From NCBI GenBank assembly GCA_035540375.1, contig DATLGO010000110.1, forward strand, positions 1 through 59,748: a stretch of 59,748 bases of DNA, in the 5' to 3' direction. This DNA is from Candidatus Thermoplasmatota archaeon. Lineage in GTDB: Archaea > Thermoplasmatota > SW-10-69-26 > JACQPN01 > JAJPHT01. The translations under genes and the position numbers were made by a program. Shown piece by piece: positions 1 through 59,748 of this stretch (position 1 is its first letter; each line of letters begins with the position of its first letter). The notes below the pieces were generated by a model. The model saw only the letters and a list, made by a program, of their open reading frames with translations. It had not been told where the DNA came from and did not search any database.

Positions 1-262
1 GGACGACCCCCGCGACCCCGATCGCGAGCAGGACCGGGACGATGACGAGGGTGAGGCGCCCCGTCCGGCAGGGTCGCGAGGATGGCCTCGCGTCTCTGGA
101 GGAAGAGGAACGCGAGGCCAATGCCGGCCGCGGACCCGGCCGCGAACGTCGTGAGGGCGCTGCGGGCGACGGCCTGCGTCGCCGCGCGCGCGTTGCATGC
201 GCCATCGCCGGGCTCGCGCCAACGCCGCGGCCGCGAAGAGACGGTCGCCGACTGGGTCCGCC
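1..262 (-). pseudogene. Truncated, frameshifted copy of the membrane gene at 4220-4996
   Basis: Read on the minus strand, this segment aligns closely with about 4320-4580, the 3' half of the intact multi-pass membrane protein gene. The shared protein stretch includes ARAATQAVARSALTTFAAGS, followed by an FLFL-type membrane segment. Relative to the intact copy there is one extra base just after the LPD codons (around 65-75), which shifts the hydrophobic VIVPVLLAIGVAGVV segment into another frame. The N-terminal half is absent: homology fades above about 260. The other end runs off the window, so the true 3' end is unseen. It lies directly downstream of a decayed lipoprotein copy, which suggests a segmental duplication that is now degrading. 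Confidence 0.7.
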
Positions 263-308
263 GGTATCCATGTCATGACGACCGTGCTTGAGGGTCGCTC
301 GCGCTGGA

Positions 309-805
309 TCACCCGCCTGGGACGCGGACCTCCACGCTACGCGACGCGAGGTCCACGTCGCGGCAGCTTTGGGTGCAGGCGTGTTCGATGAGGCGGAACT
401 CGAACGCGTAGGTGCCTGCAGAGGGCACCTCGACCGTGAGGTTCCAGGACGGCCAGGCTCCGTCGATGTCCACCACGTCTGTGGTGTGAATCTCAAGCCA
501 CACGTGCACGCGCTGAGCGGCGGGCTCGAGCTTGACGAAGCGAACCCAGTCCACGGTGCCTGGTTCCCGATCGATGAAGTCCCCGGTGGTGGGACCCTCG
601 ACTCGGAACGCGACCGACGTGTTTGCGACGCGGACGACGCTCACATTGAGGCCTTCGCGGTGGCCTTCGACGGCGCGGTACTCCGCCGCGTAGGGGAGGT
701 CCTCACCGGGGGGCGGGGGAAATCGCCACACGCATCCGGCCAAGAGCGCCGCGACGACAACCGAGGCGCCGATGGCCGCGAGGGCTGGGATGAAGGCATG
801 TCCAT
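309..805 (-). pseudogene. Second copy of small lipoprotein gene, N-terminal frame broken
   Basis: From the lipobox-like AALLAGC onward this matches the intact lipoprotein at 1117-1614 along its whole length. Shared stretches include WRFP, PPGEDLP, VEG.REGLNVSVVRV, EPGTV, RVHVWLEI, AWPSWNLTVEVPSAG and a CTQSC pair near the C-terminus. No ATG, GTG or TTG lies in frame upstream of the lipobox. The ATG codons that correspond to the paralogue's start (around 795-805) are in a different frame, so the signal peptide is detached by a frameshift. Homology continues some 30 bases past the stop codon, as expected for DNA-level tandem duplication. It may be a pseudogene or a sequencing error; the neighbouring decay favours a pseudogene. 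Confidence 0.65.
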
Positions 806-859
806 GCGCACGCCCTGCTCCGGCATCACACGACCCACGGTCGGCAGGTTGCGCGGGAA

Positions 860-985
860 CTACCGCAACCCCCTCGCAGTCGGGTTGGTAGTCAACTCGC
901 GGGTCACAGGCACCTCCAAGATCGCTTCCGTCTCGCTGCTCCCGCAGCCCACTGCGCAGTAAGCCTTCGCGATGCGGATCCAGAC
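860..985 (-). pseudogene. 3' fragment of a third lipoprotein copy
   Basis: A short open stretch encodes VWIRIAKAYCAVGC, then SSETEAILEVPVT, and stops soon after. It resembles the C-terminal third of the neighbouring lipoproteins (HVWLEI..., EHACTQSC, ...VEVRVPG), including the paired cysteines and the terminal beta-strand. Nothing of the signal peptide or central domain remains. It lies between the two longer copies, as if an ancestral array of at least three genes is being lost. The similarity is short and divergent, so this is a suggestion rather than a certain homology. Confidence 0.4.
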
Positions 986-1116
986 CCGCTCGGGCTGCCG
1001 AGGGGGGTGGGCCGTGGCGGTCCAGGTCGAGATCAACGGTTCCGGCAACATCACATCCGACGCCACCGGCATCCGTCCCCTCGTGTTGGCCGTGCTTGAC
1101 GGTGGAGCCCGTTGGA

Positions 1117-1614
1117 TCACCCGCCCGGGACGCGGACCTCCACGGTCCGGGAGGCGAGGTCCACGTCACGGCAGCTTTGGGTGCAGGCGTGTTCGATGAG
1201 GCGGAAATCGAACGCGTAGGACCCTGCAGAGGGCACCTCGACCGTGAGGTTCCAGGACGGCCAGGCGTGCTCGCCGACCACATCGGTGGTGAAGATTTCA
1301 AGCCAGACATGCACGCGATCGAAGGCGCGATCGAGCCTGACATACCGAACCCACTCCACGGTGCCTGGCTCCTGGTTGAAGCTGGACCAGGTGGAGGGCC
1401 CCTCGACGAGGAAGGCAACAGACGAGTTCGTGACGCGCACGACGCTGACGTTGAGGCCTTCGCGGCGGCCCTCGACACCGCGGTAGACGGCCTCGAAGGG
1501 GAGATCCTCGCCGGGAGGCTCGGGGAACCGCCACGTGCACCCGGAAACGAGCAACACCGCGACGACTAGCAGCGTGGCCGGGATTGGCCCTTGGTTTCGG
1601 GTGATAGAATGCAA
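1117..1614 (-). CDS. Small secreted lipoprotein, intact member of a tandem family
   Basis: A 165-residue protein with a hydrophobic signal ending in a lipobox (VAVLLVSGC, Cys near residue 26). It should therefore be exported and lipid-anchored on the outer face of the membrane. The mature part is a single all-beta-looking domain with the motifs WRFPEPPGEDLP, REGLNVSVVRV, RVHVWLEI and AWPSWNLTVEV, plus a CTQSC pair that could form a disulfide. I recognise no enzymatic motif. It starts 6 nt after the metalloprotease stop on the same strand, so the two may be co-transcribed. Two degraded paralogues follow it (309-805 and 860-985). Confidence 0.7.
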   Translation of the reverse strand: MHSITRNQGPIPATLLVVAVLLVSGCTWRFPEPPGEDLPFEAVYRGVEGRREGLNVSVVRVTNSSVAFLVEGPSTWSSFNQEPGTVEWVRYVRLDRAFDRVHVWLEIFTTDVVGEHAWPSWNLTVEVPSAGSYAFDFRLIEHACTQSCRDVDLASRTVEVRVPGG

Positions 1615-1620
1615 GTCAGT

Positions 1621-4090
1621 TCACTTGGTCTCCCTGGCATGGCCAGATTGAATCTCGGCATAGGCGTCGTGGTGACGCGCTCGGAGGCGCTCGGTCTCCC
1701 CATATCCGAGGAGCCGCAGCCACGCGCCGTAGGAGGCGGGATCGTCCAGCGTCGCCTCGTCCCCGTGAAGGTGATGCCATGGATCACGGTCTCCCAAGAA
1801 GGGCCCGTTGGCTGCCCAATGCTGAGCGTTGGTTTCTCGCAAACCGGCGCCGATGTCGTTGCTGGGGCCCAAGTTGTAGGACCAGCGCCGCGGGCCGTAA
1901 TCATTCTGCTGGCTCTCCACACGATACCACATGATGTAGTCTTGCTGGTTGTGGTGGTACACATCTGACCTTCCATTATCATCGAGCCCGCGGTCTTGCG
2001 AGGGCTCTATCGTCCCAATGAGGTTGTGGCCGAGTTCGTGGATGAAAGATCGTCGTTGCATGGCGTCCACTTCCCACGGGAAGTACACGTTCATCATGCA
2101 GCCGTGGAAGAGGACGAACATGAAGCCCGGAGCGCTGCCCATGCCTACCGTGCGATCTTCCCACGGGAGAACACCGCACGAGGACTGCATCGAGTCGGCG
2201 ATGAGCGCGTAGTGGAAAACTCCCCGCTTGACCATGGGCATGTTCGTATTGTAATAGCTCTTCCACTGCGACTCAGTGTTGAAGGGCTTCTGATAGGGCA
2301 CCTTGTACCCAACGAAAATGTGGAGCCGGAAGCCCTTGCCTTGGAAGAGATTCTTTGCGATCGTTGCCTGCTCGTCGGTCAGCGCGATCAGGCACCGCCC
2401 GCTTTCGAAGCACTTGTCCATCACGTCCTGCCAAACGTAAATGTCCCGGACGGTCGGCGATGGATACTCGCATGGGCTGCCGCCGTCGCGGCAGAAGATG
2501 GCGTTGCGGTCGTGCATCGGGTACCACTGCGACTCGAGGTAGTCGTTGAGCCCGTCGAAATCGTGGTCGGGGTTGCCGTCGCTCGTGCCCTGGGCCGCTT
2601 CTCGGCATAGAACGAGCCCGTCCTGGTCGACGTCGCGCGTGTCGGCCGTGTGAATGGACTCGGAGGAGGTCGCGGAACCGCCGCGCCCGTCGTTCACGGT
2701 GAGGCGGATGGTGAAGGTGCCGCCGGGGCACGCGTAGGTCTTGGTCTTCGTGGGCCCGCCCGTGGCCGTGGTCCCGTCGCCCCAGACCCAACTGTACGCG
2801 ATTGGGTCGCCGTCGGGATCCCCCGAGCACCCCGCTTCCACACGAACGAGCAAGATTGAATCGAAGTAGGTCTGGAAGCATGCCGTCGGCGCGCGGTTCG
2901 CAGGCGGAGGCGAGCTTCCTGAGTGGCTCACGGAGCAGCTGACGTCGGCACCGCCGGGGCGGTTCGTCGTGCCTTGGACGAGGACGCTGGAGGCAAAGGC
3001 GACGTTGGCGTTCAGCTGCGTCGTGGTGATCGAGCCGGCCGTGAAACCTTCGGTCCCTCCCGTGTTGAAGGGCGGCGTGTCGGTCGGGTTCGGCAGGAGA
3101 TAGTACGTCGTGGACCACGCGTTGGACTGCCAGTGGATCCACGCCCCACCGTCGACGCGAAGGCGGTACCACTGACCATACGACGTGGTCCCCGTATAGG
3201 CAAACTGCGTGAGCGTTCCCGAGCCGGACGCGCTCCAGATGGTCGTCCACGCGCCGTCGGTGTCCGCCGGCGTATACGTGGCAGACGTGGCAAGGTGCAC
3301 GGTGCCCGATACGGGGGCCGGCGACGGCCCGGATGACGTCACGGCCGTGTAGCTCGTGGTCGTCGAGGGGTTCCGGTTCGTCGTCCCTTCGACCCGCACG
3401 CTCGAGGTGTATGCGAGGTTCGCGTCCGTCGGCGTCGTGGTGATGGAACCGGCAGTGAAACCGTCGGTGCTGGGCGTATTGTACGGGGCGGTGTTCATCG
3501 GGTTGGGCTGGAGATAGTACGTCGTGGACCCCGCGTTGGACTGCCAATGGATCCACGCCCCGCCGTCGATCTGGATCCGGTACCATTGGCCGTACGACGT
3601 GGTGCCGGTGTAGCTGAAGCGGGTGAGGGTGCCGGAGCCCGTCGTGCTCCACATGAGCGACCAGCCGGGGTCCGAATCGGGAGGCGCAACGGTCTCCGCC
3701 CTATTCAACGTGGCACTGCCCGAGTCCGTGCCCATAGGAGAAACTGAGACCTCCTCACCCTCCTCGGAATCCTCGCCCGATCCCCGCCTCACCGCGCTCA
3801 GGGTGGCGTCGAGCGAGCCGAGGGAGTCGTTGGTCGCGTGCACGAGTCCGGTGTCATGAGCCGAACCCGGTGCGCGGTCGTCCTGCGAATCGCTCACGTC
3901 CGCGGAATGGCTGTCATTGTGTGTGTGTGTGTGTGTGTGTTCGCGTATCCGGCCTGCCTGCGTACTCCGTCGCTGGCTCTTGGGCCGTGCCGTCCTCGGC
4001 CGATTCGGCGAGGACGAACCCCGGTAGCCCGGGGGCAATCAGAGCGGCCACCACGATCCACGATCTGATCCTTGTCCAACTGCCTCCCAT
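1621..4090 (-). CDS. Secreted zinc metalloprotease with duplicated domains and PKD domain, interrupted by a dinucleotide tract
   Basis: The signal peptide begins at the ATG at 4090: MGGSWTRIRSW, then IVVAALIAPGLPGFVLA, with cleavage expected after it. About 50 codons in, the reading frame enters a TG-dinucleotide tract (Thr-His repeats). As sequenced it stops at 3914, giving a 58-residue peptide. The rest, about 770 residues, is open in the next frame from the tract to 1621. It contains two ~100-residue repeats (about 2960-3675) sharing GTTSYGQWYR and GGAWIHWQSN, a PKD domain (DGDPIAYSWVWGDG) and a calcium-like Asp-rich stretch. The protease domain follows, with HELGHNLIG at 2015-2040 and a possible Met-turn (DYIMWYR). 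Gain of one TG unit or loss of two fuses signal and enzyme. Phase variation or an assembly slip could explain the break. Confidence 0.75.
3918..3940. repeat. TG dinucleotide microsatellite, 11.5 units
   Basis: An uninterrupted 23-base TG/AC tract inside the 5' part of the metalloprotease gene. No other such tract is apparent in this GC-rich window. It lies exactly where the signal-peptide frame and the mature-protein frame part. Tract length modulo 3 therefore decides whether an exported protease is made. Confidence 0.95.
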
Positions 4091-4219
4091 GGCATGACAG
4101 AAGCACGCCACCCGGACATGTACGTTTCGTTGCGACTGAGTATGGCACCTGCTCCGCTGGCTTGGAGACTGCGCTCGACGGTCGGGCCGGCCTCGCACGG
4201 CGCCAGTTCCTCGACGTGG

Positions 4220-4996
4220 TCAAGGGGACCCGGGAGGACGCGGGACTTCGGGAGCGTCTTTCCCCCGGGGCGCGAACAGCGCCGCCCGGCGCCCGTCGAG
4301 CCCCCGCCCCCGGGCGAAGGCGAGGACGACGCCCGCGACGCCGATCGCGAGGAGCACGGGGACGATCACGAGGTTGAGGCGCGCGTCCGGGAGGACCGCG
4401 AGGATGGCATCGCGCCCTTCGAGGAAGAGGAGGGCGAGGACGAGGCCCGCGCCCGACCCGGCCGCGAACGTCGTGAGCGCGCTCCGGGCGACGGCCTGCG
4501 TCGCCGCGCGGGCCTCGGTCGCCGCGACCCCGCGTTCGCGCCAGCGCGCGGCCGCCGCGAAGAGGCCTTCCCCGATCGCGTAGGCGCCCGCGGCCGTGAC
4601 GAGGAGCGCGGCCGCGACCCACACCGCGAAGTCGGGCTCGCCGCCCGGAAAGAGGCCGCTCAGGGGCGAGGGCCCGAACTGCTGCAGGACCTTCACCCAC
4701 TGGAGGCGCGTGTACCCGTACCCCATGAGGAAGATGGCGCCGACCGTGACGGTGCGGTAGAGCGCGACGCGGCGCGTCGAGAGCATCGCGAGCGCGGCGG
4801 CCGTGAGCGTCCCCGTGAGGACGAGCGTGGGCGCGTACCCCAGGGGGGAGCGGTCGAGAGGCCCGAGCGGCACGCGCGGGAACGACTCGATGAGCCGGAA
4901 CGATCCGATCGCGAGGGCGAGCGCGAGGACGAGCGCCGCGGCGACCGCGACGGCGACGACGCGGAGGACGAACGGCGCGGGGACCGCGACCTTCAT
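4220..4996 (-). CDS. Multi-pass membrane protein, last gene of the MoxR/DUF58 operon
   Basis: A 258-residue hydrophobic protein starting at an ATG that overlaps the DUF58 stop (ATGA), which indicates translational coupling. Membrane segments are visible near residues 8-30, 55-75, 80-95, 125-145, 175-195 and 210-230, with Arg-rich loops between them and a charged C-tail (RGKDAPEVPRPPGSP). Haloarchaeal MoxR-DUF58 operons commonly end with poorly characterised membrane proteins, and this could be their counterpart, but I cannot name a family from sequence alone. A truncated duplicate of its 3' half sits at 1-262. Confidence 0.75.
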   Translation of the reverse strand: MKVAVPAPFVLRVVAVAVAAALVLALALAIGSFRLIESFPRVPLGPLDRSPLGYAPTLVLTGTLTAAALAMLSTRRVALYRTVTVGAIFLMGYGYTRLQWVKVLQQFGPSPLSGLFPGGEPDFAVWVAAALLVTAAGAYAIGEGLFAAAARWRERGVAATEARAATQAVARSALTTFAAGSGAGLVLALLFLEGRDAILAVLPDARLNLVIVPVLLAIGVAGVVLAFARGRGLDGRRAALFAPRGKDAPEVPRPPGSP

Positions 4997-6318
4997 CGCG
5001 CGACCCCCGGGCGCGCGGTGCCGCTGAGGAGCACCGCTTCGATGGTCTGCCGCGAAGGGTCCCACTCGACGACGCTCGCGCCGATGCGACGAAGGCGCTG
5101 GATGCGCGGACGCTCGGCGCGCGCGAGGAGCGCGGCGACGTCGCGACCGTACTCCTTCGGGCTCGGGATGAGCGTGTGGACCGTCGGCGAGACGACGAGC
5201 ACGGGGAGGCGTCGGCGGCGCCGGCCCACGAGCGCGCGCAGGCGCTTCACGGCCGCGAACTCGGGTTCGTCCGCGCGGCCCGCGCGCGTCACGATGACGA
5301 TGAGCGGCCGGTCGGTGACGAGGTGCCGGTGGCAGCGGTCGAGCGCGCCCGCGAGCCCCTCGCGCGGCGGCTGCGGCGAGAGCGCGGTGAAGGCGCGCTG
5401 GAGCTTGAGGAGCTGCTTGCGCCCCACTTCAGGATAAAAGAAGTCGCGGCCCGTGCCGTTGTAGACGTACGCGCCGAGGCTGTAACCGCGGTCGAGGAAG
5501 AACTGCGCGATGCCCTGCGCCGCCTTGACGGATTCCTCGAACGCGTTCACGACGGTGTTGCCGACCTCCATGTAGTCGGCCGTGTCGAGAAGCAGCCACA
5601 CCGCCTTCTTGCCTTCCTTCTCGTACTCGTTCACGAGCGGCGCTTCGGACCCGTCGAGGACGCCGGGCCTGCGCGCGGTCGCCTTCCAGTTGATCGACTT
5701 CACGGGGTCGCCGTACGTCATCGCGCGGATCTCGCGGAACTCGCTCGTGCGGATGCCGAGCGTCGCGCGATCGTTCTCGGGGGCAAGCTGCTTCGCGAAG
5801 CCCTGGGAGGATCGCACGCGGCGCACAGGCGACGGCTTCGGGCGCACCTCGAGGGCGAGCGGCTCGCCGATCTCGCCTGCGGTCGGTCCGCGGATCCCGG
5901 GCCCGTGGACGCTTTCCACCCGGAGGGGCGGGAGCACGTACATGCCTCGGCGCGTCGCGCGCATCGTGAAGACGTGCCGCCCTTCGAGACGACCGGCCTC
6001 CTTCACCGCGACGTGGAGGTTCGAGCCCTCGACGAGGTCGAAGAAGTCAGGGAGCTTCTGGTGGAACTCGAGGACGCCGCGGCCTCCCGAAGCCGTGTAG
6101 CGGATCTCGACCTCGACGAGGTCGCCCGCGCGCGGCGTCGCGGAGGAGAGGCTCACGCGCGCGGTGACGCCGTGCGGGTTGTCGACGAGGAGGCCCGCGA
6201 AGAGGGCGAGGAGCGGGGCGAGGCCGGCTGCGAGGTAGAGGAGGTTGCCCGCGGCGAGGCCCGCGGCGAGGAGCGCGAGCGCCGCGACGAGGATGGTGAG
6301 GCCCGCCCGCGTCAGCAT
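4993..6318 (-). CDS. DUF58 domain protein (vWA-like, MoxR-associated)
   Basis: A 441-residue protein with two membrane helices at the N-terminus (residues 5-45), then a beta-rich region. The DUF58 signature REIRAMTYGDPVKSINWKA lies around residues 200-215. The C-terminal half resembles a vWA fold (WLLLDTADYM) but lacks a complete MIDAS DxSxS, which is usual for DUF58. The family accompanies MoxR AAA+ ATPases and is thought to act in chaperone-like assembly or maturation of envelope or secreted complexes. A GGAGG Shine-Dalgarno sequence follows the MoxR stop codon and lies about 8 nt before this ATG, and the downstream membrane gene overlaps by 4 nt. The operon assignment is secure; the substrate is unknown. 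Confidence 0.92.
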   Translation of the reverse strand: MLTRAGLTILVAALALLAAGLAAGNLLYLAAGLAPLLALFAGLLVDNPHGVTARVSLSSATPRAGDLVEVEIRYTASGGRGVLEFHQKLPDFFDLVEGSNLHVAVKEAGRLEGRHVFTMRATRRGMYVLPPLRVESVHGPGIRGPTAGEIGEPLALEVRPKPSPVRRVRSSQGFAKQLAPENDRATLGIRTSEFREIRAMTYGDPVKSINWKATARRPGVLDGSEAPLVNEYEKEGKKAVWLLLDTADYMEVGNTVVNAFEESVKAAQGIAQFFLDRGYSLGAYVYNGTGRDFFYPEVGRKQLLKLQRAFTALSPQPPREGLAGALDRCHRHLVTDRPLIVIVTRAGRADEPEFAAVKRLRALVGRRRRRLPVLVVSPTVHTLIPSPKEYGRDVAALLARAERPRIQRLRRIGASVVEWDPSRQTIEAVLLSGTARPGVAR

Positions 6319-6331
6319 CGCTCGACCCTCC

Positions 6332-7369
6332 TCAGGCGGCAGATCCCCCGCTGTCCTTCCAGCGGAACGTCGTCGGGATCGGCACGTTCGCGACGACCTC
6401 GGAGACGATCCGTTCGGGACGCGTGCCCTCGATGATCTCGTCGAGATCGAGGATCGTGCGGTGCGCGAGCGCGTCCACCGCGAAGGTCTTGACGTCGTCA
6501 GGCACGACGAAATCGCGACCGTTCACGACGGCGAAGGCGCGCGAGAGCCGGAGGAGCGCGAGCGAGCCGCGCGGCGATGGGCCGACCTCGACCTTCGGGT
6601 GCGCGCGGATGCCGCGCACGATCTGGCCGATGTAGTCGAGCAGCTGGTCGTGGATGTAGACACGCGTCTCGACGATCGACTGCAGCTCGCGGAACTCCTC
6701 CGCGGAGACGACAGGCTTCAGATCGTCCGTGGGATCGTTCTTCGTCCACGCGATGCGTCGCTTCAGGATCTCGCGCTCGTCCTTGAGCTCCGGCGGGTAA
6801 CCCGTCGAGAGGCGCATGAGGAAGCGGTCCATCTGCGCCTCGGGCAGCGGGTACGTGCCCTCCTGCTCGATCGGGTTCTGCGTCGCGAGCACGAAGAAGG
6901 GGGGCGCGAGCTTGAGCGTCTCGCCCTCGATCGTGACCTGGCGCTCCTCCATCGCCTCGAGGAGCGCGCTTTGCGTCTTCGGGGGCGCTCGGTTGATCTC
7001 GTCCGCGAGAAGCACGTTCGTGAAAACCGGTCCCTTCTGCAGCGTGAAGGCGCCCGTGCGCGGGTTCCACGTCTTCGTGCCGAGGATGTCCGAAGGAAGC
7101 AGGTCGGGCGTGAACTGCACGCGGCTCGACGCGCAGCCGATCGCGCGCGCGAAGACCTTGACGAGCAGCGTCTTGCCGAGGCCCGGGTAGTCCTCGAAGA
7201 GGACGTGGCCGTCGGAGAGCGCGCCGGCGAGAAGCTTCCTCAGGATGAGCGGTTGACCCACAAACGTGCGGCCGACGCTTCCGACGACGGTCTCGCACCG
7301 CGCCTTGATGCGGGGCCAATCGGAAGCGGGCGCGACGGGGACGGTCCTTGCGGGATTGTCGGTGCTCAG
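6332..7369 (-). CDS. MoxR-family AAA+ ATPase (CTG start)
   Basis: A 345-residue MoxR ATPase. Walker A is EDYPGLGKT (about residues 59-67), Walker B is VLLADEINRAPP (about 119-130), and sensor 1 is FVLATQNPIEQEGTYPLPEAQ, followed by the MoxR-typical MDRFLMRL. The start is unusual. No ATG, GTG or TTG lies in frame between the upstream gene's stop and the conserved VGQ motif. A CTG at 7369-7367 overlaps the upstream stop as CTGA, exactly like the ATGA overlap used later in this operon, and GGTGA lies 4 nt before it. The protein presumably remodels or inserts cofactors into partners together with the DUF58 protein and the membrane proteins encoded on either side. Confidence 0.92.
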   Translation of the reverse strand: MSTDNPARTVPVAPASDWPRIKARCETVVGSVGRTFVGQPLILRKLLAGALSDGHVLFEDYPGLGKTLLVKVFARAIGCASSRVQFTPDLLPSDILGTKTWNPRTGAFTLQKGPVFTNVLLADEINRAPPKTQSALLEAMEERQVTIEGETLKLAPPFFVLATQNPIEQEGTYPLPEAQMDRFLMRLSTGYPPELKDEREILKRRIAWTKNDPTDDLKPVVSAEEFRELQSIVETRVYIHDQLLDYIGQIVRGIRAHPKVEVGPSPRGSLALLRLSRAFAVVNGRDFVVPDDVKTFAVDALAHRTILDLDEIIEGTRPERIVSEVVANVPIPTTFRWKDSGGSAA

Positions 7370-9003
7370 CGCGTCACCAGCCTGTCCATGACGGCGCGGT
7401 GCGCGTCCAGCCGGCGGCTGCGACGCGCGGTCTCCTCCGACTCGACCCTCGGCCGAGCGGACCGGGCCGCCGTCCAGAGGATCGCGTAGGAGATGAAAAG
7501 CCCTCCGAGAAAGGCGCCGAGCGGCCCCTGCACGTGCTCGAGCGCGGCGAGGAACCCGCTCGGGACGACGCCGACCGCGACGAGCCAGGAGACGGCCGAC
7601 GCAAGCGGCACGTAGAGCACGAGCACCATGACGGCGACGAGCGTGGCGCGGCGCCGGGTGAGCGCTTCGCGCTTTGCGAGCGTCTCCAGCCGGGGCGGCC
7701 CAGGGGGCCACGTGTTGTTCGCGAGCCTCCGCCGCATGCGCAGGGCTTCCGCGACGGGGACGGCGGTGACGGCGAGGACGACGCCCCCGGCGATCGCGAG
7801 GAAGAGAAGGGGAGGCGCGCCGCCCGTGATCTCGACGACCGCCTGCCATGCGCCGATCGCGACGAGCGCTGAGCCTCCGAGGCCGAAGGCGAGCAGCGCC
7901 TCGACGCTCGCCGCGGCCCGCGCCTCGTCCTGGTAGCGATAGACCGCGAATCCCGCGACCGCGATCCCGAGCGCGACCCCGGCCGGCGTCCATTCGAGCA
8001 GGAGGAGGACGAAGAGGGCCGCCCCTGCGGCCTGCGCGAGCGCCGCCATGACGAGGGCCGCGAGGGGGATCGCGGGCGGCGCAGGAGGCTCCCGGAAGCG
8101 CGCGATCGCGCCGAGGTCGTCGTGGTCGGGCTCGACGCCGGCCACCTGCGCGACGACCTCGCGGTACGTTTCCGCGCCTTCGCCGCGTTCGACGAAGTCC
8201 TCGACCACGCGCGCGAGGCGATCGTACGACGCCTCGGACCGGGGATCGAGCTTCGAGACGTGGCGGCGGCGCTCGGAGGCGGTCGGCGATTCGGAGAGAT
8301 CCTTCTTGATGAGGTTGCGGAGGCGCGCGAGGACCGCGCCGAAGAGGATCATGCCGAACGAGAACTCGACCATCCCGAACATCGGGACGTTCTCGCTGAT
8401 CCAGGGTCGCGCCGCGAAATAGGCGACGAGGATGCCCGCGAAGAGCGCGTTCCGCGCGAGGTTCTGCTTCAGCCACGCCGCGAATCCGTGGGCTCGCTTG
8501 TCGCTTTCCGAAGCCGTGTAAGCGAGGACGACGCGCAGGACCCAGAAGACGTAGAGCAGCGCCGCGCCCGCCATGAGCTGCGGAGCGGCCGGGATGACGT
8601 CCTGGACGTCCTCGTACACGAGCCAACCGCCGAGGCCCGCGAGCGCGACGCCCGCGAGCACGAGACCGAACCCGAGGCCTCCCTTCTCCGACTTGACGCG
8701 CCGCCGCGCCGCGTGGAGCGCGAAGCCCGCGAGCACGAGACCGACGGCGGGCGGGTTCACGCCGAGCGCGCTTCCCGCGCCGAGGCCCACGAGGAAACCG
8801 GCGAGGCCGCGGACGACGGCCGCGATGATCTCCGCGCGCGCGCCGCCGACGCGTTTGTATCGCACGACGAGCGCGACCGCGTAGAGGAATCCGATGAGGC
8901 CGACCGCGATCATCGCGGGGCCATTCGCCGACGCGACGAATGCGAGAACGAACGTGGCCGCGGCGACGAGCGTGAGCGACGACAGGAAGCGGCCGCGCGT
9001 CAT
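7366..9003 (-). CDS. Large polytopic membrane protein of the MoxR operon
   Basis: About 545 residues from the ATG at 9003 (MTRGRFLSSL); an alternative ATG at 9048 would overlap the previous gene by 29 nt. The N-terminal half has roughly eight hydrophobic helices. A charged cytoplasmic region follows (KKDLSESPTASERRRHVS, YDRLARVVEDFVERG), then further helices, ending in a basic tail (ARRSRRLDAHRAVMDRLVTR). No catalytic motif is seen. The central soluble part has the look of the interaction segments of DUF4129- or DUF7519-type proteins found with MoxR/DUF58, but the family cannot be assigned by eye. It is translationally coupled to the ATPase gene downstream. Confidence 0.75.
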   Translation of the reverse strand: MTRGRFLSSLTLVAAATFVLAFVASANGPAMIAVGLIGFLYAVALVVRYKRVGGARAEIIAAVVRGLAGFLVGLGAGSALGVNPPAVGLVLAGFALHAARRRVKSEKGGLGFGLVLAGVALAGLGGWLVYEDVQDVIPAAPQLMAGAALLYVFWVLRVVLAYTASESDKRAHGFAAWLKQNLARNALFAGILVAYFAARPWISENVPMFGMVEFSFGMILFGAVLARLRNLIKKDLSESPTASERRRHVSKLDPRSEASYDRLARVVEDFVERGEGAETYREVVAQVAGVEPDHDDLGAIARFREPPAPPAIPLAALVMAALAQAAGAALFVLLLLEWTPAGVALGIAVAGFAVYRYQDEARAAASVEALLAFGLGGSALVAIGAWQAVVEITGGAPPLLFLAIAGGVVLAVTAVPVAEALRMRRRLANNTWPPGPPRLETLAKREALTRRRATLVAVMVLVLYVPLASAVSWLVAVGVVPSGFLAALEHVQGPLGAFLGGLFISYAILWTAARSARPRVESEETARRSRRLDAHRAVMDRLVTR

Positions 9004-9019
9004 CGGCGGCGCGCCCGTC

Positions 9020-12000
9020 TCAGCGGCCGCCGGCTGGATCCGCGGCACCTCCGAGAACGCCGTCGAGGGCGAGCTTCGCCGTCATGAAGCGGAGGTAGAG
9101 CGGGCGGTCGACGCGCCGCTCGGAGTAGTTCGAAATCTCGAGAGCGTCGATGAGCGCGCCGAGGTGGACCCGCGCGGACGCGTCGAGGCGACCTTCGATC
9201 GTGTATTGGACTTCGCGCGGCGTCGCGGTCGCGTCGAGCGTCGGCGCGAGCGTGCGCAGACGCTCGAGAAGGACGTCGAATTCGCGGGCGATCTCGCGCT
9301 TGTACTCGACGATCCGGACCGTGAAGCGGCCCTCCACGCCGGGCGCGCGCACGACGGCGTTGTAGTCGCCTTCCCGCTGGGCCGGGACGGTCCACCGCGC
9401 AAGGCGGCCTTCGCCGACGCCCACCTGGCCGACGCCATCGACGTCGAGGTGCGCGCCGACCGGCTGGCGGGCGCGGGCCGCGAGGACGAACGGCTCGCCG
9501 ACGCCCCAAACGGCGGGAAGCGGCGGCGGGGCTCCCGCGAGCTCGAACTCGAAGGCGGCCGCGTTCGTTCGGGCGACCGCGACGGCGGCGGGGGCCGCCA
9601 CGAGGGCGACGGGCGCCGCGACGCGCGCGCGCCGCCACCAGAAGTATCCGGCGCCGCCCGCGACGGCCGCGACGGCGACGCCCGGGAGGAGGAGCCCGCC
9701 GAGGCCCGCGTCGGCGGGAGGCGCGGTGACCGTGAGGACGAGGCGCCCCTCCGCGGATTTGTACCAGCGGTCCTCGGCCGCGTCGGAGCGCGCCACGACC
9801 AGGACGCCTTGTCCCGGCTCGAGCGGTCCGAGCGAGGCTTCGAAGGGCGCGTAGCGGCCGGACGCGTCCGAGGGCGCAAGCCGCGCGGTCAACTCGACGG
9901 CGGCGGGGTTCGTCGCCGCATCGGCCGCGGTGCCGAAAGCGGCAGGGACCGCCTCGATCGGAATCCCGTCCTCGTCGACGAGCGTCGCGTTGACCTTGAA
10001 CGCGCCGTCGGGGCCGAGCGGCGAGGCGGATTCGAGCTTGAGCGAGGGTCGCGCGAAGACGACGTACGGGAGCGCGCCTTCGTAGCGCGGGTCCACCACG
10101 TCGACGCCGAAGAGCGCGGGCCCGAGCGGGGTGGCCTTCGTCGTCGCGGGCGTCCAGCGCGCGCGCCCGTCGAGGTCGAGGCGGTGGAACGCGTTCTCGA
10201 ACGCGACTTCGCCGTTCGAGAGCGGCGAGCCGCCGAAGAGGACCTGGAAGGCGAGCGGCTCGGGTTCCGTCCGGACGACTTCGGGCGTGCTCTCCCAGCG
10301 CACCTCGAGCTTGCGGAAGTCGATGCGCTCGGACGTGGTCGACCGCGCGTCGACGTACGGCTGGGCCGAGAACGCGCTCACCACGTAGAGGCCCGGCTTC
10401 TGATCGACGGCGTCCGGGTGGAATACGGCGACGCCGTCCGCGCCCGTCCGTTCGACGCTCTGGAGGGTTCCGCCGGGGCCCTCCCACCGGAGCGCGACGA
10501 GCGCATGCGGGATCGGTTTGCGGGCCTCGTCGAATAGCGTCGCGCGCACAGGCGCGCCGAAGCCGAGGGCGCCGCGGTCGGGCGCCTCGAGCGTGATCGT
10601 TCCCTTGAGCTCGACGCGCACGGGCGCTCGCGTCGAGATGCCGTAATCGTCGGCCTCGATGCGCGCGACATAGTCGCCCGGCGCGAGGTGGGCGGGCGCG
10701 AGGAAGGCGAGCTTGAACCGGCCGAGCGCGTCCGTCTTCGCGGCGCTTTTCGTCGCGGCGTCCACGAACTGGCCGGAAAGCGAGGCTCCGGGCTGCGGGG
10801 AGCCGGAGACGAGGAGGCGGCCGTCGATCGTGAAGGCCGCGCCGGGCGACGTCGTCACGAGCGCTGGAATCTCGATTCCGACGTTCGAGATCGTGATCTG
10901 GATCGAGTCCGCGCTCGATTCATGGTGCTCGGTGCCCGCGAATCGCGCCTCGATCGTGTACGTGCCCGGGCGCGAGAACGAGACCCCCCACGCGAACGCT
11001 CCGTCGCGGTCCGTGACCGCGCGCCCTTCGCGCACGTTCGAGACGAAGAACGAGACGACCGCGTTCGGGACGGGAACGCCGGATTCGTCGACGAGGCTCC
11101 CCACGAGCGAGACGACCGCGTTCACGCCGGCCGTCGAGGGCCCGATGAGGTCGAGTTGCGTCCGGGCGGTGACGTCGACGATGGGGTCGCTCCAGGCTTC
11201 CGCGTACGCGACGCCCGTCGGGGTCCCGAACGCGCGGCTCTTCGAGAGCAGGTTGTACTGGCGCGCTTCGAGGTCGTCGGGGAATCGGCCTTCGACGCGG
11301 AACTGTCCGTCCGCGCCCGTCATGCCGCTTCCCACGAGGTTGCCGATCGCGTATTTGGTGACGTTGAGGTAGATCTCGATCGGCGCGCCCGCGACCGGTT
11401 GACCGGAGGCCGTCGCGACGTAGCCCGTGACGACGAACGGCTCGCTCTTGCGGATCTTCGTCGGGTACGTCGTGATGTCCGTCACGACGGGGATGGCCTT
11501 CGAGCCGCCGGGCCCGTCGCCCGGCTTCGTGCCGTTTCCGGGGCCGCCCGTCCCCGGTCCGGTGCCGGGACCCGTGCCCGGTCCCGTGCCGGGACCCGGC
11601 CCTTGGCCTCCCGTGCCGGGCCTGTACCCGGGGACGTCGCCGTAGTCGCCGGGCGGCATCGAGAACGTCGTCCCCTTTGGAAGAAGATACGAGAGCGCCG
11701 CGGCGAGGGCGCCGGGCGGCGCGGGGAACTTCGACCCGGGCGGAAGCCGCAGCGTCGTCCCCGCGGGGAGCTTGAGCGAGGTCCCGTCGGGGAGCTTCAG
11801 GTTCGACACGTCGATCGAGGCGCCGCCCGGGTCGTCGATCGTGAGCGTGCGGTCGCGCGAGAGGCGGCCGTCCGGAAGGTCGTTCTTCATGCTCTCGGGG
11901 AGATCGATCTGCGCGTCCTTCGGGAGCGTGAACGTCGAACCGTCCGGGAAGGTGACGGTCGTGTCCTTCGCAAGCGAGACCTTCCCGTCGCGCACGAGCG

Positions 12001-12346
12001 AGCCTTCCGGGATCCTGATCTGAGCGCCTTCGGGGAGGCGCATCGAGAGATCGTTGAGCTTCGTGCCGGGCGGGAGCTTGAGGTCCATCGCCTGCTTGAG
12101 GAGCGCCTCCGCCTGGTCCTTCGAGATCTCCGTCCCCGGCGGGAGCGTGATCGGCGTATCCCTGGGAAGCTGCAAATTGCGCGCGTCGATCGGTGGCGAC
12201 TGCGGGGGCTTGAAGTCCGCAGGCGGCGTGATCCTCGCGAGGTCCTGCGGGTTCGCGATCTCCGTCTCGACCTGCTCCACGATGGCCGAGGCTCCGGCAA
12301 GGAGCACGATGAGGGCGATCGCAAGGGCAGGGAGGCGCCAATCCAT
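9020..12346 (-). CDS. Giant secreted/membrane protein: LP-repeat solenoid, Gly-Pro-Thr linker, Ig-like domains, TM and cytoplasmic tail
   Basis: 1108 residues; first gene of the MoxR operon. The signal peptide is LPALAIALIVLLAGASAIVE. Residues about 45-270 consist of short repeats of the type LPxGT/LPEGA/LPDGR spaced by 8-12 residues (LPPGTEIS, LPPGTKLN, LPEGAQIR, LPAGTTLRLPPGS), which suggests a beta-solenoid. A low-complexity linker of Gly, Pro and Thr follows (coding 11540-11625). Then come several Ig/carboxypeptidase-regulatory-like beta domains (for example SGQPVAGAPIEIYLNV, DESGVPVPNAVVSFF). One membrane helix near residue 880 (LLLPGVAVAAVAGGAGYFWW) is followed by a ~200-residue cytoplasmic part. 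This ends in a helical RPLYLRFMTAKLALDGV segment reminiscent of DUF4129 tails. It is probably the envelope component served by MoxR/DUF58. Confidence 0.8.
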   Translation of the reverse strand: MDWRLPALAIALIVLLAGASAIVEQVETEIANPQDLARITPPADFKPPQSPPIDARNLQLPRDTPITLPPGTEISKDQAEALLKQAMDLKLPPGTKLNDLSMRLPEGAQIRIPEGSLVRDGKVSLAKDTTVTFPDGSTFTLPKDAQIDLPESMKNDLPDGRLSRDRTLTIDDPGGASIDVSNLKLPDGTSLKLPAGTTLRLPPGSKFPAPPGALAAALSYLLPKGTTFSMPPGDYGDVPGYRPGTGGQGPGPGTGPGTGPGTGPGTGGPGNGTKPGDGPGGSKAIPVVTDITTYPTKIRKSEPFVVTGYVATASGQPVAGAPIEIYLNVTKYAIGNLVGSGMTGADGQFRVEGRFPDDLEARQYNLLSKSRAFGTPTGVAYAEAWSDPIVDVTARTQLDLIGPSTAGVNAVVSLVGSLVDESGVPVPNAVVSFFVSNVREGRAVTDRDGAFAWGVSFSRPGTYTIEARFAGTEHHESSADSIQITISNVGIEIPALVTTSPGAAFTIDGRLLVSGSPQPGASLSGQFVDAATKSAAKTDALGRFKLAFLAPAHLAPGDYVARIEADDYGISTRAPVRVELKGTITLEAPDRGALGFGAPVRATLFDEARKPIPHALVALRWEGPGGTLQSVERTGADGVAVFHPDAVDQKPGLYVVSAFSAQPYVDARSTTSERIDFRKLEVRWESTPEVVRTEPEPLAFQVLFGGSPLSNGEVAFENAFHRLDLDGRARWTPATTKATPLGPALFGVDVVDPRYEGALPYVVFARPSLKLESASPLGPDGAFKVNATLVDEDGIPIEAVPAAFGTAADAATNPAAVELTARLAPSDASGRYAPFEASLGPLEPGQGVLVVARSDAAEDRWYKSAEGRLVLTVTAPPADAGLGGLLLPGVAVAAVAGGAGYFWWRRARVAAPVALVAAPAAVAVARTNAAAFEFELAGAPPPLPAVWGVGEPFVLAARARQPVGAHLDVDGVGQVGVGEGRLARWTVPAQREGDYNAVVRAPGVEGRFTVRIVEYKREIAREFDVLLERLRTLAPTLDATATPREVQYTIEGRLDASARVHLGALIDALEISNYSERRVDRPLYLRFMTAKLALDGVLGGAADPAGGR

Positions 12347-12423
12347 CGGCAACGCGGCTCCGCGGCGGGGCGGAGCCTCCGGGGAGGCGACCGGCCAGCC
12401 TTCTTCCCCCTCTCGACCTCGTA

Positions 12424-12432
12424 CGTATAAAA
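12424..12432 (-). promoter_or_regulatory. Candidate TATA box of the MoxR/DUF58 operon
   Basis: CTTTTATAC on the minus strand, about 80 nt before the ATG of the giant protein, predicting a leader of some 55 nt. On the opposite strand the same bases read GTATAAAAG, but the mutase gene has a closer box of its own. Confidence 0.4.
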
Positions 12433-12475
12433 GACTTCGGAGGTGACACGGAAAGGTCCCGACGAGGGGCGGAGC

Positions 12476-12486
12476 GCTGATAAACC
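12476..12486 (+). promoter_or_regulatory. TATA box of the methylmalonyl-CoA mutase gene
   Basis: GCTGATAAACC is centred about 26 nt before the ATG at 12507. This spacing implies transcription starts at or next to the A of the start codon, giving a leaderless mRNA. Confidence 0.5.
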
Positions 12487-12506
12487 GACGCCCCTTTGAC
12501 CCCGCC

Positions 12507-14117
12507 ATGCCCCCGCGCAAGGACGGCGAGCGACGCGACGTCTTCACCACGGTCTCCGGCGCGCCCGTCGACCGCCTCTACGGGCCCGAGGCGCTCGAGG
12601 GTTGGGACCCGGCCGCGAAGCTCGGCATGCCCGGGGAGTACCCGTATACGCGCGGCGTCCACCCGACGCAGTACCGCGGCCGCCTCTGGACAATGCGCCA
12701 GTACGCGGGCTTCGGCACCGCGGAGGAGTCGAACAAGCGCTACAAGTTCCTCCTCTCGGCCGGCACGACCGGCCTCTCCGTCGCCTTCGACCTCCCGACG
12801 CAGATCGGCTACGACTCCGACGACCCGGTCGCCGAGGGCGAGGTCGGCAAGGTCGGCGTCGCCATCTCGAGCCTGGAGGACATGGAGCGCCTCTTCGAGG
12901 GCATCCCGCTCGACAAGGTCTCGACCTCGATGACGATCAACGCGCCCGCGGCCGTCCTCCTCGCGATGTACGTCGCCGTCGGCGAAAAGCAGGGCGTTCC
13001 CGCCGACAAGCTGAACGGCACCATCCAGAACGACATCCTGAAGGAGTACATCGCGCGCGGAACGTACATCTTCCCGCCCGGCCCGTCGCTCCGGCTCATC
13101 GCGGACACGTTCGCGTTCTGCGCCGAGCGCGTGCCGAAGTGGAACACCATCAGCGTCTCCGGCTATCACATCCGCGAGGCGGGAAGCACGGCTGCGCAGG
13201 AGCTCGCGTTCACGCTCATGGACGCCGTCACCTATGTGGAGACGGCGAAGGCGCGCGGCCTCGACGTCGACGCCTTCGCGCCGCGCATCTCGTTCTTCTT
13301 CAACTCGCACCTCGACTTCTTCGAGGAGGTCGCGAAGTTCCGCGCCGCGCGCCGCATGTGGGCGCGCATCATGCGCGAGCGCTTCGGCGCGAAGGACGCG
13401 GACTCGCTGAAGCTCCGCTTCCACACGCAGACCGCGGGGAGCTCGCTCACCGCGCAGCAGCCCGACAACAATGTCGTGCGCACGACGCTCGAAGCCCTCG
13501 CCGCGGTCCTTGGCGGCACGCAGTCGCTCCACACGAACGCCCTCGACGAGGCGCTCGGCCTCCCGACGGAGAAGACCGCGCGCATCGCGCTCCGCACGCA
13601 GCAGATCCTCGCGCACGAATCCGGCGTCGCGAACACCGTCGACCCGCTCGCGGGGAGCTACTTCGTCGAGGCCATGACCGACCGCCTCGAGGCGGAAGCG
13701 ACCGCGATCATGAGGCAGATCGAGGAGCGCGGCGGCATGCTGAAGGCCATCGAGACCGGCTGGGTGCAGCGCCAGATCCAGGAGAGCGCGTACCGCTTCC
13801 AGCGCCGCGTCGAGACGAAGGACTTCGTATGGGTCGGGCTCAACGATTTCAAGGTCGAGGAACCCGCGGCGGTCGAGATCGCGAAGCCGGACCCCGCGCT
13901 CGAGCGCGGCCAGGTCGCGCGCCTCAAGGCCCTCAAGGCCCGCCGCGACAACGCCCGCGTGCGCGAGGCGCTCGACGCCCTCGCGAAGGCCGCGCGGGGT
14001 TCCGACAACCTCCTTCCCTTCATCCTCGACGCCGTCAAGGCCTACGCGACGACGGGCGAGGTCTGCAACACGCTCCGCGAGGTGTGGGGCGAGTACAAGC
14101 CTCCTGCGGACGTGTAG
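12507..14117 (+). CDS. mcmA1: Methylmalonyl-CoA mutase, catalytic (alpha, N-terminal) subunit
   Basis: 536 residues, the usual length for the stand-alone archaeal catalytic subunit. It converts (R)-methylmalonyl-CoA to succinyl-CoA with adenosylcobalamin, linking propionyl-CoA, odd-chain or branched-chain breakdown to central metabolism. Family motifs seen include [40 protein letters not shown], the substrate-pocket motif [14 protein letters not shown] and [19 protein letters not shown]. The cobalamin-binding subunit (DxHxxG) is not fused here and is not in the window. Its neighbours are unrelated, and a TATA box 26 nt upstream suggests independent leaderless expression. Confidence 0.97.
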
Positions 14118-14162
14118 CGTCCCGCGCGAAAATAGAAATACCGAGAAGGCGAGCGGGCCCGC

Positions 14163-15959
14163 ATGCGGCTCCCCGTCGCCCTCGTCGTCGCCACCCTGGC
14201 CCTCGCCGGCTGCATCCAGCTCGCGCCCGCGGGCGGACCCGTCGATCCCGCCGTCGCCCCCGCGACCGGCTTCAGCGGCACGCACGTTTTCCCGGGCACC
14301 TACAACACGACCGAGAAGTTCGCGCGCGTCGCGATCCCCGGTCCCTTCAAGCTCGCCGTCCCCGAGATCACGCGCCACGCGAGCGCCTACGACGGCGCAT
14401 CGATCCAGATCGGCGTCGTGAGGCCCGAGGTCCCGAATGGCACGAAGGTCCCGATCGTGGTCTTTGCAAGCCCGTACCTGAAGTCGCTCGACACGATCGA
14501 TCTCACGAAGACGCAGCGCCGCCTCGTCGAGAACCTCGTCCCGCACGGTTACGCGGTGGCCTTCGTGCCCGTGCGCGGCACCGCGGACGCGGGCGGCTGC
14601 AGCGACCTCATGGGCAAGGCCGAGCGCGCGGACCTCGACCAGGCGATCACGTGGCTCGGCGAGCAACCGTGGTCGAACGGCGCGATCGGCATGGTGGGCG
14701 TCTCGTACGACGGCTCCACGCCTTGGGAAGTCGCGGCCTCGGGGAACCCGTATCTCAAGACCATCGTCCCCATCAGCGGCGTCAACGACGTCTGGGACCT
14801 CATGTACCAGAACGGCACGAACGAGGCGCGCGGGATGGTTGTTCTCAACGCGCTCTACTACGAGTACGGCTTCGTCGAGAACAACGTGCTGAACGGCCGC
14901 TCGCCGCAGCATGTCGCAGGCGGCATCGTGTGCCCCGAGTCCTTCAAGGGCTTCGGCGCGGCGATGAGCGCGTTCGCGTCGGGCGAGCGCGACCCGCTTG
15001 GATACTGGGCGGAGCGCAACTCGCGCCCGGGCGTCGAGGCGAACTACAATGGGTCCATCTTCCTCGTGCAGGGTCTCCAGGACTGGAACGTGGACCCCGG
15101 CCACTCGTACCCCTGGGTGAACCAGCTCGAAGCGAAGGGCCTCGTCGTGAAGCACCTCCTCGGGCAGTGGGCGCACGCGTGGCCCGATTCGTTCACGCGC
15201 GAAGGCCACCCGGGCCGCTGGGACTGGGCCGAGATCCTCCTGCGCTGGTTCGACTACTGGCTCAAGGGCGACACGAGGGTCGACCTCGGCCCGCGCGTGC
15301 AGGTCGCGGACTCGTCCGGCCGATGGCGAAGCGACCACAGCTGGCCCCCCGCGGACGCGACGCCCTTGAAGCTCCATCTCGCTCCGAACGGCAAGCTCGC
15401 GACCGAGCCGCCCGCGGACGCCGCGCGCATCCCCGTCGCGCTCGACCCGGCCCGCGGGGGCTTCGTGTCGGGCGCGACCAACGCCGTGCCCGCGCTCGGC
15501 CCCGCGCTCAAGGCGGGATGCGCCTGCGCGGTCTTCGCGTCCGATCCCTTCGAGGACGGGCTCAGGTTCGCGGGCATGCCGCGCGTGCACGTCACGGTCA
15601 CGCCCTCGGGACCCGGCGGTTGGATCTCGGCGCACCTCTACGCGGTCGAGAACGGAACCGAGAAGCGCGTCGGGTGGGGCCAGCTCGACCTGCGCTTCGC
15701 CGACGCCTCGCAGACGATGAAGCCGGTCGTTCCCGGCCAACCGATCGTCGCGCGCCTCGCGCTCGAGCCCCTCGACGCGGTCGTCGCGCCCGGCGGCTCG
15801 CTCAAGCTCGTGATCAGTCAGGGCTCCTACGGGGACAATGTGTACGGGACGACGCCGTTCCCGGTCGTCCTGGAAGTCGGCGGCGAGAAGAGCGCGATGA
15901 CCCTCGACTCGTTCGAGCGCGACGCGTCCGCCTTCTTCGAGCCCCCGACGAACGGGTGA
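14163..15959 (+). CDS. CocE/NonD-family (X-Pro dipeptidyl-peptidase-like) hydrolase lipoprotein
   Basis: 598 residues with a signal and lipobox (LALAGC, Cys near residue 18), so probably anchored outside the cell. The alpha/beta-hydrolase core has the nucleophile elbow GMVGVSYDGS, a cap region, a candidate Asp in QDWNVDPGHSYPW and a His in LLGQWAHAWPDS. The C-terminal jelly-roll domain typical of X-Pro peptidases and cocaine esterases follows (HLAPNGKL ... SQGSYGDN). Likely substrates are peptides or esters; specificity cannot be read from the sequence. An AT-rich box (GAAAATAGAAATACC) centred 27 nt before the ATG indicates a leaderless transcript. Confidence 0.9.
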   Translation: MRLPVALVVATLALAGCIQLAPAGGPVDPAVAPATGFSGTHVFPGTYNTTEKFARVAIPGPFKLAVPEITRHASAYDGASIQIGVVRPEVPNGTKVPIVVFASPYLKSLDTIDLTKTQRRLVENLVPHGYAVAFVPVRGTADAGGCSDLMGKAERADLDQAITWLGEQPWSNGAIGMVGVSYDGSTPWEVAASGNPYLKTIVPISGVNDVWDLMYQNGTNEARGMVVLNALYYEYGFVENNVLNGRSPQHVAGGIVCPESFKGFGAAMSAFASGERDPLGYWAERNSRPGVEANYNGSIFLVQGLQDWNVDPGHSYPWVNQLEAKGLVVKHLLGQWAHAWPDSFTREGHPGRWDWAEILLRWFDYWLKGDTRVDLGPRVQVADSSGRWRSDHSWPPADATPLKLHLAPNGKLATEPPADAARIPVALDPARGGFVSGATNAVPALGPALKAGCACAVFASDPFEDGLRFAGMPRVHVTVTPSGPGGWISAHLYAVENGTEKRVGWGQLDLRFADASQTMKPVVPGQPIVARLALEPLDAVVAPGGSLKLVISQGSYGDNVYGTTPFPVVLEVGGEKSAMTLDSFERDASAFFEPPTNG

Positions 15960-16037
15960 TCAGCGGCCCCGTCGACGTTTCGTCCAAATCAGTCCGAGAT
16001 CGCAAGATCCATCCCAGTCCAATCTCATGCCGGTGTC

Positions 16038-16778
16038 GTGGAACCGGTGCGCCGTGAAGAGGCGATCCGACGATTCGCCGAAAGCTTGGGCGTCGATGCT
16101 ACGCTCGGCGCTGAGCTTTTTGACGCAGGATATCGCACACCTGCGGAAGTCCGGATGGAAAGTCCGGATCGCCTGGCTGCGACCGTGCCCGGGTTCCGCG
16201 CCTTCATGGAACAGGCGTTGTACGGCCCAGGAGCACTCGCCCAGGTTCCGCCAGTGACGCTCCAAGCGCACCCCTCGGTTGCCACCTCCGAGATCAAGAT
16301 CCCTGCGGGTAGCCGCGAGATTCCCACGATCCAACCCGCTCCCGCCGCGCGCGAAACTCCGATCCACTTGACCTCCCGACCGGCGGCGGTACCAGGGATG
16401 ACCCTGATTCTCTACATGATGGCCGCCGTTTTCTCCGCAGGGATGATCCTCGCGCTCTTTTTCGGGCCCGCCATCATGGATAGTACATTTGGAAAGACGC
16501 TCGCCTTCGATTGCAAGCCATCGGGCTGCGACGAACTTAGATTCGACCATTCGGCACGCGTGAACGGCATGCGGGTGGGCTGGGCTGCAACTGTGGACGG
16601 AACGCTCTCCGTCTACGATGTTTCGAGTGGCGGCCGGTCTCTCCTCGCTATGGGCAAGGGAGCGAGCGGGACGATGGTCATCAAGATGTCATCTGACTGC
16701 GCTTGCCTCGTGACGTTCACGCCTGCCGTCAAGGGAATCACGTCGGGCACGGTCCGTATCGCCCCGGTCGTGCTCTAA
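16038..16778 (+). CDS. Membrane protein with N-terminal helix-hairpin-helix-like domain
   Basis: 246 residues from a GTG start. Residues 5-60 look like a small helical HhH/SAM-like domain (RRFAESLGVDATLGAELFDAG, then TVPGFRAFMEQAL). A proline-rich linker, one membrane helix near residues 118-142 (TLILYMMAAVFSAGMILALFF) and an external beta domain of about 100 residues with four cysteines (FDCKPSGCDELRF, DCACLVTF) follow. I recognise no enzyme family. Cytoplasmic HhH plus external Cys-containing domain suggests a sensor or tethering protein, which is inference only. AT content and codon use look slightly less GC-biased than the neighbours. Confidence 0.65.
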   Translation: MEPVRREEAIRRFAESLGVDATLGAELFDAGYRTPAEVRMESPDRLAATVPGFRAFMEQALYGPGALAQVPPVTLQAHPSVATSEIKIPAGSREIPTIQPAPAARETPIHLTSRPAAVPGMTLILYMMAAVFSAGMILALFFGPAIMDSTFGKTLAFDCKPSGCDELRFDHSARVNGMRVGWAATVDGTLSVYDVSSGGRSLLAMGKGASGTMVIKMSSDCACLVTFTPAVKGITSGTVRIAPVVL

Positions 16779-16789
16779 AGCCTGCCAAC

Positions 16790-17092
16790 TCAGCGGTCGC
16801 GCCCGCGCGGCGACCAGGGATTGCGCGGGCGGCCGCGCGGCTCGTCGAGCCCGCGGCGGTGGCCCGGCGGCACGCCCCGGCGGTAGATGAAGGAGAGCCA
16901 ATCGAGGCCGTCCGAACGCCGGGTTTCGGCGGACGGCGCGGGCGCCGCGAGGTCGGGGCGGTGGATCGCGATGTGGTCCTCGAGCAGGCCGAAGGACTTG
17001 AGCTCGGAAAGATGCCGGCTCACGTCGTCTTCGTCGTCGAAGGCGCGTCCGCAGTAGCGGCAGGCGGTGGACGATTCCGCTTCGGCGGTCAC
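16790..17092 (-). CDS. Small single C2H2-type zinc-finger protein
   Basis: 100 residues from a GTG. One classical finger is visible near residues 10-45: CRYCGRAFDDEDDVSRHL, followed by a second His (EDHIAIH). The C-terminal half is basic and disordered (RGLDEPRGRPRNPWSPRGRDR), possibly nucleic-acid binding. Two further one-finger proteins lie at 52222-52719, so this is part of a small family in this genome. It converges with the preceding plus-strand gene, leaving only 11 nt between stops. Confidence 0.7.
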   Translation of the reverse strand: MTAEAESSTACRYCGRAFDDEDDVSRHLSELKSFGLLEDHIAIHRPDLAAPAPSAETRRSDGLDWLSFIYRRGVPPGHRRGLDEPRGRPRNPWSPRGRDR

Positions 17093-17154
17093 GGTGTGGC
17101 GTCGGCCGGCCGTGGCGCAAAGCCGTTCTCGCCGAGCGATCGATCAAGGACGCT

Positions 17155-17376
17155 TCAAGGTCGCCCACCCATCTGGTGCGGACCGCCCTCGCTGCCGGGG
17201 CCGAGGAAGCGCTGGGGATCCGCGACGAACTTGGCGCGGCATGGCGCGCCGCAGAAATAATGGTCGACGCCCTCGTGGACGGCCTTGCCGCCGGGCGGGT
17301 TGGACTTCTCGACCTCCATGTGGCAGACCGGGTCCACGGCCTTGCCCTTGAGCTTGTATTTGTCGAAGACGCCCAT
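17155..17376 (-). CDS. YHS-domain protein
   Basis: 73 residues. The YHS motif DPVCHMEVEK near residue 16 and the second half DHYFCGAPCRAKFVADPQRFL match the short metal-binding YHS domain that also occurs in copper-handling and oxygenase proteins. The Cys-x-Met and the later Cys-x3-Cys could bind a metal. Role and partner are unknown. It lies between the zinc-finger gene and an alpha/beta hydrolase on the same strand and may be co-transcribed with both. Confidence 0.85.
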   Translation of the reverse strand: MGVFDKYKLKGKAVDPVCHMEVEKSNPPGGKAVHEGVDHYFCGAPCRAKFVADPQRFLGPGSEGGPHQMGGRP

Positions 17377-17413
17377 GGGGGACGGAACGCGCGATGGATT
17401 CCTGAGCCTTTCG

Positions 17414-18178
17414 TCAGAGGAAGTGTCGCGCGAGCGCCTCGACGAGGGGGCCGGGCTCCTCGATCATCGGCATGTGGCCGCTTTGCGCGAGAACGACGAG
17501 CGTCGCGCCAGGGATCTCCTTCGCCATGCGCTCCTGCTCCGAGCGGGGCATGACGCGATCGTCCGCGCCCGCGACGATCAGCGTTGGCTGGGCGATCGAG
17601 CGGAGCAGCGGGGTCGAATCCGGCCGCTCCCTCATGGCTTCGAGCGCGCGGACGAGGCCCGTGACGTTGTTGCCCTCCACCATCCGCCGAGCCTCCTCGA
17701 TCGCGATCTCGCCGGCGCCTTCGCGGAAGAGCTTCGGGATGAGCGCGCGGGCGAGGCCGCGCGGACCTTCGCGCTCGAGCAGATCCGCCTGACGGCGGCG
17801 CGCTTCCTTCGCCTCGGGGGAATCGGGCGTGGCCTTCGTCGTGACGAGCGCGAGCCGTCGGACGCGGTCCTTCGCGCGCCGAAGAACGCCGAAGGCCACG
17901 TAGCCTCCGAGCGAATGGCCGACGAGGTCGAAGCGCTCGCACTCGAGGCGGTCGGCGAGCGCGAGGACCGCCTCGGCCATCGCGTCGATCGACGGCGCGC
18001 CCTCGCCCGCGGGCGAGGCCCCGTGACCCGGCAGGTCGGGCGCGATCGCGCGGAAGTCCTTCGAGAGCGCGGCGAGGACGGGCGTCCACGCGGCGCGCGT
18101 CAAGGGGTAGCCATGGAGAAGGAGAAGGGGCGGGGCGTCCGCGCGCCCCCACACGTCGGCCTCGAGTCGGACCGTCAC
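17414..18178 (-). CDS. Alpha/beta-fold hydrolase
   Basis: 254 residues from a GTG at 18178 (VTVRLEADVWG). The oxyanion motif LLLHGYPLTRAAW, nucleophile elbow DLVGHSLGGY, candidate acid in IVAGADDRVMP and catalytic His in LAQSGHMPMIEEP give a complete triad. The length and motifs resemble 3-oxoadipate enol-lactonase/BioH-type hydrolases, but the substrate cannot be inferred. Longer upstream readings in this frame run into the preceding gene and look non-coding, hence the chosen start. Confidence 0.88.
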   Translation of the reverse strand: MTVRLEADVWGRADAPPLLLLHGYPLTRAAWTPVLAALSKDFRAIAPDLPGHGASPAGEGAPSIDAMAEAVLALADRLECERFDLVGHSLGGYVAFGVLRRAKDRVRRLALVTTKATPDSPEAKEARRRQADLLEREGPRGLARALIPKLFREGAGEIAIEEARRMVEGNNVTGLVRALEAMRERPDSTPLLRSIAQPTLIVAGADDRVMPRSEQERMAKEIPGATLVVLAQSGHMPMIEEPGPLVEALARHFL

Positions 18179-18215
18179 GCGGGGACGAGGGCGCGGACGC
18201 CCATGATCGTTGCGC

Positions 18216-19133
18216 CTAGCTGCGCCGGCGGACGACGACGGCGAGGAGCGCCACCGCCGCGATGACGAGCGCGGGGCCGACGATCGGCACGGGCTTCGTC
18301 GCGGTCGACGCGACCGTGAAGGTCGGATCGTAGACGAGGCCCTCATAGCCGCCGGGCGCGCCCTCGAAGAGCAGCACGATGCGCTGCTTGCCGCGCGCGG
18401 CGCGCTCGCGGTCGTCGTCCTCATCCTCGTCCCCCTCGTCGGTCGCCGGCGCCTGGATGCGCCGCACCGTGAGGTTCGCCGATGATCCGTCCGCGTAGGT
18501 CGCCTTCGCCTCGGGGTCCCACGTGATCAGGCCGCCCGTCACCTCGACGGACCGGCCGTCGCGGAGCTTCAGCTCCTTTTCGTGGACGAGCATCACCAGC
18601 GCGAGGCTGTGGTTCGCGGCGTTCTCCGCCCAGCGCCAGTTCTCGACCTCCAGGTCGAACTTCACGCTCGGTGCGGATTTCGAGATGTGGAAGACAAGCT
18701 TCACGATGGCCTGCCCCTCGGCGCGGACCATCGTCACCGTGAGCGTGTCTGGACCGTCGATCGTGCGCACGTTCCAGTCGTCCGCGCGCGAGAGCTTGAG
18801 CGACCGGACGACGCGCTCGCCCTTCGACGCGTCCGCATCGACCTCGATGACACGTTCGATGTCGACGAAGTAGCCGGTCTTGTTGCCGTCGGCGTCCGTG
18901 TGGAACACCTTGAGCTGAGGCTTTGCGTGATTCTTCGCCGCGTGGAACCACACGGAGATGTTCTCGTTGCGAAGCAGGAACTTGTCCCCATGCTTGCCGA
19001 AACGAGGCTTCTCCGGCTTGCGCTCGAGGCCGTCCTTGCCGTCATCATCGTCGCCGCGGCCCGCAAGCGCGATGCCCGAGGCGGCAAGCATCATGATCGC
19101 GACACCGATCGCGAGAAGGGATCGCCTTTTCAC
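18216..19133 (-). CDS. Secreted protein with C-terminal membrane anchor
   Basis: 305 residues starting at GTG. It has a signal peptide (LLAIGVAIMMLAASGIALA), an acidic linker, then a ~220-residue beta-rich ectodomain (RNENISVWFHAAKNHAKPQ, ENWRWAENAANHSLALVML). An Asp/Glu-rich loop (DEGDEDEDDDRE) follows, then a final helix with Arg tail (VPIVGPALVIAAVALLAVVV, RRRS). The tail resembles an archaeosortase-type sorting tripartite signal but without a clear PGF motif, so a plain C-terminal anchor is equally likely. Function unknown. The TATA box at 19167-19176 gives a short leader. Confidence 0.7.
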   Translation of the reverse strand: MKRRSLLAIGVAIMMLAASGIALAGRGDDDDGKDGLERKPEKPRFGKHGDKFLLRNENISVWFHAAKNHAKPQLKVFHTDADGNKTGYFVDIERVIEVDADASKGERVVRSLKLSRADDWNVRTIDGPDTLTVTMVRAEGQAIVKLVFHISKSAPSVKFDLEVENWRWAENAANHSLALVMLVHEKELKLRDGRSVEVTGGLITWDPEAKATYADGSSANLTVRRIQAPATDEGDEDEDDDRERAARGKQRIVLLFEGAPGGYEGLVYDPTFTVASTATKPVPIVGPALVIAAVALLAVVVRRRS

Positions 19134-19166
19134 GGAGTCACCAGGAAAGCGACCGGCCGCGCGACC

Positions 19167-19176
19167 TTAATAATGC
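19167..19176 (-). promoter_or_regulatory. TATA box for the anchored surface protein
   Basis: ATTATTAAGG on the minus strand, centred about 38 nt before the GTG at 19133, predicting a leader of about 12 nt. It is one of the most AT-rich patches in the region. Confidence 0.5.
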
Positions 19177-19245
19177 GATGGGGCGAACGCCGAAGCATTC
19201 CGGCAGGACCGGCCGGGAGACATCTCAAAGCCTCCATCCAATCGC

Positions 19246-19253
19246 GGTATAAG
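19246..19253 (+). promoter_or_regulatory. TATA box for the His-rich beta-helix protein
   Basis: GGTATAAG is centred about 33 nt before the ATG at 19283. It is divergent from the minus-strand promoter 75 nt away. Confidence 0.5.
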
Positions 19254-19282
19254 CCCCTCGAGGCACACTCCGACCGACGTCC

Positions 19283-20773
19283 ATGCGGAACCTCATGCCC
19301 GTCCTCATCGCGCTCATGCTGCTTGCGACCACCGTCGGCGCGGCGACGTACCTCGCCCACGACGGGGAATCGCCCCCCGCCGACGACGTCGGGCACGCGC
19401 ACGGCGAGAGCCACCCCCCCGAGACGCGCGGCCATGATCACGGGGCCCACGGCCACGACGACGCCCGCTCGTGGTCGGCGCTCTGCGACGGGGGCGTGAG
19501 GCCCCCGGCGGCGACCGGGGCGCGCATCCCGACGCGCCTCGACGCGATGCTCGTCCTCGACCGCCTGCCGCGCATCGTGATCAAGTCGGACGCCGACTTC
19601 AACCCCTCCCGCGGCGTCCGCTCGGGTAGCGGCGCGCCCGACGACCCGTTCGTCATCTCCGGCGTGAGCACGGACCTCGTGCACATCGCGGACACGAGCA
19701 AGTGGTTCGTCATCCGCGAGTCGCACATCGGCCGGCTCATCCTCGACTGGACGGGCCCGGGCGGCCTCGTGCACGCGAACCGCATCCAGTCGCTCGAGAC
19801 GAACCGCAACGTCGCCCGCACGGGGGACGCGACCGCGGCCGTGATCGTGGACAACGAGATCGCGCGGGTGAAGGAGATCCGCCACTTCGACGGCGTCGTG
19901 GCGAGGAACGTCATCGGCGACCCGCTCGAGGCGCGACCCGGCGTCGTGCTGAACATCGCGGGCTTCAACGGCGCCGAATTCACACGGAACACGATCTATG
20001 GCGCGGTGGACATGAAGCTCCACGGCCACCACCACAGCTCGTCCATGTGCGCGCGCGGCCACAACCACGGCGCGTCCGACGACGGCGGCATCGTGGACCA
20101 CACGGTCCGGCACATCCACTTCCGGTTCCATCACAACACGATCCGCGACCCGACCGGCGCGGGCCTTCGCTACAACGACCTCAACCACGCGGGCGACGAC
20201 CGGAAGGCCGCAAGCGAGCAGAACGAGGAGCTGGAAAAGCCCCACGTGCACCACACGCGCGTTTCGATCGACAACAACACGATCGAGAAGTCGAGCCTGC
20301 GCATCGCGATCTTCAACGCGCAGGACGAGCGTCACCTCCACTCCGAGGGCGTGCTCGTGATCGAGAACAACACGATCCAGGAGCCCGCGGTCGGATCGGG
20401 CCTCGTCGTGCAGGCCGTGCGCGACGCGTCGGTGGTGCTTCGCGGCAACGTCGCGACCAAGCCGCTCCTGCGCCTTTCGGGCGAGTCGGGGATCCTCCTC
20501 GACAAGCTCCGCAACACGCAGGTCCTCGTCGCCGCGAACGCGCTCGACGGCTTCACGTACGGCGTGCGCGCGCACGACTTCGACGCGAACACGACGTGGC
20601 GCGTGGCCGCGAACGCGATGAACGGCGTGAAGCACCCCGTCTACTGGGACTCGACCGTCGCCAACCCGCCCGAGACCGAGGGCGGGCACGCCGGGCATCG
20701 CCACGAGACGGTTGACGCGGTCGAGGTCCCGCTCGACGTGTCGATTCCGATCGTTCGACCGGCGATAATGTAG
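19283..20773 (+). CDS. Secreted right-handed beta-helix protein with histidine-rich metal-binding-like segments
   Basis: 496 residues with a signal peptide (MPVLIALMLLATTVGAATYLA). A His-rich stretch (residues 37-65: HAHGESH, HDHGAHGHDD) precedes the body. The body has successive beta-helix coils of the NosD/CASH kind with Asn ladders (NNTIEKSS, IENNTIQEPA, ANRIQSLETNRN). A second His cluster lies near residue 250 (HGHHHSSSMCARGHNHGASDD) and a third near the C-terminus (HAGHRHETVD). The fold assignment is good. Binding of Cu, Zn or Ni by the His clusters is inference. It differs from true NosD in lacking adjacent nos genes. Confidence 0.8.
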   Translation: MRNLMPVLIALMLLATTVGAATYLAHDGESPPADDVGHAHGESHPPETRGHDHGAHGHDDARSWSALCDGGVRPPAATGARIPTRLDAMLVLDRLPRIVIKSDADFNPSRGVRSGSGAPDDPFVISGVSTDLVHIADTSKWFVIRESHIGRLILDWTGPGGLVHANRIQSLETNRNVARTGDATAAVIVDNEIARVKEIRHFDGVVARNVIGDPLEARPGVVLNIAGFNGAEFTRNTIYGAVDMKLHGHHHSSSMCARGHNHGASDDGGIVDHTVRHIHFRFHHNTIRDPTGAGLRYNDLNHAGDDRKAASEQNEELEKPHVHHTRVSIDNNTIEKSSLRIAIFNAQDERHLHSEGVLVIENNTIQEPAVGSGLVVQAVRDASVVLRGNVATKPLLRLSGESGILLDKLRNTQVLVAANALDGFTYGVRAHDFDANTTWRVAANAMNGVKHPVYWDSTVANPPETEGGHAGHRHETVDAVEVPLDVSIPIVRPAIM

Positions 20774-20854
20774 AATAACGTACGATCGACCGATCCAACA
20801 GGAGGCGAAGCGAAGAAGGAAAGGTTAAGACACACGGTCGACAGTCAACTGCCC

Positions 20855-21004
20855 ATGCGAGAGACCTGCGCCTCGTGCCACGCGACCTGGGACACGCCGG
20901 AGCCGCACCTCGTCTTCGTCGCCCATCTCGATGCGCGACCCGAGTGCCGGCAGTACTGGCGCGAGGTGCGGGAACTCATCGCCGAGGACTACGCGGGCGC
21001 CTAG
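20855..21004 (+). CDS. 49-residue CxxCH protein
   Basis: A small open frame, METCASCHATW-like at its start (exactly MRETCASCHATWDTPEPHL). A CxxC-His cluster is followed by a third Cys at residue 31 and a helical C-terminus (YWREVRELIAEDYAGA), so metal binding is likely. An AT-rich box, AAAGGTTAAGAC, is centred 30 nt upstream of the ATG, in the position seen for other leaderless genes here. Its TAG shares the palindrome CTAG with the stop of the convergent zinc-ribbon gene. Real gene status is likely but unproven. Confidence 0.6.
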   Translation: MRETCASCHATWDTPEPHLVFVAHLDARPECRQYWREVRELIAEDYAGA

Positions 21005-21258
21005 CCCGGCTTGTACGACACGTGCCGGTTTCCGCTCCACTTGTGCAGGTTTCCCTGCGTGTCGACGAGCTTGTCGTAGCGGGACCCGCATGTTTTGCAC
21101 TTGAACGCGTACTCGTGGTCGAACGCGAAGTCGCCGCGGGTCGACGTCATGCGGCGCTTCTCGCGGTGGAATTCCTCGAACTCGCGCTTCGCCCCGCACG
21201 TCTCGCACGGCGCCGTGAACGTGGCCGTCACGCGGGGCCGAAGGCCCCCCGGCGTCAT
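21001..21258 (-). CDS. Zinc-ribbon protein with two CxxC pairs
   Basis: 85 residues. CETCGAKREF (about residues 18-27) and CKTCGSRYDK (about 54-63) form a standard four-Cys zinc ribbon. The surroundings are basic and polar (EEFHREKRRM) and the C-terminus is short. Such stand-alone ribbons often act in transcription, translation or RNA binding. Function unknown. It converges with the 49-residue CxxCH gene, with stops overlapping by two bases, and diverges from the M3-like peptidase. Confidence 0.78.
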   Translation of the reverse strand: MTPGGLRPRVTATFTAPCETCGAKREFEEFHREKRRMTSTRGDFAFDHEYAFKCKTCGSRYDKLVDTQGNLHKWSGNRHVSYKPG

Positions 21259-21317
21259 CAGGGTTCCCCCGGGGCGAGTCGATGTCCTTTTTGGGGTCGA
21301 GCGCGGTCGCCCCCCTC

Positions 21318-22775
21318 ATGTCCGACCTCGCGGCGTTCACGCGGGACTGGGAAGCCCGCGAGCAGGCGCTCGCGCTCGAGCACTACAACCAGTACGCCGG
21401 ATTCCCGCATTCGGAGGCGCGCATGGAGACGCTCGCCGCCGAGGTGGAGGCGCTCTGCAAAGACGGGCTTGCGCGCTTTGCGCGCGAGGACCTGCCGCCG
21501 CGCCTCTTCTGGGCGATGGTCTCGAATGGCGCCGCCCGCGAGCAGAACCGGCTCCAGAGCGCGATCTACCGGATGCGCAACGACGACGTCGTCGTCGAAG
21601 GGGCCGGGGAGAAGGTGAACCTCAACAACGTGCGGCGCTACAACTTCGCGCACGCGCGCGACGCGGCGGCGCGACGGGACGTGTTCGACAAGCTGATGGC
21701 GAAGGCCGATGTTTTGACGCCCGTCCTGCGGGAGCGTTTCGCGCTTTCGCGCGCGACGTACGCGCCGCACGGCGCGACGCCGCTCGACGTGTACCTCGTT
21801 GACGAGTCCATCACGCTTCCGCGCCTCAAGGAGGTCGTGGACCGCGCGGCCCGCGCCGCGAAGCCCGCGTTCGCGCGACTCGCCGGCGAGCTGACGCCCG
21901 AGGTCCTCGGCAAGCCGGCGATGGAGTACTTCGACGACATGTACGTCTACCGCAGCGTCGTGTACGGGCCCGTCGACCGGCTGTTCGCCAACGTCGATTA
22001 CCACGCGAAGCTCGCGGAGACGGCGCGCGGTCTCGGCTTCCCGGTGGAGCGCGTCGCGATCGACGGCGAGCCGCGCGAGGGCAAGTACTCGAGCCCGGTG
22101 TGCTTCGGCATCCGCATCCCCGGCGACGTGCGCGTCCTCTACCAGCGGACGTCGCCGCTCGGCGACTACGAGTCGTTCTACCACGAGATGGGGCACGGGC
22201 TCCACTTCGCGTGCGTCGAAGCCGACCGCCCGTTCGAGGATCGCGTGCTCATCCCGAACGGCGTCGCCGAGATCTTCTCGACGCTCTTCGAGGAGCTGGC
22301 TTTCACGCCCGACTACCTCATCGAGGACGTGGGCCTCGACCCGGCCGCGGTGGCGGACCTCATGCGCCGGCGCCGCTTCATGGAACTCTACTTCCTCACC
22401 TTCTACGGCGCGAACGCGATGCACAAGATCCACTTCTGGGAGGACGACCTCGTCGACGACCTCGACGCCGCCGATCGCCTGTACGCGGACCTCACCGAGC
22501 TGTACATGGGCGTGCGCGTTCCCGGGAAGTACTGGCAGACGCACCACATCCTCTCGATGAACGACATGTACGCGCCGAGCTACCTGCTCGCCAACATCCG
22601 CAAGTCGGAGCTTCGCGCGGTGCTCGAGCGCCAATACGGACGGCGCTGGTGGCGCGAGCCCGAGGCGGGCGACTTCCTGCGCGACCGCGCGATGGGGCCC
22701 GGCGGCGCGATCGACCTCGCGGGATTCTCGTCCCTCGATCCGGAAGCCTATCTGAAGCACGTGGTGGCCGCGTGA
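21318..22775 (+). CDS. M3-like oligopeptidase (zinc metallopeptidase)
   Basis: 485 residues from ATG 21318 (MSDLAAFTRDWEAREQ). This start is chosen because CCTTTTTGG is centred about 28 nt upstream; an alternative ATG at 21282 would add 12 residues. The active-site helix HEMGHGLHF (about 22187-22213) matches HExxH with the M3-type Gly and His, and a second helix, NGVAEIFSTLFEEL, supplies the third ligand Glu about 25 residues later. There is no signal peptide, so cytoplasmic peptide turnover is likely. It is shorter than oligoendopeptidase F. The next gene overlaps by 4 nt (GTGA), indicating co-translation. Confidence 0.85.
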   Translation: MSDLAAFTRDWEAREQALALEHYNQYAGFPHSEARMETLAAEVEALCKDGLARFAREDLPPRLFWAMVSNGAAREQNRLQSAIYRMRNDDVVVEGAGEKVNLNNVRRYNFAHARDAAARRDVFDKLMAKADVLTPVLRERFALSRATYAPHGATPLDVYLVDESITLPRLKEVVDRAARAAKPAFARLAGELTPEVLGKPAMEYFDDMYVYRSVVYGPVDRLFANVDYHAKLAETARGLGFPVERVAIDGEPREGKYSSPVCFGIRIPGDVRVLYQRTSPLGDYESFYHEMGHGLHFACVEADRPFEDRVLIPNGVAEIFSTLFEELAFTPDYLIEDVGLDPAAVADLMRRRRFMELYFLTFYGANAMHKIHFWEDDLVDDLDAADRLYADLTELYMGVRVPGKYWQTHHILSMNDMYAPSYLLANIRKSELRAVLERQYGRRWWREPEAGDFLRDRAMGPGGAIDLAGFSSLDPEAYLKHVVAA

Positions 22776-23284
22776 AGATCACGCTCCGCCGCGCGCTCGG
22801 CGGCCTGGGCTTCGGCGCGGGCCTCGCCGTGGCGGCGACCGTCGTCACGGGCATCGTCGAAACGGTCGCCCGCACGGGTGGCGACCTTTCGCTCCTCCTC
22901 GGCCTCCTCAACCGTCGCCTCCTGCTCCTCGCGGGCCTTGCGGCGCTCCTCCTCATCATCGGCTGGCGGCTCGCGTTTCCGCGGCCGCGCGCCGCCGCTT
23001 CCGCACCCAGACCGGGCGCCCCCGCGCCCGAGACGGAGCCCGTCCCGATCCCGTCGGACGCCGTGGAGGACGAAGAGGGCGAGGTGACCGCGTGCCTGCG
23101 CTGCGGGAGCGAGAACGTGGCGCCTTCGACGCTCGACGACGGCATGATCCTCGGCGGCGGCGAGACGCTCCTGTGGGTCTGCCGGCGCTGCGCGTGGCGA
23201 GGCCAACCCCTGACGTTCGCCGACCCTTCCGCCTACCGGCAGTTCGTGCGCGGACTCCACGAGGCGCACGCGGGTCAGCGATGA
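22772..23284 (+). CDS. Membrane protein with C-terminal zinc ribbon
   Basis: 170 residues starting at the GTG that overlaps the peptidase stop. Two membrane helices (GLGFGAGLAVAATVVTGIVE near residue 20; LLLLAGLAALLLIIGWRLAF near residue 60) are followed by a proline/alanine linker. A cytoplasmic ribbon completes it: CLRCGSENVAPS ... WVCRRCAWRGQ (two CxxC pairs, residues 107-150). Function unknown; coupling to the peptidase suggests a shared process. Confidence 0.7.
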   Translation: MKITLRRALGGLGFGAGLAVAATVVTGIVETVARTGGDLSLLLGLLNRRLLLLAGLAALLLIIGWRLAFPRPRAAASAPRPGAPAPETEPVPIPSDAVEDEEGEVTACLRCGSENVAPSTLDDGMILGGGETLLWVCRRCAWRGQPLTFADPSAYRQFVRGLHEAHAGQR

Positions 23285-23429
23285 GAAAACTTGCGCGCGA
23301 TCATGCGCTCGCGCCACCATCGCTTGCTCGGCGACGCGTATCGAGGACTTGGCGGTTCGACCTTGACGGCCATACCGGGCTTCGATCGCAGTGCGGCATT
23401 GACGAGCCTTCTGGTACGAACGCCGATCC
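23285..23429. other. Convergent intergenic gap, nothing recognised
   Basis: 145 nt between the stop of the zinc-ribbon membrane protein and the stop of mgtE. No U-rich terminator, RNA gene or convincing reading frame was seen. Confidence 0.5.
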
Positions 23430-24770
23430 TCACGCCGATGCGAAGACCCACGTCGCGATGGAGAAGTAGATGACAAGGCCCGTGACGTCGGTGAGCGACG
23501 TGACGAGCGGGCTCGATGCGACGGCGGGATCGACCTTCGCCTTGGACAGGAGGAAGGGAAGGGCCATACCGAGCAGGTTCGCCGCGAGGACGATCGCGAT
23601 CATGGTAAGCCCGACGACGAGGCCGATCGTCCAGCCTCCCCTCAGGAATCCCACGAGCGACGAAAAGACCCCGAGCGTGGCTCCGAGAAGAACGCCGACG
23701 GCGAGCTCCTTGCCGAACGTGCTCGCCCATTCGGCCATCTTGACGTCCTGCGTCGCGAGCGCGCGCATCATGAGCGCGGCCGACTGGGACCCCGTATTCC
23801 CGCCGCTCGCGAGGAGGAGGGGGATGAACACCGCGAGCGCGATCGCCGCCTGAAGCGTCGATTCGTACGCGGCGATGACGCCGCTCGAAAGGATGCTGAG
23901 GACGACGAGCGCGATGAGCCAGACGACCCGGCGCCGGTAGAGGACCCAGACGCCCGCGCGCTTGTAGCTCATCTTCAGGGGCTCGATGGAGGCCGCCTTC
24001 TGGATGTCCTCCGTCGCCTCCTCCTCGGCAACGTCGAGGAGGTCGTCGGATGAAAGCACGCCCACGAGACGCCGATCCGCGCTCACGACCGGAAGCGCGC
24101 CGAAGTCGTATTGCGCGAGCGTCCGCGCGGCCTCCTCCTGATCGGCAATGGCGGGGACGGCGATGACGTTGGCCTGCATGAACTCCGAAACGGAGGCCGC
24201 GGGAGGAGCGAGGATGACGTCGCGCAGCGAGGTCACGCCCGCGAGGCGGCCGTGCCGGTCGACGACATACACGTCCTGCGCCACCTCGGCCTCCTTGCCG
24301 ACCGCGCGGATGTGGTCGAGGATGCGCGCCGCCGTCCAGTGCTCCCGGACCGCGATGTAGGCGGTCGTCATGCGGCCGCCCGCGCTCGATTCCGGGTACG
24401 TGAGCAGCTCGCGCACTTTCGCGGTCTGCTCGTCGGAAAGGAGCCGGAGCACGTAGGAGGCCTGGCGGGGGTGGATGGAACCGACGAGGTCCACGAGCGC
24501 GTCGTCGCTCATCGCTTCGAGGACCGGCTTTGCGGTCGCCTCTCCGATCGCGACGAGGAGATCGTGCTGCTCGTCAATATCGAGGTGCTCGAGCGTCCCC
24601 GCGGCGAGGCCGGGGGGAAGGAGCGAGAGGAGCGCGGGCTGCCGGGTCTCCTCGAGGTCGCGGAGGACCTCCGCGACGTCGAAGGGCTGCAGCTCCTCGA
24701 AGACCTCCTCCGGTATGGGGCGCGGGGCGTCGATGAGCCCCAGGATGCGCGCGCGGAGGATGTCGTCCAT
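23430..24770 (-). CDS. mgtE: MgtE magnesium channel/transporter
   Basis: 446 residues, typical for the family. The N-terminal superhelical MgtE_N domain (residues 1-120, FDVAEVLRDLEETRQPALLSLLPP) is followed by two CBS domains (about 130-250, containing GGRMTTAYIAV and FGALPVVSADRRLVGVLSSDDLL). A plug helix and five membrane helices complete it, with the pore signature SGGNTGSQSAALMMRALA near residue 330. The cytosolic CBS domains sense Mg2+ and gate the channel. An AT-rich box (GTTAAGTGA) centred about 29 nt before the ATG points to a leaderless monocistronic transcript. Confidence 0.97.
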   Translation of the reverse strand: MDDILRARILGLIDAPRPIPEEVFEELQPFDVAEVLRDLEETRQPALLSLLPPGLAAGTLEHLDIDEQHDLLVAIGEATAKPVLEAMSDDALVDLVGSIHPRQASYVLRLLSDEQTAKVRELLTYPESSAGGRMTTAYIAVREHWTAARILDHIRAVGKEAEVAQDVYVVDRHGRLAGVTSLRDVILAPPAASVSEFMQANVIAVPAIADQEEAARTLAQYDFGALPVVSADRRLVGVLSSDDLLDVAEEEATEDIQKAASIEPLKMSYKRAGVWVLYRRRVVWLIALVVLSILSSGVIAAYESTLQAAIALAVFIPLLLASGGNTGSQSAALMMRALATQDVKMAEWASTFGKELAVGVLLGATLGVFSSLVGFLRGGWTIGLVVGLTMIAIVLAANLLGMALPFLLSKAKVDPAVASSPLVTSLTDVTGLVIYFSIATWVFASA

Positions 24771-24820
24771 CTCGTGCCCGGGAACCCGGCGGGCTCACTT
24801 AACGATGCCGAGACGCCGGC

Positions 24821-25366
24821 TCAGAGGCCCATGTCGTGGAGGCGCAGCTCCTTCCGCTTGCGCTCGAGGAACTTGTAGACCGTCGCGTGGCTCGCGCCCG
24901 CAAGGAGCATCTCGACCGCTTCGCGCGCGAGGGCGACCTCGGCGACGTCGCCGACGATGCCGACGGTCTTGCCGAAGATGCTCACCTGCACGCCGGTCGC
25001 CTCCTCGATCGAGCGGCGCGTCTTGCCGCCCGTGCCGATGATGCGCGCGCGGACGCGCTCGATGTCCTTGCGCGCCTTGCCGACGTGGTCGGTGATGTCG
25101 ATGATCTCGAGATACGAATCGTCCTGGAACAGGCGGAAGGCGTGCTCGGGCGAGAAGCCGCGGCCGATCGCCTTCACGACGTCGCGGACCTTGAGCGAGA
25201 GGACGGGCTCGAAGGCCTTCTCGTCGTCGATCGTGATGTCGCCGCTTTCGGAGTCGACGCCAAGGTAACATCCGCTCCGGTCCTCGATCTCGCGCTTGAC
25301 TTTCCCGTCCGGGCCGACGAGCGCGCCGACGCGGTTCTGGGGGATCTTGATGACGATGATCGTCAC
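24821..25366 (-). CDS. Archaeal Dim2/Pno1-like KH-domain protein
   Basis: 181 residues with two KH-like modules: IPQNRVGALVGPDGKVKREIE near the N-terminus and RARIIGTGGKTRRSIEEATG around residue 105 (GxxG loop). It matches the archaeal relative of eukaryotic Pno1/Dim2, which assists small-subunit rRNA maturation and Nob1 action. It is the third gene of the classic archaeal set aIF1A - RIO1 - KH. Its ATG falls 2 nt before the RIO1 stop, so the genes are tightly coupled. Confidence 0.93.
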   Translation of the reverse strand: MTIIVIKIPQNRVGALVGPDGKVKREIEDRSGCYLGVDSESGDITIDDEKAFEPVLSLKVRDVVKAIGRGFSPEHAFRLFQDDSYLEIIDITDHVGKARKDIERVRARIIGTGGKTRRSIEEATGVQVSIFGKTVGIVGDVAEVALAREAVEMLLAGASHATVYKFLERKRKELRLHDMGL

Positions 25367-25367
25367 G

Positions 25368-26261
25368 TCAGTCGTCCTCCTCTTCTTCGTCGTCGTCCTT
25401 GACTTCGACGGGGTCGGGGCCGCGGAGGTCGGCCTTGACCGCGTCGGGCGAGAGCTTGAGCCCCTGCTTCGTGAAATATCGCGCGACGTTCTTCGCGTCG
25501 CGCTCGAGCAGCTCGCGCGCGAACGGGTGCCGGACGAGCACCGATTGCGCGACGTCGATGATGACGAGCTCGTCGCCGGCGGGGCAGCCGGTCCCCGCCT
25601 TGTGGTGGTGCAGGATGTTGAACTCCGAGAGGTCGCCGTGCACGAGGCCCGCGTCGCGATACATGCGGCGGTAGTTCGCGACGATCGCGTCGTACGCCTT
25701 CTGCGCGTCGTCGAAGGGACGGTCCTTCACGAGCGGCGCGGGCGTGCCCTCGGTCCCCACGAACTCCATGATGACGACGTTCGCGAGATGCGCCTGCGGA
25801 ATCGGCGCGCGGACGCCGGCCTCGACGAGGCGTTGGAGATTCTTGTATTCCTTCTGCGCCCACACGTGCACGAGGTCGCGGTGTCCGCGCCCGATCTTGC
25901 CGAAGCGAGGGTCGCCCTCGATGTAGGGCATGAGGTTGTGGAACGTCGCGGTGTTCGTGCGGTAGATCTTGACCGCGACGCTCGAGCCGTCCGCCGCGGT
26001 CGCGTGGAAGACGTTGCCTTCCTTGCCCGTCGAGACGGGGTAGTCGAGCGTCTGGATGAAGCCGCGCGTGATGAAACGGTACAGGACGAGCAGCGTCGCG
26101 TGGTCGAAGACCTCGTCGAGGGTCTTGCGCTCCTCGTCCTCCTTGCCCTTGTTCGGTCCGCGCAGGCGCTCGATGCCGCCTTCGACGACGTCGAGCCAAT
26201 CCTCCGGGAGGTCGGGGTCCGCGTCGCCGCCGCCGGTCGCCCGGTGACGGACCTCGCGCAC
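25368..26261 (-). CDS. rio1: RIO1-family serine/threonine kinase
   Basis: 297 residues from a GTG. RIO1 hallmarks are the nucleotide loop STGKEGNVFHA (about residue 78), the ATP-binding lysine in VAVKIYR, the catalytic loop LVHGDLSEFNIL and the metal-binding motif IIDVAQSV. It has an acidic tail (DDDEEEEDD), as in many RIO proteins. It acts as an ATPase/kinase in late small-ribosomal-subunit assembly. The operon with aIF1A and the KH protein supports that role. Confidence 0.96.
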   Translation of the reverse strand: MREVRHRATGGGDADPDLPEDWLDVVEGGIERLRGPNKGKEDEERKTLDEVFDHATLLVLYRFITRGFIQTLDYPVSTGKEGNVFHATAADGSSVAVKIYRTNTATFHNLMPYIEGDPRFGKIGRGHRDLVHVWAQKEYKNLQRLVEAGVRAPIPQAHLANVVIMEFVGTEGTPAPLVKDRPFDDAQKAYDAIVANYRRMYRDAGLVHGDLSEFNILHHHKAGTGCPAGDELVIIDVAQSVLVRHPFARELLERDAKNVARYFTKQGLKLSPDAVKADLRGPDPVEVKDDDEEEEDD

Positions 26262-26314
26262 GCGGGGCAGGGCTCAGCCCTCCTGGGAATCGACGTCGGA
26301 GGGCATGAGAACCA

Positions 26315-26659
26315 CTAGAAGACGTCGATCTGCTTGGGGATGATCTCGCGGCGCGAGAGCCACGCCGCCTGCGTCTTCGTGTATCGCCAAACCACGTCCG
26401 CCTTCTCGTTCTGGAAGCTCCAGGGCTTCACGATGACGAGGTCGCCTTCGCGGATCCACATGCGGCGCTTCATCTTGCCGGGGATGCGCGCGACGCGGCT
26501 GTTGCCGTCCTCGCACATGACCTTGAGACGGGAGCCGCCCAGGAGCTGGTCCGCGATGCCGAAGAGCTCTCCGAGCTTCTTGTCGGGGAGCCTGACGCGA
26601 ACAATCTCCTCGCCCTCCAGGTCGGGGGCTTCAAAGGCTTCGTCATCGGGCCCGGGCAT
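26315..26659 (-). CDS. Translation initiation factor aIF1A
   Basis: 114 residues with the OB fold of eIF1A/IF1. Motifs seen are IVRVRLPDKKLGELFGIADQLLGG, LKVMCEDGNSRVARIPGKMK and REGDLVIVKPWSFQNEKADVVWRY. It binds the ribosomal A site during initiation and is essential in archaea. It is the first gene of the ribosome-biogenesis operon. The TATA box lies 26 nt upstream of the ATG, so the mRNA is predicted to be leaderless. Confidence 0.97.
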   Translation of the reverse strand: MPGPDDEAFEAPDLEGEEIVRVRLPDKKLGELFGIADQLLGGSRLKVMCEDGNSRVARIPGKMKRRMWIREGDLVIVKPWSFQNEKADVVWRYTKTQAAWLSRREIIPKQIDVF

Positions 26660-26681
26660 CGGCCGTGCTATGCCCGGTCCG

Positions 26682-26688
26682 TATTTAA
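26682..26688 (-). promoter_or_regulatory. TATA box of the aIF1A operon
   Basis: TTAAATA on the minus strand, centred 26 nt from the ATG at 26659. This is the cleanest TATA-start spacing in the window and a model for the leaderless promoters inferred elsewhere. Confidence 0.65.
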
Positions 26689-26811
26689 GAGTTTATGGCT
26701 GGCCCGGGGGATGCGTGACGCGCGCCCCGTCCGCTCGGACACGGACAGGCCGACATCGCCGGAAAGGGTTCAGGCGCCTGAAGCCCCATCCCCGGCGCGG
26801 GAGGCTTCACC

Positions 26812-28560
26812 CTGCAGTCCCGCGTTTCGCGCCTCGCCGCCGCCCTCGCCGCGCTTCTCGTCGCCGCCGCCGTCGTCCACGCGGACCCGGCGGACGTGCG
26901 TCGCGAGACGAACGAGAACCGCCACGCGACGAACGACGCCGCGGGTCAGCGCACATGCCTCGTCGAAGCGATGAACGACGCCCCTTCCCCCGCTTGTCCG
27001 TTCGAGACTTTCGCGGGCGCCTTCGGCCCGCACGAGGGATACCTCGTGCTCGACGTCTTCAACGGCTACTACGGCCCGGCGCGCGCGCCGGACCCCGCGG
27101 CCCTCGAACGCGGCGACGCCGCGGCCTTCGTGTTCGGCGCGCAGCCCGGGTCGCACATGAACCTCCACCGCGCGTCGGGCGGCCTCTTCGCCGAAGCGCT
27201 CCTCCCCGGCCCCGCGTGGTGGCGCGCGTGGTACGGACCGTGGGAGGATCGCGACGGCGACGACATGATCGACTTCCGGCCGCGTTTCCAGGGTAGCGCA
27301 GTCGTTGGCATGGAGCCCGACAACGAGTGGATCCCCCTTCAAGGCTCCACCGAGACGATGTACGCGTGGGTCGAGCCCGGCGCGCACCAACCCGCCTACG
27401 CGACGCACGCGCCCGGCCCCGACCAGCCCGACTTCGACTTCAAGCCGTCCGCGAACTCGCTCTGGTCGAGCACGAGCGGTCCGACCACGACGTTCTACGA
27501 CGGGTCCGTCCTCACGACGTACACGATGGTCACGGTGACGAACCCGACGCTCGCGCCGAGCTGCGACGAGCGGGGTTGCCGACCCTACACGCCATCGACC
27601 CGCTCGCGCGCGGACATCGACGTCTACGCCTCCCTCGCGCCGGGACCCGTCTCCGCGCTCTACGAGGCGTTCGCGACCGGCACGGTGCACACGCTCCCCG
27701 CGCCCGGCTTCGCGCTCTGCCCGCGCGGATGCGCGGGACCGCCCGTGCCCGTCGACGGCGCGGCCCGGCCGTACGCCGGGCTCGTCGAAGGCGCGGTCTA
27801 CGCGCCCTACGCCCAGGAGACCTCGATCGATCCCGGCGACGCGCGGCAGGCGTCGCACGCCTCCGGGGACGCGGCGCGTTTCCGGGAAGGCTTCCGCGCA
27901 TGGATCGACCTTGTGCCCACCGTCGGCGTCGGCGACCGGCAGTTCCTCATGCCCGGCCGCGCGGACGACGGGCGCCCCACCATGATGCCCGGCAAGCTTT
28001 CCTGGAGCGTCATCGTGGGCGTGTGGTTCGACGCGAACGAGGACGGGTTCATCGGCGCCGTCGAGCGCGCCGATCCCTACAAGTCCGGCACGAATCCGTG
28101 GCCCGACGACTACGGGAACGCGCTCGGCGAATTCCTCCCGCACACCGTCGTGAACCCGCTCGGCCCCATCTCCGCCGATCCGAAGGAGATCTTCTGGGTC
28201 ACGCTCACGCCCGACGACACGTGGGGCCCCGCGGGCGTGTTCATCGGCACGGGCGCGGGCAACCCGATGCCCGTCACGACGTCCACGAACCCGCCCGGCG
28301 CCGAGGCGCGACCCCCATCGGAGTGGCACGTCACGGGAACCGAGAAGGCCCGCTTCCCGCTGCGCCTCTCAACGACGGCGCCGGGCGTCTACCTCTCGAC
28401 GCTCCACGTCTGGATGCCGCAGGGTAGCCCCGGCTTCACGCTGTGCACGCCCACGCCCGCCGACACGGGCGGCGCGCTCATCCTTGAGATGCAGCAGGAC
28501 GGCGTCGACGTCGACGAGCGCGTGTGGGACTGCGATCACCTGCCGCGTTGGACGCGGTGA
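26812..28560 (+). CDS. Secreted protein of unknown function (CTG start)
   Basis: 582 residues. The signal peptide SRVSRLAAALAALLVAAAVVHA lies upstream of the first ATG/GTG in this frame. Between the preceding in-frame stop (26779) and that signal the only possible initiator is CTG at 26812, and GGGAGG sits 7 nt before it. The mature protein is rich in Gly, Pro and Tyr (VFNGYYGPARAPD, DRDGDDMIDFRPRF, WFDANEDGFIGAVERADP), with scattered cysteines and EF-hand-like acidic loops that may bind calcium. It has no family I recognise and no membrane anchor. Confidence 0.7.
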   Translation: MQSRVSRLAAALAALLVAAAVVHADPADVRRETNENRHATNDAAGQRTCLVEAMNDAPSPACPFETFAGAFGPHEGYLVLDVFNGYYGPARAPDPAALERGDAAAFVFGAQPGSHMNLHRASGGLFAEALLPGPAWWRAWYGPWEDRDGDDMIDFRPRFQGSAVVGMEPDNEWIPLQGSTETMYAWVEPGAHQPAYATHAPGPDQPDFDFKPSANSLWSSTSGPTTTFYDGSVLTTYTMVTVTNPTLAPSCDERGCRPYTPSTRSRADIDVYASLAPGPVSALYEAFATGTVHTLPAPGFALCPRGCAGPPVPVDGAARPYAGLVEGAVYAPYAQETSIDPGDARQASHASGDAARFREGFRAWIDLVPTVGVGDRQFLMPGRADDGRPTMMPGKLSWSVIVGVWFDANEDGFIGAVERADPYKSGTNPWPDDYGNALGEFLPHTVVNPLGPISADPKEIFWVTLTPDDTWGPAGVFIGTGAGNPMPVTTSTNPPGAEARPPSEWHVTGTEKARFPLRLSTTAPGVYLSTLHVWMPQGSPGFTLCTPTPADTGGALILEMQQDGVDVDERVWDCDHLPRWTR

Positions 28561-28624
28561 TGGACAAGAGGGCGGCCACAGTCTTTATGAAACCTTCCGG
28601 GGGTGGAGGCGCGAGGCTGACCCC

Positions 28625-30025
28625 TTGACCCCGCCCCGTCCCCTCCTCCTCGCGAGCGCGCTCGCGCTCCTTGCCCTCGCCTTCGCCGGCTGCATCGCGA
28701 CCCCGAGCGGTCCCGAAGTCCAGCCCGCGGGCGACGCGGAGGTTCCGGCCTTCGAGCCGTTCACCGTTCCGAAGCCCGATTTCGACTTCTCGAAGCTCGT
28801 GGACCCGGACCACGGCCCCGCGCACGCGGTCCCGACCATCCACGCGGGCTCGCACGGCTTGACGCTCGTCGGCCACACGGGCGTCGGCGGCATCCTGCCC
28901 CCGGGCGTCCGCGGGAGCATCACGCAGATCGACGTCCAGGGCAATTGGACCGTCGTCTCCGGCATGGAGGGCGGCCTCGCATTCGTCATCCTCGACACCT
29001 CCGACCCGAAGGCCCCGAAGCCGGTCTCCTGGGTCCCCTCGGCCGCGGACGGCTGGACGGCGCGCTTCAGCGACGACGGGGAGTACGTCTTCTACGGTTG
29101 CCAGATGGTCCTCCCGACGGCCGTCGTCGTCGGCGACTGCCGCGACGCGACCGCGCCGCACGCCCCGAGCACCCCGCCGTCGGGCATCGCGGTCTACGAC
29201 GTGAAGGACAAGGCGAAGCCCAAGCTCGTGGACTTCCTGCCCACGGCCGGGTCGCACAACATCCAGGTCGCGACGATCGACGGCGTGGACTACGTGTTCA
29301 CGAGCGCCGTCACGATCCTCAAGTTCGACCGCGCCGAAGGCAAGCTCACGGAGATCGCCAAGGTCCCGGGCCGCCACGACGCTTCCGTCGCGAAGCACCC
29401 GATCACGGGCGACTGGATCCTCTACACGGGCACGAAGGAACTCGCGATCTACAAGGTCAACGACCCCGCCTCCCCGGAGCTCCTTCACCAGGGCGCCGTC
29501 GGCGACTTCGCCGGGTGGCACGAGCAGACGCCCATCCCAGGCCTTATCAACGGGCGCGCCGTGATCGCGGTCGGCGGCGAGCAGTATGCGGACATCCAGG
29601 GCTTCGCGGACCGCGTCGGCCTCATCGACGTCACGGACCCCGCGAAGCCGGAAGCCCTCGGCACGTGGAAGCCGCCGTTCGCCCCGCGGCTCCCGTGGGC
29701 GAGCTACATGTACAGCATCCACGAGATGGCCGCGACGCCGCAGGGCCAGCTCGCGGTCTCGTGGTACCACGGCGGCGTGTGGGTCATCGACATCTCGAAC
29801 GAGACGCGCCTCAAGGAGCCCGTCACGGTCGCGGCCTACATGCCCTCGAAGCCGATCAACGTCCTCCCCTCGACGTTCTTCCAAACGCCGGCCCCGCTCG
29901 TGCCGTTCGTGTGGAGCGCCGCGTGGGACGCGCGCGGGTACCTCCTCATCCCCGACATGCACACCGGCGTGTACGTGCTCGAGCCGGCGTGGGGGCTGCG
30001 GGACGTCGTCGACGGCGGCGCGTGA
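28625..30025 (+). CDS. LVIVD-repeat beta-propeller lipoprotein
   Basis: 466 residues from TTG 28625, chosen because it sits just before the signal peptide LLLASALALLALAFAGC, whose Cys is the lipid anchor. The mature part contains LVIVD-type repeats (GLAFVILDTSDPKAPKPVSW, GIAVYDVKDKAKPKLVDFL, RVGLIDVTDPAKPEALGTW, GVWVIDISNETRLKEPV) of about 40-50 residues, consistent with a propeller displayed outside the cell. Enzymatic function is unknown. An AT-rich GTCTTTATGAAA at 28581-28592 may be its promoter. Confidence 0.85.
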   Translation: MTPPRPLLLASALALLALAFAGCIATPSGPEVQPAGDAEVPAFEPFTVPKPDFDFSKLVDPDHGPAHAVPTIHAGSHGLTLVGHTGVGGILPPGVRGSITQIDVQGNWTVVSGMEGGLAFVILDTSDPKAPKPVSWVPSAADGWTARFSDDGEYVFYGCQMVLPTAVVVGDCRDATAPHAPSTPPSGIAVYDVKDKAKPKLVDFLPTAGSHNIQVATIDGVDYVFTSAVTILKFDRAEGKLTEIAKVPGRHDASVAKHPITGDWILYTGTKELAIYKVNDPASPELLHQGAVGDFAGWHEQTPIPGLINGRAVIAVGGEQYADIQGFADRVGLIDVTDPAKPEALGTWKPPFAPRLPWASYMYSIHEMAATPQGQLAVSWYHGGVWVIDISNETRLKEPVTVAAYMPSKPINVLPSTFFQTPAPLVPFVWSAAWDARGYLLIPDMHTGVYVLEPAWGLRDVVDGGA

Positions 30026-30062
30026 GGGCGCTCACGCAGTCCACACGACGACCCGGCGCGAT

Positions 30063-30168
30063 GTGGCGAGAACCCGGGCATCGAACCCGTCGCCCCGTCC
30101 CCAGCAACTGCCCTCAGAGCGTCCGCTCCATGAACACAAGTGTTTCTGGAAGTCGAGCGGGATCTCGC
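30063..30168 (-). ncRNA. Candidate structured RNA (unproven)
   Basis: Read on the minus strand, GCGAGA (30168-30163) pairs with TCTCGC (30071-30066). Inside are the stem CCGCTC/GAGCGG enclosing a GAACAC/GTGTTC hairpin, and a hairpin CGGG-TTCGATG-CCCG whose loop resembles a tRNA T-loop. An ACA follows the closing stem. A cloverleaf cannot be drawn: no D-arm/anticodon geometry and a mismatched acceptor. A tRNA is therefore unlikely; a structured RNA or tRNA-derived relic is possible. No clear promoter. Confidence 0.25.
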
Positions 30169-30327
30169 TTCCTGAATAAGATTGGAATCCCGCCGCCCGG
30201 TACACCCCATGCGCCCGCGTCTTGTACGCCGAGCGGTTCGTTCGCCCATTGGAGGTCGTCCCAGAACAGAGCGCGAAGCGCGGCGCGGTCCTCGCGTCAT
30301 AATTCGCCGCAACGCGGCCCTCCACCC

Positions 30328-30402
30328 GGTCCCGGTCCCGGACCCGGTCCCGGACCCGGGCCCGAATCCCGGTCCCGGCCCCGACTCCCGAGACCCGGCG
30401 CC
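30328..30402. repeat. Hexanucleotide low-complexity CCCGGT/CCCGGA run
   Basis: About twelve imperfect copies of a 6-nt unit (CCCGGT or CCCGGA and variants) just upstream of the uL11 promoter. No coding signal is seen on either strand here, so the 30026-30430 stretch appears non-coding apart from this repeat and the RNA candidate at 30063-30168. Confidence 0.7.
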
Positions 30403-30430
30403 CGTCACCCCGTTTCCCGCCTCCAAAACC

Positions 30431-30437
30431 TATAAAA
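30431..30437 (+). promoter_or_regulatory. TATA box of the uL11 gene
   Basis: TATAAAA preceded by purine/C-rich CCAAAACC. It predicts a start near 30460 and therefore an unusually long ~80-nt leader, in contrast to most leaderless genes in the window. Confidence 0.6.
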
Positions 30438-30479
30438 CACTCCGCCGCCTGCAACGCTTGCTCTCTCCATCCCCCTCAG

Positions 30480-30529
30480 CCCCTTCGCGCTCGCGAGGGG
30501 ACCGAGCACCTTCGGGGTGGGAGCAGGAG
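30480..30529 (+). promoter_or_regulatory. Structured 5' leader of uL11 mRNA
   Basis: Two hairpins are apparent: CCCCTTCGCG against CGCGAGGGG (30480-30500, one bulged T), and CACC-TTCG-GGGTG with a UUCG-type loop (30507-30519). A GGAG at 30526-30529 precedes the ATG by 10 nt. Leader structure upstream of a ribosomal protein gene suggests feedback control, but no known binding site was identified. Confidence 0.4.
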
Positions 30530-30539
30530 CCACACAACC

Positions 30540-31025
30540 ATGGCACAAGTCATCGAAGTTCTGGTGGATGGCGGGAAGGCGTCGGCCGGCCCGCCGCTCG
30601 GCCCCGCGCTCGGACCGCTCGGCGTGAACGTCATGAAGGTCGTTCAGGCCATCAACGAGAAGACCCGCGACTTCTCGGGCATGAAGGTCCCGATCAAGCT
30701 CACGGTGGACCCGAAGACGAAGGACTTCGAGATCACGGTCGGCACGCCCCCGACGTCGGCGCTCCTCATCTCGGAGCTCGGCATCGCGAAGGGCTCCGGC
30801 GACATGAAGAACGTGAAGGTCGGGAACCTCACGATCCCGCAGGCGATCAAGGTCGCCCGCATGAAGCAGGACGCGCTCCTCGGCGCGACGCTCAAGAAGA
30901 AGGTCAAGGAAGTCCTCGGCACGTGCGTCTCGATGGGCATCACCGTCGAGGGCCAGGACCCCCGCGTCGTCCAGAAGGCCATCGAGGCCGGCGAGTACGA
31001 CGCGATCTTCAACAAGGAAAAGTAG
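30540..31025 (+). CDS. rpl11: Large-subunit ribosomal protein uL11
   Basis: 161 residues, archaeal length. The N-terminal domain motif [23 protein letters not shown] and the C-terminal rRNA-binding domain ([45 protein letters not shown]) are clear. It forms the GTPase-associated centre with 23S rRNA. It stands alone here, without the neighbouring uL1-uL10-bL12 genes often seen in archaea. A run of hairpins begins about 20 nt after its stop. Confidence 0.98.
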
Positions 31026-31037
31026 GACTTTCAGCGC

Positions 31038-31248
31038 CACTCCGTCGCACGGGCCTTCGGGCCCGTGCGACTCCGTGCCAAAGGAGGGGGCTATCCGCCC
31101 CCTCCTCTGGACTCCGCACGAACCTGCGGGTTCGTGCTCGCCGCGGCGTTCCGCCGAACGCAAGGCGAAGACGTTCCGCAGAACGTCGCCGCCGCGGCGG
31201 CGTAACGCCGCGGCCCCTCCCGTGGACCAGGGGGCTGCCGCCCCCTGG
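31038..31248. repeat. Hairpin-array element, copy R1 plus four further palindromes
   Basis: Six near-perfect hairpins in succession: 31044-31071 (GTCGCACGGGCC arm), 31083-31105 (GGAGGGGGC arm), 31116-31137 (GCACGAACC arm), 31170-31187 (GACGTTC arm), 31191-31214 (GCCGCGGCG arm) and 31227-31248 (CCAGGGGGC arm). The first two, with flanking ACTCCGT direct repeats, recur at 40093-40169 and, inverted, at 49911-50018. It lies between uL11 and a convergent 28-codon ORF and could terminate both. Confidence 0.75.
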
Positions 31249-31316
31249 ACCCCCGACCCAAACCCGCGTCGTGTCCTCTATCGGCGTGGATCTTGTTTTC
31301 ACTCTCTGACTCGTAC

Positions 31317-31403
31317 TCACACGGCGCGCTTCGCGGCGGAGGAGTTCTTCCCGGCGGCCGTTCCGATCGGCTTCGTGAGGCGGCCGTACTTGCGGCGGGG
31401 CAT
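31317..31403 (-). CDS. 28-residue basic peptide gene
   Basis: MPRRKYGRLTKPIG, then TAAGKNSSAAKRAV: ten basic residues and no acidic ones, resembling very small ribosomal or nucleic-acid-binding proteins. CCGCTTTTGTCG on the same strand is centred 27 nt before the ATG, the spacing seen for leaderless genes in this window. It is not eL41 by sequence. Its size makes it uncertain, but the promoter and composition argue for a real product. Confidence 0.5.
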   Translation of the reverse strand: MPRRKYGRLTKPIGTAAGKNSSAAKRAV

Positions 31404-31465
31404 GACGCCGCGATGGACTCGAGACGACAAAAGCGGATCAGTCGAAGCGATGCTTCCCGTCGAGT

Positions 31466-32176
31466 TCAGACCGCCCGGTCGAGCTCGACGACGAGCTTCG
31501 CGGCGCGCTCGCGCACGAGCGGCGAGGGGTGGCCGCGCAGCGGGGCGACGGCGTCGCGGACCGCTTTGCGGGCGTCGGCCGCGCCGGGGCCGCGCGCGAG
31601 GTCGGCCGCGGCGAGGAGGAGCGCCTTCGCGACGGGCTCGCGGGGCTTGCCCGAGAGGCCCTTCGAGAGAAGCGGAAGGATGGCGGCGCTGCGCTCGGGG
31701 CTCGTCCCGCCCCAGCGGCCGAGCACCATGTAGACGGCTTCGGCGAGCTCGGGCTTCGGGCGCTTCGAAAGCACCGCTTCGAGCACGCGCACGCCGTCGC
31801 CGTCGAGGCTCGCGGGGGCGAGCGGCACGATGTCGTTGAAGGCGCGCAGGATCGCCTCCATCGCGCGAGAGTCCCCCTGGGAGGACGCGATGCCCGCGAC
31901 GAAGACGGCCGCGTGCGGGGCGAGGTCGGCCGAGTGCGCGGGGGCAATCTCCTGGAGCGCCTCGGCTGCGCCGGCCTTCACGTTGGGCTTGTCATGGTTG
32001 AGAAGCGGCACGACGCGCGGAAGGAGCGCCACGTCGGCCTTGAGCGCGTCGGCGAGGATCTTCGCCCCGCCCTTCGACCCGTTCATGGCGCGCTGCACGA
32101 ACGCGTCCACGGGGTCGTCCGGGACCTTGCTTTCCCGCTCCACCGGCACGCGCCTCCAAGACCCTCGGGGGTTCAT
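31466..32176 (-). CDS. HEAT-repeat protein
   Basis: 236 residues from ATG 32176; a GTG at 32212 would add 12 residues but lies upstream of the predicted transcription start. The protein is almost entirely paired helices of about 35-40 residues: GGAKILADALKADVALLPRVVPLL, NVKAGAAEALQEIAPA, AEAVYMVLGRWGGTSPERSAAILPLL and PSPLVRERAAKLVVELDRAV. Such scaffolds mediate protein-protein contacts; no partner is evident. It shares a divergent promoter patch with the IMPase gene. Confidence 0.75.
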   Translation of the reverse strand: MNPRGSWRRVPVERESKVPDDPVDAFVQRAMNGSKGGAKILADALKADVALLPRVVPLLNHDKPNVKAGAAEALQEIAPAHSADLAPHAAVFVAGIASSQGDSRAMEAILRAFNDIVPLAPASLDGDGVRVLEAVLSKRPKPELAEAVYMVLGRWGGTSPERSAAILPLLSKGLSGKPREPVAKALLLAAADLARGPGAADARKAVRDAVAPLRGHPSPLVRERAAKLVVELDRAV

Positions 32177-32226
32177 GAGCTTGTCGAGTTTTCCGACAGG
32201 GAGCGGGCCCACGGCCGCAAGGGAGG

Positions 32227-32235
32227 AAGTTTATG
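32227..32235. promoter_or_regulatory. Shared divergent TATA patch
   Basis: AAGTTTATG on the plus strand (CATAAACTT on the minus) is the only AT-rich patch between the HEAT gene and the IMPase gene. It is centred 26-27 nt before the GTG at 32258, predicting a leaderless IMPase mRNA. Confidence 0.5.
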
Positions 32236-32257
32236 CCCGACGCGCCCATGTCGAAGC

Positions 32258-33031
32258 GTGCACCCGGACGTGGAGGCGCTCACCGCCATCGCGCGCGAAG
32301 TCGCGGGCGCGGTTCGCGCAGCGCCGGTGGACGGATTCGGCCGCGTCGTCGGCATGGGCGCGGACGGCACGTTCACGAAGGCCGTGGACAGCCTCGCGGA
32401 GGCGATCATCCTCAAGCACGCCGAGCGGCGGGGCTGGAACGTGCTCTCGGAGGAGGCGGGGGAGGTCGCCTACGGCGGCGACCGGCTCCTCGTCGTGGAC
32501 CCGATCGACGGGACGACGAACGCGAGCCGCGGCATCCCGCTCTATTGCATCTCGCTCGCGCTCGGGCGCAGGCGCCTCTCCGACGTGGATTGCGGCGTGG
32601 TGCTGAACGTCGCGACGGGCGACGTGTACGCCGGGGTGCGCGGCCGCGGCGCGACCCTGAACGGCGAGCGCATCCGCACGCGGCCCTACGATCCGGACGA
32701 CCTCCTCGTCGCGCCCACGCTCGGCAAGTACGCGGGCCCGAAGGCCATCGCGCTCGCGCGGCTTCCCTTCAACGTCCGCTCGTTCGGCGCTGCCGCGCTC
32801 GAGATGTGCTTCGTCGCCTCGGGCGGGCTCGACCTCTACTTCTACGCGCCGGAGCGCATGCGCGTCATCGACGTCGCCGCCTCGACGCTCATCGTCCGCG
32901 AGGCCGGCGGCCGCGTGCTCGACGCGCACGGCGCGGAGCTCGAGATGGATCTGTCGCTCAAGCCCCGCACGAGCGTGGTGGCGGCCTCGGGTCCCGAGAT
33001 GCTCTCGGCGATGGAAGGGGTGCTCACGTGA
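32258..33031 (+). CDS. Inositol-monophosphatase-family phosphatase
   Basis: 257 residues from GTG 32258, supported by the TATA box 26 nt upstream. Metal-site motifs of the family are present: LSEEAGEVAYGG (EE), VVDPIDGTTNASRGIP (DPIDGT) and, C-terminally, RMRVIDVAASTLIVREAGG (WDxAAG-like). Archaeal members dephosphorylate inositol phosphate, fructose-1,6-bisphosphate or NADP. The 4-nt overlap with NAD kinase echoes bifunctional NAD kinase/NADP phosphatase proteins such as that of Methanocaldococcus, so a role in NADP balance is plausible. Confidence 0.92.
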   Translation: MHPDVEALTAIAREVAGAVRAAPVDGFGRVVGMGADGTFTKAVDSLAEAIILKHAERRGWNVLSEEAGEVAYGGDRLLVVDPIDGTTNASRGIPLYCISLALGRRRLSDVDCGVVLNVATGDVYAGVRGRGATLNGERIRTRPYDPDDLLVAPTLGKYAGPKAIALARLPFNVRSFGAAALEMCFVASGGLDLYFYAPERMRVIDVAASTLIVREAGGRVLDAHGAELEMDLSLKPRTSVVAASGPEMLSAMEGVLT

Positions 33032-33840
33032 GGATCGGCATCGCGACGAAGCCCGACGACCCGCGCCGCGTGAAGATCGCGCGGCACGTCCACGATTACC
33101 TCGCGGGCAAGGCGGACCTCGTCGTCCAGCCGGAGGTCGCGAAGCAGTTCGACGGCGTGAACGTCGCGGCGCAACCCATCGAGGACATGCGCGTGGACGC
33201 GATCGTCGCGGTCGGCGGCGACGGGACGCTTCTCCACACGCTGCAGCTCAACCCCGCGCCGATCTTCGGCATCAACGTGGGCGAGCTGGGCTTCCTCACG
33301 GAGATCGAGCCGATCGAGCTTTCCGACGGACTCAACCGCCTCCTCTCGGGCGACTACTTCGTCGAGAGTCGCCTGAAGCTCAGCGTCACGCTCAACGGCA
33401 AGGCGCTCCCGAACGCGACGAACGAGGTCGTCGTGAAGTCGAAGCGCGTGAGCAAACTCGTGTCGTTCGACCTCGCCTGGGGCGAATGGGACCGGCTCGC
33501 GATCCGCGCGGACGGCCTCATCGTCTCCACGCCCACGGGCTCGACCTCGTACGCGATGAGCGCGGGCGGACCCATCGTGGATCCCCGCGTCGACGGCATG
33601 ATCGTCGTCCCGCTTGCCGCCTTCAGCCTCGCGTCGCGACCCATGGTTCTCCCGAGCACCGTCGATCTCGCGATCCGGATGCTCCACCGCGAGAAGGAGG
33701 CGATCGTCGTGGTGGATGGTCAGTTCGAGCAGGACATGAGCCCCGATGACGAGCTGCACGTCGGCGCTTCGCGCGAACGCGCGAGGTTCATCCGGTTCCG
33801 CAACCAGTTCATGACGCGGCTTCGCGAACGCCTGCGCTGA
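33028..33840 (+). CDS. nadK: NAD kinase
   Basis: 270 residues from GTG, overlapping the IMPase stop (GTGA). Family motifs: VAVGGDGTLLHTLQL (GGDG), INVGELGFLTEI, the adenosine-pocket NE in NATNEVVV, and the glycine-rich IVSTPTGSTSYAMSAGGPIV. It phosphorylates NAD to NADP with ATP or polyphosphate. Coupling to the phosphatase gene suggests one translational unit controlling both directions. Confidence 0.96.
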   Translation: MRIGIATKPDDPRRVKIARHVHDYLAGKADLVVQPEVAKQFDGVNVAAQPIEDMRVDAIVAVGGDGTLLHTLQLNPAPIFGINVGELGFLTEIEPIELSDGLNRLLSGDYFVESRLKLSVTLNGKALPNATNEVVVKSKRVSKLVSFDLAWGEWDRLAIRADGLIVSTPTGSTSYAMSAGGPIVDPRVDGMIVVPLAAFSLASRPMVLPSTVDLAIRMLHREKEAIVVVDGQFEQDMSPDDELHVGASRERARFIRFRNQFMTRLRERLR

Positions 33841-34302
33841 TCAGCGCTCGACGTCGACCGTGGACCATCGCTTCGCCTCGGAAGCGGGCACGGGGCCTTC
33901 GAGGATGCCCTGCTTCTCCCACGTGTCGTAGATGGCGCGCAGGTAACGGCGCCACACCGCGCGAGGCACGCGGACCCGACGATCCTTGTACCAGGCAAGG
34001 ACGTCGCGGTTGCCTTTGGATGCCCGGCAGCTTTCGCAGGCGGGGACGAGGTTGGAAGCGACTTCCAGGCCTCCCTTTTCCAACGGAACGAGCCACTCGC
34101 CTCCCGGCGCCGCTTCGATCCCGTCGAAAAGGCAGCGCGCGGGGTCCTCGACTTCATCGAAGCGCAGAGGTCCCACGCGGAGGGTCTTGACGCGATCGAG
34201 GATGAACCTCGCGTCCCCGGGACGGCGCGCGGCGACGGCCTCGAGCTTCGCGGCCTCGTAACAGAGGAGGTCGCGGCACGTCTTCACGTACGCGGGCGGC
34301 AT
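33841..34302 (-). CDS. HNH-like nuclease-domain protein with degenerate zinc site
   Basis: 153 residues from ATG 34302; a start at 34365 is possible. The central region PARCLFDGIEAAPGGEWLVP, then LEKGG and NLVPACESCRASKGNRD, matches the HNH layout (first Cys, beta hairpin, LVPLxKGG, N-LVPAC-x2-C-xxSKG). The usual DH before the hairpin is replaced, so catalysis is doubtful. It converges with nadK: the stop codons fall on adjacent bases. Confidence 0.6.
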   Translation of the reverse strand: MPPAYVKTCRDLLCYEAAKLEAVAARRPGDARFILDRVKTLRVGPLRFDEVEDPARCLFDGIEAAPGGEWLVPLEKGGLEVASNLVPACESCRASKGNRDVLAWYKDRRVRVPRAVWRRYLRAIYDTWEKQGILEGPVPASEAKRWSTVDVER

Positions 34303-34413
34303 GGAGACCCTCCCGCACTCCGAGACGACCCACCCTGCATAGCTTTGCCGATGGTTTGAGGGCATTCCCGCCGTTTCGGAAGCTATTTCGCGCGGCGCCG
34401 CGTCCCCCGGATC

Positions 34414-34914
34414 GTGGGTTTCCTGCGGCGTCTCAAGCGCTTTTTCGGCTCCACGACGCCCGAGGATCACGCGCCCGACCCCGCCGCGGAACGCTTCGCG
34501 GACGAGACCGAGGACGAAGAACCGGAATATGTCCGCAAAGTCACCAAGATCCGCCGCGACGTCCTCGAGATGGTGTTCGAGGCCGCGAAGGCTTCGCATC
34601 CGCACGAGTTCGGCGGGACGCTGCGCGCGGAGGGCGACACGGTGACGGAGCTCATCCTCGTCCCCGCGACCATCGGGGGCGAGCGCCACGCGCTCCTTCC
34701 GCTCTACAACCTGCCGGTCGACCCCTCGATCATCGGAACCGTGCACAGCCACCCGAGCCCGTACGCGATCCCGAGCGACGCGGACCTCAGCCTCTTCCGG
34801 TATTTCGGCCACACGCACGTCATCGTCGCGAACCCATACCGCCACGGCACGTGGCGCGCGTACGATCACGGCGGACGCGAGATCGAACTCGAGATTGTCG
34901 AGGACTCGTTTTGA
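34414..34914 (+). CDS. JAMM/MPN metalloprotease (Rpn11-like)
   Basis: 166 residues from GTG. The JAMM zinc motif is complete: Glu in HPHEFGG, then HSHPSPYAIPSDAD (HxH-x7-S-x2-D). Archaeal JAMM proteins cleave isopeptide links of ubiquitin-like SAMPs or process SAMP precursors. An N-terminal basic amphipathic helix (FLRRLKRFFGS) and acidic linker precede the domain. A box GCTATTTCG is centred 29 nt before the start. It is coupled (TTGA overlap) to the next membrane protein. Confidence 0.92.
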   Translation: MGFLRRLKRFFGSTTPEDHAPDPAAERFADETEDEEPEYVRKVTKIRRDVLEMVFEAAKASHPHEFGGTLRAEGDTVTELILVPATIGGERHALLPLYNLPVDPSIIGTVHSHPSPYAIPSDADLSLFRYFGHTHVIVANPYRHGTWRAYDHGGREIELEIVEDSF

Positions 34915-35240
34915 CCGAGGACGTCGCGCTCCGCGCGCTCGGCGCCCTCGTCCTGGGGGGCCTCGCCTTCGCCGTCGTGCCGATGGGCTTCCTCGCCTGG
35001 CTCATGCTCAAACGGGAGGACGTCCCCTCGCTCACGGCCCTCGGATTCGCCGCCTTGGTCCTCGTGGCGGAGATCATGTCATCCGGCATCGCGCGGCCGC
35101 CCCCCGAGATGGCGGGCCCGTGGACCCTCAGGACCGCGTTCGGGACCGCCTTCGTCCCCGGGATGGGGGCCATCGCGGCATATGGCCTCCTGCGCTACCA
35201 TGAGCGGCGAAGGAGCCAAACGCGGGGAGGCCGATCCTGA
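34911..35240 (+). CDS. Small three-helix membrane protein
   Basis: 109 residues from a TTG overlapping the JAMM stop. Hydrophobic helices lie at about residues 6-32 ([20 protein letters not shown]), 42-60 and 70-95, followed by a basic tail ([15 protein letters not shown]). Function unknown; co-translation with the JAMM protease suggests a linked role. Confidence 0.7.
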
Positions 35241-35244
35241 GGCA

Positions 35245-35463
35245 ATGAGCGAACCCAAGCGACTCTACCGCTCGCGGACCGATCGGGTGATCGGCGGCGT
35301 GTGCGGCGGCCTCGCAAAATATCTCGATGTGGACCCGACGATCGTCCGGCTCGTGACGGTGCTCGTGATCCTGTTCACCGCGCTCGTGCCGGGCGTCATC
35401 GCATACCTGGTCGCGCTCCTCGTCATGCCGGAGGAGCCGGCGGGCGCGGCTCAGCAAGGTTGA
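35245..35463 (+). CDS. PspC-domain membrane protein
   Basis: 72 residues from ATG 35245. [20 protein letters not shown], then DVDPTIVRL, is the PspC signature, followed by one long membrane helix ([20 protein letters not shown]). PspC proteins are envelope-stress components in bacteria and widespread but uncharacterised in archaea. It lies in a dense run of overlapping genes; the next start shares one base with its stop (TGATG). Confidence 0.92.
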
Positions 35464-36527
35464 TGCCCGGTCACGGGCCGTCACCGGTCGTGGACGTCGA
35501 CCGCCGCGAGCTTCGCGGCAAGGCCTTCGCATGCCTCGATGGCTGCGGATTCTGCTGCACGTTCCAGCCGGAGGTCTCGTCCGCGGAGGCGCGCGCGCTC
35601 CGAACCCGCGTCACGCCGCTCAAGCTGTTGGCGCACGGCGATCGCTCGTACCTCGCGCTCCAGGGGGGGTGCGGCGCGTGCTCGCTCCTCAGGGACCGCA
35701 GCTGCACGGCCTATGAGGCGCGGCCGCTCCACTGCCGCACGTTCCCGTTCCACCTTTATTTCGGCGCGCGCGTCGAGGCGTACGTGAACTGGACGTGCCG
35801 CGGCGTCGAGTCGGCCCCGGGTTCGCTCGATGCGGCCTTCGAGGCGTCCATCGCGAGCGTGGCGCGCGAACGCCTCGCGACGCTCGTCGAGGAATCGCGC
35901 GCGAGCCACGCCGAGTTCCGTCGACGCGCGCGCCGCGCCCACGCCTGGGGAGACGCCGCGGCCGCGCTCGCGGGCATCGTCGCGCGCGGCGGCGAGACAT
36001 TCACGAGCGAGGGACTCGAAGCCCTCGCCCGCGAAGGGGGCGTCGAGGCCACCTCGGCGGACCTCATGGAGGAGGCGCTCGAGCCTTTCGAGGAGCGCGA
36101 CGTCGTGCGGCGCCCGTTCTACCTCGCGCCCGACCTCGCATGGCTCACGGGAGAACGCGACGGCGACGGGCTCCGCATCCTCTCGATGGACGAAGCCGGC
36201 GGGTTGACGCCACGTGGCCGCGTCGCCGGCCTCGATCATGCGCCCGATCTCGAAGCCTCCGCGCGCGAGGGCCTCGCCCGCATCCTCGCGGCGCTCGCGG
36301 AGCGCGACCATTTCGTCGGCTCCGCCTATCACCTCGTCGACGAGGCGCGCTACCGGCTCTCGGTCCAGGAGGCGGTGGCGCGACGGGCCGCGGAAGTCGC
36401 GACCGATCTCGTGGTGCGCCACCGCATCGTCACGGCGCTCGCCCCGGATCGCGATGCGGAGGACGAGACGCGCCGCTTCTACGACGCCGACTTCCTGGAC
36501 GCGCCCACGATCGGAGGGTTTCTCTGA
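35463..36527 (+). CDS. YkgJ-type cysteine-cluster (Fe/Zn-binding) protein
   Basis: 354 residues. The N-terminal cluster CLDGCGFCCTFQP, then CGACSLL, SCTAYEARPLHCRTFPF and TCRG, is the CxxxCxxCC...C...C pattern of the YkgJ family, which probably holds an iron-sulfur or zinc site. The C-terminal 200 residues are helical with no known motif. Function is unknown; related proteins are often near methylation or flagellar genes, and an archaellin gene lies 0.5 kb downstream. Confidence 0.85.
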   Translation: MPGHGPSPVVDVDRRELRGKAFACLDGCGFCCTFQPEVSSAEARALRTRVTPLKLLAHGDRSYLALQGGCGACSLLRDRSCTAYEARPLHCRTFPFHLYFGARVEAYVNWTCRGVESAPGSLDAAFEASIASVARERLATLVEESRASHAEFRRRARRAHAWGDAAAALAGIVARGGETFTSEGLEALAREGGVEATSADLMEEALEPFEERDVVRRPFYLAPDLAWLTGERDGDGLRILSMDEAGGLTPRGRVAGLDHAPDLEASAREGLARILAALAERDHFVGSAYHLVDEARYRLSVQEAVARRAAEVATDLVVRHRIVTALAPDRDAEDETRRFYDADFLDAPTIGGFL

Positions 36528-36985
36528 CCGCCCGCGTCGTCGAGGCGCGTCCCGGCGACCTCGAACGGCTCCTGGCCCTCGAGCGGGCATGCTACCCGCC
36601 AGAAGTCGCCTACGACGTCGAGGATTACCGGTACGCGCTCGAGCGCGCGCGAAGCGTCAACCTGAAGCTTGTCGAGAAAGGCGAGCTCATCGGCTTTGTG
36701 GGGGCCTTCGTCCACGGCGGGTGGAAAGTCGGAACCATCTACACGGTGAACGTCCACCCCGAAGCCCGCGGGCGCGGCCTCGGAAAGCGTCTCCTCGCGA
36801 CCATCGAGCGGCGCCTTGCGCGGGAAGGATGCCTCCGCGTGGTCCTCCAGGTGCATGTCGACAACAGGGCGGCGATCGCGCTTTACGAGGGCGCCGGGTA
36901 CGAGCGGCTCCGTCTCCTGAGGAACTATTACCAGGTCTACGATCCGCCCCACGCCTATCTCTACGGGAAACCCATTCCGGAATGA
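36524..36985 (+). CDS. GNAT N-acetyltransferase, RimI-like (CTG start)
   Basis: 153 residues. GNAT motif A is clear: YTVNVHPEARGRGLGKRLL (acetyl-CoA loop RGRGLG), followed by VHVDNRAAIALYEGAGYERL. The family acetylates protein N-termini or small substrates. In this frame no ATG, GTG or TTG precedes the domain. CTG at 36524 overlaps the upstream stop (CTGA), with GGAGG 7 nt before it. This is the same arrangement as the MoxR gene. Confidence 0.9.
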   Translation: MTARVVEARPGDLERLLALERACYPPEVAYDVEDYRYALERARSVNLKLVEKGELIGFVGAFVHGGWKVGTIYTVNVHPEARGRGLGKRLLATIERRLAREGCLRVVLQVHVDNRAAIALYEGAGYERLRLLRNYYQVYDPPHAYLYGKPIPE

Positions 36986-37065
36986 TTCGCCGAGGGGACC
37001 TCGGCCGACGGGCCACAAACGCGACTGTTATGTCCCCCCTCCGACCGAGCCTGTGCGGGAATCGA

Positions 37066-37638
37066 ATGAAAGCGAACGCCGCTTCCCGTAAGATCGCCAA
37101 CGACCGCGCCGAGGTCGGCGTCGGTACGCTGATCGTCTTCATCGCCATGGTGCTCGTGGCCGCTGTCGCCGCCGCCGTCCTGATCGGCACGTCTGGCCAA
37201 CTGCAGCAGCGCGCGTCCCTCACGGGGAAGCAGGCGACGAACGAAGTCTCGTCGAACGTGCAGATCGTGGGTATCTACGGTACCCGCAACAGCACGTCGG
37301 CCGACATCTACCGCCTCAAGTACAACGTCGAACTCGCGGCGGGGGCGCCCCCGTCCGACCTTTCGAAGCTCGTCGTCCGATACTCGGACGGCGTGAACGT
37401 TCGGCACTACTCGGTCGACACCGCGCCGCTCTTCACGCTCACGTGGCTCCGCGGCGGCGACGGATCGAACGTCATCTCGCACGGCGACCTCGTCGAGGTC
37501 ACCTTTGACACCCCGACGGCCCTTGCGCCGCGGAAGGCCATCCAGGTCGTCCTCCTCCCGGAGGTTGGCGCCCAGGTGTACGGCGACTTCACGACGCCGC
37601 CCACCTACGCGAACAACCTCAACGTCGACCTGCGCTGA
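37066..37638 (+). CDS. Archaellin (archaeal flagellin)
   Basis: 190 residues from ATG 37066; an in-frame ATG at 37030 exists but overlaps the presumed promoter (CTGTTATG). The class III signal peptide ends in a basic NDR just before AEVGVGTLIVFIAMVLVAAV, the conserved polymerisation helix, so a preflagellin peptidase should cleave there. The rest is the beta-rich filament domain (NVQIVGIYGTRNSTSADIYR). No arlCDEFGHIJ genes lie nearby. A 20-nt convergent overlap with the next gene leaves no terminator. Confidence 0.92.
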   Translation: MKANAASRKIANDRAEVGVGTLIVFIAMVLVAAVAAAVLIGTSGQLQQRASLTGKQATNEVSSNVQIVGIYGTRNSTSADIYRLKYNVELAAGAPPSDLSKLVVRYSDGVNVRHYSVDTAPLFTLTWLRGGDGSNVISHGDLVEVTFDTPTALAPRKAIQVVLLPEVGAQVYGDFTTPPTYANNLNVDLR

Positions 37639-39094
37639 GCCCTTCGCGGAAGATGCGCCGGAGGCCCGCCCCGATCCCGCGGGGCGGGCGCCACCCGCGC
37701 TCGTGCAGCGCGACCGCGCCGCGGTGGCGGCGAGGCTCGAAGCCGTTCGCCGAGCCTTCGAACCGCCACCCGCGCGCCACCAACGACGCAAGCGCGTGCT
37801 CCGCCTCGCCCTCGTCGAGCTTGAGGCGCGTGTCGCCCACGCGCGCCGCGAGCGCCCCCACGTCCTCGCTCCGGTACCGGATGCGCGTCGCGTCGAGGCC
37901 GTTCGCGCCGAGAAAGAGCAGGACGCCGAGGCATTTGGAGCAGCGCCCGCAGGGCACGACCGTCGTGTCCCCGCGTGCATCGCGGCGGATCGTCGTCGCG
38001 TGGCACGACGTCTGCGTCTCGAAAAGATCCGGGTAGCGCGTCCCCAGGAGGCCCTGGATCGCGTAGCACGTCAGCGGCCGCACGAGGCTCGTCTGCGCGA
38101 CGCCCCAAGCCTTTCTTACGTAGTACTCCGAGGCCGCCGCGTCAAACTCGACGCTCTGGTCGTGGATCCCATGCCAGTGACGAACGCCCTTCACCTCCGG
38201 CCACGGCCCCTCGTCGTACTCGTTCCCCATCGCAAGCGTCCCCGCGCCGTCCGCCCAGAGGACGGGAAGCGCCGCGAGCTGGTAGTTGCTGAACGTCCAG
38301 AGCTGCGTCGGATAGACGTCGGCCGCGACGCGCTGGAAATCGGGCCGGACGCACGGGAGGATGCGGTTCGCGCCGACGTAGAGCCGGTCCACGTCCGTCC
38401 AGACCCTCCGCGCGCGCGGGTCCGCCGCTGAGAGGTGGCGCCAGCTCGTGAGGGCCGTGTGCCAGTGCCGCCCGGACTCGTTGACGAACACGGGATGCAC
38501 CTCGCGCCCGAGCTCCCTCAGGAGGCCGTACGTGAGGAGCGACTCTTTGCCGCCGGAGGACAGCACCGCGAACCGGCCCGGGTCCGACGCGGGCGCGGCC
38601 TCGCCGCGCGGGGCGCGGTCGCGGCCCGCAACGAGCCTGGCGGTGCGCTCCACCATCGCGGGAACGAAATCCCCGACGGGCGTGTGGTACTCCGGGAGGA
38701 TGAGCGGGTGCGGCGACTCCGTCGCGAAGCGGTTCAGCACCTGCTCGCGCGCCGTCACCGCGATCGCGCGCTCGATCCACGCGCGATCCTCCTTCGTGAC
38801 CGCGTAGTCGAGCACGAGCCGCTTCGCGAAGAGCGCGTAGTTCACCGCGGGCGTCGCCGCGAGGACCCGCGCGTGGTTCGCCGCGCGCCACCCGTTCCCC
38901 ACGACCGCGCGGTCGTAGCGGTAGCGCAGCGTGAAGCGCTTCACGCGTCCCTTCGCAGGGACGAACGCGATCGTCGTCTCGATCGCGCGCGGCGCGAGGC
39001 GCGGCTCCGCGACGCGCACCTCGTCGAAGAACGCAAGCGACGCGCCGGGGACCCCGCGAACGCCCCTGCCTCGCGCGCTCCGAGACGCCGACAC
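37619..39094 (-). CDS. PP-loop ATP-pyrophosphatase with C-terminal Cys cluster
   Basis: 491 residues from GTG 39094; AGTTTCATG is centred 27 nt upstream, consistent with a leaderless start. The PP-loop is FAVLSSGGKESLLTYGLL (about residue 180) and a Cys cluster lies near residue 380 (VVPCGRCSKCLGVLLFLG). Together these resemble adenylating, QueC-like enzymes that activate a carboxylate or RNA base and bind zinc or iron-sulfur. The N-terminal ~170 residues are family-specific. Substrate unknown. It diverges from a glutamine amidotransferase, which might supply ammonia; that link is speculative. Confidence 0.82.
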   Translation of the reverse strand: MSASRSARGRGVRGVPGASLAFFDEVRVAEPRLAPRAIETTIAFVPAKGRVKRFTLRYRYDRAVVGNGWRAANHARVLAATPAVNYALFAKRLVLDYAVTKEDRAWIERAIAVTAREQVLNRFATESPHPLILPEYHTPVGDFVPAMVERTARLVAGRDRAPRGEAAPASDPGRFAVLSSGGKESLLTYGLLRELGREVHPVFVNESGRHWHTALTSWRHLSAADPRARRVWTDVDRLYVGANRILPCVRPDFQRVAADVYPTQLWTFSNYQLAALPVLWADGAGTLAMGNEYDEGPWPEVKGVRHWHGIHDQSVEFDAAASEYYVRKAWGVAQTSLVRPLTCYAIQGLLGTRYPDLFETQTSCHATTIRRDARGDTTVVPCGRCSKCLGVLLFLGANGLDATRIRYRSEDVGALAARVGDTRLKLDEGEAEHALASLVARGWRFEGSANGFEPRRHRGAVALHERGWRPPRGIGAGLRRIFREGLSAGRR

Positions 39095-39168
39095 GCGGCG
39101 CGATCGGGGGTGCCGGTCATGAAACTGCCGCCGGCGGCGTCGCGGGGTTCAAGCCCACGCCCCGCCGT

Positions 39169-39881
39169 GTGAAAGCCGTGCCCCCGTACCCGATCCTCGT
39201 CGTGCAGAACGCGCCCGCCGAGGCCCCGGGTCGCATCCTCGACGCGATCGCGGGCCGCGGGCTCCGCGCGCGCGTCCTCGAGGCGTGGCACGAACCCTCC
39301 CGAGCACCGTCTCGGGCCACCGCGGCCTCGTGGTGCTCGGCGGCCCGCAGGCCGCCTACGACCTCGACGGCGCCCCCTGGCTCCGTCGCGAGCTGGCCCT
39401 CGTCCGCGAAGCCCTGCAGACCCGCACCCCGTTTCTCGGCGTCTGCCTCGGCGCGCAGCTCGCGGCCGTCGCCGCCGGGGGCCGGGCGTTCAAGGGCCCC
39501 GCCCCGGGGATCGGCTTCGGCGAGGTGCGGCTCTCGGACGAAGGCCGGAAGGACGAGCTCTTCAACGTCCTCCCCGAGCGCTTCGAGGCCTTCCACTGCC
39601 ACGGCGACGCTTACGCCCGGCCCGCGGACGCTCCGAACCTCGCCGTCTCGGACGCTGGCCTCGAGCAGGCCGCCCGCCTCGGCCCCTTCGCGTGGACGGT
39701 GCAGTTCCACTTGGAGACGACCCCCGCGATCCTCCGCGCCATGCTCGAGCGGGCGGACCTCGCCGCCCCCGGCGTCGAGGTGGACGCTGTCCTCGCCCAC
39801 GCCGAGGTGGTCGAACCGGTTCAACGCCGCCTCGCCCACGACCTCTTCGACGGCTGGCTCGATATCGGCTGCATCGATTAA
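39169..39881 (+). pseudogene. Class I glutamine amidotransferase, single-base frameshift
   Basis: The N-terminal part (PILVVQNAPAEAPGRILDAI, from GTG 39169) is in one frame. The remainder (GLVVLGGPQAAYDLDGAPWL, nucleophile FLGVCLGAQLA, His motif VQFHLETTP) is in another. The switch occurs near 39290-39305 in GAACCCTCCCGAGC, where one base appears to be missing. The joined protein would be about 237 residues with Cys and His catalytic residues intact. GMP-synthase-like stand-alone GATases have this form. It may be a recent pseudogene, a sequencing error or, less likely, a programmed shift. Confidence 0.75.
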
Positions 39882-40092
39882 GAATCCCTGAAAACCCGGG
39901 CGGGCGGGCATCCACCCACCGTGGTCGTTGCGGTCGATATATCTTTCACGGGGGCCCATCGAGGCATGGGGTCGCGCGGGGACGCAGCCTCAACGCAGCC
40001 ATACCCGAAGCATCGTCGCGGATCGGCAAGTCGCCTCCAACGGCTTTCCACGCAGGTCCGAACCTTCCACGCCCGCGCGACCCCTTACAGCG
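39882..40092. other. Intergenic region with an orphan TATA-like box
   Basis: No convincing coding region. GATATATCTTTC at about 39935-39946 looks like a strong plus-strand TATA box, yet no gene with recognisable protein features follows before the repeats. An unrecognised short RNA is possible. The frame at 39921-40181 has shadow-like composition and runs into the hairpin repeat. Confidence 0.4.
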
Positions 40093-40169
40093 ACACTCCG
40101 TCGCACAGGCCCTGCGGGGCCTGTGCGACTTCGTGCCAGAGGAGGGGGCTACTCGCCCCCTCCTCTGGA
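40093..40169. repeat. Hairpin-array element, copy R2
   Basis: About 80 nt closely matching 31038-31112. Hairpin 1 (40100-40129) has arm GTCGCACAGGCCC; the R1 arm has G where this has A, and the opposite arm changes C to T, preserving pairing. Hairpin 2 (40136-40149 with 40155-40168) is a 14-bp perfect stem, CCAGAGGAGGGGGC. ACTCCGT and ACTTCGT flank hairpin 1. Confidence 0.8.
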
Positions 40170-40183
40170 CTCCTCCCGTGAGG

Positions 40184-40372
40184 CAAGGGGGCTCCGCCCC
40201 CCTGCACCCCCCGACGCGGGGCCCTCGAGCGGACGAGCGCAAGGGGCTTGCTACCCTCCAGCGGACGGGGTCAGCCGGCAAGGGGGCTCCGCCCCCTGCA
40301 CCCGCCGACGCGGGGCCCTCGAGCGGACGAGCGCAAGAGGCTAGCTACCCTCCAGCGGACGGGGTCAGCCGG
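40184..40372. repeat. Two tandem direct repeats of about 94 bp
   Basis: Unit 1 spans 40184-40278 and unit 2 spans 40279-40372. They are nearly identical, with a few substitutions (for example AAGGGGCTTGC against AAGAGGCTAGC). Each begins with a GGGGGCTCCGCCCCC palindrome followed by TGCACC, a module also seen (inverted) in the 49.8-kb repeats. No coding potential is evident. With R2 this fills most of the 587-nt gap before the DUF1611 gene. Confidence 0.85.
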
Positions 40373-40468
40373 TTCGTGACTCATCGGCGACCGAGTGAAA
40401 TCTTGCGCTGAGGATCGCGGTCCGACTTTGGGCATTCCAGACCATGCTTCTGTCACGAACGTCGACGC

Positions 40469-41560
40469 TCAACGCTTCACGTCGATCCCGTACGTTTGCG
40501 CCACCGCCTCCACCAGCGCGTCCGCCCCATCCCACAGCGGATCGGTGACCGGCTTCCCATGTTCTTTGGCGAGCCGCGCCTTCCACGCCTCGACGCCCGC
40601 TTTGTCGAGATTCTCGTGGTTCAGCGTGATCGCGATCACGGGACTCAGGCTCAGGAGTTCGAGAAGCTGGATCTCCCGCCCCAGATCCGGCATCGGATAC
40701 TGCGGGAACCCATCGAGCGTCTTGCGCCCCGGAGCATGTTGCAGCACAATGCCCCGCACCCGAGCCCCCGCAATGATCTCGAACCCCCCCGGATAAGCAG
40801 GGTGCGTCAGCGCCCCCTGACCTTCGACCACGATGATGTCGGGCTTCTCGTGCTTCCACGCTTCGTGCACGGCGTGCTCGATCTCGCCCGTCACGAAGTC
40901 GTTGATGATGGAGTCGAGGATGATCCCGTAGCGGCCGCCCTGCATGCGGCCCGTCTGGCCCGTGCCGACGAAGACGGCTTTCGCGCCGCGCTCGTTCAGC
41001 CGCTTCACGAGGAGGCGCGCCGTCGTGCGCTTGCCGATCGCCGAATCGGTGCCGAGGACCGCGATCACGGGGCACGTGACCTCCTCGATCTTGCCCGTGA
41101 AGAAATGGAGGTCGCGCTTGGCGGGCGCGCGCCGCACGTCCGTGAGCGTGACGCCGCGCTCCTTCGCGAGGGCGACGAGACGCGGCTGGTCGTTCAGCTC
41201 CTCGTGGAGGCCCGACATGACGTCGAGCTTCGCGCGGATGGCGCGCTCGAGGACGGGGAAGTAGTCGGGCGGGATGCGCCCGCCGTCCGTGGCGACGCCG
41301 AGGATCAGGATCTTCGGCGCGCGGCGCGCGGCGGCCAGCGCGGATTCGAGGTCCGCGACGATCGGGATGCCGCAGGGGCGACCATCAAGGACCTCGCCCG
41401 CGTCGCGGCCCGCGAGCGTCGCGTCGATCACGGCCTGGATGTCGTAGAGTTCGCTGTGGCGCACGAGGCCGTGCGCGGTCTTGCCGTCGGCGTGGGCGAA
41501 CTTGCCGTCGCAGAGCACGATCGCGGGGATCGTCGCGGCCGGGTCGGGCACCGCGGTCAC
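40469..41560 (-). CDS. DUF1611-family P-loop protein (DgcN-like)
   Basis: 363 residues from a GTG overlapping the upstream stop (GTGA). It has an N-terminal Rossmann-like half (ILILGVATDGGRIPPDYFPVL) and a C-terminal P-loop half (VIAVLGTDSAIGKRTTARLL near residue 165; FVGTGQTGRMQGGRYGIILD; IIVVEGQGALTHPAYPGG). DUF1611 members include DgcN-type proteins that act in D-glutamate/N-acyl amino acid metabolism, usually next to a dipeptide epimerase-like enzyme. Here the partner is a PLP enzyme instead, so the reaction is uncertain. Confidence 0.88.
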   Translation of the reverse strand: MTAVPDPAATIPAIVLCDGKFAHADGKTAHGLVRHSELYDIQAVIDATLAGRDAGEVLDGRPCGIPIVADLESALAAARRAPKILILGVATDGGRIPPDYFPVLERAIRAKLDVMSGLHEELNDQPRLVALAKERGVTLTDVRRAPAKRDLHFFTGKIEEVTCPVIAVLGTDSAIGKRTTARLLVKRLNERGAKAVFVGTGQTGRMQGGRYGIILDSIINDFVTGEIEHAVHEAWKHEKPDIIVVEGQGALTHPAYPGGFEIIAGARVRGIVLQHAPGRKTLDGFPQYPMPDLGREIQLLELLSLSPVIAITLNHENLDKAGVEAWKARLAKEHGKPVTDPLWDGADALVEAVAQTYGIDVKR

Positions 41561-42558
41561 GACGGCGGCGCCTCCGCGGGGCGCGCCGCCTTCGCAAGGG
41601 GCTGCTCGGGGCGGCGCGCCGGGACGCGGCGGCCCGTGAGGACCGCGACGTGGCAGTCGCCGAGGTCGTGCGTCGTCGCGACGCGCGCAAGGGCGGCGAC
41701 GGCCGCCGTGCTCGCGGTGAGGACGTTGATGCCCTCGACGTTGCGGATCATCATCGTGACGCGTCGCATCTCCGCGTCGGAGACGTACTCGGCGAAGCCG
41801 CGCGATTCGTGGAGCGCCTCGAGCGCGCGGTCGCCGTCGAAGGAATGCCAGTTGGTGAGAGGCTCGTTGACCTCGGTTTCGCGGATCTCCGCGGGCTTGA
41901 GGTCGAGGCAGACCCGCGAGCCCTGCTTGAACGATTTGATGACGGGGTTGCCGCGCGGCGTCGAAGCCGCCACCATTCTGGGAACGCGATCCAAGCCGCG
42001 TTCCCCCATCACCTCCTTGAAGCCCTGGAACACGCCCGCGAGCGTCGTGCCGTTCCCGACGGAGACGGCGACGGTGTCGGGCATGCGTCCAAGGGCGTCC
42101 ACGATTTCGCGCGCGATCATCCCGTAGCCCCGGCGCGCGATCGACCATTGGTCGGCGCCGCCGGGATTCGCGTCGTACCACCCTTCGCGGCGCGCGGCTT
42201 CGCGGCTTGCGGCGACCGCGTCCTCGTAGTCGCCGGGCACGCGCGTGATGTGCGCGCCGAGCTTCTCCATCTCCGCGACGCGCACCGCGTGGTAGTCGCT
42301 CGGGACGAAGATCGCGGGCCGGATGCCGTTCTTCGAGCACGCGTACGCGATCGCCGCGCCGAAGTTGCCGCACGTCGCGAGCGTGATGGTGTCGAAGCCC
42401 TTCTCGTGCGCGTCCTCGTAGTGCATCTGCGCGATGCGGTCCTTCTGCGTGCCCGTGGGGTTCGAGCCTTCGAATTTGAGGAAAAGGCGCTTGAAGCCGA
42501 GCGCGGACTCGAGGTTCCGCACCCTCGTGAAGAGGGTGTCCCCGGCGGGTTGGAACAT
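41557..42558 (-). CDS. PLP-dependent threonine-synthase-like lyase
   Basis: 333 residues from ATG 42558 (MFQPAGDTLFTRVRNLE). Upstream ATGs at 42585 and 42597 are less likely because the TATA box at 42595-42603 would place transcription near 42573. It is a fold-type II PLP enzyme: Schiff-base lysine in FEGSNPTGTQKDRI, phosphate loop VSVGNGTTLAG, and the Asn motif TLATCGNFGAA. It is closest to threonine synthase but lacks its N-terminal domain and ends in an Ala/Pro tail. Coupled translation with DUF1611 implies a joint pathway. Confidence 0.85.
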   Translation of the reverse strand: MFQPAGDTLFTRVRNLESALGFKRLFLKFEGSNPTGTQKDRIAQMHYEDAHEKGFDTITLATCGNFGAAIAYACSKNGIRPAIFVPSDYHAVRVAEMEKLGAHITRVPGDYEDAVAASREAARREGWYDANPGGADQWSIARRGYGMIAREIVDALGRMPDTVAVSVGNGTTLAGVFQGFKEVMGERGLDRVPRMVAASTPRGNPVIKSFKQGSRVCLDLKPAEIRETEVNEPLTNWHSFDGDRALEALHESRGFAEYVSDAEMRRVTMMIRNVEGINVLTASTAAVAALARVATTHDLGDCHVAVLTGRRVPARRPEQPLAKAARPAEAPPS

Positions 42559-42594
42559 AGAGGAAGGGTCCTCGGAGGCTTCCATCCAGAATGG

Positions 42595-42603
42595 CATATA
42601 TAA
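42595..42603 (-). promoter_or_regulatory. TATA box of the PLP enzyme - DUF1611 operon
   Basis: TTATATATG on the minus strand, the strongest TATA-like word in the window. It predicts initiation about 15 nt before ATG 42558. The reverse reading (CATATATAA) could serve the plus strand, but the lipoprotein there has its own box nearer its start. Confidence 0.6.
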
Positions 42604-42699
42604 GGGCTGTCAAGGGCCGTCCGCGTGGACCCGGCAACCCCGCGGCCCCCGCGACCGGCCATCGGAAAGGCTTTGACAGGTCGATCCCACTCCCCGCGC

Positions 42700-43725
42700 G
42701 TGCCCGTCCACCGGCTCCTCCCGATCGCGCTCCTCGCGCTCCTCGCCGCCCCCGCCCTCGCGGGCTGCATCACGGAGATCCCGGACGCGGCGACCGGCGC
42801 CGCCGTCCGGCCCGCCTCGCTCGCGGGCGTCGGGAACCTGACGGCGCCGGACGCGAACGCGACGGCGCCCGCGGCGGACCTCGCCCCCGTCTCCGCGCCG
42901 CCCCGGTGGGCCCTCGGCGACTGGTGGCGCTACGAGGCCGTCTCCGACACGACGGTCGTGGCCACGTTCACCCTCATCGTCGCGGACGTCTCCCCAAGTC
43001 AGTACCGGCTCGTGACCGACAACCCGGAGATCGCGATGTGGGACGAGATCTGGGACATGGCGCTCGTTGGCCCCATCTCGGCGTCCGACCTCTCGGCGCG
43101 CCAGCGCGGCAACGAGGTCAAGTTCCTCCAGTGGCCGCTTGCGAACGGCACGACGTGGTGGACACGCGTCGACGACGTCCAGGCGCAAGCGTTCCTCGCC
43201 GGCCCCGACGCGAAGGGGCGGTGGACGACCACGCTCCTCAGCAACAACCGCACGTATGCCACGTTCGAGTACGACCCGGCCGTCCGGATGTTCACGGACG
43301 TCGACTTCGTGCGCGACGACCTCGAGCTTCGCCTCGTCGCCTCGGGGACCGACTACGCGGGTAACGTGGGAAGCGTCGTCGTTTCGATGCTCGCGCGCGA
43401 GGAGCGCGCGGGGTACGGCCCGCTCGAGCGATTCTTCACGGTCGACGCGGGGACCTCCCGCGTGCGCGTGACCGTGGACGGGGCGACGGAGCGGTTCTTC
43501 TCCCATCATCTCGTCTTCGTCGGCCCCGACAACGGCCAGCGCCAGCCGATCGCGGCGCGCACGTGCACCGCGAAGTGCGAGGAATTCAAGGAGGCCCAGC
43601 TCGACCCGCTCGTCGGTCGTTGGAAAATCCTCGGCGATTTCGGCGCGATCGGCGGCAAGCTCACGCTCGAAGTGGCCGCGTACCGCTTCGTCGAGCACCC
43701 GTTCGTCGCGCGTTCGCCCCTCTGA
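42700..43725 (+). CDS. Secreted lipoprotein, unknown function
   Basis: 341 residues from GTG 42700 (VPVHRLLPIALLALLAAPALAGC); GGCTTTGACAGG is centred 26 nt upstream, favouring this over GTG 42625. The Cys at residue 23 is the lipid anchor. A Thr/Ala/Pro linker (NLTAPDANATAPAADLAPVS) precedes a beta-rich domain of about 270 residues (WALGDWWRYEAVSDTTVVAT, KFLQWPLANGTTWWTRVDDV) with one Cys pair (TCTAKCEEF). No known catalytic residues. The monocistronic context gives no functional hint. Confidence 0.7.
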   Translation: MPVHRLLPIALLALLAAPALAGCITEIPDAATGAAVRPASLAGVGNLTAPDANATAPAADLAPVSAPPRWALGDWWRYEAVSDTTVVATFTLIVADVSPSQYRLVTDNPEIAMWDEIWDMALVGPISASDLSARQRGNEVKFLQWPLANGTTWWTRVDDVQAQAFLAGPDAKGRWTTTLLSNNRTYATFEYDPAVRMFTDVDFVRDDLELRLVASGTDYAGNVGSVVVSMLAREERAGYGPLERFFTVDAGTSRVRVTVDGATERFFSHHLVFVGPDNGQRQPIAARTCTAKCEEFKEAQLDPLVGRWKILGDFGAIGGKLTLEVAAYRFVEHPFVARSPL

Positions 43726-43782
43726 TCCGTCGGAAGCCTTTTAGAAGGAACCGGCCTTCCCCGCGCGACACGGGGACCGGGT

Positions 43783-44862
43783 ATGGCGCGCTCGAAAAAG
43801 ATCGGCAAGAAGGACCTTCTCCAGACCCCCATCAACCAGATCGAGCTCGAGAAGGTCTCGACCGTCGCGGACCTCCTCGACAATTACAAGGGCATGTCGT
43901 TCCAGGCCCGCAACCTCGGCACGTGTCTCCAGGTTTGGGAAAACGCGCTCACGGACCCCGAGCGCCCCACGATCGTGCTCGGCATCGCCGGGTCGCTCAT
44001 GGCGGGCGGCCTGCGCCGCGTCATCCGCGACATGGTGCGCTTCAACCTCGTCGACGTCATCGTCACGACGGGCGCGCAGCCCTACCAGGACCTGTACGCC
44101 GCGCGCGGCTACAACTTCTGGCGCTCGTCCCCCCACGCGGACGACCTGCTCCTGCGCGAATTCTTCCTCGACCGCCTCTACGATACCCTCGTGGACGAGG
44201 AGAAGTTCCGCGAGACGGACGAGTACCTTGCGGAGCTTGTCGCGAAGCTCGAGCCCCGCGGCCACACGACCCGCGAGATCATGAAGTTCTTCGGCGAGCA
44301 CTTCGACGACCCGGACTCGTGGGTCGTCGCGGCCGCGAAGCACGACGTGCCCATCTTCGTCCCCGCGCTCAACGACTCCTCGATCGGCATCGGCATGGTC
44401 GGCGAGTACGTGAAGGCCAAGAAGGCGAAGCGCGCGTACCCGTGGATCGACCCGATCAAGGACGCGTACGAGCTTTCCCAGATCAAGTTCAAGAGCAAGA
44501 AGACGGGCGTCGTCTACCTCGCGGGCGGCATCCCGAAGAACTACATCCAGCAAACCGAGGTCATCTCGGAGCTCATGGGCTACGACCCGGGCGGCCACCA
44601 CTACGCCGTGCAGCTCACGACCGACGCGCCCCACTGGGGCGGCCTCTCCGGCTGCACGTTCGAGGAAGCGCAGAGCTGGGGCAAGATCGCGAAGGATGCG
44701 AAGAAGAGCCAGGCCTACGTCGACGTCACGCTCGGCCTGCCGCTCCTCGTGGGCGCCCTCATCCAGAAGCGCGCCTCCTTCGCGAAGCGCAAGCGCCTCC
44801 AGTTCGTCTACAAGCAGGACGAGCTCGCGGAGATCAAGCAGGTTGCCGCGAAGCGAAGCTGA
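43783..44862 (+). CDS. dys: Deoxyhypusine synthase
   Basis: 359 residues. NAD-binding and active-site motifs: IAGSLMAGGLRRVIRDMV, VDVIVTTGA, VYLAGGIPKNYIQQTEV, HHYAVQLTTDAPHWGGLSG, then FEEAQSWGKI, whose Lys corresponds to the catalytic residue. It transfers the aminobutyl group of spermidine to a lysine of aIF5A. CCTTTTAGAAG at 43737-43747 gives a leader of about 15 nt. A membrane-protein gene begins within its last codons. Confidence 0.96.
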   Translation: MARSKKIGKKDLLQTPINQIELEKVSTVADLLDNYKGMSFQARNLGTCLQVWENALTDPERPTIVLGIAGSLMAGGLRRVIRDMVRFNLVDVIVTTGAQPYQDLYAARGYNFWRSSPHADDLLLREFFLDRLYDTLVDEEKFRETDEYLAELVAKLEPRGHTTREIMKFFGEHFDDPDSWVVAAAKHDVPIFVPALNDSSIGIGMVGEYVKAKKAKRAYPWIDPIKDAYELSQIKFKSKKTGVVYLAGGIPKNYIQQTEVISELMGYDPGGHHYAVQLTTDAPHWGGLSGCTFEEAQSWGKIAKDAKKSQAYVDVTLGLPLLVGALIQKRASFAKRKRLQFVYKQDELAEIKQVAAKRS

Positions 44863-45322
44863 AGGGTTCCGCTTTCCCTTCCTTCCCTGGCTCGCGCTCG
44901 ACGTCGCGCTCACGGTCGCGATCGCCGCAGCCGTCGCGTACGCCATCGTCTTCGTCGTGGACGCGCGCGGCAACGGACCCCTCGCGGGCGCGACGGCCGC
45001 CGCCGGCCTCACCGCGCTGTTCGCGGTGGGGCGGAGCTTCCTCGGCTACTGGCCCTACCGGAAGGGCTTCGACGCGGTCGTCGCCGACGCCGCGGCGCGC
45101 CTTCCCGGCGCGACGCCTGAACCCGTCCTCGTGAGGCCTCTCCTCTCGGGACCCACCGTCCGCTTCCGCCTGCCCGAGGGCGTCCTCGAGGTCACGAACG
45201 TCGGCGCCGGCCTCGTCCGCCTGCGACGCCGGCCCGACGGAGCCCGCGCGTTCGCGCACGCCGGGCGACCCGACGCGGGCCGCCCGCTCGCGGCGCTCGG
45301 CCTCGCGCGCGACCCCCGCTGA
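44843..45322 (+). CDS. Small membrane protein overlapping dys
   Basis: 159 residues from a TTG located 20 nt before the dys stop, the only start that includes the first helix. Two membrane segments (LALDVALTVAIAAAVAYAIVF and GATAAAGLTALFAVGRSFLG) are followed by a basic, beta-rich soluble domain (PTVRFRLPEGVLEVTNVGAG, LVRLRRRPD). Function unknown. Confidence 0.6.
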   Translation: MPRSEAEGFRFPFLPWLALDVALTVAIAAAVAYAIVFVVDARGNGPLAGATAAAGLTALFAVGRSFLGYWPYRKGFDAVVADAAARLPGATPEPVLVRPLLSGPTVRFRLPEGVLEVTNVGAGLVRLRRRPDGARAFAHAGRPDAGRPLAALGLARDPR

Positions 45323-45382
45323 AGCGGAGGCGGACGCCCGGTTCGGAAGCCTTCATGAGGGTTCCCCGAGAACCCAGGGGCG

Positions 45383-46177
45383 ATGGGGTACAGCGCGGCG
45401 GACATCGAACGCTACACGTACTGTCCCCTCTCGTGGTACCTCGCGAAGAGCGGCCATCACGGGGACGACGCGGTCCTCTCGGAAGGCGTGCGCAAGCACG
45501 CCGAGAAGGGCAAGGACGTCGCGCGCTGGCGACGCATCATCGCGGAGCACGGCGAGGCGTTCCAGACGGCCCTCTATCTCGCGCTCGTCGCCGCAAGCGC
45601 GGCGACGCTCGCGATCGAGGTCGTGTTCCTGGAAGGGTTCTACGCGAACATCCTGATGATGCTGTCCCTCGTGTGGCTCCTCGTGTCGCTCGGCTTCCTC
45701 GTGCACGCGCTCCGCAAGCAGGACGAGGCCGAGAAGTTCGGCCGCACCGCCGGATTCGTGGCGGGCGAGCTGACCTACAGCGACCTCGATCAACCCGCGG
45801 CGACCCTCCGGAGCGGCCGCTACGAGGTCGGCGGCCGGCCCGACTACATCGTGCGCGACGGGCCCCACTACATCCCCGTCGAGGTCAAGACCGGGGCCAC
45901 GCCGCAGAAGCCGCACGAAAGCCACGTCCTCCAGTGCGCGACGTACTGCCTCCTCGTCGAGGAGACGTATGGGGAGCGTCCCCCCCACGGCATCATCTCC
46001 TACTCGACGGGCCATTTCACCGTGCCCTACACGGAGGAGATCCGGGACAAGGTCCTCGAGACGATCCTCCGCATGAAGCTCGCGGACCTCACGGGCACGG
46101 CGCACCGCAACCACAACCGGCCGGGCAAGTGCGCAAGCTGCAGCCGGCGCGAGGCGTGCCCTGAACGCCTCGCGTGA
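45383..46177 (+). CDS. Cas4-like PD-(D/E)XK nuclease with inserted membrane hairpin
   Basis: 264 residues. It has an N-terminal Cys (ERYTYCPLSWYLAK), nuclease core GRPDYIVRDGPHYIPVEVKTG (D, then ExK), a motif III-like QCATYCLLVEETYG, and a C-terminal cysteine group KCASCSRREACPERLA. These four cysteines match the iron-sulfur site of Cas4/AddB-type RecB nucleases. Between the N-terminal helices and the core, residues about 60-110 form two hydrophobic helices (ALYLALVAASAATLAIEVVF; ILMMLSLVWLLVSLGFLVHA), suggesting membrane attachment. No CRISPR or cas genes are near. The following gene overlaps by 4 nt. Confidence 0.85.
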   Translation: MGYSAADIERYTYCPLSWYLAKSGHHGDDAVLSEGVRKHAEKGKDVARWRRIIAEHGEAFQTALYLALVAASAATLAIEVVFLEGFYANILMMLSLVWLLVSLGFLVHALRKQDEAEKFGRTAGFVAGELTYSDLDQPAATLRSGRYEVGGRPDYIVRDGPHYIPVEVKTGATPQKPHESHVLQCATYCLLVEETYGERPPHGIISYSTGHFTVPYTEEIRDKVLETILRMKLADLTGTAHRNHNRPGKCASCSRREACPERLA

Positions 46178-46500
46178 CTCGGCCGCAAGGGCTTTCACGG
46201 AATCCGGCCTTCGCGGCCCTCATGGGCCTCTACCTCGTCCGCGCCCTCGTCAAGCCCGGCGCCGAGGAGCCGTTCCGCGCCTGGGTCGACGACCCGGAGG
46301 CGGCGACCCCCGGCTTCGAGACCGACCTGCAGGCCGCGATCCGCGCCGGTCATTTCTCGGGCCCACGCGTCTACTTCACGGTGGAGAGCCCCCGCGGCGA
46401 CCCCCGGGAGCTCGTCGCGGACATCCTCGGGGACTGGCTCACGCTCCAGTCGAGCGTCCCGGTCCACGAGGTGAGCCACGGCGACTTTGAACGCGATTGA
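46174..46500 (+). CDS. Hypothetical protein coupled to the Cas4-like nuclease
   Basis: 108 residues from a GTG overlapping the nuclease stop (GTGA). Mixed alpha/beta composition (MGLYLVRALVKPGAEEPFRA, GPRVYFTVESPRGDPRELVA) with no membrane helix and no family recognised. The coupling suggests it partners with the nuclease. Confidence 0.6.
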   Translation: MTRPQGLSRNPAFAALMGLYLVRALVKPGAEEPFRAWVDDPEAATPGFETDLQAAIRAGHFSGPRVYFTVESPRGDPRELVADILGDWLTLQSSVPVHEVSHGDFERD

Positions 46501-46539
46501 GGGGAAAACGTCAAAGCGCGCGAGCGCTTCCGGGGCCCC

Positions 46540-46899
46540 GTGGACGTGCTCGCCCTCCTGAAGTCGATCCGCCTGCCGGAGGGCCGGTACGTGACCGAGG
46601 TCAAGCCCGGCATCCACGCCTTCGGCGCCGACCGGCCGATGTCCCGCGTGCGCTCGTACCAGACGAAGGGCCTCCCCGGGATGGCGGGCCGCGGGATGTC
46701 GCGCGAGTTCCTCCTTCTCGCCCACGTGCACGTGGACGCCGCCCGCAAGGTCACCCTGATCGAGGGCTTCAACGGCGGCGAAGGCCAGCGCGCGGCGGAG
46801 GCCATCCGCGCCGCCCTCGCCCAGGCGGGCCTCGCCGAAGGCGCCCGCTTCGAGCCGACGCAGCCCCTCAAGGCGTGCCCGGCATCGGGCTTCTCGTGA
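46540..46899 (+). CDS. Hypothetical protein, alpha/beta
   Basis: 119 residues from GTG 46540; AAAACGTCAAAG is centred about 29 nt upstream, fitting a leaderless start. Motifs such as YQTKGLPGMAGRGMSREFLL and LAHVHVDAARKVTLIEGFNG do not match a family I know. Its last 32 nt overlap the convergent SRPBCC gene. Confidence 0.6.
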   Translation: MDVLALLKSIRLPEGRYVTEVKPGIHAFGADRPMSRVRSYQTKGLPGMAGRGMSREFLLLAHVHVDAARKVTLIEGFNGGEGQRAAEAIRAALAQAGLAEGARFEPTQPLKACPASGFS

Positions 46900-47323
46900 G
46901 CCGCTCCGCGCGCCGCGCGGCGGCCCGGAGCATCCGGCGCGTGAACGGGCCGTGCGCGAGGAACAGCATGCCCCGGTAGAGCGCGCCCAGGATTCCCGGG
47001 AACGCGGCCGCGGTGACGGCGCGCAGGACGCTTCCCCCGGGCCGCGGCTCGATCTCGAAGGTGAGCGTGTATGCGGAGAAGCGGTGAGCGCCGCCCAGGA
47101 CGAGCCGCCGGGGGGCCTCGCTTTCCACGACGCGGAATCCCGGAATCGTGGCGCCGACGGCGGGGAGACGCCCGCCGGAGGCGGTCACGCTGCACCCGAG
47201 CCACCGCGCGGAACGCTCCGCCCGCGGTCCCGCGAAGGACTTGAGGAGCGTCGCCTGCACGGCTTCCCAGACCGCTTCCGGCGGCGCGCGGGCCTCGACC
47301 GCGTGGACGTCGTCGATGCGCAT
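46868..47323 (-). CDS. SRPBCC/START-like ligand-binding protein
   Basis: 151 residues from ATG 47323; CTCAAGAACG is centred 27 nt upstream. The pattern VHAVEARAPPEAVWEAVQATLL at the N-terminus, beta strands (FRVVESEAPRRLVLGGAHRF, YTLTFEIEPRPGGSVLRAV) and a long C-terminal helix are typical of polyketide cyclase/dehydrase-like SRPBCC domains that bind hydrophobic ligands. Ligand unknown. Confidence 0.75.
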   Translation of the reverse strand: MRIDDVHAVEARAPPEAVWEAVQATLLKSFAGPRAERSARWLGCSVTASGGRLPAVGATIPGFRVVESEAPRRLVLGGAHRFSAYTLTFEIEPRPGGSVLRAVTAAAFPGILGALYRGMLFLAHGPFTRRMLRAAARRAERLTRSPMPGTP

Positions 47324-47381
47324 GCGGGGTGAGCGGGACGGACGTTCTTGAGCCTTCCCGGGAAAGGGGCATGCCACAAGC

Positions 47382-47389
47382 CTTTTAGC
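47382..47389 (+). promoter_or_regulatory. TATA box of the BNR-repeat lipoprotein gene
   Basis: CTTTTAGC centred 26 nt before the ATG at 47412, predicting a leaderless mRNA. The same CCTTTTAG word precedes deoxyhypusine synthase. Confidence 0.5.
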
Positions 47390-47411
47390 GGGCTTCCGGG
47401 GGTTCGCCACC

Positions 47412-49007
47412 ATGCGCGGAAAGTCCCTCTCCATCGTCCTCGCTCTCGTGGCGACGAGCCTCCTTGCGGGCTGCATCGACCTTGCGAAGGAGCCCATTTC
47501 GACGGCCAACGTGATCGACGTCGGCCAGGTCAACACGGACCGCCTGTTCTTCCACAGGGGCCTTTCGCTGAGCCTGAGCGAGCTCGACCTGCCGCTCGTC
47601 GAGGCGCTGCGCAACTCGACCTCGCTGCCGTTCTACACGGGTCAGGACGGCGTCGAGCCGACGGTGGGCGTGACGAAGGACGGCACCCTCTTCGTGAGCG
47701 CCGGGACGTTCCGCAACAACAACCCGCTCGGCCTCCCCTGGACCCTCGTCATGAAGAGCGAGGACAAGGGCCTCACCTGGAAGAGCACGGGTCCGCGCCT
47801 CCCGAATGGCGACCCCAACCCCCCGATCACGTTCGACCCCTACGTGTACGTCGACCCCGCGACGGACCGCGTCTTCACCGTCGACCTCTACGCGCTCGCA
47901 TGCAACTGGCTCTCGTACTCCGATGACAAGGGCCAGAGCTGGATCACGAACCCCATCGCGTGCGGCGACCCGCTCGTGGTGGACCACCAGACGATCGTCG
48001 CGGGCAAGCCGAAGATCACCCCCGTGACCCCGGCGTACCCGAACCTCCTCTACATCTGCATCAACCACGTCTACAAGTCGAGCTGCGCGCGCTCGATCGA
48101 CGGCGGCCTCTCATTCCACGAGCTGCCCCCGGCCTACTCGGGCGTCTCGCCCCCCGCGCCCGGAAGCGGCGAGCAGGCCAGCTTCTGCGGCGGCCTCCAC
48201 GGCCACGTCAAGACCGGCCCCGACGGCACCGTGTACCTGCCGCGCGGCTACTGCGGCAAGGTCATGGTCGCCGTGAGCGAGACCGACGGTCTTCTCTGGA
48301 CCCCGTACGTCATCAACGAGACCGTCGGCATCCTCGAGGGGACCCACGAGATCACGATCGCGACGGACCCCGCGGGCAACGTCTACGCGATGTGGCCCGC
48401 CGAGGACGGCCTCATGCGCCTCGCCGCGAGCAAGGACAAGGGCAAGACTTGGGGCCCCGCGCACATCCTGAGCGCGCCCGACGTGACGCTCGCGGGCTAC
48501 CCGGCGATCGCCGCGGGAGACGACGGCAAGCTCGCGTTCGCCTACTACGGCACGACGTACGAGGGCGGCATCGATGCGAAGGAGTCCATCGCGACCGAGG
48601 GCACCTGGAACGGCTACCTCGGCTACGTCCTCGACGCGCTCTCGGACGACCCGCTCGTCGTCACGACGATGGTGAACGACCCGAACGACCCGCTCGTCCG
48701 CGGCAAGTGCGCGTGGACGCGCTGTCCAGGCGTCTACGACTTCATGGACATCGTCATCGACGCGGAGGGCCGCCCCTGGGCCGCCTTCGTCGACGCCTGC
48801 ACGGGCAAATGCGCGACGTCCGAGGGGGAGCCGAACAAGGTCGCTCCGGGCGCGGGCTTCGTGGCCGCGCTCTCGACCGGCCCGGCGCTCCGCGGCAACG
48901 GGACGCTCGCCGCGCTCGTCCCGCAGACGCTCGACCCCGCGACGATGCAGTCCCCCGCGAACGCGGGACCCGAGTCGGACGCCCTCGCGGCCCTCCTCCG
49001 GCGCTGA
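47412..49007 (+). CDS. BNR/sialidase-fold lipoprotein
   Basis: 531 residues with a signal and lipobox (LVATSLLAGC, Cys about residue 20). BNR-like Asp-box motifs recur: SEDKGLTWKSTG, SDDKGQSWITNP, SIDGGLSFHELP, SKDKGKTWGPAH. They indicate a six-bladed propeller of the sialidase/Vps10 type. Catalytic Arg triad of true sialidases was not identified, so a sugar- or surface-binding role is as likely as hydrolysis. Disulfides are probable (YICINHVYKSSCARS, CAWTRCPGVYD). Confidence 0.8.
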   Translation: MRGKSLSIVLALVATSLLAGCIDLAKEPISTANVIDVGQVNTDRLFFHRGLSLSLSELDLPLVEALRNSTSLPFYTGQDGVEPTVGVTKDGTLFVSAGTFRNNNPLGLPWTLVMKSEDKGLTWKSTGPRLPNGDPNPPITFDPYVYVDPATDRVFTVDLYALACNWLSYSDDKGQSWITNPIACGDPLVVDHQTIVAGKPKITPVTPAYPNLLYICINHVYKSSCARSIDGGLSFHELPPAYSGVSPPAPGSGEQASFCGGLHGHVKTGPDGTVYLPRGYCGKVMVAVSETDGLLWTPYVINETVGILEGTHEITIATDPAGNVYAMWPAEDGLMRLAASKDKGKTWGPAHILSAPDVTLAGYPAIAAGDDGKLAFAYYGTTYEGGIDAKESIATEGTWNGYLGYVLDALSDDPLVVTTMVNDPNDPLVRGKCAWTRCPGVYDFMDIVIDAEGRPWAAFVDACTGKCATSEGEPNKVAPGAGFVAALSTGPALRGNGTLAALVPQTLDPATMQSPANAGPESDALAALLRR

Positions 49008-49140
49008 TCGCGGGAGGGTGGACGTCGACGGGGGCCGCGCCGCGGCGCCGAGGACGTCCCCGCGCGCCTCGAGCGCGCGGGGGCATCCCGCCTTCGCGCC
49101 GACCACAATCGTTTTCAAACCCCGCCCGCTTCCTCGCCCC

Positions 49141-49425
49141 ATGGCTGAGTTCGAGACTCTCGAAGCCAAGCGGATCGATTTCAACCAAGGCGGCGAGTTC
49201 CTGGAGCTCAGCATCAACGTCGCGAAGGACGGAACCCGGGAAACGCGGTATCTGCGCCTCGCGCGCGGCTACTTCGACAAGGAGGGCAACGAGCGCTACA
49301 AGCGCGGCGGCGTGACGCTCCCGCGCGACCCGGCCGTGCTCGCGGCGCTCTCGGAGGCGCTGAAGCAGGTTGACCTCTCGAAGCTCGGCGGCCCCGTCAC
49401 GGCGGGCGCGCCCGAGCCCGAGTGA
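49141..49425 (+). CDS. Small beta-rich protein, possibly nucleic-acid binding
   Basis: 94 residues; GTTTTCAAA is centred 27 nt before the ATG. The sequence KRIDFNQGGEFLELSINVAKD, then RETRYLRLARGYFDKEGNE, RYKRGGVTLP and a final helix LAALSEALKQVDLSK recalls the beta-sheet-plus-helix layout of PC4/PUR-like proteins, but identity is not certain. Confidence 0.65.
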   Translation: MAEFETLEAKRIDFNQGGEFLELSINVAKDGTRETRYLRLARGYFDKEGNERYKRGGVTLPRDPAVLAALSEALKQVDLSKLGGPVTAGAPEPE

Positions 49426-49429
49426 TCCG

Positions 49430-49582
49430 TCAGTGCCCTTTCGGGCAGCGCCCGCTCGCGCGGTCGAGGTCCGACGCGCAGGTGGGGCAGACCTTCACGA
49501 TGCGGCCGTCGCGGAAGACGGTGGTCGCGTTGCTCTGCCCCTCGATGGAGATCGAGGGCAGCTTCTCCCCCTTCTTCTTCAT
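49430..49582 (-). CDS. 50-residue zinc-ribbon-like protein
   Basis: MKKKGEKLPSISIEGQSNAT ... VCPTCASDLDRASGRCPKGH. One CxxC and a terminal CxxxH form a probable zinc site. GGTTCAAGACC is centred 26 nt before the ATG, matching leaderless promoters. Its stop lies 4 nt beyond the convergent gene's stop. Confidence 0.6.
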   Translation of the reverse strand: MKKKGEKLPSISIEGQSNATTVFRDGRIVKVCPTCASDLDRASGRCPKGH

Positions 49583-49726
49583 GCGTTCAAAATGCCAGAC
49601 CCGGTCTTGAACCTGACCCCGCGCAGCCCGGTCGCCCGACCGATATCCCGACCCTCGTCGGCGCGAGCGAGACAAGCGCGGATGCGCGACACGTGTCATC
49701 GTAGACCCGCCGCTCGGAGGCTCTGG

Positions 49727-49890
49727 GTCGAACCTCTCGTTCGAGAGACAAGCGTCCGGGAGGTGCAGGGGGGTAAGGCCCCCCGCGGGCTCGTTCGAGA
49801 GACAAGCGTCGAGGGGTGCAGGGGGATGCCCCGCGGGTCGAACCTCTCGTTCGAGAGACAAGCGTCGGGGGGTGCAGGGGGGCAGAGCCC
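49727..49890. repeat. Three tandem ~55-bp repeats with a CTCTCGTTCGAGAG palindrome
   Basis: TCGTTCGAGAGACAAGCGTC occurs at about 49737, 49791 and 49847. The first and third copies are preceded by CGAACCTC, completing the perfect palindrome. Spacers are themselves G-rich palindromes following GGTGCAGGGGG. The spacers are repeated too, so this is not a CRISPR array. Confidence 0.85.
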
Positions 49891-49910
49891 CCCGCCGCTG
49901 GGGGGTGAAT

Positions 49911-50018
49911 CCAGAGAGGGGGCGCGCGCAGCGCCCCCTCTCTGGCACGGAGTGGCATGCGCCGAGGGTCGCGCCCGCAGGCGCGACCCGAGGTGTGAAA
50001 CGCATGCCACGGAGTGGA
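49911..50018. repeat. Hairpin-array element, copy R3 (inverted)
   Basis: Reverse orientation relative to R1 and R2. A 15-bp stem (49911-49925 with 49931-49945), then CACGGAGT. A compound palindrome follows: outer GGCATGCG/CGCATGCC (49954-49961 with 50001-50008) and inner GGGTCGCGCC/GGCGCGACCC. A second CACGGAGT closes it. The ACTCCGTG repeats are conserved, while the enclosed palindrome differs from R1/R2. Confidence 0.75.
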
Positions 50019-50150
50019 CCGCTGAAGGCCCCGAACTCCAATGTACCCGTGTGGCCCCGGCCACGTCCCACGGATCACGCGTCCCCGGGGTTGAAAAAGC
50101 CGGGGCCGTCCGGGCGAAGCCTCTTTCGGGGAAAGAACCTTGCCCCGCGC

Positions 50151-50921
50151 ATGGGCCTCGCGGGCAAGCGCGCCTTCGTGACGGGCGCGTCGAGCGGCAT
50201 CGGTCTTGCGACGGCGCGGCGTCTCGCCGGGGACGGCGCGTCGCTCGTCCTCGTCGCGCGCCGCGCGCACCGCCTGGAGGACGTCGCGAAGGCGATCGCT
50301 TCGGAGCACGGCGTCTCCGTCGAGACGCTCGTCCTCGACGTCGCGGACCCGACGGCCGTCGCGCACGCTGCGGAGGCGCGCCCGGGCGCGTTCCGGAACG
50401 TGGACGTCCTCGTGAACAACGCGGGCCTCGCGCGCGGGGTCGACCCCGTGCAGGTGGGCCGCCCCGAGGACTGGGACGAGATGATCGACACGAACGTGAA
50501 AGGGCTCCTCCGCGTGACGCGCGCGATCCTCCCGGACATGCTCGCGCGGCGATCGGGCCACGTCGTGAACCTCGGTTCGACGGCCGGCCATTGGGTCTAC
50601 CGCGGCGGCGCCGTCTACTGCGCGACCAAGTTCGCGGTGCGCGCGATCACGGAGGCGCTGCGGCTCGACGTCCACGGATCCGGCGTCCGCGTGACGAGCG
50701 TGGATCCCGGCCTCGTGGAGACCGAGTTCAGCGAGGTCCGGTTCTCGGGCGACGTGGAGCGGGCGAAGGCCGTCTACGCGGGCATGACTCCGCTCACGCC
50801 GGACGACGTCGCGGACGCGATCCATTACGCTGTGACCCGCCCCGGTCACGTGAACGTCCAGGACATCGTGCTCATGCCCGTGGATCAGGCGAGCGTCCGC
50901 GACGTGCACCGCCGCGGGTGA
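50151..50921 (+). CDS. Short-chain dehydrogenase/reductase
   Basis: 256 residues. Cofactor motif FVTGASSGIGLATARRLAG, NNAGLARG, catalytic Ser in VVNLGSTAGHW and YxxxK in AVYCATKFAVRAITE. An Arg pair (VARRAHRL) after beta-2 suggests NADP preference. Its closest look is to YdfG-like serine/3-hydroxy acid dehydrogenases. The start is the ATG immediately before LAGKRAFVTG; longer readings extend into the repeat region. Confidence 0.93.
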   Translation: MGLAGKRAFVTGASSGIGLATARRLAGDGASLVLVARRAHRLEDVAKAIASEHGVSVETLVLDVADPTAVAHAAEARPGAFRNVDVLVNNAGLARGVDPVQVGRPEDWDEMIDTNVKGLLRVTRAILPDMLARRSGHVVNLGSTAGHWVYRGGAVYCATKFAVRAITEALRLDVHGSGVRVTSVDPGLVETEFSEVRFSGDVERAKAVYAGMTPLTPDDVADAIHYAVTRPGHVNVQDIVLMPVDQASVRDVHRRG

Positions 50922-50960
50922 CCAAGCGGTTCAAGAGGCGTCGCGCCTTTCCCGCCCTCC

Positions 50961-52166
50961 ATGGCTGGTTCCGAGAGCCTCATCCTCCTCCAGATCTTCG
51001 CGATCTTCGTCGCCGCGAAAGTGGTGGGCGGAATCGCGGGATGGCTCCGGATCCCGTCGGTCGTGGGGGAGATCTCCGCGGGCGTGATCCTCGGGAACAC
51101 GTTCCTGAAGGACGCGCTGAAATTCTCCTCGGAGACCGAGATCCTCGCCGTCCTCGCCGAGCTGGGCGTGATCTTCCTCATCTTCACCGTCGGCCTCGAA
51201 ACGCCTCTCCAGGAGATGCGACGGGTGGGCGGGACGAGCCTCGTCGTCGCGATCCTCGGGGTCATCGTGCCCTTCGTCGCGGGCTACGGAATCATGGCAT
51301 ACCTGGGAGCGCCCACGCTCGAAGGTCTCTTCCTCGGCGCGGCCCTCGTCGCGACGTCCGTGGGGATCACGGCGCGCGTTCTCGCCGACCTCGGCGTCAT
51401 CGGCTCGACGGAAGCGCGCATCATCCTCGGCGCAGCCGTCATCGACGACATCCTCGGCCTCACCATCCTGACCATCGTCCAGGCTCTCGCCGCGGGAGGC
51501 GACGTGAGCGCCCTGCGGATCGGGATCGTGGTCGTCGAGGCGCTCGCGTTCGTCGCCATCTTCATGTTCCTCGGCGAGCGCGTCGTGACGAGCGTTCTTC
51601 GACCGAAGAAGTCGCCGCGCTGGGGCTGGGTCAACTCGAAGAGCACGGTCTTCACGATCGCGATCATCTTCCTGTTCGGACTCAGCGCGCTCGCGGGCAC
51701 GATCGGCCTTGCGGCGATCATCGGCGCCTTCCTCGCGGGCATGGCCTTCGCGAGCACGCCCGACCGCGCGCACCTCATCCACGAGTTCGAAACCCTGGTG
51801 AAGTTCCTCGTGCCGTTCTTCTTCGTGTACATCGGCCTCAACGTCGACCTCGCGGTTCTCGCGCCCGTCGCGCCGTTCGCGCTCGCCGTCACGGCGGTCG
51901 CCATCTTCACGAAGGTCGCGGGCTGCGGCCTGGGCGCGATCGGGCGCGGCCTGCCGAGCGCGACCGCGATCGGCATCGGCATGGTGCCGCGCGGCGAGGT
52001 CGGCATCATCGTGGCTCTCGTGGGCCTGAGCCTCGCGTCCATCCCGACGAGCCTCTACGCGGTCGTGGTCGCGATGAGCATCCTCACGACCCTGGTCGCG
52101 CCGCCCGCGCTCGTGTGGTCGTTCCGCAGGCTCCCCGAGCACGCCGACAACAAACCTGCGGCGTGA
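50961..52166 (+). CDS. CPA2-family Na+(K+)/H+ antiporter (NapA/KefB-like)
   Basis: 401 residues with about 12-13 membrane helices. The ion-binding pair of Asp is in LGAAVIDDILGLTILTIVQA, and IPSVVGEISAGVILGNTFL and FLVPFFFVYIGLNVDL are characteristic. There is no C-terminal TrkA domain, so it resembles NapA rather than KefB/C. GCGGTTCAAGAGG is centred about 27 nt before the ATG. Probable role in sodium and pH homeostasis. Confidence 0.93.
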   Translation: MAGSESLILLQIFAIFVAAKVVGGIAGWLRIPSVVGEISAGVILGNTFLKDALKFSSETEILAVLAELGVIFLIFTVGLETPLQEMRRVGGTSLVVAILGVIVPFVAGYGIMAYLGAPTLEGLFLGAALVATSVGITARVLADLGVIGSTEARIILGAAVIDDILGLTILTIVQALAAGGDVSALRIGIVVVEALAFVAIFMFLGERVVTSVLRPKKSPRWGWVNSKSTVFTIAIIFLFGLSALAGTIGLAAIIGAFLAGMAFASTPDRAHLIHEFETLVKFLVPFFFVYIGLNVDLAVLAPVAPFALAVTAVAIFTKVAGCGLGAIGRGLPSATAIGIGMVPRGEVGIIVALVGLSLASIPTSLYAVVVAMSILTTLVAPPALVWSFRRLPEHADNKPAA

Positions 52167-52221
52167 CCTTCGAGACCCGTTCCAGAAACGGCTTCGCGCT
52201 CGCGCCCCAGACCCAGCGTGA

Positions 52222-52446
52222 ATGGGCGCGCGGTGCGACGAGTGCGGCCAGCCGTTCGCCAATGCCGAGGAGGTGGACCAGCACAAGGCGATGGTCCATG
52301 ACGCCCGGTGGCGGGGTCGATCGGCGTTGTCAGAATCGGGTGACGAGAACGCGGTCGGGGCGGTGAGCGCGAAGACCGCGGACACCCTCTCCCCACGGCC
52401 GGCCCGCGCCCGCGAGCGCGCGGCGCGCCACGAGGAGGACGCCTGA
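52222..52446 (+). CDS. Single C2H2 zinc-finger protein A
   Basis: 74 residues; finger CDECGQPFANAEEVDQHKAM, then VHD (Cys2His2) followed by a polar, Arg-rich disordered tail. The next gene, encoding another one-finger protein, starts on the base after its stop codon, so the two are co-expressed. Confidence 0.7.
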   Translation: MGARCDECGQPFANAEEVDQHKAMVHDARWRGRSALSESGDENAVGAVSAKTADTLSPRPARARERAARHEEDA

Positions 52447-52719
52447 ATGGCCCTCTGGCAATGCGGCATCTGCAATGCGACGTATTCGAGCGCCGACGAC
52501 CTGAACGAGCACCACGACGCGCGGCATGGAACCCGCCCGCGCCCGGCCGAGCCCATGCGCCCCGCGAGCGCGCGCGTGAAGACGCTCACGGGCGACGAGC
52601 CCGACGCCTCGACCATCCGCTCCAAACGACCTTTCGCGCCGACACCGGACCCCGGCGAGGGCTCGGGCGGCCACGACGACAACCATCCCATCCGACGCCC
52701 GCCGCGCGAGCTGCGCTGA
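52447..52719 (+). CDS. Single C2H2 zinc-finger protein B
   Basis: 90 residues; finger CGICNATYSSADDLNEHHDA, then RHG, with a disordered Pro/Arg/Asp tail. With protein A and the minus-strand protein at 16790-17092 it forms a family of one-finger proteins; single archaeal fingers can bind DNA or mediate protein contacts. Confidence 0.72.
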   Translation: MALWQCGICNATYSSADDLNEHHDARHGTRPRPAEPMRPASARVKTLTGDEPDASTIRSKRPFAPTPDPGEGSGGHDDNHPIRRPPRELR

Positions 52720-52771
52720 GCGAGCCTTTGGTCAGACAATCCAAAGCGGCGCGACGCCGCAACCCGTCGTC

Positions 52772-53269
52772 ATGCACGTGGAGCACTTCATGACAAACGA
52801 GGTCATCTCCTGCGACGTCGAGGCTTCGGTCGGGGACGTCGCGCGGATGATGAAGGACAAGAACGTCGGCTGCGTCGTTGTGGTCGACGGCGGGAAGGTC
52901 GCGGGAATCGTCACCGACAGGCAGCTCGCCTGCCACGTCCTCGCCGACAACAAGGGCGCGGATACCTCGATCTCCGAAGTGATGACGAAGGATCCGGTGT
53001 GCGCGACCCTCGACGACAACCTGTTCAACGTGCTCGACACGCTCAAGACCTCGGGCATGGTGCGCCGCGTTCCCGTCGTCGACCGGGACGGAAAGCTCGC
53101 CGGCATCGTGAGCATCAGCGACATCGCCGCGATCGCGAAGGAGATCAACGACGTCCTCCTCATGGAGGAGCTGCGGAACTCGACGGCCGTCCCGAAGGTC
53201 TTCACGGGCGCGCAGCGCCTCGAAGAGGAGATCAGCCGGGACCGCCGCCCGATCGAGGCCCGCCGATAG
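52772..53269 (+). CDS. Two-CBS-domain protein
   Basis: 165 residues. CBS1: VEHFMTNEVISCDVEASVGD ... GKVAGIVTDRQLA. CBS2: ISEVMTKDPVCATLDDNLFN ... VPVVDRDGKLAGIVSISDIA. A Bateman module of this size binds adenine nucleotides and usually regulates a partner; the C-terminal helical tail is charged. ATCCAAAGC is centred about 30 nt before the ATG. Confidence 0.93.
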   Translation: MHVEHFMTNEVISCDVEASVGDVARMMKDKNVGCVVVVDGGKVAGIVTDRQLACHVLADNKGADTSISEVMTKDPVCATLDDNLFNVLDTLKTSGMVRRVPVVDRDGKLAGIVSISDIAAIAKEINDVLLMEELRNSTAVPKVFTGAQRLEEEISRDRRPIEARR

Positions 53270-53300
53270 GCCCTTGTCGATCCCCGCGGATACGGCCGCC

Positions 53301-53723
53301 ATGCGAGAGCACGCCGAGGACATCCTCCTCGCGACGAAAGGCGAAGTCGAGATCATCGACCTCACGGAGCGCCTCGCGAGCGTCGTCAGCGCTTCGGGCG
53401 TCGCGACGGGACAAGCGCTCCTCTTCACGACGTCGAGCACCTCCGCGATCACGGTGATCGAGTACGAGCCGGGTCTCCTCGAAGATCTTCCGGCCGCGCT
53501 CGAACGTCTCTTTCCGAGGGGACTCGACTACGGCCACGAGCGACGCTGGCGCGACGGCAACGGCCACTCCCACGTGCGCGCCGCGTTCCTGAAGCCCGAC
53601 CTCGTCGTCCCGGTGCGCGACGGGAAGCCCCTGCTCGGCACGTGGCAGCAGGTCGTGTTCGTCGAGCTCGACAACAAGCCGCGCGAAAGGCGCGTCGCGG
53701 CGCACGTCTGGGGCACGGGATAG
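53301..53723 (+). CDS. YjbQ/UPF0047 family protein
   Basis: 140 residues from ATG 53301; a TTG at 53274 would add 9 residues without homology. The family pattern is clear: LATKGEVEIIDLTERL, FTTSSTSAITVIEYEPGLLE, DGNGHSHVRAAFLKP and LGTWQQVVFVELDNKPRERR. Some members have weak thiamin-phosphate synthase activity; the physiological role is not settled. Confidence 0.93.
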   Translation: MREHAEDILLATKGEVEIIDLTERLASVVSASGVATGQALLFTTSSTSAITVIEYEPGLLEDLPAALERLFPRGLDYGHERRWRDGNGHSHVRAAFLKPDLVVPVRDGKPLLGTWQQVVFVELDNKPRERRVAAHVWGTG

Positions 53724-53753
53724 CTTGAAGCGCGCGGGAGCGGATCGCCCCGC

Positions 53754-54737
53754 ATGACGCGCGCGACGCTCGCCCTGCTCGTCCTCGCCGCGGCCCTCGC
53801 GGGCTGCGCTTCCCCTCCGGCCGACGATCGCGAGCCCGGCGGCCCCGACGGCGACCCCGGCCCGACCTACGCCTGGTCCGCCCTGAAGGCTGCGCCGACG
53901 CCGCGCACCGAGGTCGCGGCCGCGGCGCTCGGAAACGACGTGTACGTCATCGGCGGATTCACGGGCGTCGGCGCGGCCTCGACCGTCGTCGAGATCTACG
54001 ACACGGCCGCGGACGCGTGGCGCGCCGGCCCCGCGTACCCGATCCCGATCCACCACACCTTCGCGTTCGTTCACGGGAATGCGGTCTACGTGCTCGGCGG
54101 CTACACCACCTCCGCGTTCGTGCCGACGCAGCTTGCCTTCAGGCTCGCGGCGGGAGGCGCCTCATGGGAGCCGGTCGCGTCTCTCCCGGAGGCGCGGGGC
54201 GCGCACGCGGGGGCGGTCGTGGACGGCAAGGCGTATCTCGTCGGCGGGGTCGCCGCGGGCGGCGCGCTGACGAAGCAGGTCCTCGTCTACGACGCGGGCG
54301 CAGACGCGTGGTCGACCGCGCCCGACCTTCCGACGGCGCGCGACCACCTCGCCGCGGCCGCGGTCGACGGCGTCGTGTATGCCGTGGGCGGCCGGCTCCA
54401 GTCGCTCTCCTCCAACAAGCCGGTCCTCGAGGCCTTCGATCCGAAAAAGGGCGTGTGGGAGACGCGCGCCCCGATGCCCACGGCCCGCGGGGGCTTCGCG
54501 GCCGCGCCGTTTGCGGGCGCGCTCGTCGCGGTGGGCGGCGAGGAGTCGCGCGGCACGTTCGCCGCGGTCGAGGCGTACGATCCCGGAAGCGACACGTGGA
54601 GGAAGCTCCCCGATCTGCCGACGCCGCGTCACGGCCTCGGCGTCGTCGTCGCCGGCGAGAAGCTCTACGCGATCGGCGGCGGCCCGAACCCGGGCTTCAC
54701 GACGAGCGGCGCGGTCGAAGCGCTCGCGGCGTCGTGA
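53754..54737 (+). CDS. Kelch-repeat beta-propeller lipoprotein
   Basis: 327 residues with lipobox (LVLAAALAGC). Six Kelch units of about 48 residues are visible, each with paired Gly and a Tyr-x6-Trp: GNDVYVIGGFTG, GNAVYVLGGYTT, DGKAYLVGGVAA, DGVVYAVGGRLQ, AGALVAVGGEES and GEKLYAIGGGPN. It probably acts as an extracellular binding propeller. GGGATAGCTTGAAG about 28 nt upstream fits a leaderless promoter. It ends 1 nt before the convergent transporter's stop. Confidence 0.9.
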   Translation: MTRATLALLVLAAALAGCASPPADDREPGGPDGDPGPTYAWSALKAAPTPRTEVAAAALGNDVYVIGGFTGVGAASTVVEIYDTAADAWRAGPAYPIPIHHTFAFVHGNAVYVLGGYTTSAFVPTQLAFRLAAGGASWEPVASLPEARGAHAGAVVDGKAYLVGGVAAGGALTKQVLVYDAGADAWSTAPDLPTARDHLAAAAVDGVVYAVGGRLQSLSSNKPVLEAFDPKKGVWETRAPMPTARGGFAAAPFAGALVAVGGEESRGTFAAVEAYDPGSDTWRKLPDLPTPRHGLGVVVAGEKLYAIGGGPNPGFTTSGAVEALAAS

Positions 54738-56558
54738 TCACGCCGTTGCGCCGTGGACGATCGCGAGCGCATACGACGCGCGAAGGTCCTCGCGCGTGGG
54801 CACGTTGACGGGGCCGACCGCCACGTATTCGTCGCCACACTCGACGGCCTTGATGAGCACCTTCACGGGGCCCGGCGCGGCGGGCGTCGTGAGCGCGAGG
54901 GCGCCCTTTCCTCCTGCGCTCCCGACGACGTCGCTCTGGAAGCGCGCGCCGTCGGAGAGGAGGATCGTCATCTGGAGCCGGTCGGGCGCGTTCGTGGCGC
55001 CGGCGCCGGCGGGTTCGTCCGTCCAGGCGAGCGAGAAGGTCGCGTTTCCCGTCGCGTTCGCGGGAAGGGTCACGTCGTGCGTGACCGTCTTGCCCTCGTC
55101 GACGCGGCCTTCCATCGGACCAAGCGCGAGGAGGACGACGTCCGGGCCGACGTCGTCGGTCGCGGCCGGAAGAAGGCCGCGCGCCTCGGGCCCCGCGTAG
55201 GCCGCGCCGACGACGAGCGCGGGGATCAGGAGGATGGCGACCGCGGCCCCACCGGCGCCCGTGAGGAAACCGAGCGCGCGCGAAGGCGCGACGACGCCGG
55301 CGCGGCGGGCCCGCGCCCGGTTGTGGACGAGGAGCGCCGCGAGCGTCAGGAGGAGCACGCCCGTCATCACGGCCCAGAAGAGCGTGGGCCGGCCCATCTC
55401 GGTCGCGAAGCGGCCGTACAGGATGCCGCCCGTCATCGCGCCGAGCGTGAGGCCGACGCCCATCGGGACGAAGCCATAGCCGAGGTACACCGCGACGCGG
55501 TCGGGCGGCGCGATCTTCGAGACGTAGCTGAGGTAGCTCGGGTGCGTGACGACCTCGCCGACGCTCAGGAGCACGATGCCGAGGATGAACGGGATCGAGG
55601 TCGCGCTGAAGCCCATCACGACGAACCCGACGGCGTAGAGCGCCATGCCGCCCGCGATGAGCGCGAGCGCGTCTCGACCCTTCGTGAGCCTCCCGACGAT
55701 CGGCGCCGCGAGCACGATGACGCCCGGGTTCACGGCGGCGAGGAGCGACGCGTTGAACCACTCCGGCATGCGGGCGTAGTCGCCCATGTAGATCGGCAGG
55801 AACGTCCAGATCATCGCGTAGAGGAACCAGAATCCGCTGTAGATCGCGAGCAGAACGATGAACGCCCGGTCCTTCAGCACTTCGCGCAGGCTCGCGAAGG
55901 CGGCGCCGATCCTTGCGTCGCGCTGCGGCGGCCGGATGTTGCGGAAGAACAGGATCGTGATCGCGAGGTTGCCGATCGCGAGCAGGGTCGCGACCGCGAA
56001 GGCCGCGGTTTCGAGGAGCGCAGGCGCGTAGACGCCGACGAGGCCGATGGAAACGGGAAAGAGCAGCGCGCCGAGGTTGATCGCCGCGTAGTAGATCATG
56101 AAGCCGAAGCTGCGCTGGTCCTCCGTCGTCGTCTGGGCGACGAGCGACGCCGCGATCGGCTTGAAGACGCCCGCGCCGAGCCCGAAAAGTAGGATGGCGC
56201 CGAGGATCGTCACGAAGTCGGAAGCGACGAGAAGGGTCGCGTAGCCGGCGATGACGAGCGCGAACGAGACGATAAGCGACGCGCGATAGCCATACTTCTC
56301 CGCGAGCGCCGCGGCGACGACCGGGAAGAAGTAGAGGAGCGCGAAGAGCGCCGTGAAGGCGAGACCGATGGACGCGTCGGCGATCCCCAGCCCGTCCGAC
56401 ATGTGGACGGCGAGGACGGCGACGATGGTGTAGTAGGCGCCGCGCTCGAAGAGCTCGATGAGGTTGATGAGCCAGAACGCGCCCGTGAACTGGCCGAACC
56501 GCGCGCGCAGACGTGCTGGAAGGGAGCCGGAGGGGGGAACGGCGAGCGGATCGGTCAT
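54738..56558 (-). CDS. POT/MFS-type proton-coupled transporter with C-terminal extracytoplasmic domain
   Basis: 606 residues from ATG 56558. The first helix carries NLIELFERGAYYTIVAVL, the ExxER(F)xYY motif of proton-dependent oligopeptide transporters. About 12 helices follow to residue ~450, then one more (AVAILLIPALVVGAAYAG). The last ~130 residues form a beta-rich domain (TVTHDVTLPANATGNATFSL, VKVLIKAVECGDEYVAVGPV) likely outside the cell. Likely imports peptides or similar solutes; the tail is unusual. Confidence 0.85.
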   Translation of the reverse strand: MTDPLAVPPSGSLPARLRARFGQFTGAFWLINLIELFERGAYYTIVAVLAVHMSDGLGIADASIGLAFTALFALLYFFPVVAAALAEKYGYRASLIVSFALVIAGYATLLVASDFVTILGAILLFGLGAGVFKPIAASLVAQTTTEDQRSFGFMIYYAAINLGALLFPVSIGLVGVYAPALLETAAFAVATLLAIGNLAITILFFRNIRPPQRDARIGAAFASLREVLKDRAFIVLLAIYSGFWFLYAMIWTFLPIYMGDYARMPEWFNASLLAAVNPGVIVLAAPIVGRLTKGRDALALIAGGMALYAVGFVVMGFSATSIPFILGIVLLSVGEVVTHPSYLSYVSKIAPPDRVAVYLGYGFVPMGVGLTLGAMTGGILYGRFATEMGRPTLFWAVMTGVLLLTLAALLVHNRARARRAGVVAPSRALGFLTGAGGAAVAILLIPALVVGAAYAGPEARGLLPAATDDVGPDVVLLALGPMEGRVDEGKTVTHDVTLPANATGNATFSLAWTDEPAGAGATNAPDRLQMTILLSDGARFQSDVVGSAGGKGALALTTPAAPGPVKVLIKAVECGDEYVAVGPVNVPTREDLRASYALAIVHGATA

Positions 56559-56648
56559 GCGGGAATCCTCGAGCCCCTCTCGCACGCCGTCTCGGGGGTC
56601 AAAGCCCTTGTGGTCGCCCCCTTCCGCGATGAGCGGGCCAGAGACCTC

Positions 56649-56843
56649 ATGGCCGACCCTTCCGGAATGCCAGGCATGCCCGAGAAGAAGAGCGAGTACA
56701 GCGACAACGCCCGGGAGTTCATCTCCGAGCACACGAAGAAGCACATCAAGGAGGACGACATGCCGCAGGACCAGGCGGTCGCCGCCGCGATGAGCGAGGC
56801 CCGACGCAAGGGCATGAAGGTTCCCGAGGAGAAGAAGAAATAG
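56649..56843 (+). CDS. Small Lys/Glu-rich protein (DUF6496-like)
   Basis: 64 residues. The core SDNAREFISEHTKKHIKEDD, then QDQAVAAAMSEARRKG, resembles small helical stress-type proteins annotated as DUF6496; that match is from memory of the pattern and not certain. No signal or metal site. The next small gene starts immediately after its TAG. Confidence 0.65.
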   Translation: MADPSGMPGMPEKKSEYSDNAREFISEHTKKHIKEDDMPQDQAVAAAMSEARRKGMKVPEEKKK

Positions 56844-57026
56844 ATGGCCCGCCGACGGCGGAGGCTCGCGAACGAGGCGGAGGAGCCGGTGGAATCCACG
56901 CTCTCCGAGGAGGTCCGCATGCAGACCCAGGGCTACGGGCTTTCGCCCGACGAGGCGGCGGCCCCGCTCAAGGACGCCGCGAAACGTGGCGCGCCCCAAC
57001 CCTCGAGTTGGGACACGGACGAATAG
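56844..57026 (+). CDS. 60-residue charged hypothetical protein
   Basis: MARRRRRLANEAEEPVESTL, then polar helical sequence with AAAPLKDAAKRGAPQPSSWD. It begins directly after the preceding stop codon, which supports a two-gene unit. Function unknown. Confidence 0.5.
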   Translation: MARRRRRLANEAEEPVESTLSEEVRMQTQGYGLSPDEAAAPLKDAAKRGAPQPSSWDTDE

Positions 57027-57055
57027 CTGAAGCGGCCCGCGCTCGATAGCCGCGC

Positions 57056-57820
57056 GTGCGCGACCCGGTGCGCGAGGCCCAGGCGTTCTATGGCGACAAG
57101 GCCGAGGCCTACCGCGCGAGCGCCGCCCACGGGAACGCGGCTGACCTCGCGCGCATGCTCGCGCTCCTCGGCGACGTGCGGGGAGCGCGCGCCGTCGACG
57201 TCGGCGCTGGGGGCGGCCACACCGCGCTCGCGCTCGCGCGGGCCGGGGCGCGCGTCGTGGCGATGGACGTCACGCGCGCGATGCTCGTCGCGACCGCCGA
57301 CGGCGCGCGGGAGGCCGAGGTCGACCTCGACGTCGCGCTCGGGGACGCGTCGGCGCTCCCGTTCGCGACGGGATCGCTCGACGTGGCAGCCACGCGGATC
57401 GCGACCCACCATTTCGCGGACCTCGGTCGATTCGTGGAGGAGGCGTACCGGGTTCTCGGCCCCGGTGGCCGTTTCTACGCCTTCGACCTCGCGTCGCCTC
57501 CGGAGGCGGGCGCGGCCGCGACGGTGAACCGCATCGAAACGCTGCGCGACCCGAGCCACGTGTGGAGTTGGTCGCGCGCGGCGTGGGCCGGGGCGCTCGA
57601 GGCCGCCGGCTTCAAGGCGCAGACGCTCTCGGACGGCGCCTCGGAATTGGATCTCGAGGCGTGGCTCGCGCGGGCGCGGATGCCGGCCGGACGCGAGGCC
57701 GAGGTGCGCGCGCTCCTCGCGGACCATCCGCCGGAGAGCCTCGGAGGCTACGGCGTCGTCGCGCCCGGGCGGATCAGGCTCCTGCGCGTCGAGACGCTCG
57801 CCGTCAAGCCTCAGGGATGA
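57056..57820 (+). CDS. SAM-dependent methyltransferase (UbiE/class I)
   Basis: 254 residues from GTG; GAATAGCTGAAG is centred 28 nt upstream. SAM motif I is AVDVGAGGGHTALALARAG, motif II is VVAMDVTRAML, and DVALGDASALPFATGSLDV and RVLGPGGRFYAFDL are typical of methyltransferases of the UbiE/COQ5 kind. Substrate unknown; no quinone genes adjoin. Confidence 0.9.
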   Translation: MRDPVREAQAFYGDKAEAYRASAAHGNAADLARMLALLGDVRGARAVDVGAGGGHTALALARAGARVVAMDVTRAMLVATADGAREAEVDLDVALGDASALPFATGSLDVAATRIATHHFADLGRFVEEAYRVLGPGGRFYAFDLASPPEAGAAATVNRIETLRDPSHVWSWSRAAWAGALEAAGFKAQTLSDGASELDLEAWLARARMPAGREAEVRALLADHPPESLGGYGVVAPGRIRLLRVETLAVKPQG

Positions 57821-57963
57821 CCGTCGTCGCGGTCCGCGAGCTCCTCGTCGGCGTGCCGCTCGGCCGCCTCCCTGGAAAGGCCGGCCTCCATCGCCTTGCG
57901 GACGTGCGCTTCCCGGTCCATGCGCCTGAGCCTCTCGATCTCGCTCTCTTCGCGCGGTCGCAT
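57811..57963 (-). CDS. 50-residue charged helical protein
   Basis: MRPREESEIERLRRMDREAH, then VRKAMEAGLSREAAERHADE. Composed almost wholly of charged amphipathic helix. It overlaps the convergent methyltransferase by 10 nt. A divergent TATA patch (58008-58016) would give it a leader of about 23 nt. Function unknown. Confidence 0.5.
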   Translation of the reverse strand: MRPREESEIERLRRMDREAHVRKAMEAGLSREAAERHADEELADRDDGHP

Positions 57964-58007
57964 GCGCTTCTTCGGCGCTCCGCGGGCATGACCCTTCTCG
58001 CCGCAAG

Positions 58008-58016
58008 TGATATGCA
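58008..58016. promoter_or_regulatory. Divergent TATA patch
   Basis: AGTGATATGC on plus (GCATATCACT on minus). It is centred 27 nt before ATG 58039 on the plus strand and about 49 nt before ATG 57963 on the minus strand. It may drive both small genes. Confidence 0.45.
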
Positions 58017-58038
58017 CGCCCGCGCCGGACCGGAACCG

Positions 58039-58317
58039 ATGCATCTCGACGCGGCGGCGCAACGGGGTCTCCTCCTCGCGGTCGGCAAGCACCTTGCGGC
58101 CCTGCCCCTCGCGGAGCGCGTGCCCGAGCGGCTCGAGGCGGCCGAGGATCCCGAGGCCCTGCGGCACGTCCTCGAGGACCTCCCCCTGGGCATCGAACCG
58201 CCCGCGGCGGCCGCCTTCATCGCGGACGTCACGGGCCCCGCGTGGCGGGACCGCCGGGCGGAGCTCGCGCGCACCACCCGGGAGATGTCGCACGAGCTGC
58301 GCTCCCCCGGCTCGTAG
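58039..58317 (+). CDS. 92-residue helical hypothetical protein
   Basis: MHLDAAAQRGLLLAVGKHLA, then LPLAERVPERLEAAEDPEAL and a C-terminal WRDRRAELARTTREMSHEL. All-helical, no cysteines, no membrane segment. The start is chosen from the TATA box 27 nt upstream; longer in-frame readings overlap the divergent gene. Function unknown. Confidence 0.55.
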   Translation: MHLDAAAQRGLLLAVGKHLAALPLAERVPERLEAAEDPEALRHVLEDLPLGIEPPAAAAFIADVTGPAWRDRRAELARTTREMSHELRSPGS

Positions 58318-58389
58318 TTGCAGAAACGTTCAAGAAGGAAGGGCGCCTACAGCGGGTTTAGCCTTGTCTAAATCCTTGGAGGTTCCACG

Positions 58390-59322
58390 ATGCGCTCTTC
58401 CACGGTCTCGGACGGCGTGACGTTCGCCGTCGCCGCCGTCGCCCTCGTCGCGCTCCTCGCCGTCGGCGTCGCGAGCCCCGGGCTCGTCTTCGACACGAGT
58501 CCCGACGTGGGGGGCAATGCGCACGGGGCGGGGCGTCCCGTCCCCGACATCGCCTGCCCCGCGTTCGCGACCCGCGCGGGCGTCGAGGCCCGCGTCACGA
58601 CCTGGACGGTCCGTCCCGGCGAGTCCTTCGAGGCCTGGGCCTTCGGGGCGACGATTCCGGGCCCGACCCTCTGCGCCCAGAACAACGCCTCGTTCGTCCT
58701 CACGGTCATCAACAGCCTCCCCGCGGCGTTCACGCCCCGGGTGGGCGGCCTCGAGCCCCTGGAGGGCCCCTGGCCGACGCTCGCGCCCGGCGAGCGCGCG
58801 GCGCGCACCTTCGCCATCCCCGCGGAAGGCGGCGTCTTCCCGTACGTCGCGGTCGAGGAGGAGGCGCGCCTCGCGGGCCTCTACGGGGTCATCGTCGCGC
58901 GAGCGCCCGACGTCGGACCGATCGACCGCGAATACGTGATGGTCCTCTCGGAGTTCGACAGCGAAGCCCTCGCGGGGCGCTTCCACGCGGCGCTCGGCGG
59001 GCACACCTACCCGTGGGCGCCGCTCCTCACCGCGGACGTCGGCGACCGCGTGCTCATCCACCTCGTGAACCTCGGCTTCGAGGACCATACGTTCCACGTC
59101 CACGGCCACCGTTGGCACGACCCGCACGACGGTCGGCCGATCGACAACAAATACCTGAAGCCGCTCGGCGAGGAGGGCGCCGCCCTCGTGTCCGCGACGA
59201 GCTTCGTCATCGTCGCGGCGGAGCCCGGCGACTGGATGTACCACTGCCACATCTACGACCACATCAACGGCGGCATGACCGGGGTCTTCCGCGTCGGCGA
59301 GGGGGGCGTCCACCATGTCTGA
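58390..59322 (+). CDS. Two-domain multicopper-oxidase-like protein lacking N-terminal copper ligands
   Basis: 310 residues with an N-terminal membrane/signal helix (VAAVALVALLAVGVASPGL). Cupredoxin domain 1 (residues ~65-175) keeps the fold motifs (GATIPGPTLCA, LAGLYGVIV) but has no HxH where oxidases bind the trinuclear site. Domain 2 has DHTFHVHGHRW and the full C-terminal motif WMYHCHIYDHINGGMTG. It may work in a complex with the next gene product or be a non-catalytic copper protein. GGAGG lies 7 nt before the ATG. Confidence 0.82.
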   Translation: MRSSTVSDGVTFAVAAVALVALLAVGVASPGLVFDTSPDVGGNAHGAGRPVPDIACPAFATRAGVEARVTTWTVRPGESFEAWAFGATIPGPTLCAQNNASFVLTVINSLPAAFTPRVGGLEPLEGPWPTLAPGERAARTFAIPAEGGVFPYVAVEEEARLAGLYGVIVARAPDVGPIDREYVMVLSEFDSEALAGRFHAALGGHTYPWAPLLTADVGDRVLIHLVNLGFEDHTFHVHGHRWHDPHDGRPIDNKYLKPLGEEGAALVSATSFVIVAAEPGDWMYHCHIYDHINGGMTGVFRVGEGGVHHV

Positions 59323-59748
59323 CGCCGGCCGCCTCGTCATGGGTTCGGCGGCCTTCGTCGCCCTCGTCGCGATCGAGGTCCTGACCCCGGGGTGGTTCTT
59401 CGCGGCCGAGGTCGCCGCTTCCGAAGAAGACCTCGGGCACCTCGCGGCGCACGAAGACGCCGACACGCTCTGCCCGCGCTTCGACGCGCCCGGCCACCGC
59501 AAGTACGCGCTCACGGCCGAGCAGATCCTCTGGGAGGTCGAGCCCGGGAACGTGATTCCCGTTTGGGCCTGGAACGGCTCCATCCCGGGGCCGACGCTCT
59601 GCGCGCGCGTCGGGGACACGGTCGAGGTGAAGATCACGAACCGGCTTCCCACGATCATCTCGTTCCACACGCACGGCCTCCGCTTCGAGCCTCTCTCGGA
59701 CGGCACGTTCCACACGGGCTCCTACGCGGTGCCCGGCGGGACCTACAC
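59315..59748 (+). CDS. Multicopper oxidase, partial (runs off window)
   Basis: 144 residues seen; the ATG lies 8 nt inside the previous gene. Signal helix LVMGSAAFVALVAIEVLTPG, then cupredoxin start EVEPGNVIPVWAWNGSIPGP, TLCARVGDTVEVKITNRLP and the first copper motif SFHTHGLRFEPLSDG, which the upstream paralogue lacks. The rest is beyond the window. Two-domain or nitrite-reductase-like forms are both possible. Confidence 0.85.
   Translation, partial: MSDAGRLVMGSAAFVALVAIEVLTPGWFFAAEVAASEEDLGHLAAHEDADTLCPRFDAPGHRKYALTAEQILWEVEPGNVIPVWAWNGSIPGPTLCARVGDTVEVKITNRLPTIISFHTHGLRFEPLSDGTFHTGSYAVPGGTY

Follow-up and report, generated by a model that had tools for sequence, protein, structure and literature searches.

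Is the interrupted reading frame of a putative secreted protease in this archaeal genome the product of a sequencing or assembly error, a dead gene, or a gene that is turned on and off by changes in the length of a dinucleotide repeat? The question arises on the minus strand of the DNA stretch that we analysed (59,748 nucleotides, hereafter the window), where a signal peptide and a long open frame lie on the two sides of a repeat tract. The elements of the locus, with the evidence for each, are as follows.

4007..4090, minus strand: start codon and signal peptide MGGSWTRIRSWIVVAALIAPGLPGFVLA, in frame A (by eye, codon score).
3941..4006, minus strand: acidic linker ESAEDGTAQEPATEYAGRPDTR, 3' of the signal peptide, in frame A (codon log-odds up to the tract).
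3918..3940, minus strand: (AC)11.5 tract, the proposed hypermutable switch, which reads (TH)n (sequence, pattern searches, shuffles).
3914..3916, minus strand: TGA that terminates frame A at the current tract length, giving an OFF product of 58 aa (frame arithmetic).
1621..3917, minus strand: frame B, encoding the mature protein, open from the tract to its stop codon (ORF list, codon score, stop counts).

The tract is 23 nt long and 100% pure. It had been described as TG, which is correct for the forward strand, as is the count of 11.5 units; the coding strand, being the minus strand, reads AC. The signal peptide MGGSWTRIRSWIVVAALIAPGLPGFVLA, which is followed by ESAEDG..., has a positive n-region and a hydrophobic core, with VLA preceding the E. 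Signal peptides, here and at the other loci discussed below, were called by visual inspection or with a simple heuristic. As the preliminary description had stated, the tract parts this signal peptide (ATG 4090) from a long open frame next to it; we counted 764 open codons past the tract. Since frame B has no stops there, where the other two frames have 16 and 8, the protease body, out of frame as it is, has not decayed. We scored the frames with a codon log-odds model trained on the window itself. Upstream of the tract (approximately 4034-3941) the signal frame scored -1.2, versus -19.9 and -21.5 for the other frames, and it was the top-scoring frame from approximately 4060 to the tract. Downstream (3915-3700) the mature frame scored +1.4, versus -54 and -87. 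The coding signal thus switches frame at the tract. When the tract length was edited by script, addition of one unit gave a protein of 823 aa and removal of two units one of 821 aa; changes of -3, -1, 0, +2 and +3 units each yielded only 56-66 aa. These results bear out the earlier statements that the signal frame ends at 3914 as sequenced and that one unit more, or two fewer, joins the frames.

The length of the tract far exceeds what is expected by chance. When the window was shuffled 100 times with its dinucleotides preserved, not even (AC)6 turned up, and under a Markov model the number of 11-unit tracts to be expected in a genome is approximately 1e-9. The tract at 3918-3940 is the sole TG/AC tract of at least nine units in the 3.13-Mb genome, and any (TG)9 was found in 4 of 390 Thermoplasmatota genomes.

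We took a census of repeats in the same genome. AC- and AG-type dinucleotide tracts of at least seven units number three, against a Markov expectation of approximately 0.09 per genome, and all three are at the starts of genes for secreted proteins. The search was for alternating weak/strong 14-mers, which catches all such tracts, and was complemented by a (TG)6 search; AT and CG dinucleotides, and units of other than 2 nt, were censused in a 455-kb sample only. Besides one (CG)6, no further mononucleotide (at least 9 units), dinucleotide (at least 6), tetranucleotide or pentanucleotide repeat was present in this sample, which also contained two hexanucleotide arrays. The two tracts other than that of the protease locus are given below.

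C50:72402-72415 (L062:5403-5416): (CA)7, beginning 8 nt past ATG L062:5395 and before the signal-peptide core.
C102:31252-31269 (L065:4253-4270): (TC)9, ending 3 nt 5' of the ATG that starts the gene for a small secreted protein, MHRIAGLGIAAAVLGLALVGTVEAEA.

The first of them belongs to a gene for a secreted protein of 552-554 aa. ATG L062:5395 is out of frame at seven units and in frame at six or nine. Judging from the sequence, it is likely to be the native start, because the tandem paralogues on both sides of the gene start 4-7 residues ahead of their hydrophobic cores. At seven units the frame is joined to another ATG farther 5' (L062:5367); a start there, from which the gene may be ON, would give the protein an additional acidic N-terminal stretch. 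The second tract has an A/T-rich stretch directly in front of it and, being 5' of the start codon, would act on transcription or initiation, either through promoter spacing or through the frame of an upstream ATG.

The C50 gene belongs to an orphan family of secreted proteins. By tblastn, the family has 80 matches in this genome, one in the window (27139-27717, plus strand) and others at approximately 75 other places, often in arrays (C30, C39 and C70). The family had no Pfam match, and no match in the six other genomes of the class.

In the 455-kb sample, 7.1% of the sequence lies within -40..+170 of a signal-peptide start called by a lax rule, which gives P of approximately 3.5e-4 for three tracts out of three. 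This value is conditional and post hoc: the start-zone test was framed after the first locus had been seen, and the predictor was deliberately lax. We also looked for mismatch repair. No clear MutS was found in the genome by Pfam-based analysis, NucS being outside the test; the only MutS_V-like protein is a 661-aa HhH/ATPase protein which, as a whole, falls below the Pfam cut-off. The lack of a clear MutS would fit with unstable repeats, with the reservation that NucS was not covered.

A length error is possible: assembly or PCR stutter may have dropped a unit from a tract that really has 12.5 or 9.5 units, in which case the frames are joined and the gene is constitutively ON. Amplification introduces errors into dinucleotide tracts, as do some assemblies, and the genome is in 110 contigs, so may be a metagenome assembly. 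However, a tract of 23 nt fits within a single short read, and an error in its length leaves unexplained why a genome otherwise free of such tracts has them only where genes for secreted proteins begin. The assembly error, which the preliminary description had named as a possible refutation, is thus weakened by its inability to explain the similar placement of the other tracts, and we consider it unlikely; even if it were true, the tract would still likely be a mutable site.

Dinucleotide tracts were also found in genomes of related Thermoplasmatota, as listed here.

G002:C22, L116:4138-4159: (GA)11, in frame (ON), occupying codons 4-11 of the gene for a secreted LamG-PKD-HEFGH protease of 982 aa.
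G087:C24, L179:1501-1531: approximately 15 GA units, in frame, following codon 3 of the gene for a family-2 glycosyltransferase.
G206:C3, L185:1501-1522: (GA)11, out of frame, with an ATG on one side and a secreted ORF on the other.
G317:C73, L184:1501-1536: (GA)18 inside an Mrr-ResIII restriction helicase, splitting the gene into two frames.
G171:C44, L178:1501-1535: (TC)17, approximately 95 nt 5' of a secreted C25 peptidase gene.

The class has two more true dinucleotide tracts. One is that of G002, which belongs to the same order and a different family; the other, in G005, lies close to the end of a contig and is not located at a signal-peptide gene. The architecture of the G002 protease is like that of the window protein, with the alignment mainly over PKD. 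A partial second copy of the C-terminus of the G002 protease (67% identity) is located directly 3' of it. The glycosyltransferase of G087 has an orthologue (JALOTN010000007.1, 86% identity) that starts directly with MKFSTAIRQ, without a tract; on this comparison, the N-terminus with the tract seems to be the derived form. The split Mrr/ResIII gene of G317 is a candidate phase-variable restriction system. In G011, a tract lies 17 nt ahead of an ORF, and (TC)9 is present in 9 of the 390 Thermoplasmatota genomes, that of the window and G002 among them.

Several tracts were set aside. The TG tracts of G090 and G293 are intergenic and were not counted as support, and the tracts of G250 and G378, which are away from the starts of secreted-protein genes, lend none. 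The TG tract of G228 was not counted because its contig looks eukaryotic; this contig (L051, G228:C24), with (TG)9, encodes a eukaryotic-looking protein, a possible contamination of G228.

The protein encoded in frame B consists of the following parts.

2926..3663 (edges approximate), minus strand: two diverged copies of an orphan domain of approximately 130 aa (..SGTLT.F.YTGTTSYGQWYR..DGGAWIHWQSNA..), recognized from the sequence.
2662..2889, minus strand: PKD domain (Pfam PF18911, E=1.7e-12; PF00801, E=5.8e-9).
1621..2580, minus strand: zinc-peptidase-like domain, with HELGH at 2026-2040 (distant relatives, alignment).

The orphan domain had no match among the other Thermoplasmatota genomes searched. 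The PKD domain is above the Pfam cut-off, its nearest solved relatives being collagenase PKD domains (ColH, PDB), and a D-rich stretch lies between it and the peptidase-like domain. The latter, taken alone, matched no Pfam family. It has distant relatives in 14 other Thermoplasmatota genomes; some of these relatives match reprolysin or matrixin models weakly. In an alignment of the window protein with 12 relatives (A1, n=13), every sequence keeps the H, E, G and H of HExGH, as well as several residues beside them. Set against the metzincin motif HExxHxxGxxH/D, the relatives read HELGHTLGLF and then D, E, H or S, and the window protein reads HELGHNLIGTIE, with one residue more. A PDB profile search gave metzincin matches at best E 0.007. 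The AlphaFold model had a pLDDT of 46, and its top Foldseek match, ADAM-8 (E 0.23), was not significant. Because the predicted structure is poor and there is no significant fold match, we argue for a peptidase from the motif and the alignment alone; we therefore call the domain zinc-peptidase-like, without assigning it to the metzincins. The PKD, D-rich and HExGH domains are of the extracellular type. A PKD domain beside a zinc peptidase is also seen in clostridial collagenase-type secreted metalloproteases (ColH), though the likeness to the window protein is confined to PKD. We found no close homologue of the protease in GTDB contigs, no match to the protease domain in the same-family genome G001, and no orthologue with an in-frame tract or a tract of another length in the Thermoplasmatota genomes searched.

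A recent null allele, i.e. a young pseudogene made by one slip, without recurrent switching, has two points in its favour: the sequenced frame is broken, and we found no close relative that carries the gene. However, the protease body is intact, as judged from its 764 stop-free codons and the active-site residues, which are kept; a long pure tract remains reversible; and the parallel loci were seen in both ON and OFF frame states. We regard a null allele as quite improbable. Programmed recoding, in which slippage of ribosomes (+1 or -2) or of RNA polymerase on the AC tract would yield some full-length protein from the sequence as it stands, is very unlikely: the required shift is attainable by re-pairing on the AC repeat, but the other tracts differ in unit, frame and position, one being 5' of the start codon and some being in frame. 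A separate start of the protease frame near the tract, with an unrelated upstream ORF, was another refutation foreseen by the preliminary description and has an in-frame TTG at 4038 in its favour, but it is scarcely credible, as this start gives an Arg-rich N-terminus from a stretch scoring -19.9 versus -1.2 and deprives a protein of the extracellular type of its signal peptide. These three explanations and the length error are all less able to account for the recurrence of tracts at the starts of secreted-protein genes.

We think it likely, instead, that the protease locus is a phase-variable (contingency) locus that works by slipped-strand mispairing and was sampled in its OFF state, the switching and the length variation being inferred. 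Mispairing during replication would add or remove AC units. At 12.5 or 9.5 units a full-length exported protein of 821-823 aa would be made, at other lengths an exported stub of 56-66 aa, and the majority of the sequenced population would have been in the OFF state. The locus meets five criteria for contingency loci: a tract beyond chance, a non-triplet unit that toggles the frame, an intact body, a secreted product and several loci per genome. Two more, variation in tract length between cells or strains and reversible ON/OFF expression, are inferred for it, as is that tract lengths change often enough to matter. The original suggestion of a phase-variable switch thus gains support from the anatomy of the locus, from the position of all three tracts of the genome and from the tract in the G002 protease, with the switching itself still inferred. 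One or two more of the genes for secreted proteins in this genome, as well as surface or defence genes in related archaea, are probably under the control of the same device, made up of different dinucleotides. On balance, we lean towards the view that Thermoplasmatota have a true phasome, made of slippage-driven dinucleotide contingency loci with separate origins in different lineages. Under its control would be secreted proteases, further secreted proteins, a glycosyltransferase and a restriction helicase.

Translational phase variation based on simple sequence repeats (SSR), at contingency loci, is known from Haemophilus, Neisseria, Campylobacter and Helicobacter (PMC11868660). The design is the same as here: non-triplet units at the 5' ends of surface or secreted, glycosyltransferase and restriction genes, gain or loss of which toggles the frame. 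The present case differs in the archaeal host, in the use of dinucleotides in a G+C-rich genome, in its product, a secreted PKD zinc peptidase, and in that length variation is inferred. In bacteria, repeat-driven phase variation is usually attributed to host immunity and phage pressure. According to a 2025 review, the distribution of phase-variable loci in archaea is yet to be worked out (PMC11868660). The preliminary description knew of no established archaeal example among secreted proteases, and we found no SSR-based phase variation in archaea in the open-licence literature; an earlier report elsewhere is not excluded. The mechanism is that of a classical bacterial contingency locus, and, within that literature, an archaeal SSR case would be what is new. 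Archaeal phase variation is also seen in the haloarchaeal virus phiCh1, but there it relies on recombinase-driven inversion in the virus and not, as proposed here, on slippage of a repeat tract in the chromosome. The phiCh1 variation concerns surface adhesion (Klein et al. 2012, cited in PMC8371274). A survey that includes 18 archaeal genomes makes a statistical claim for short A/T runs near prokaryotic gene starts (PMC2831843); it deals with runs of 5-8 A or T and not with dinucleotides, and is not known to show an individual archaeal switch. Long dinucleotide repeats are reported to be avoided across prokaryote phyla (PMC4060949), and, given this avoidance, the keeping of long tracts at the starts of secreted-protein genes suggests selection for mutability. 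With named archaeal loci and predicted ON and OFF lengths, archaeal phase variation becomes directly testable in existing metagenome reads.

The gene that follows the protease gene, 6 nt after its stop codon, may be transcribed together with it.

1117..1614, minus strand: lipoprotein-like gene (MHSITRNQGPIPATLLVVAVLLVSGCTW..), possibly co-transcribed (ORF list; lipobox VSGC by eye).

Tandem lipoprotein-like paralogues occupy window positions 1-1614 (minus strand), directly 3' of the protease gene. Elsewhere in the window there are two tandem repeats, one at 40182-40372 (two copies of 94 nt, 95% alike) and one at 49725-49881 (2.8 copies of 56 nt), which share similar G+C-rich blocks.
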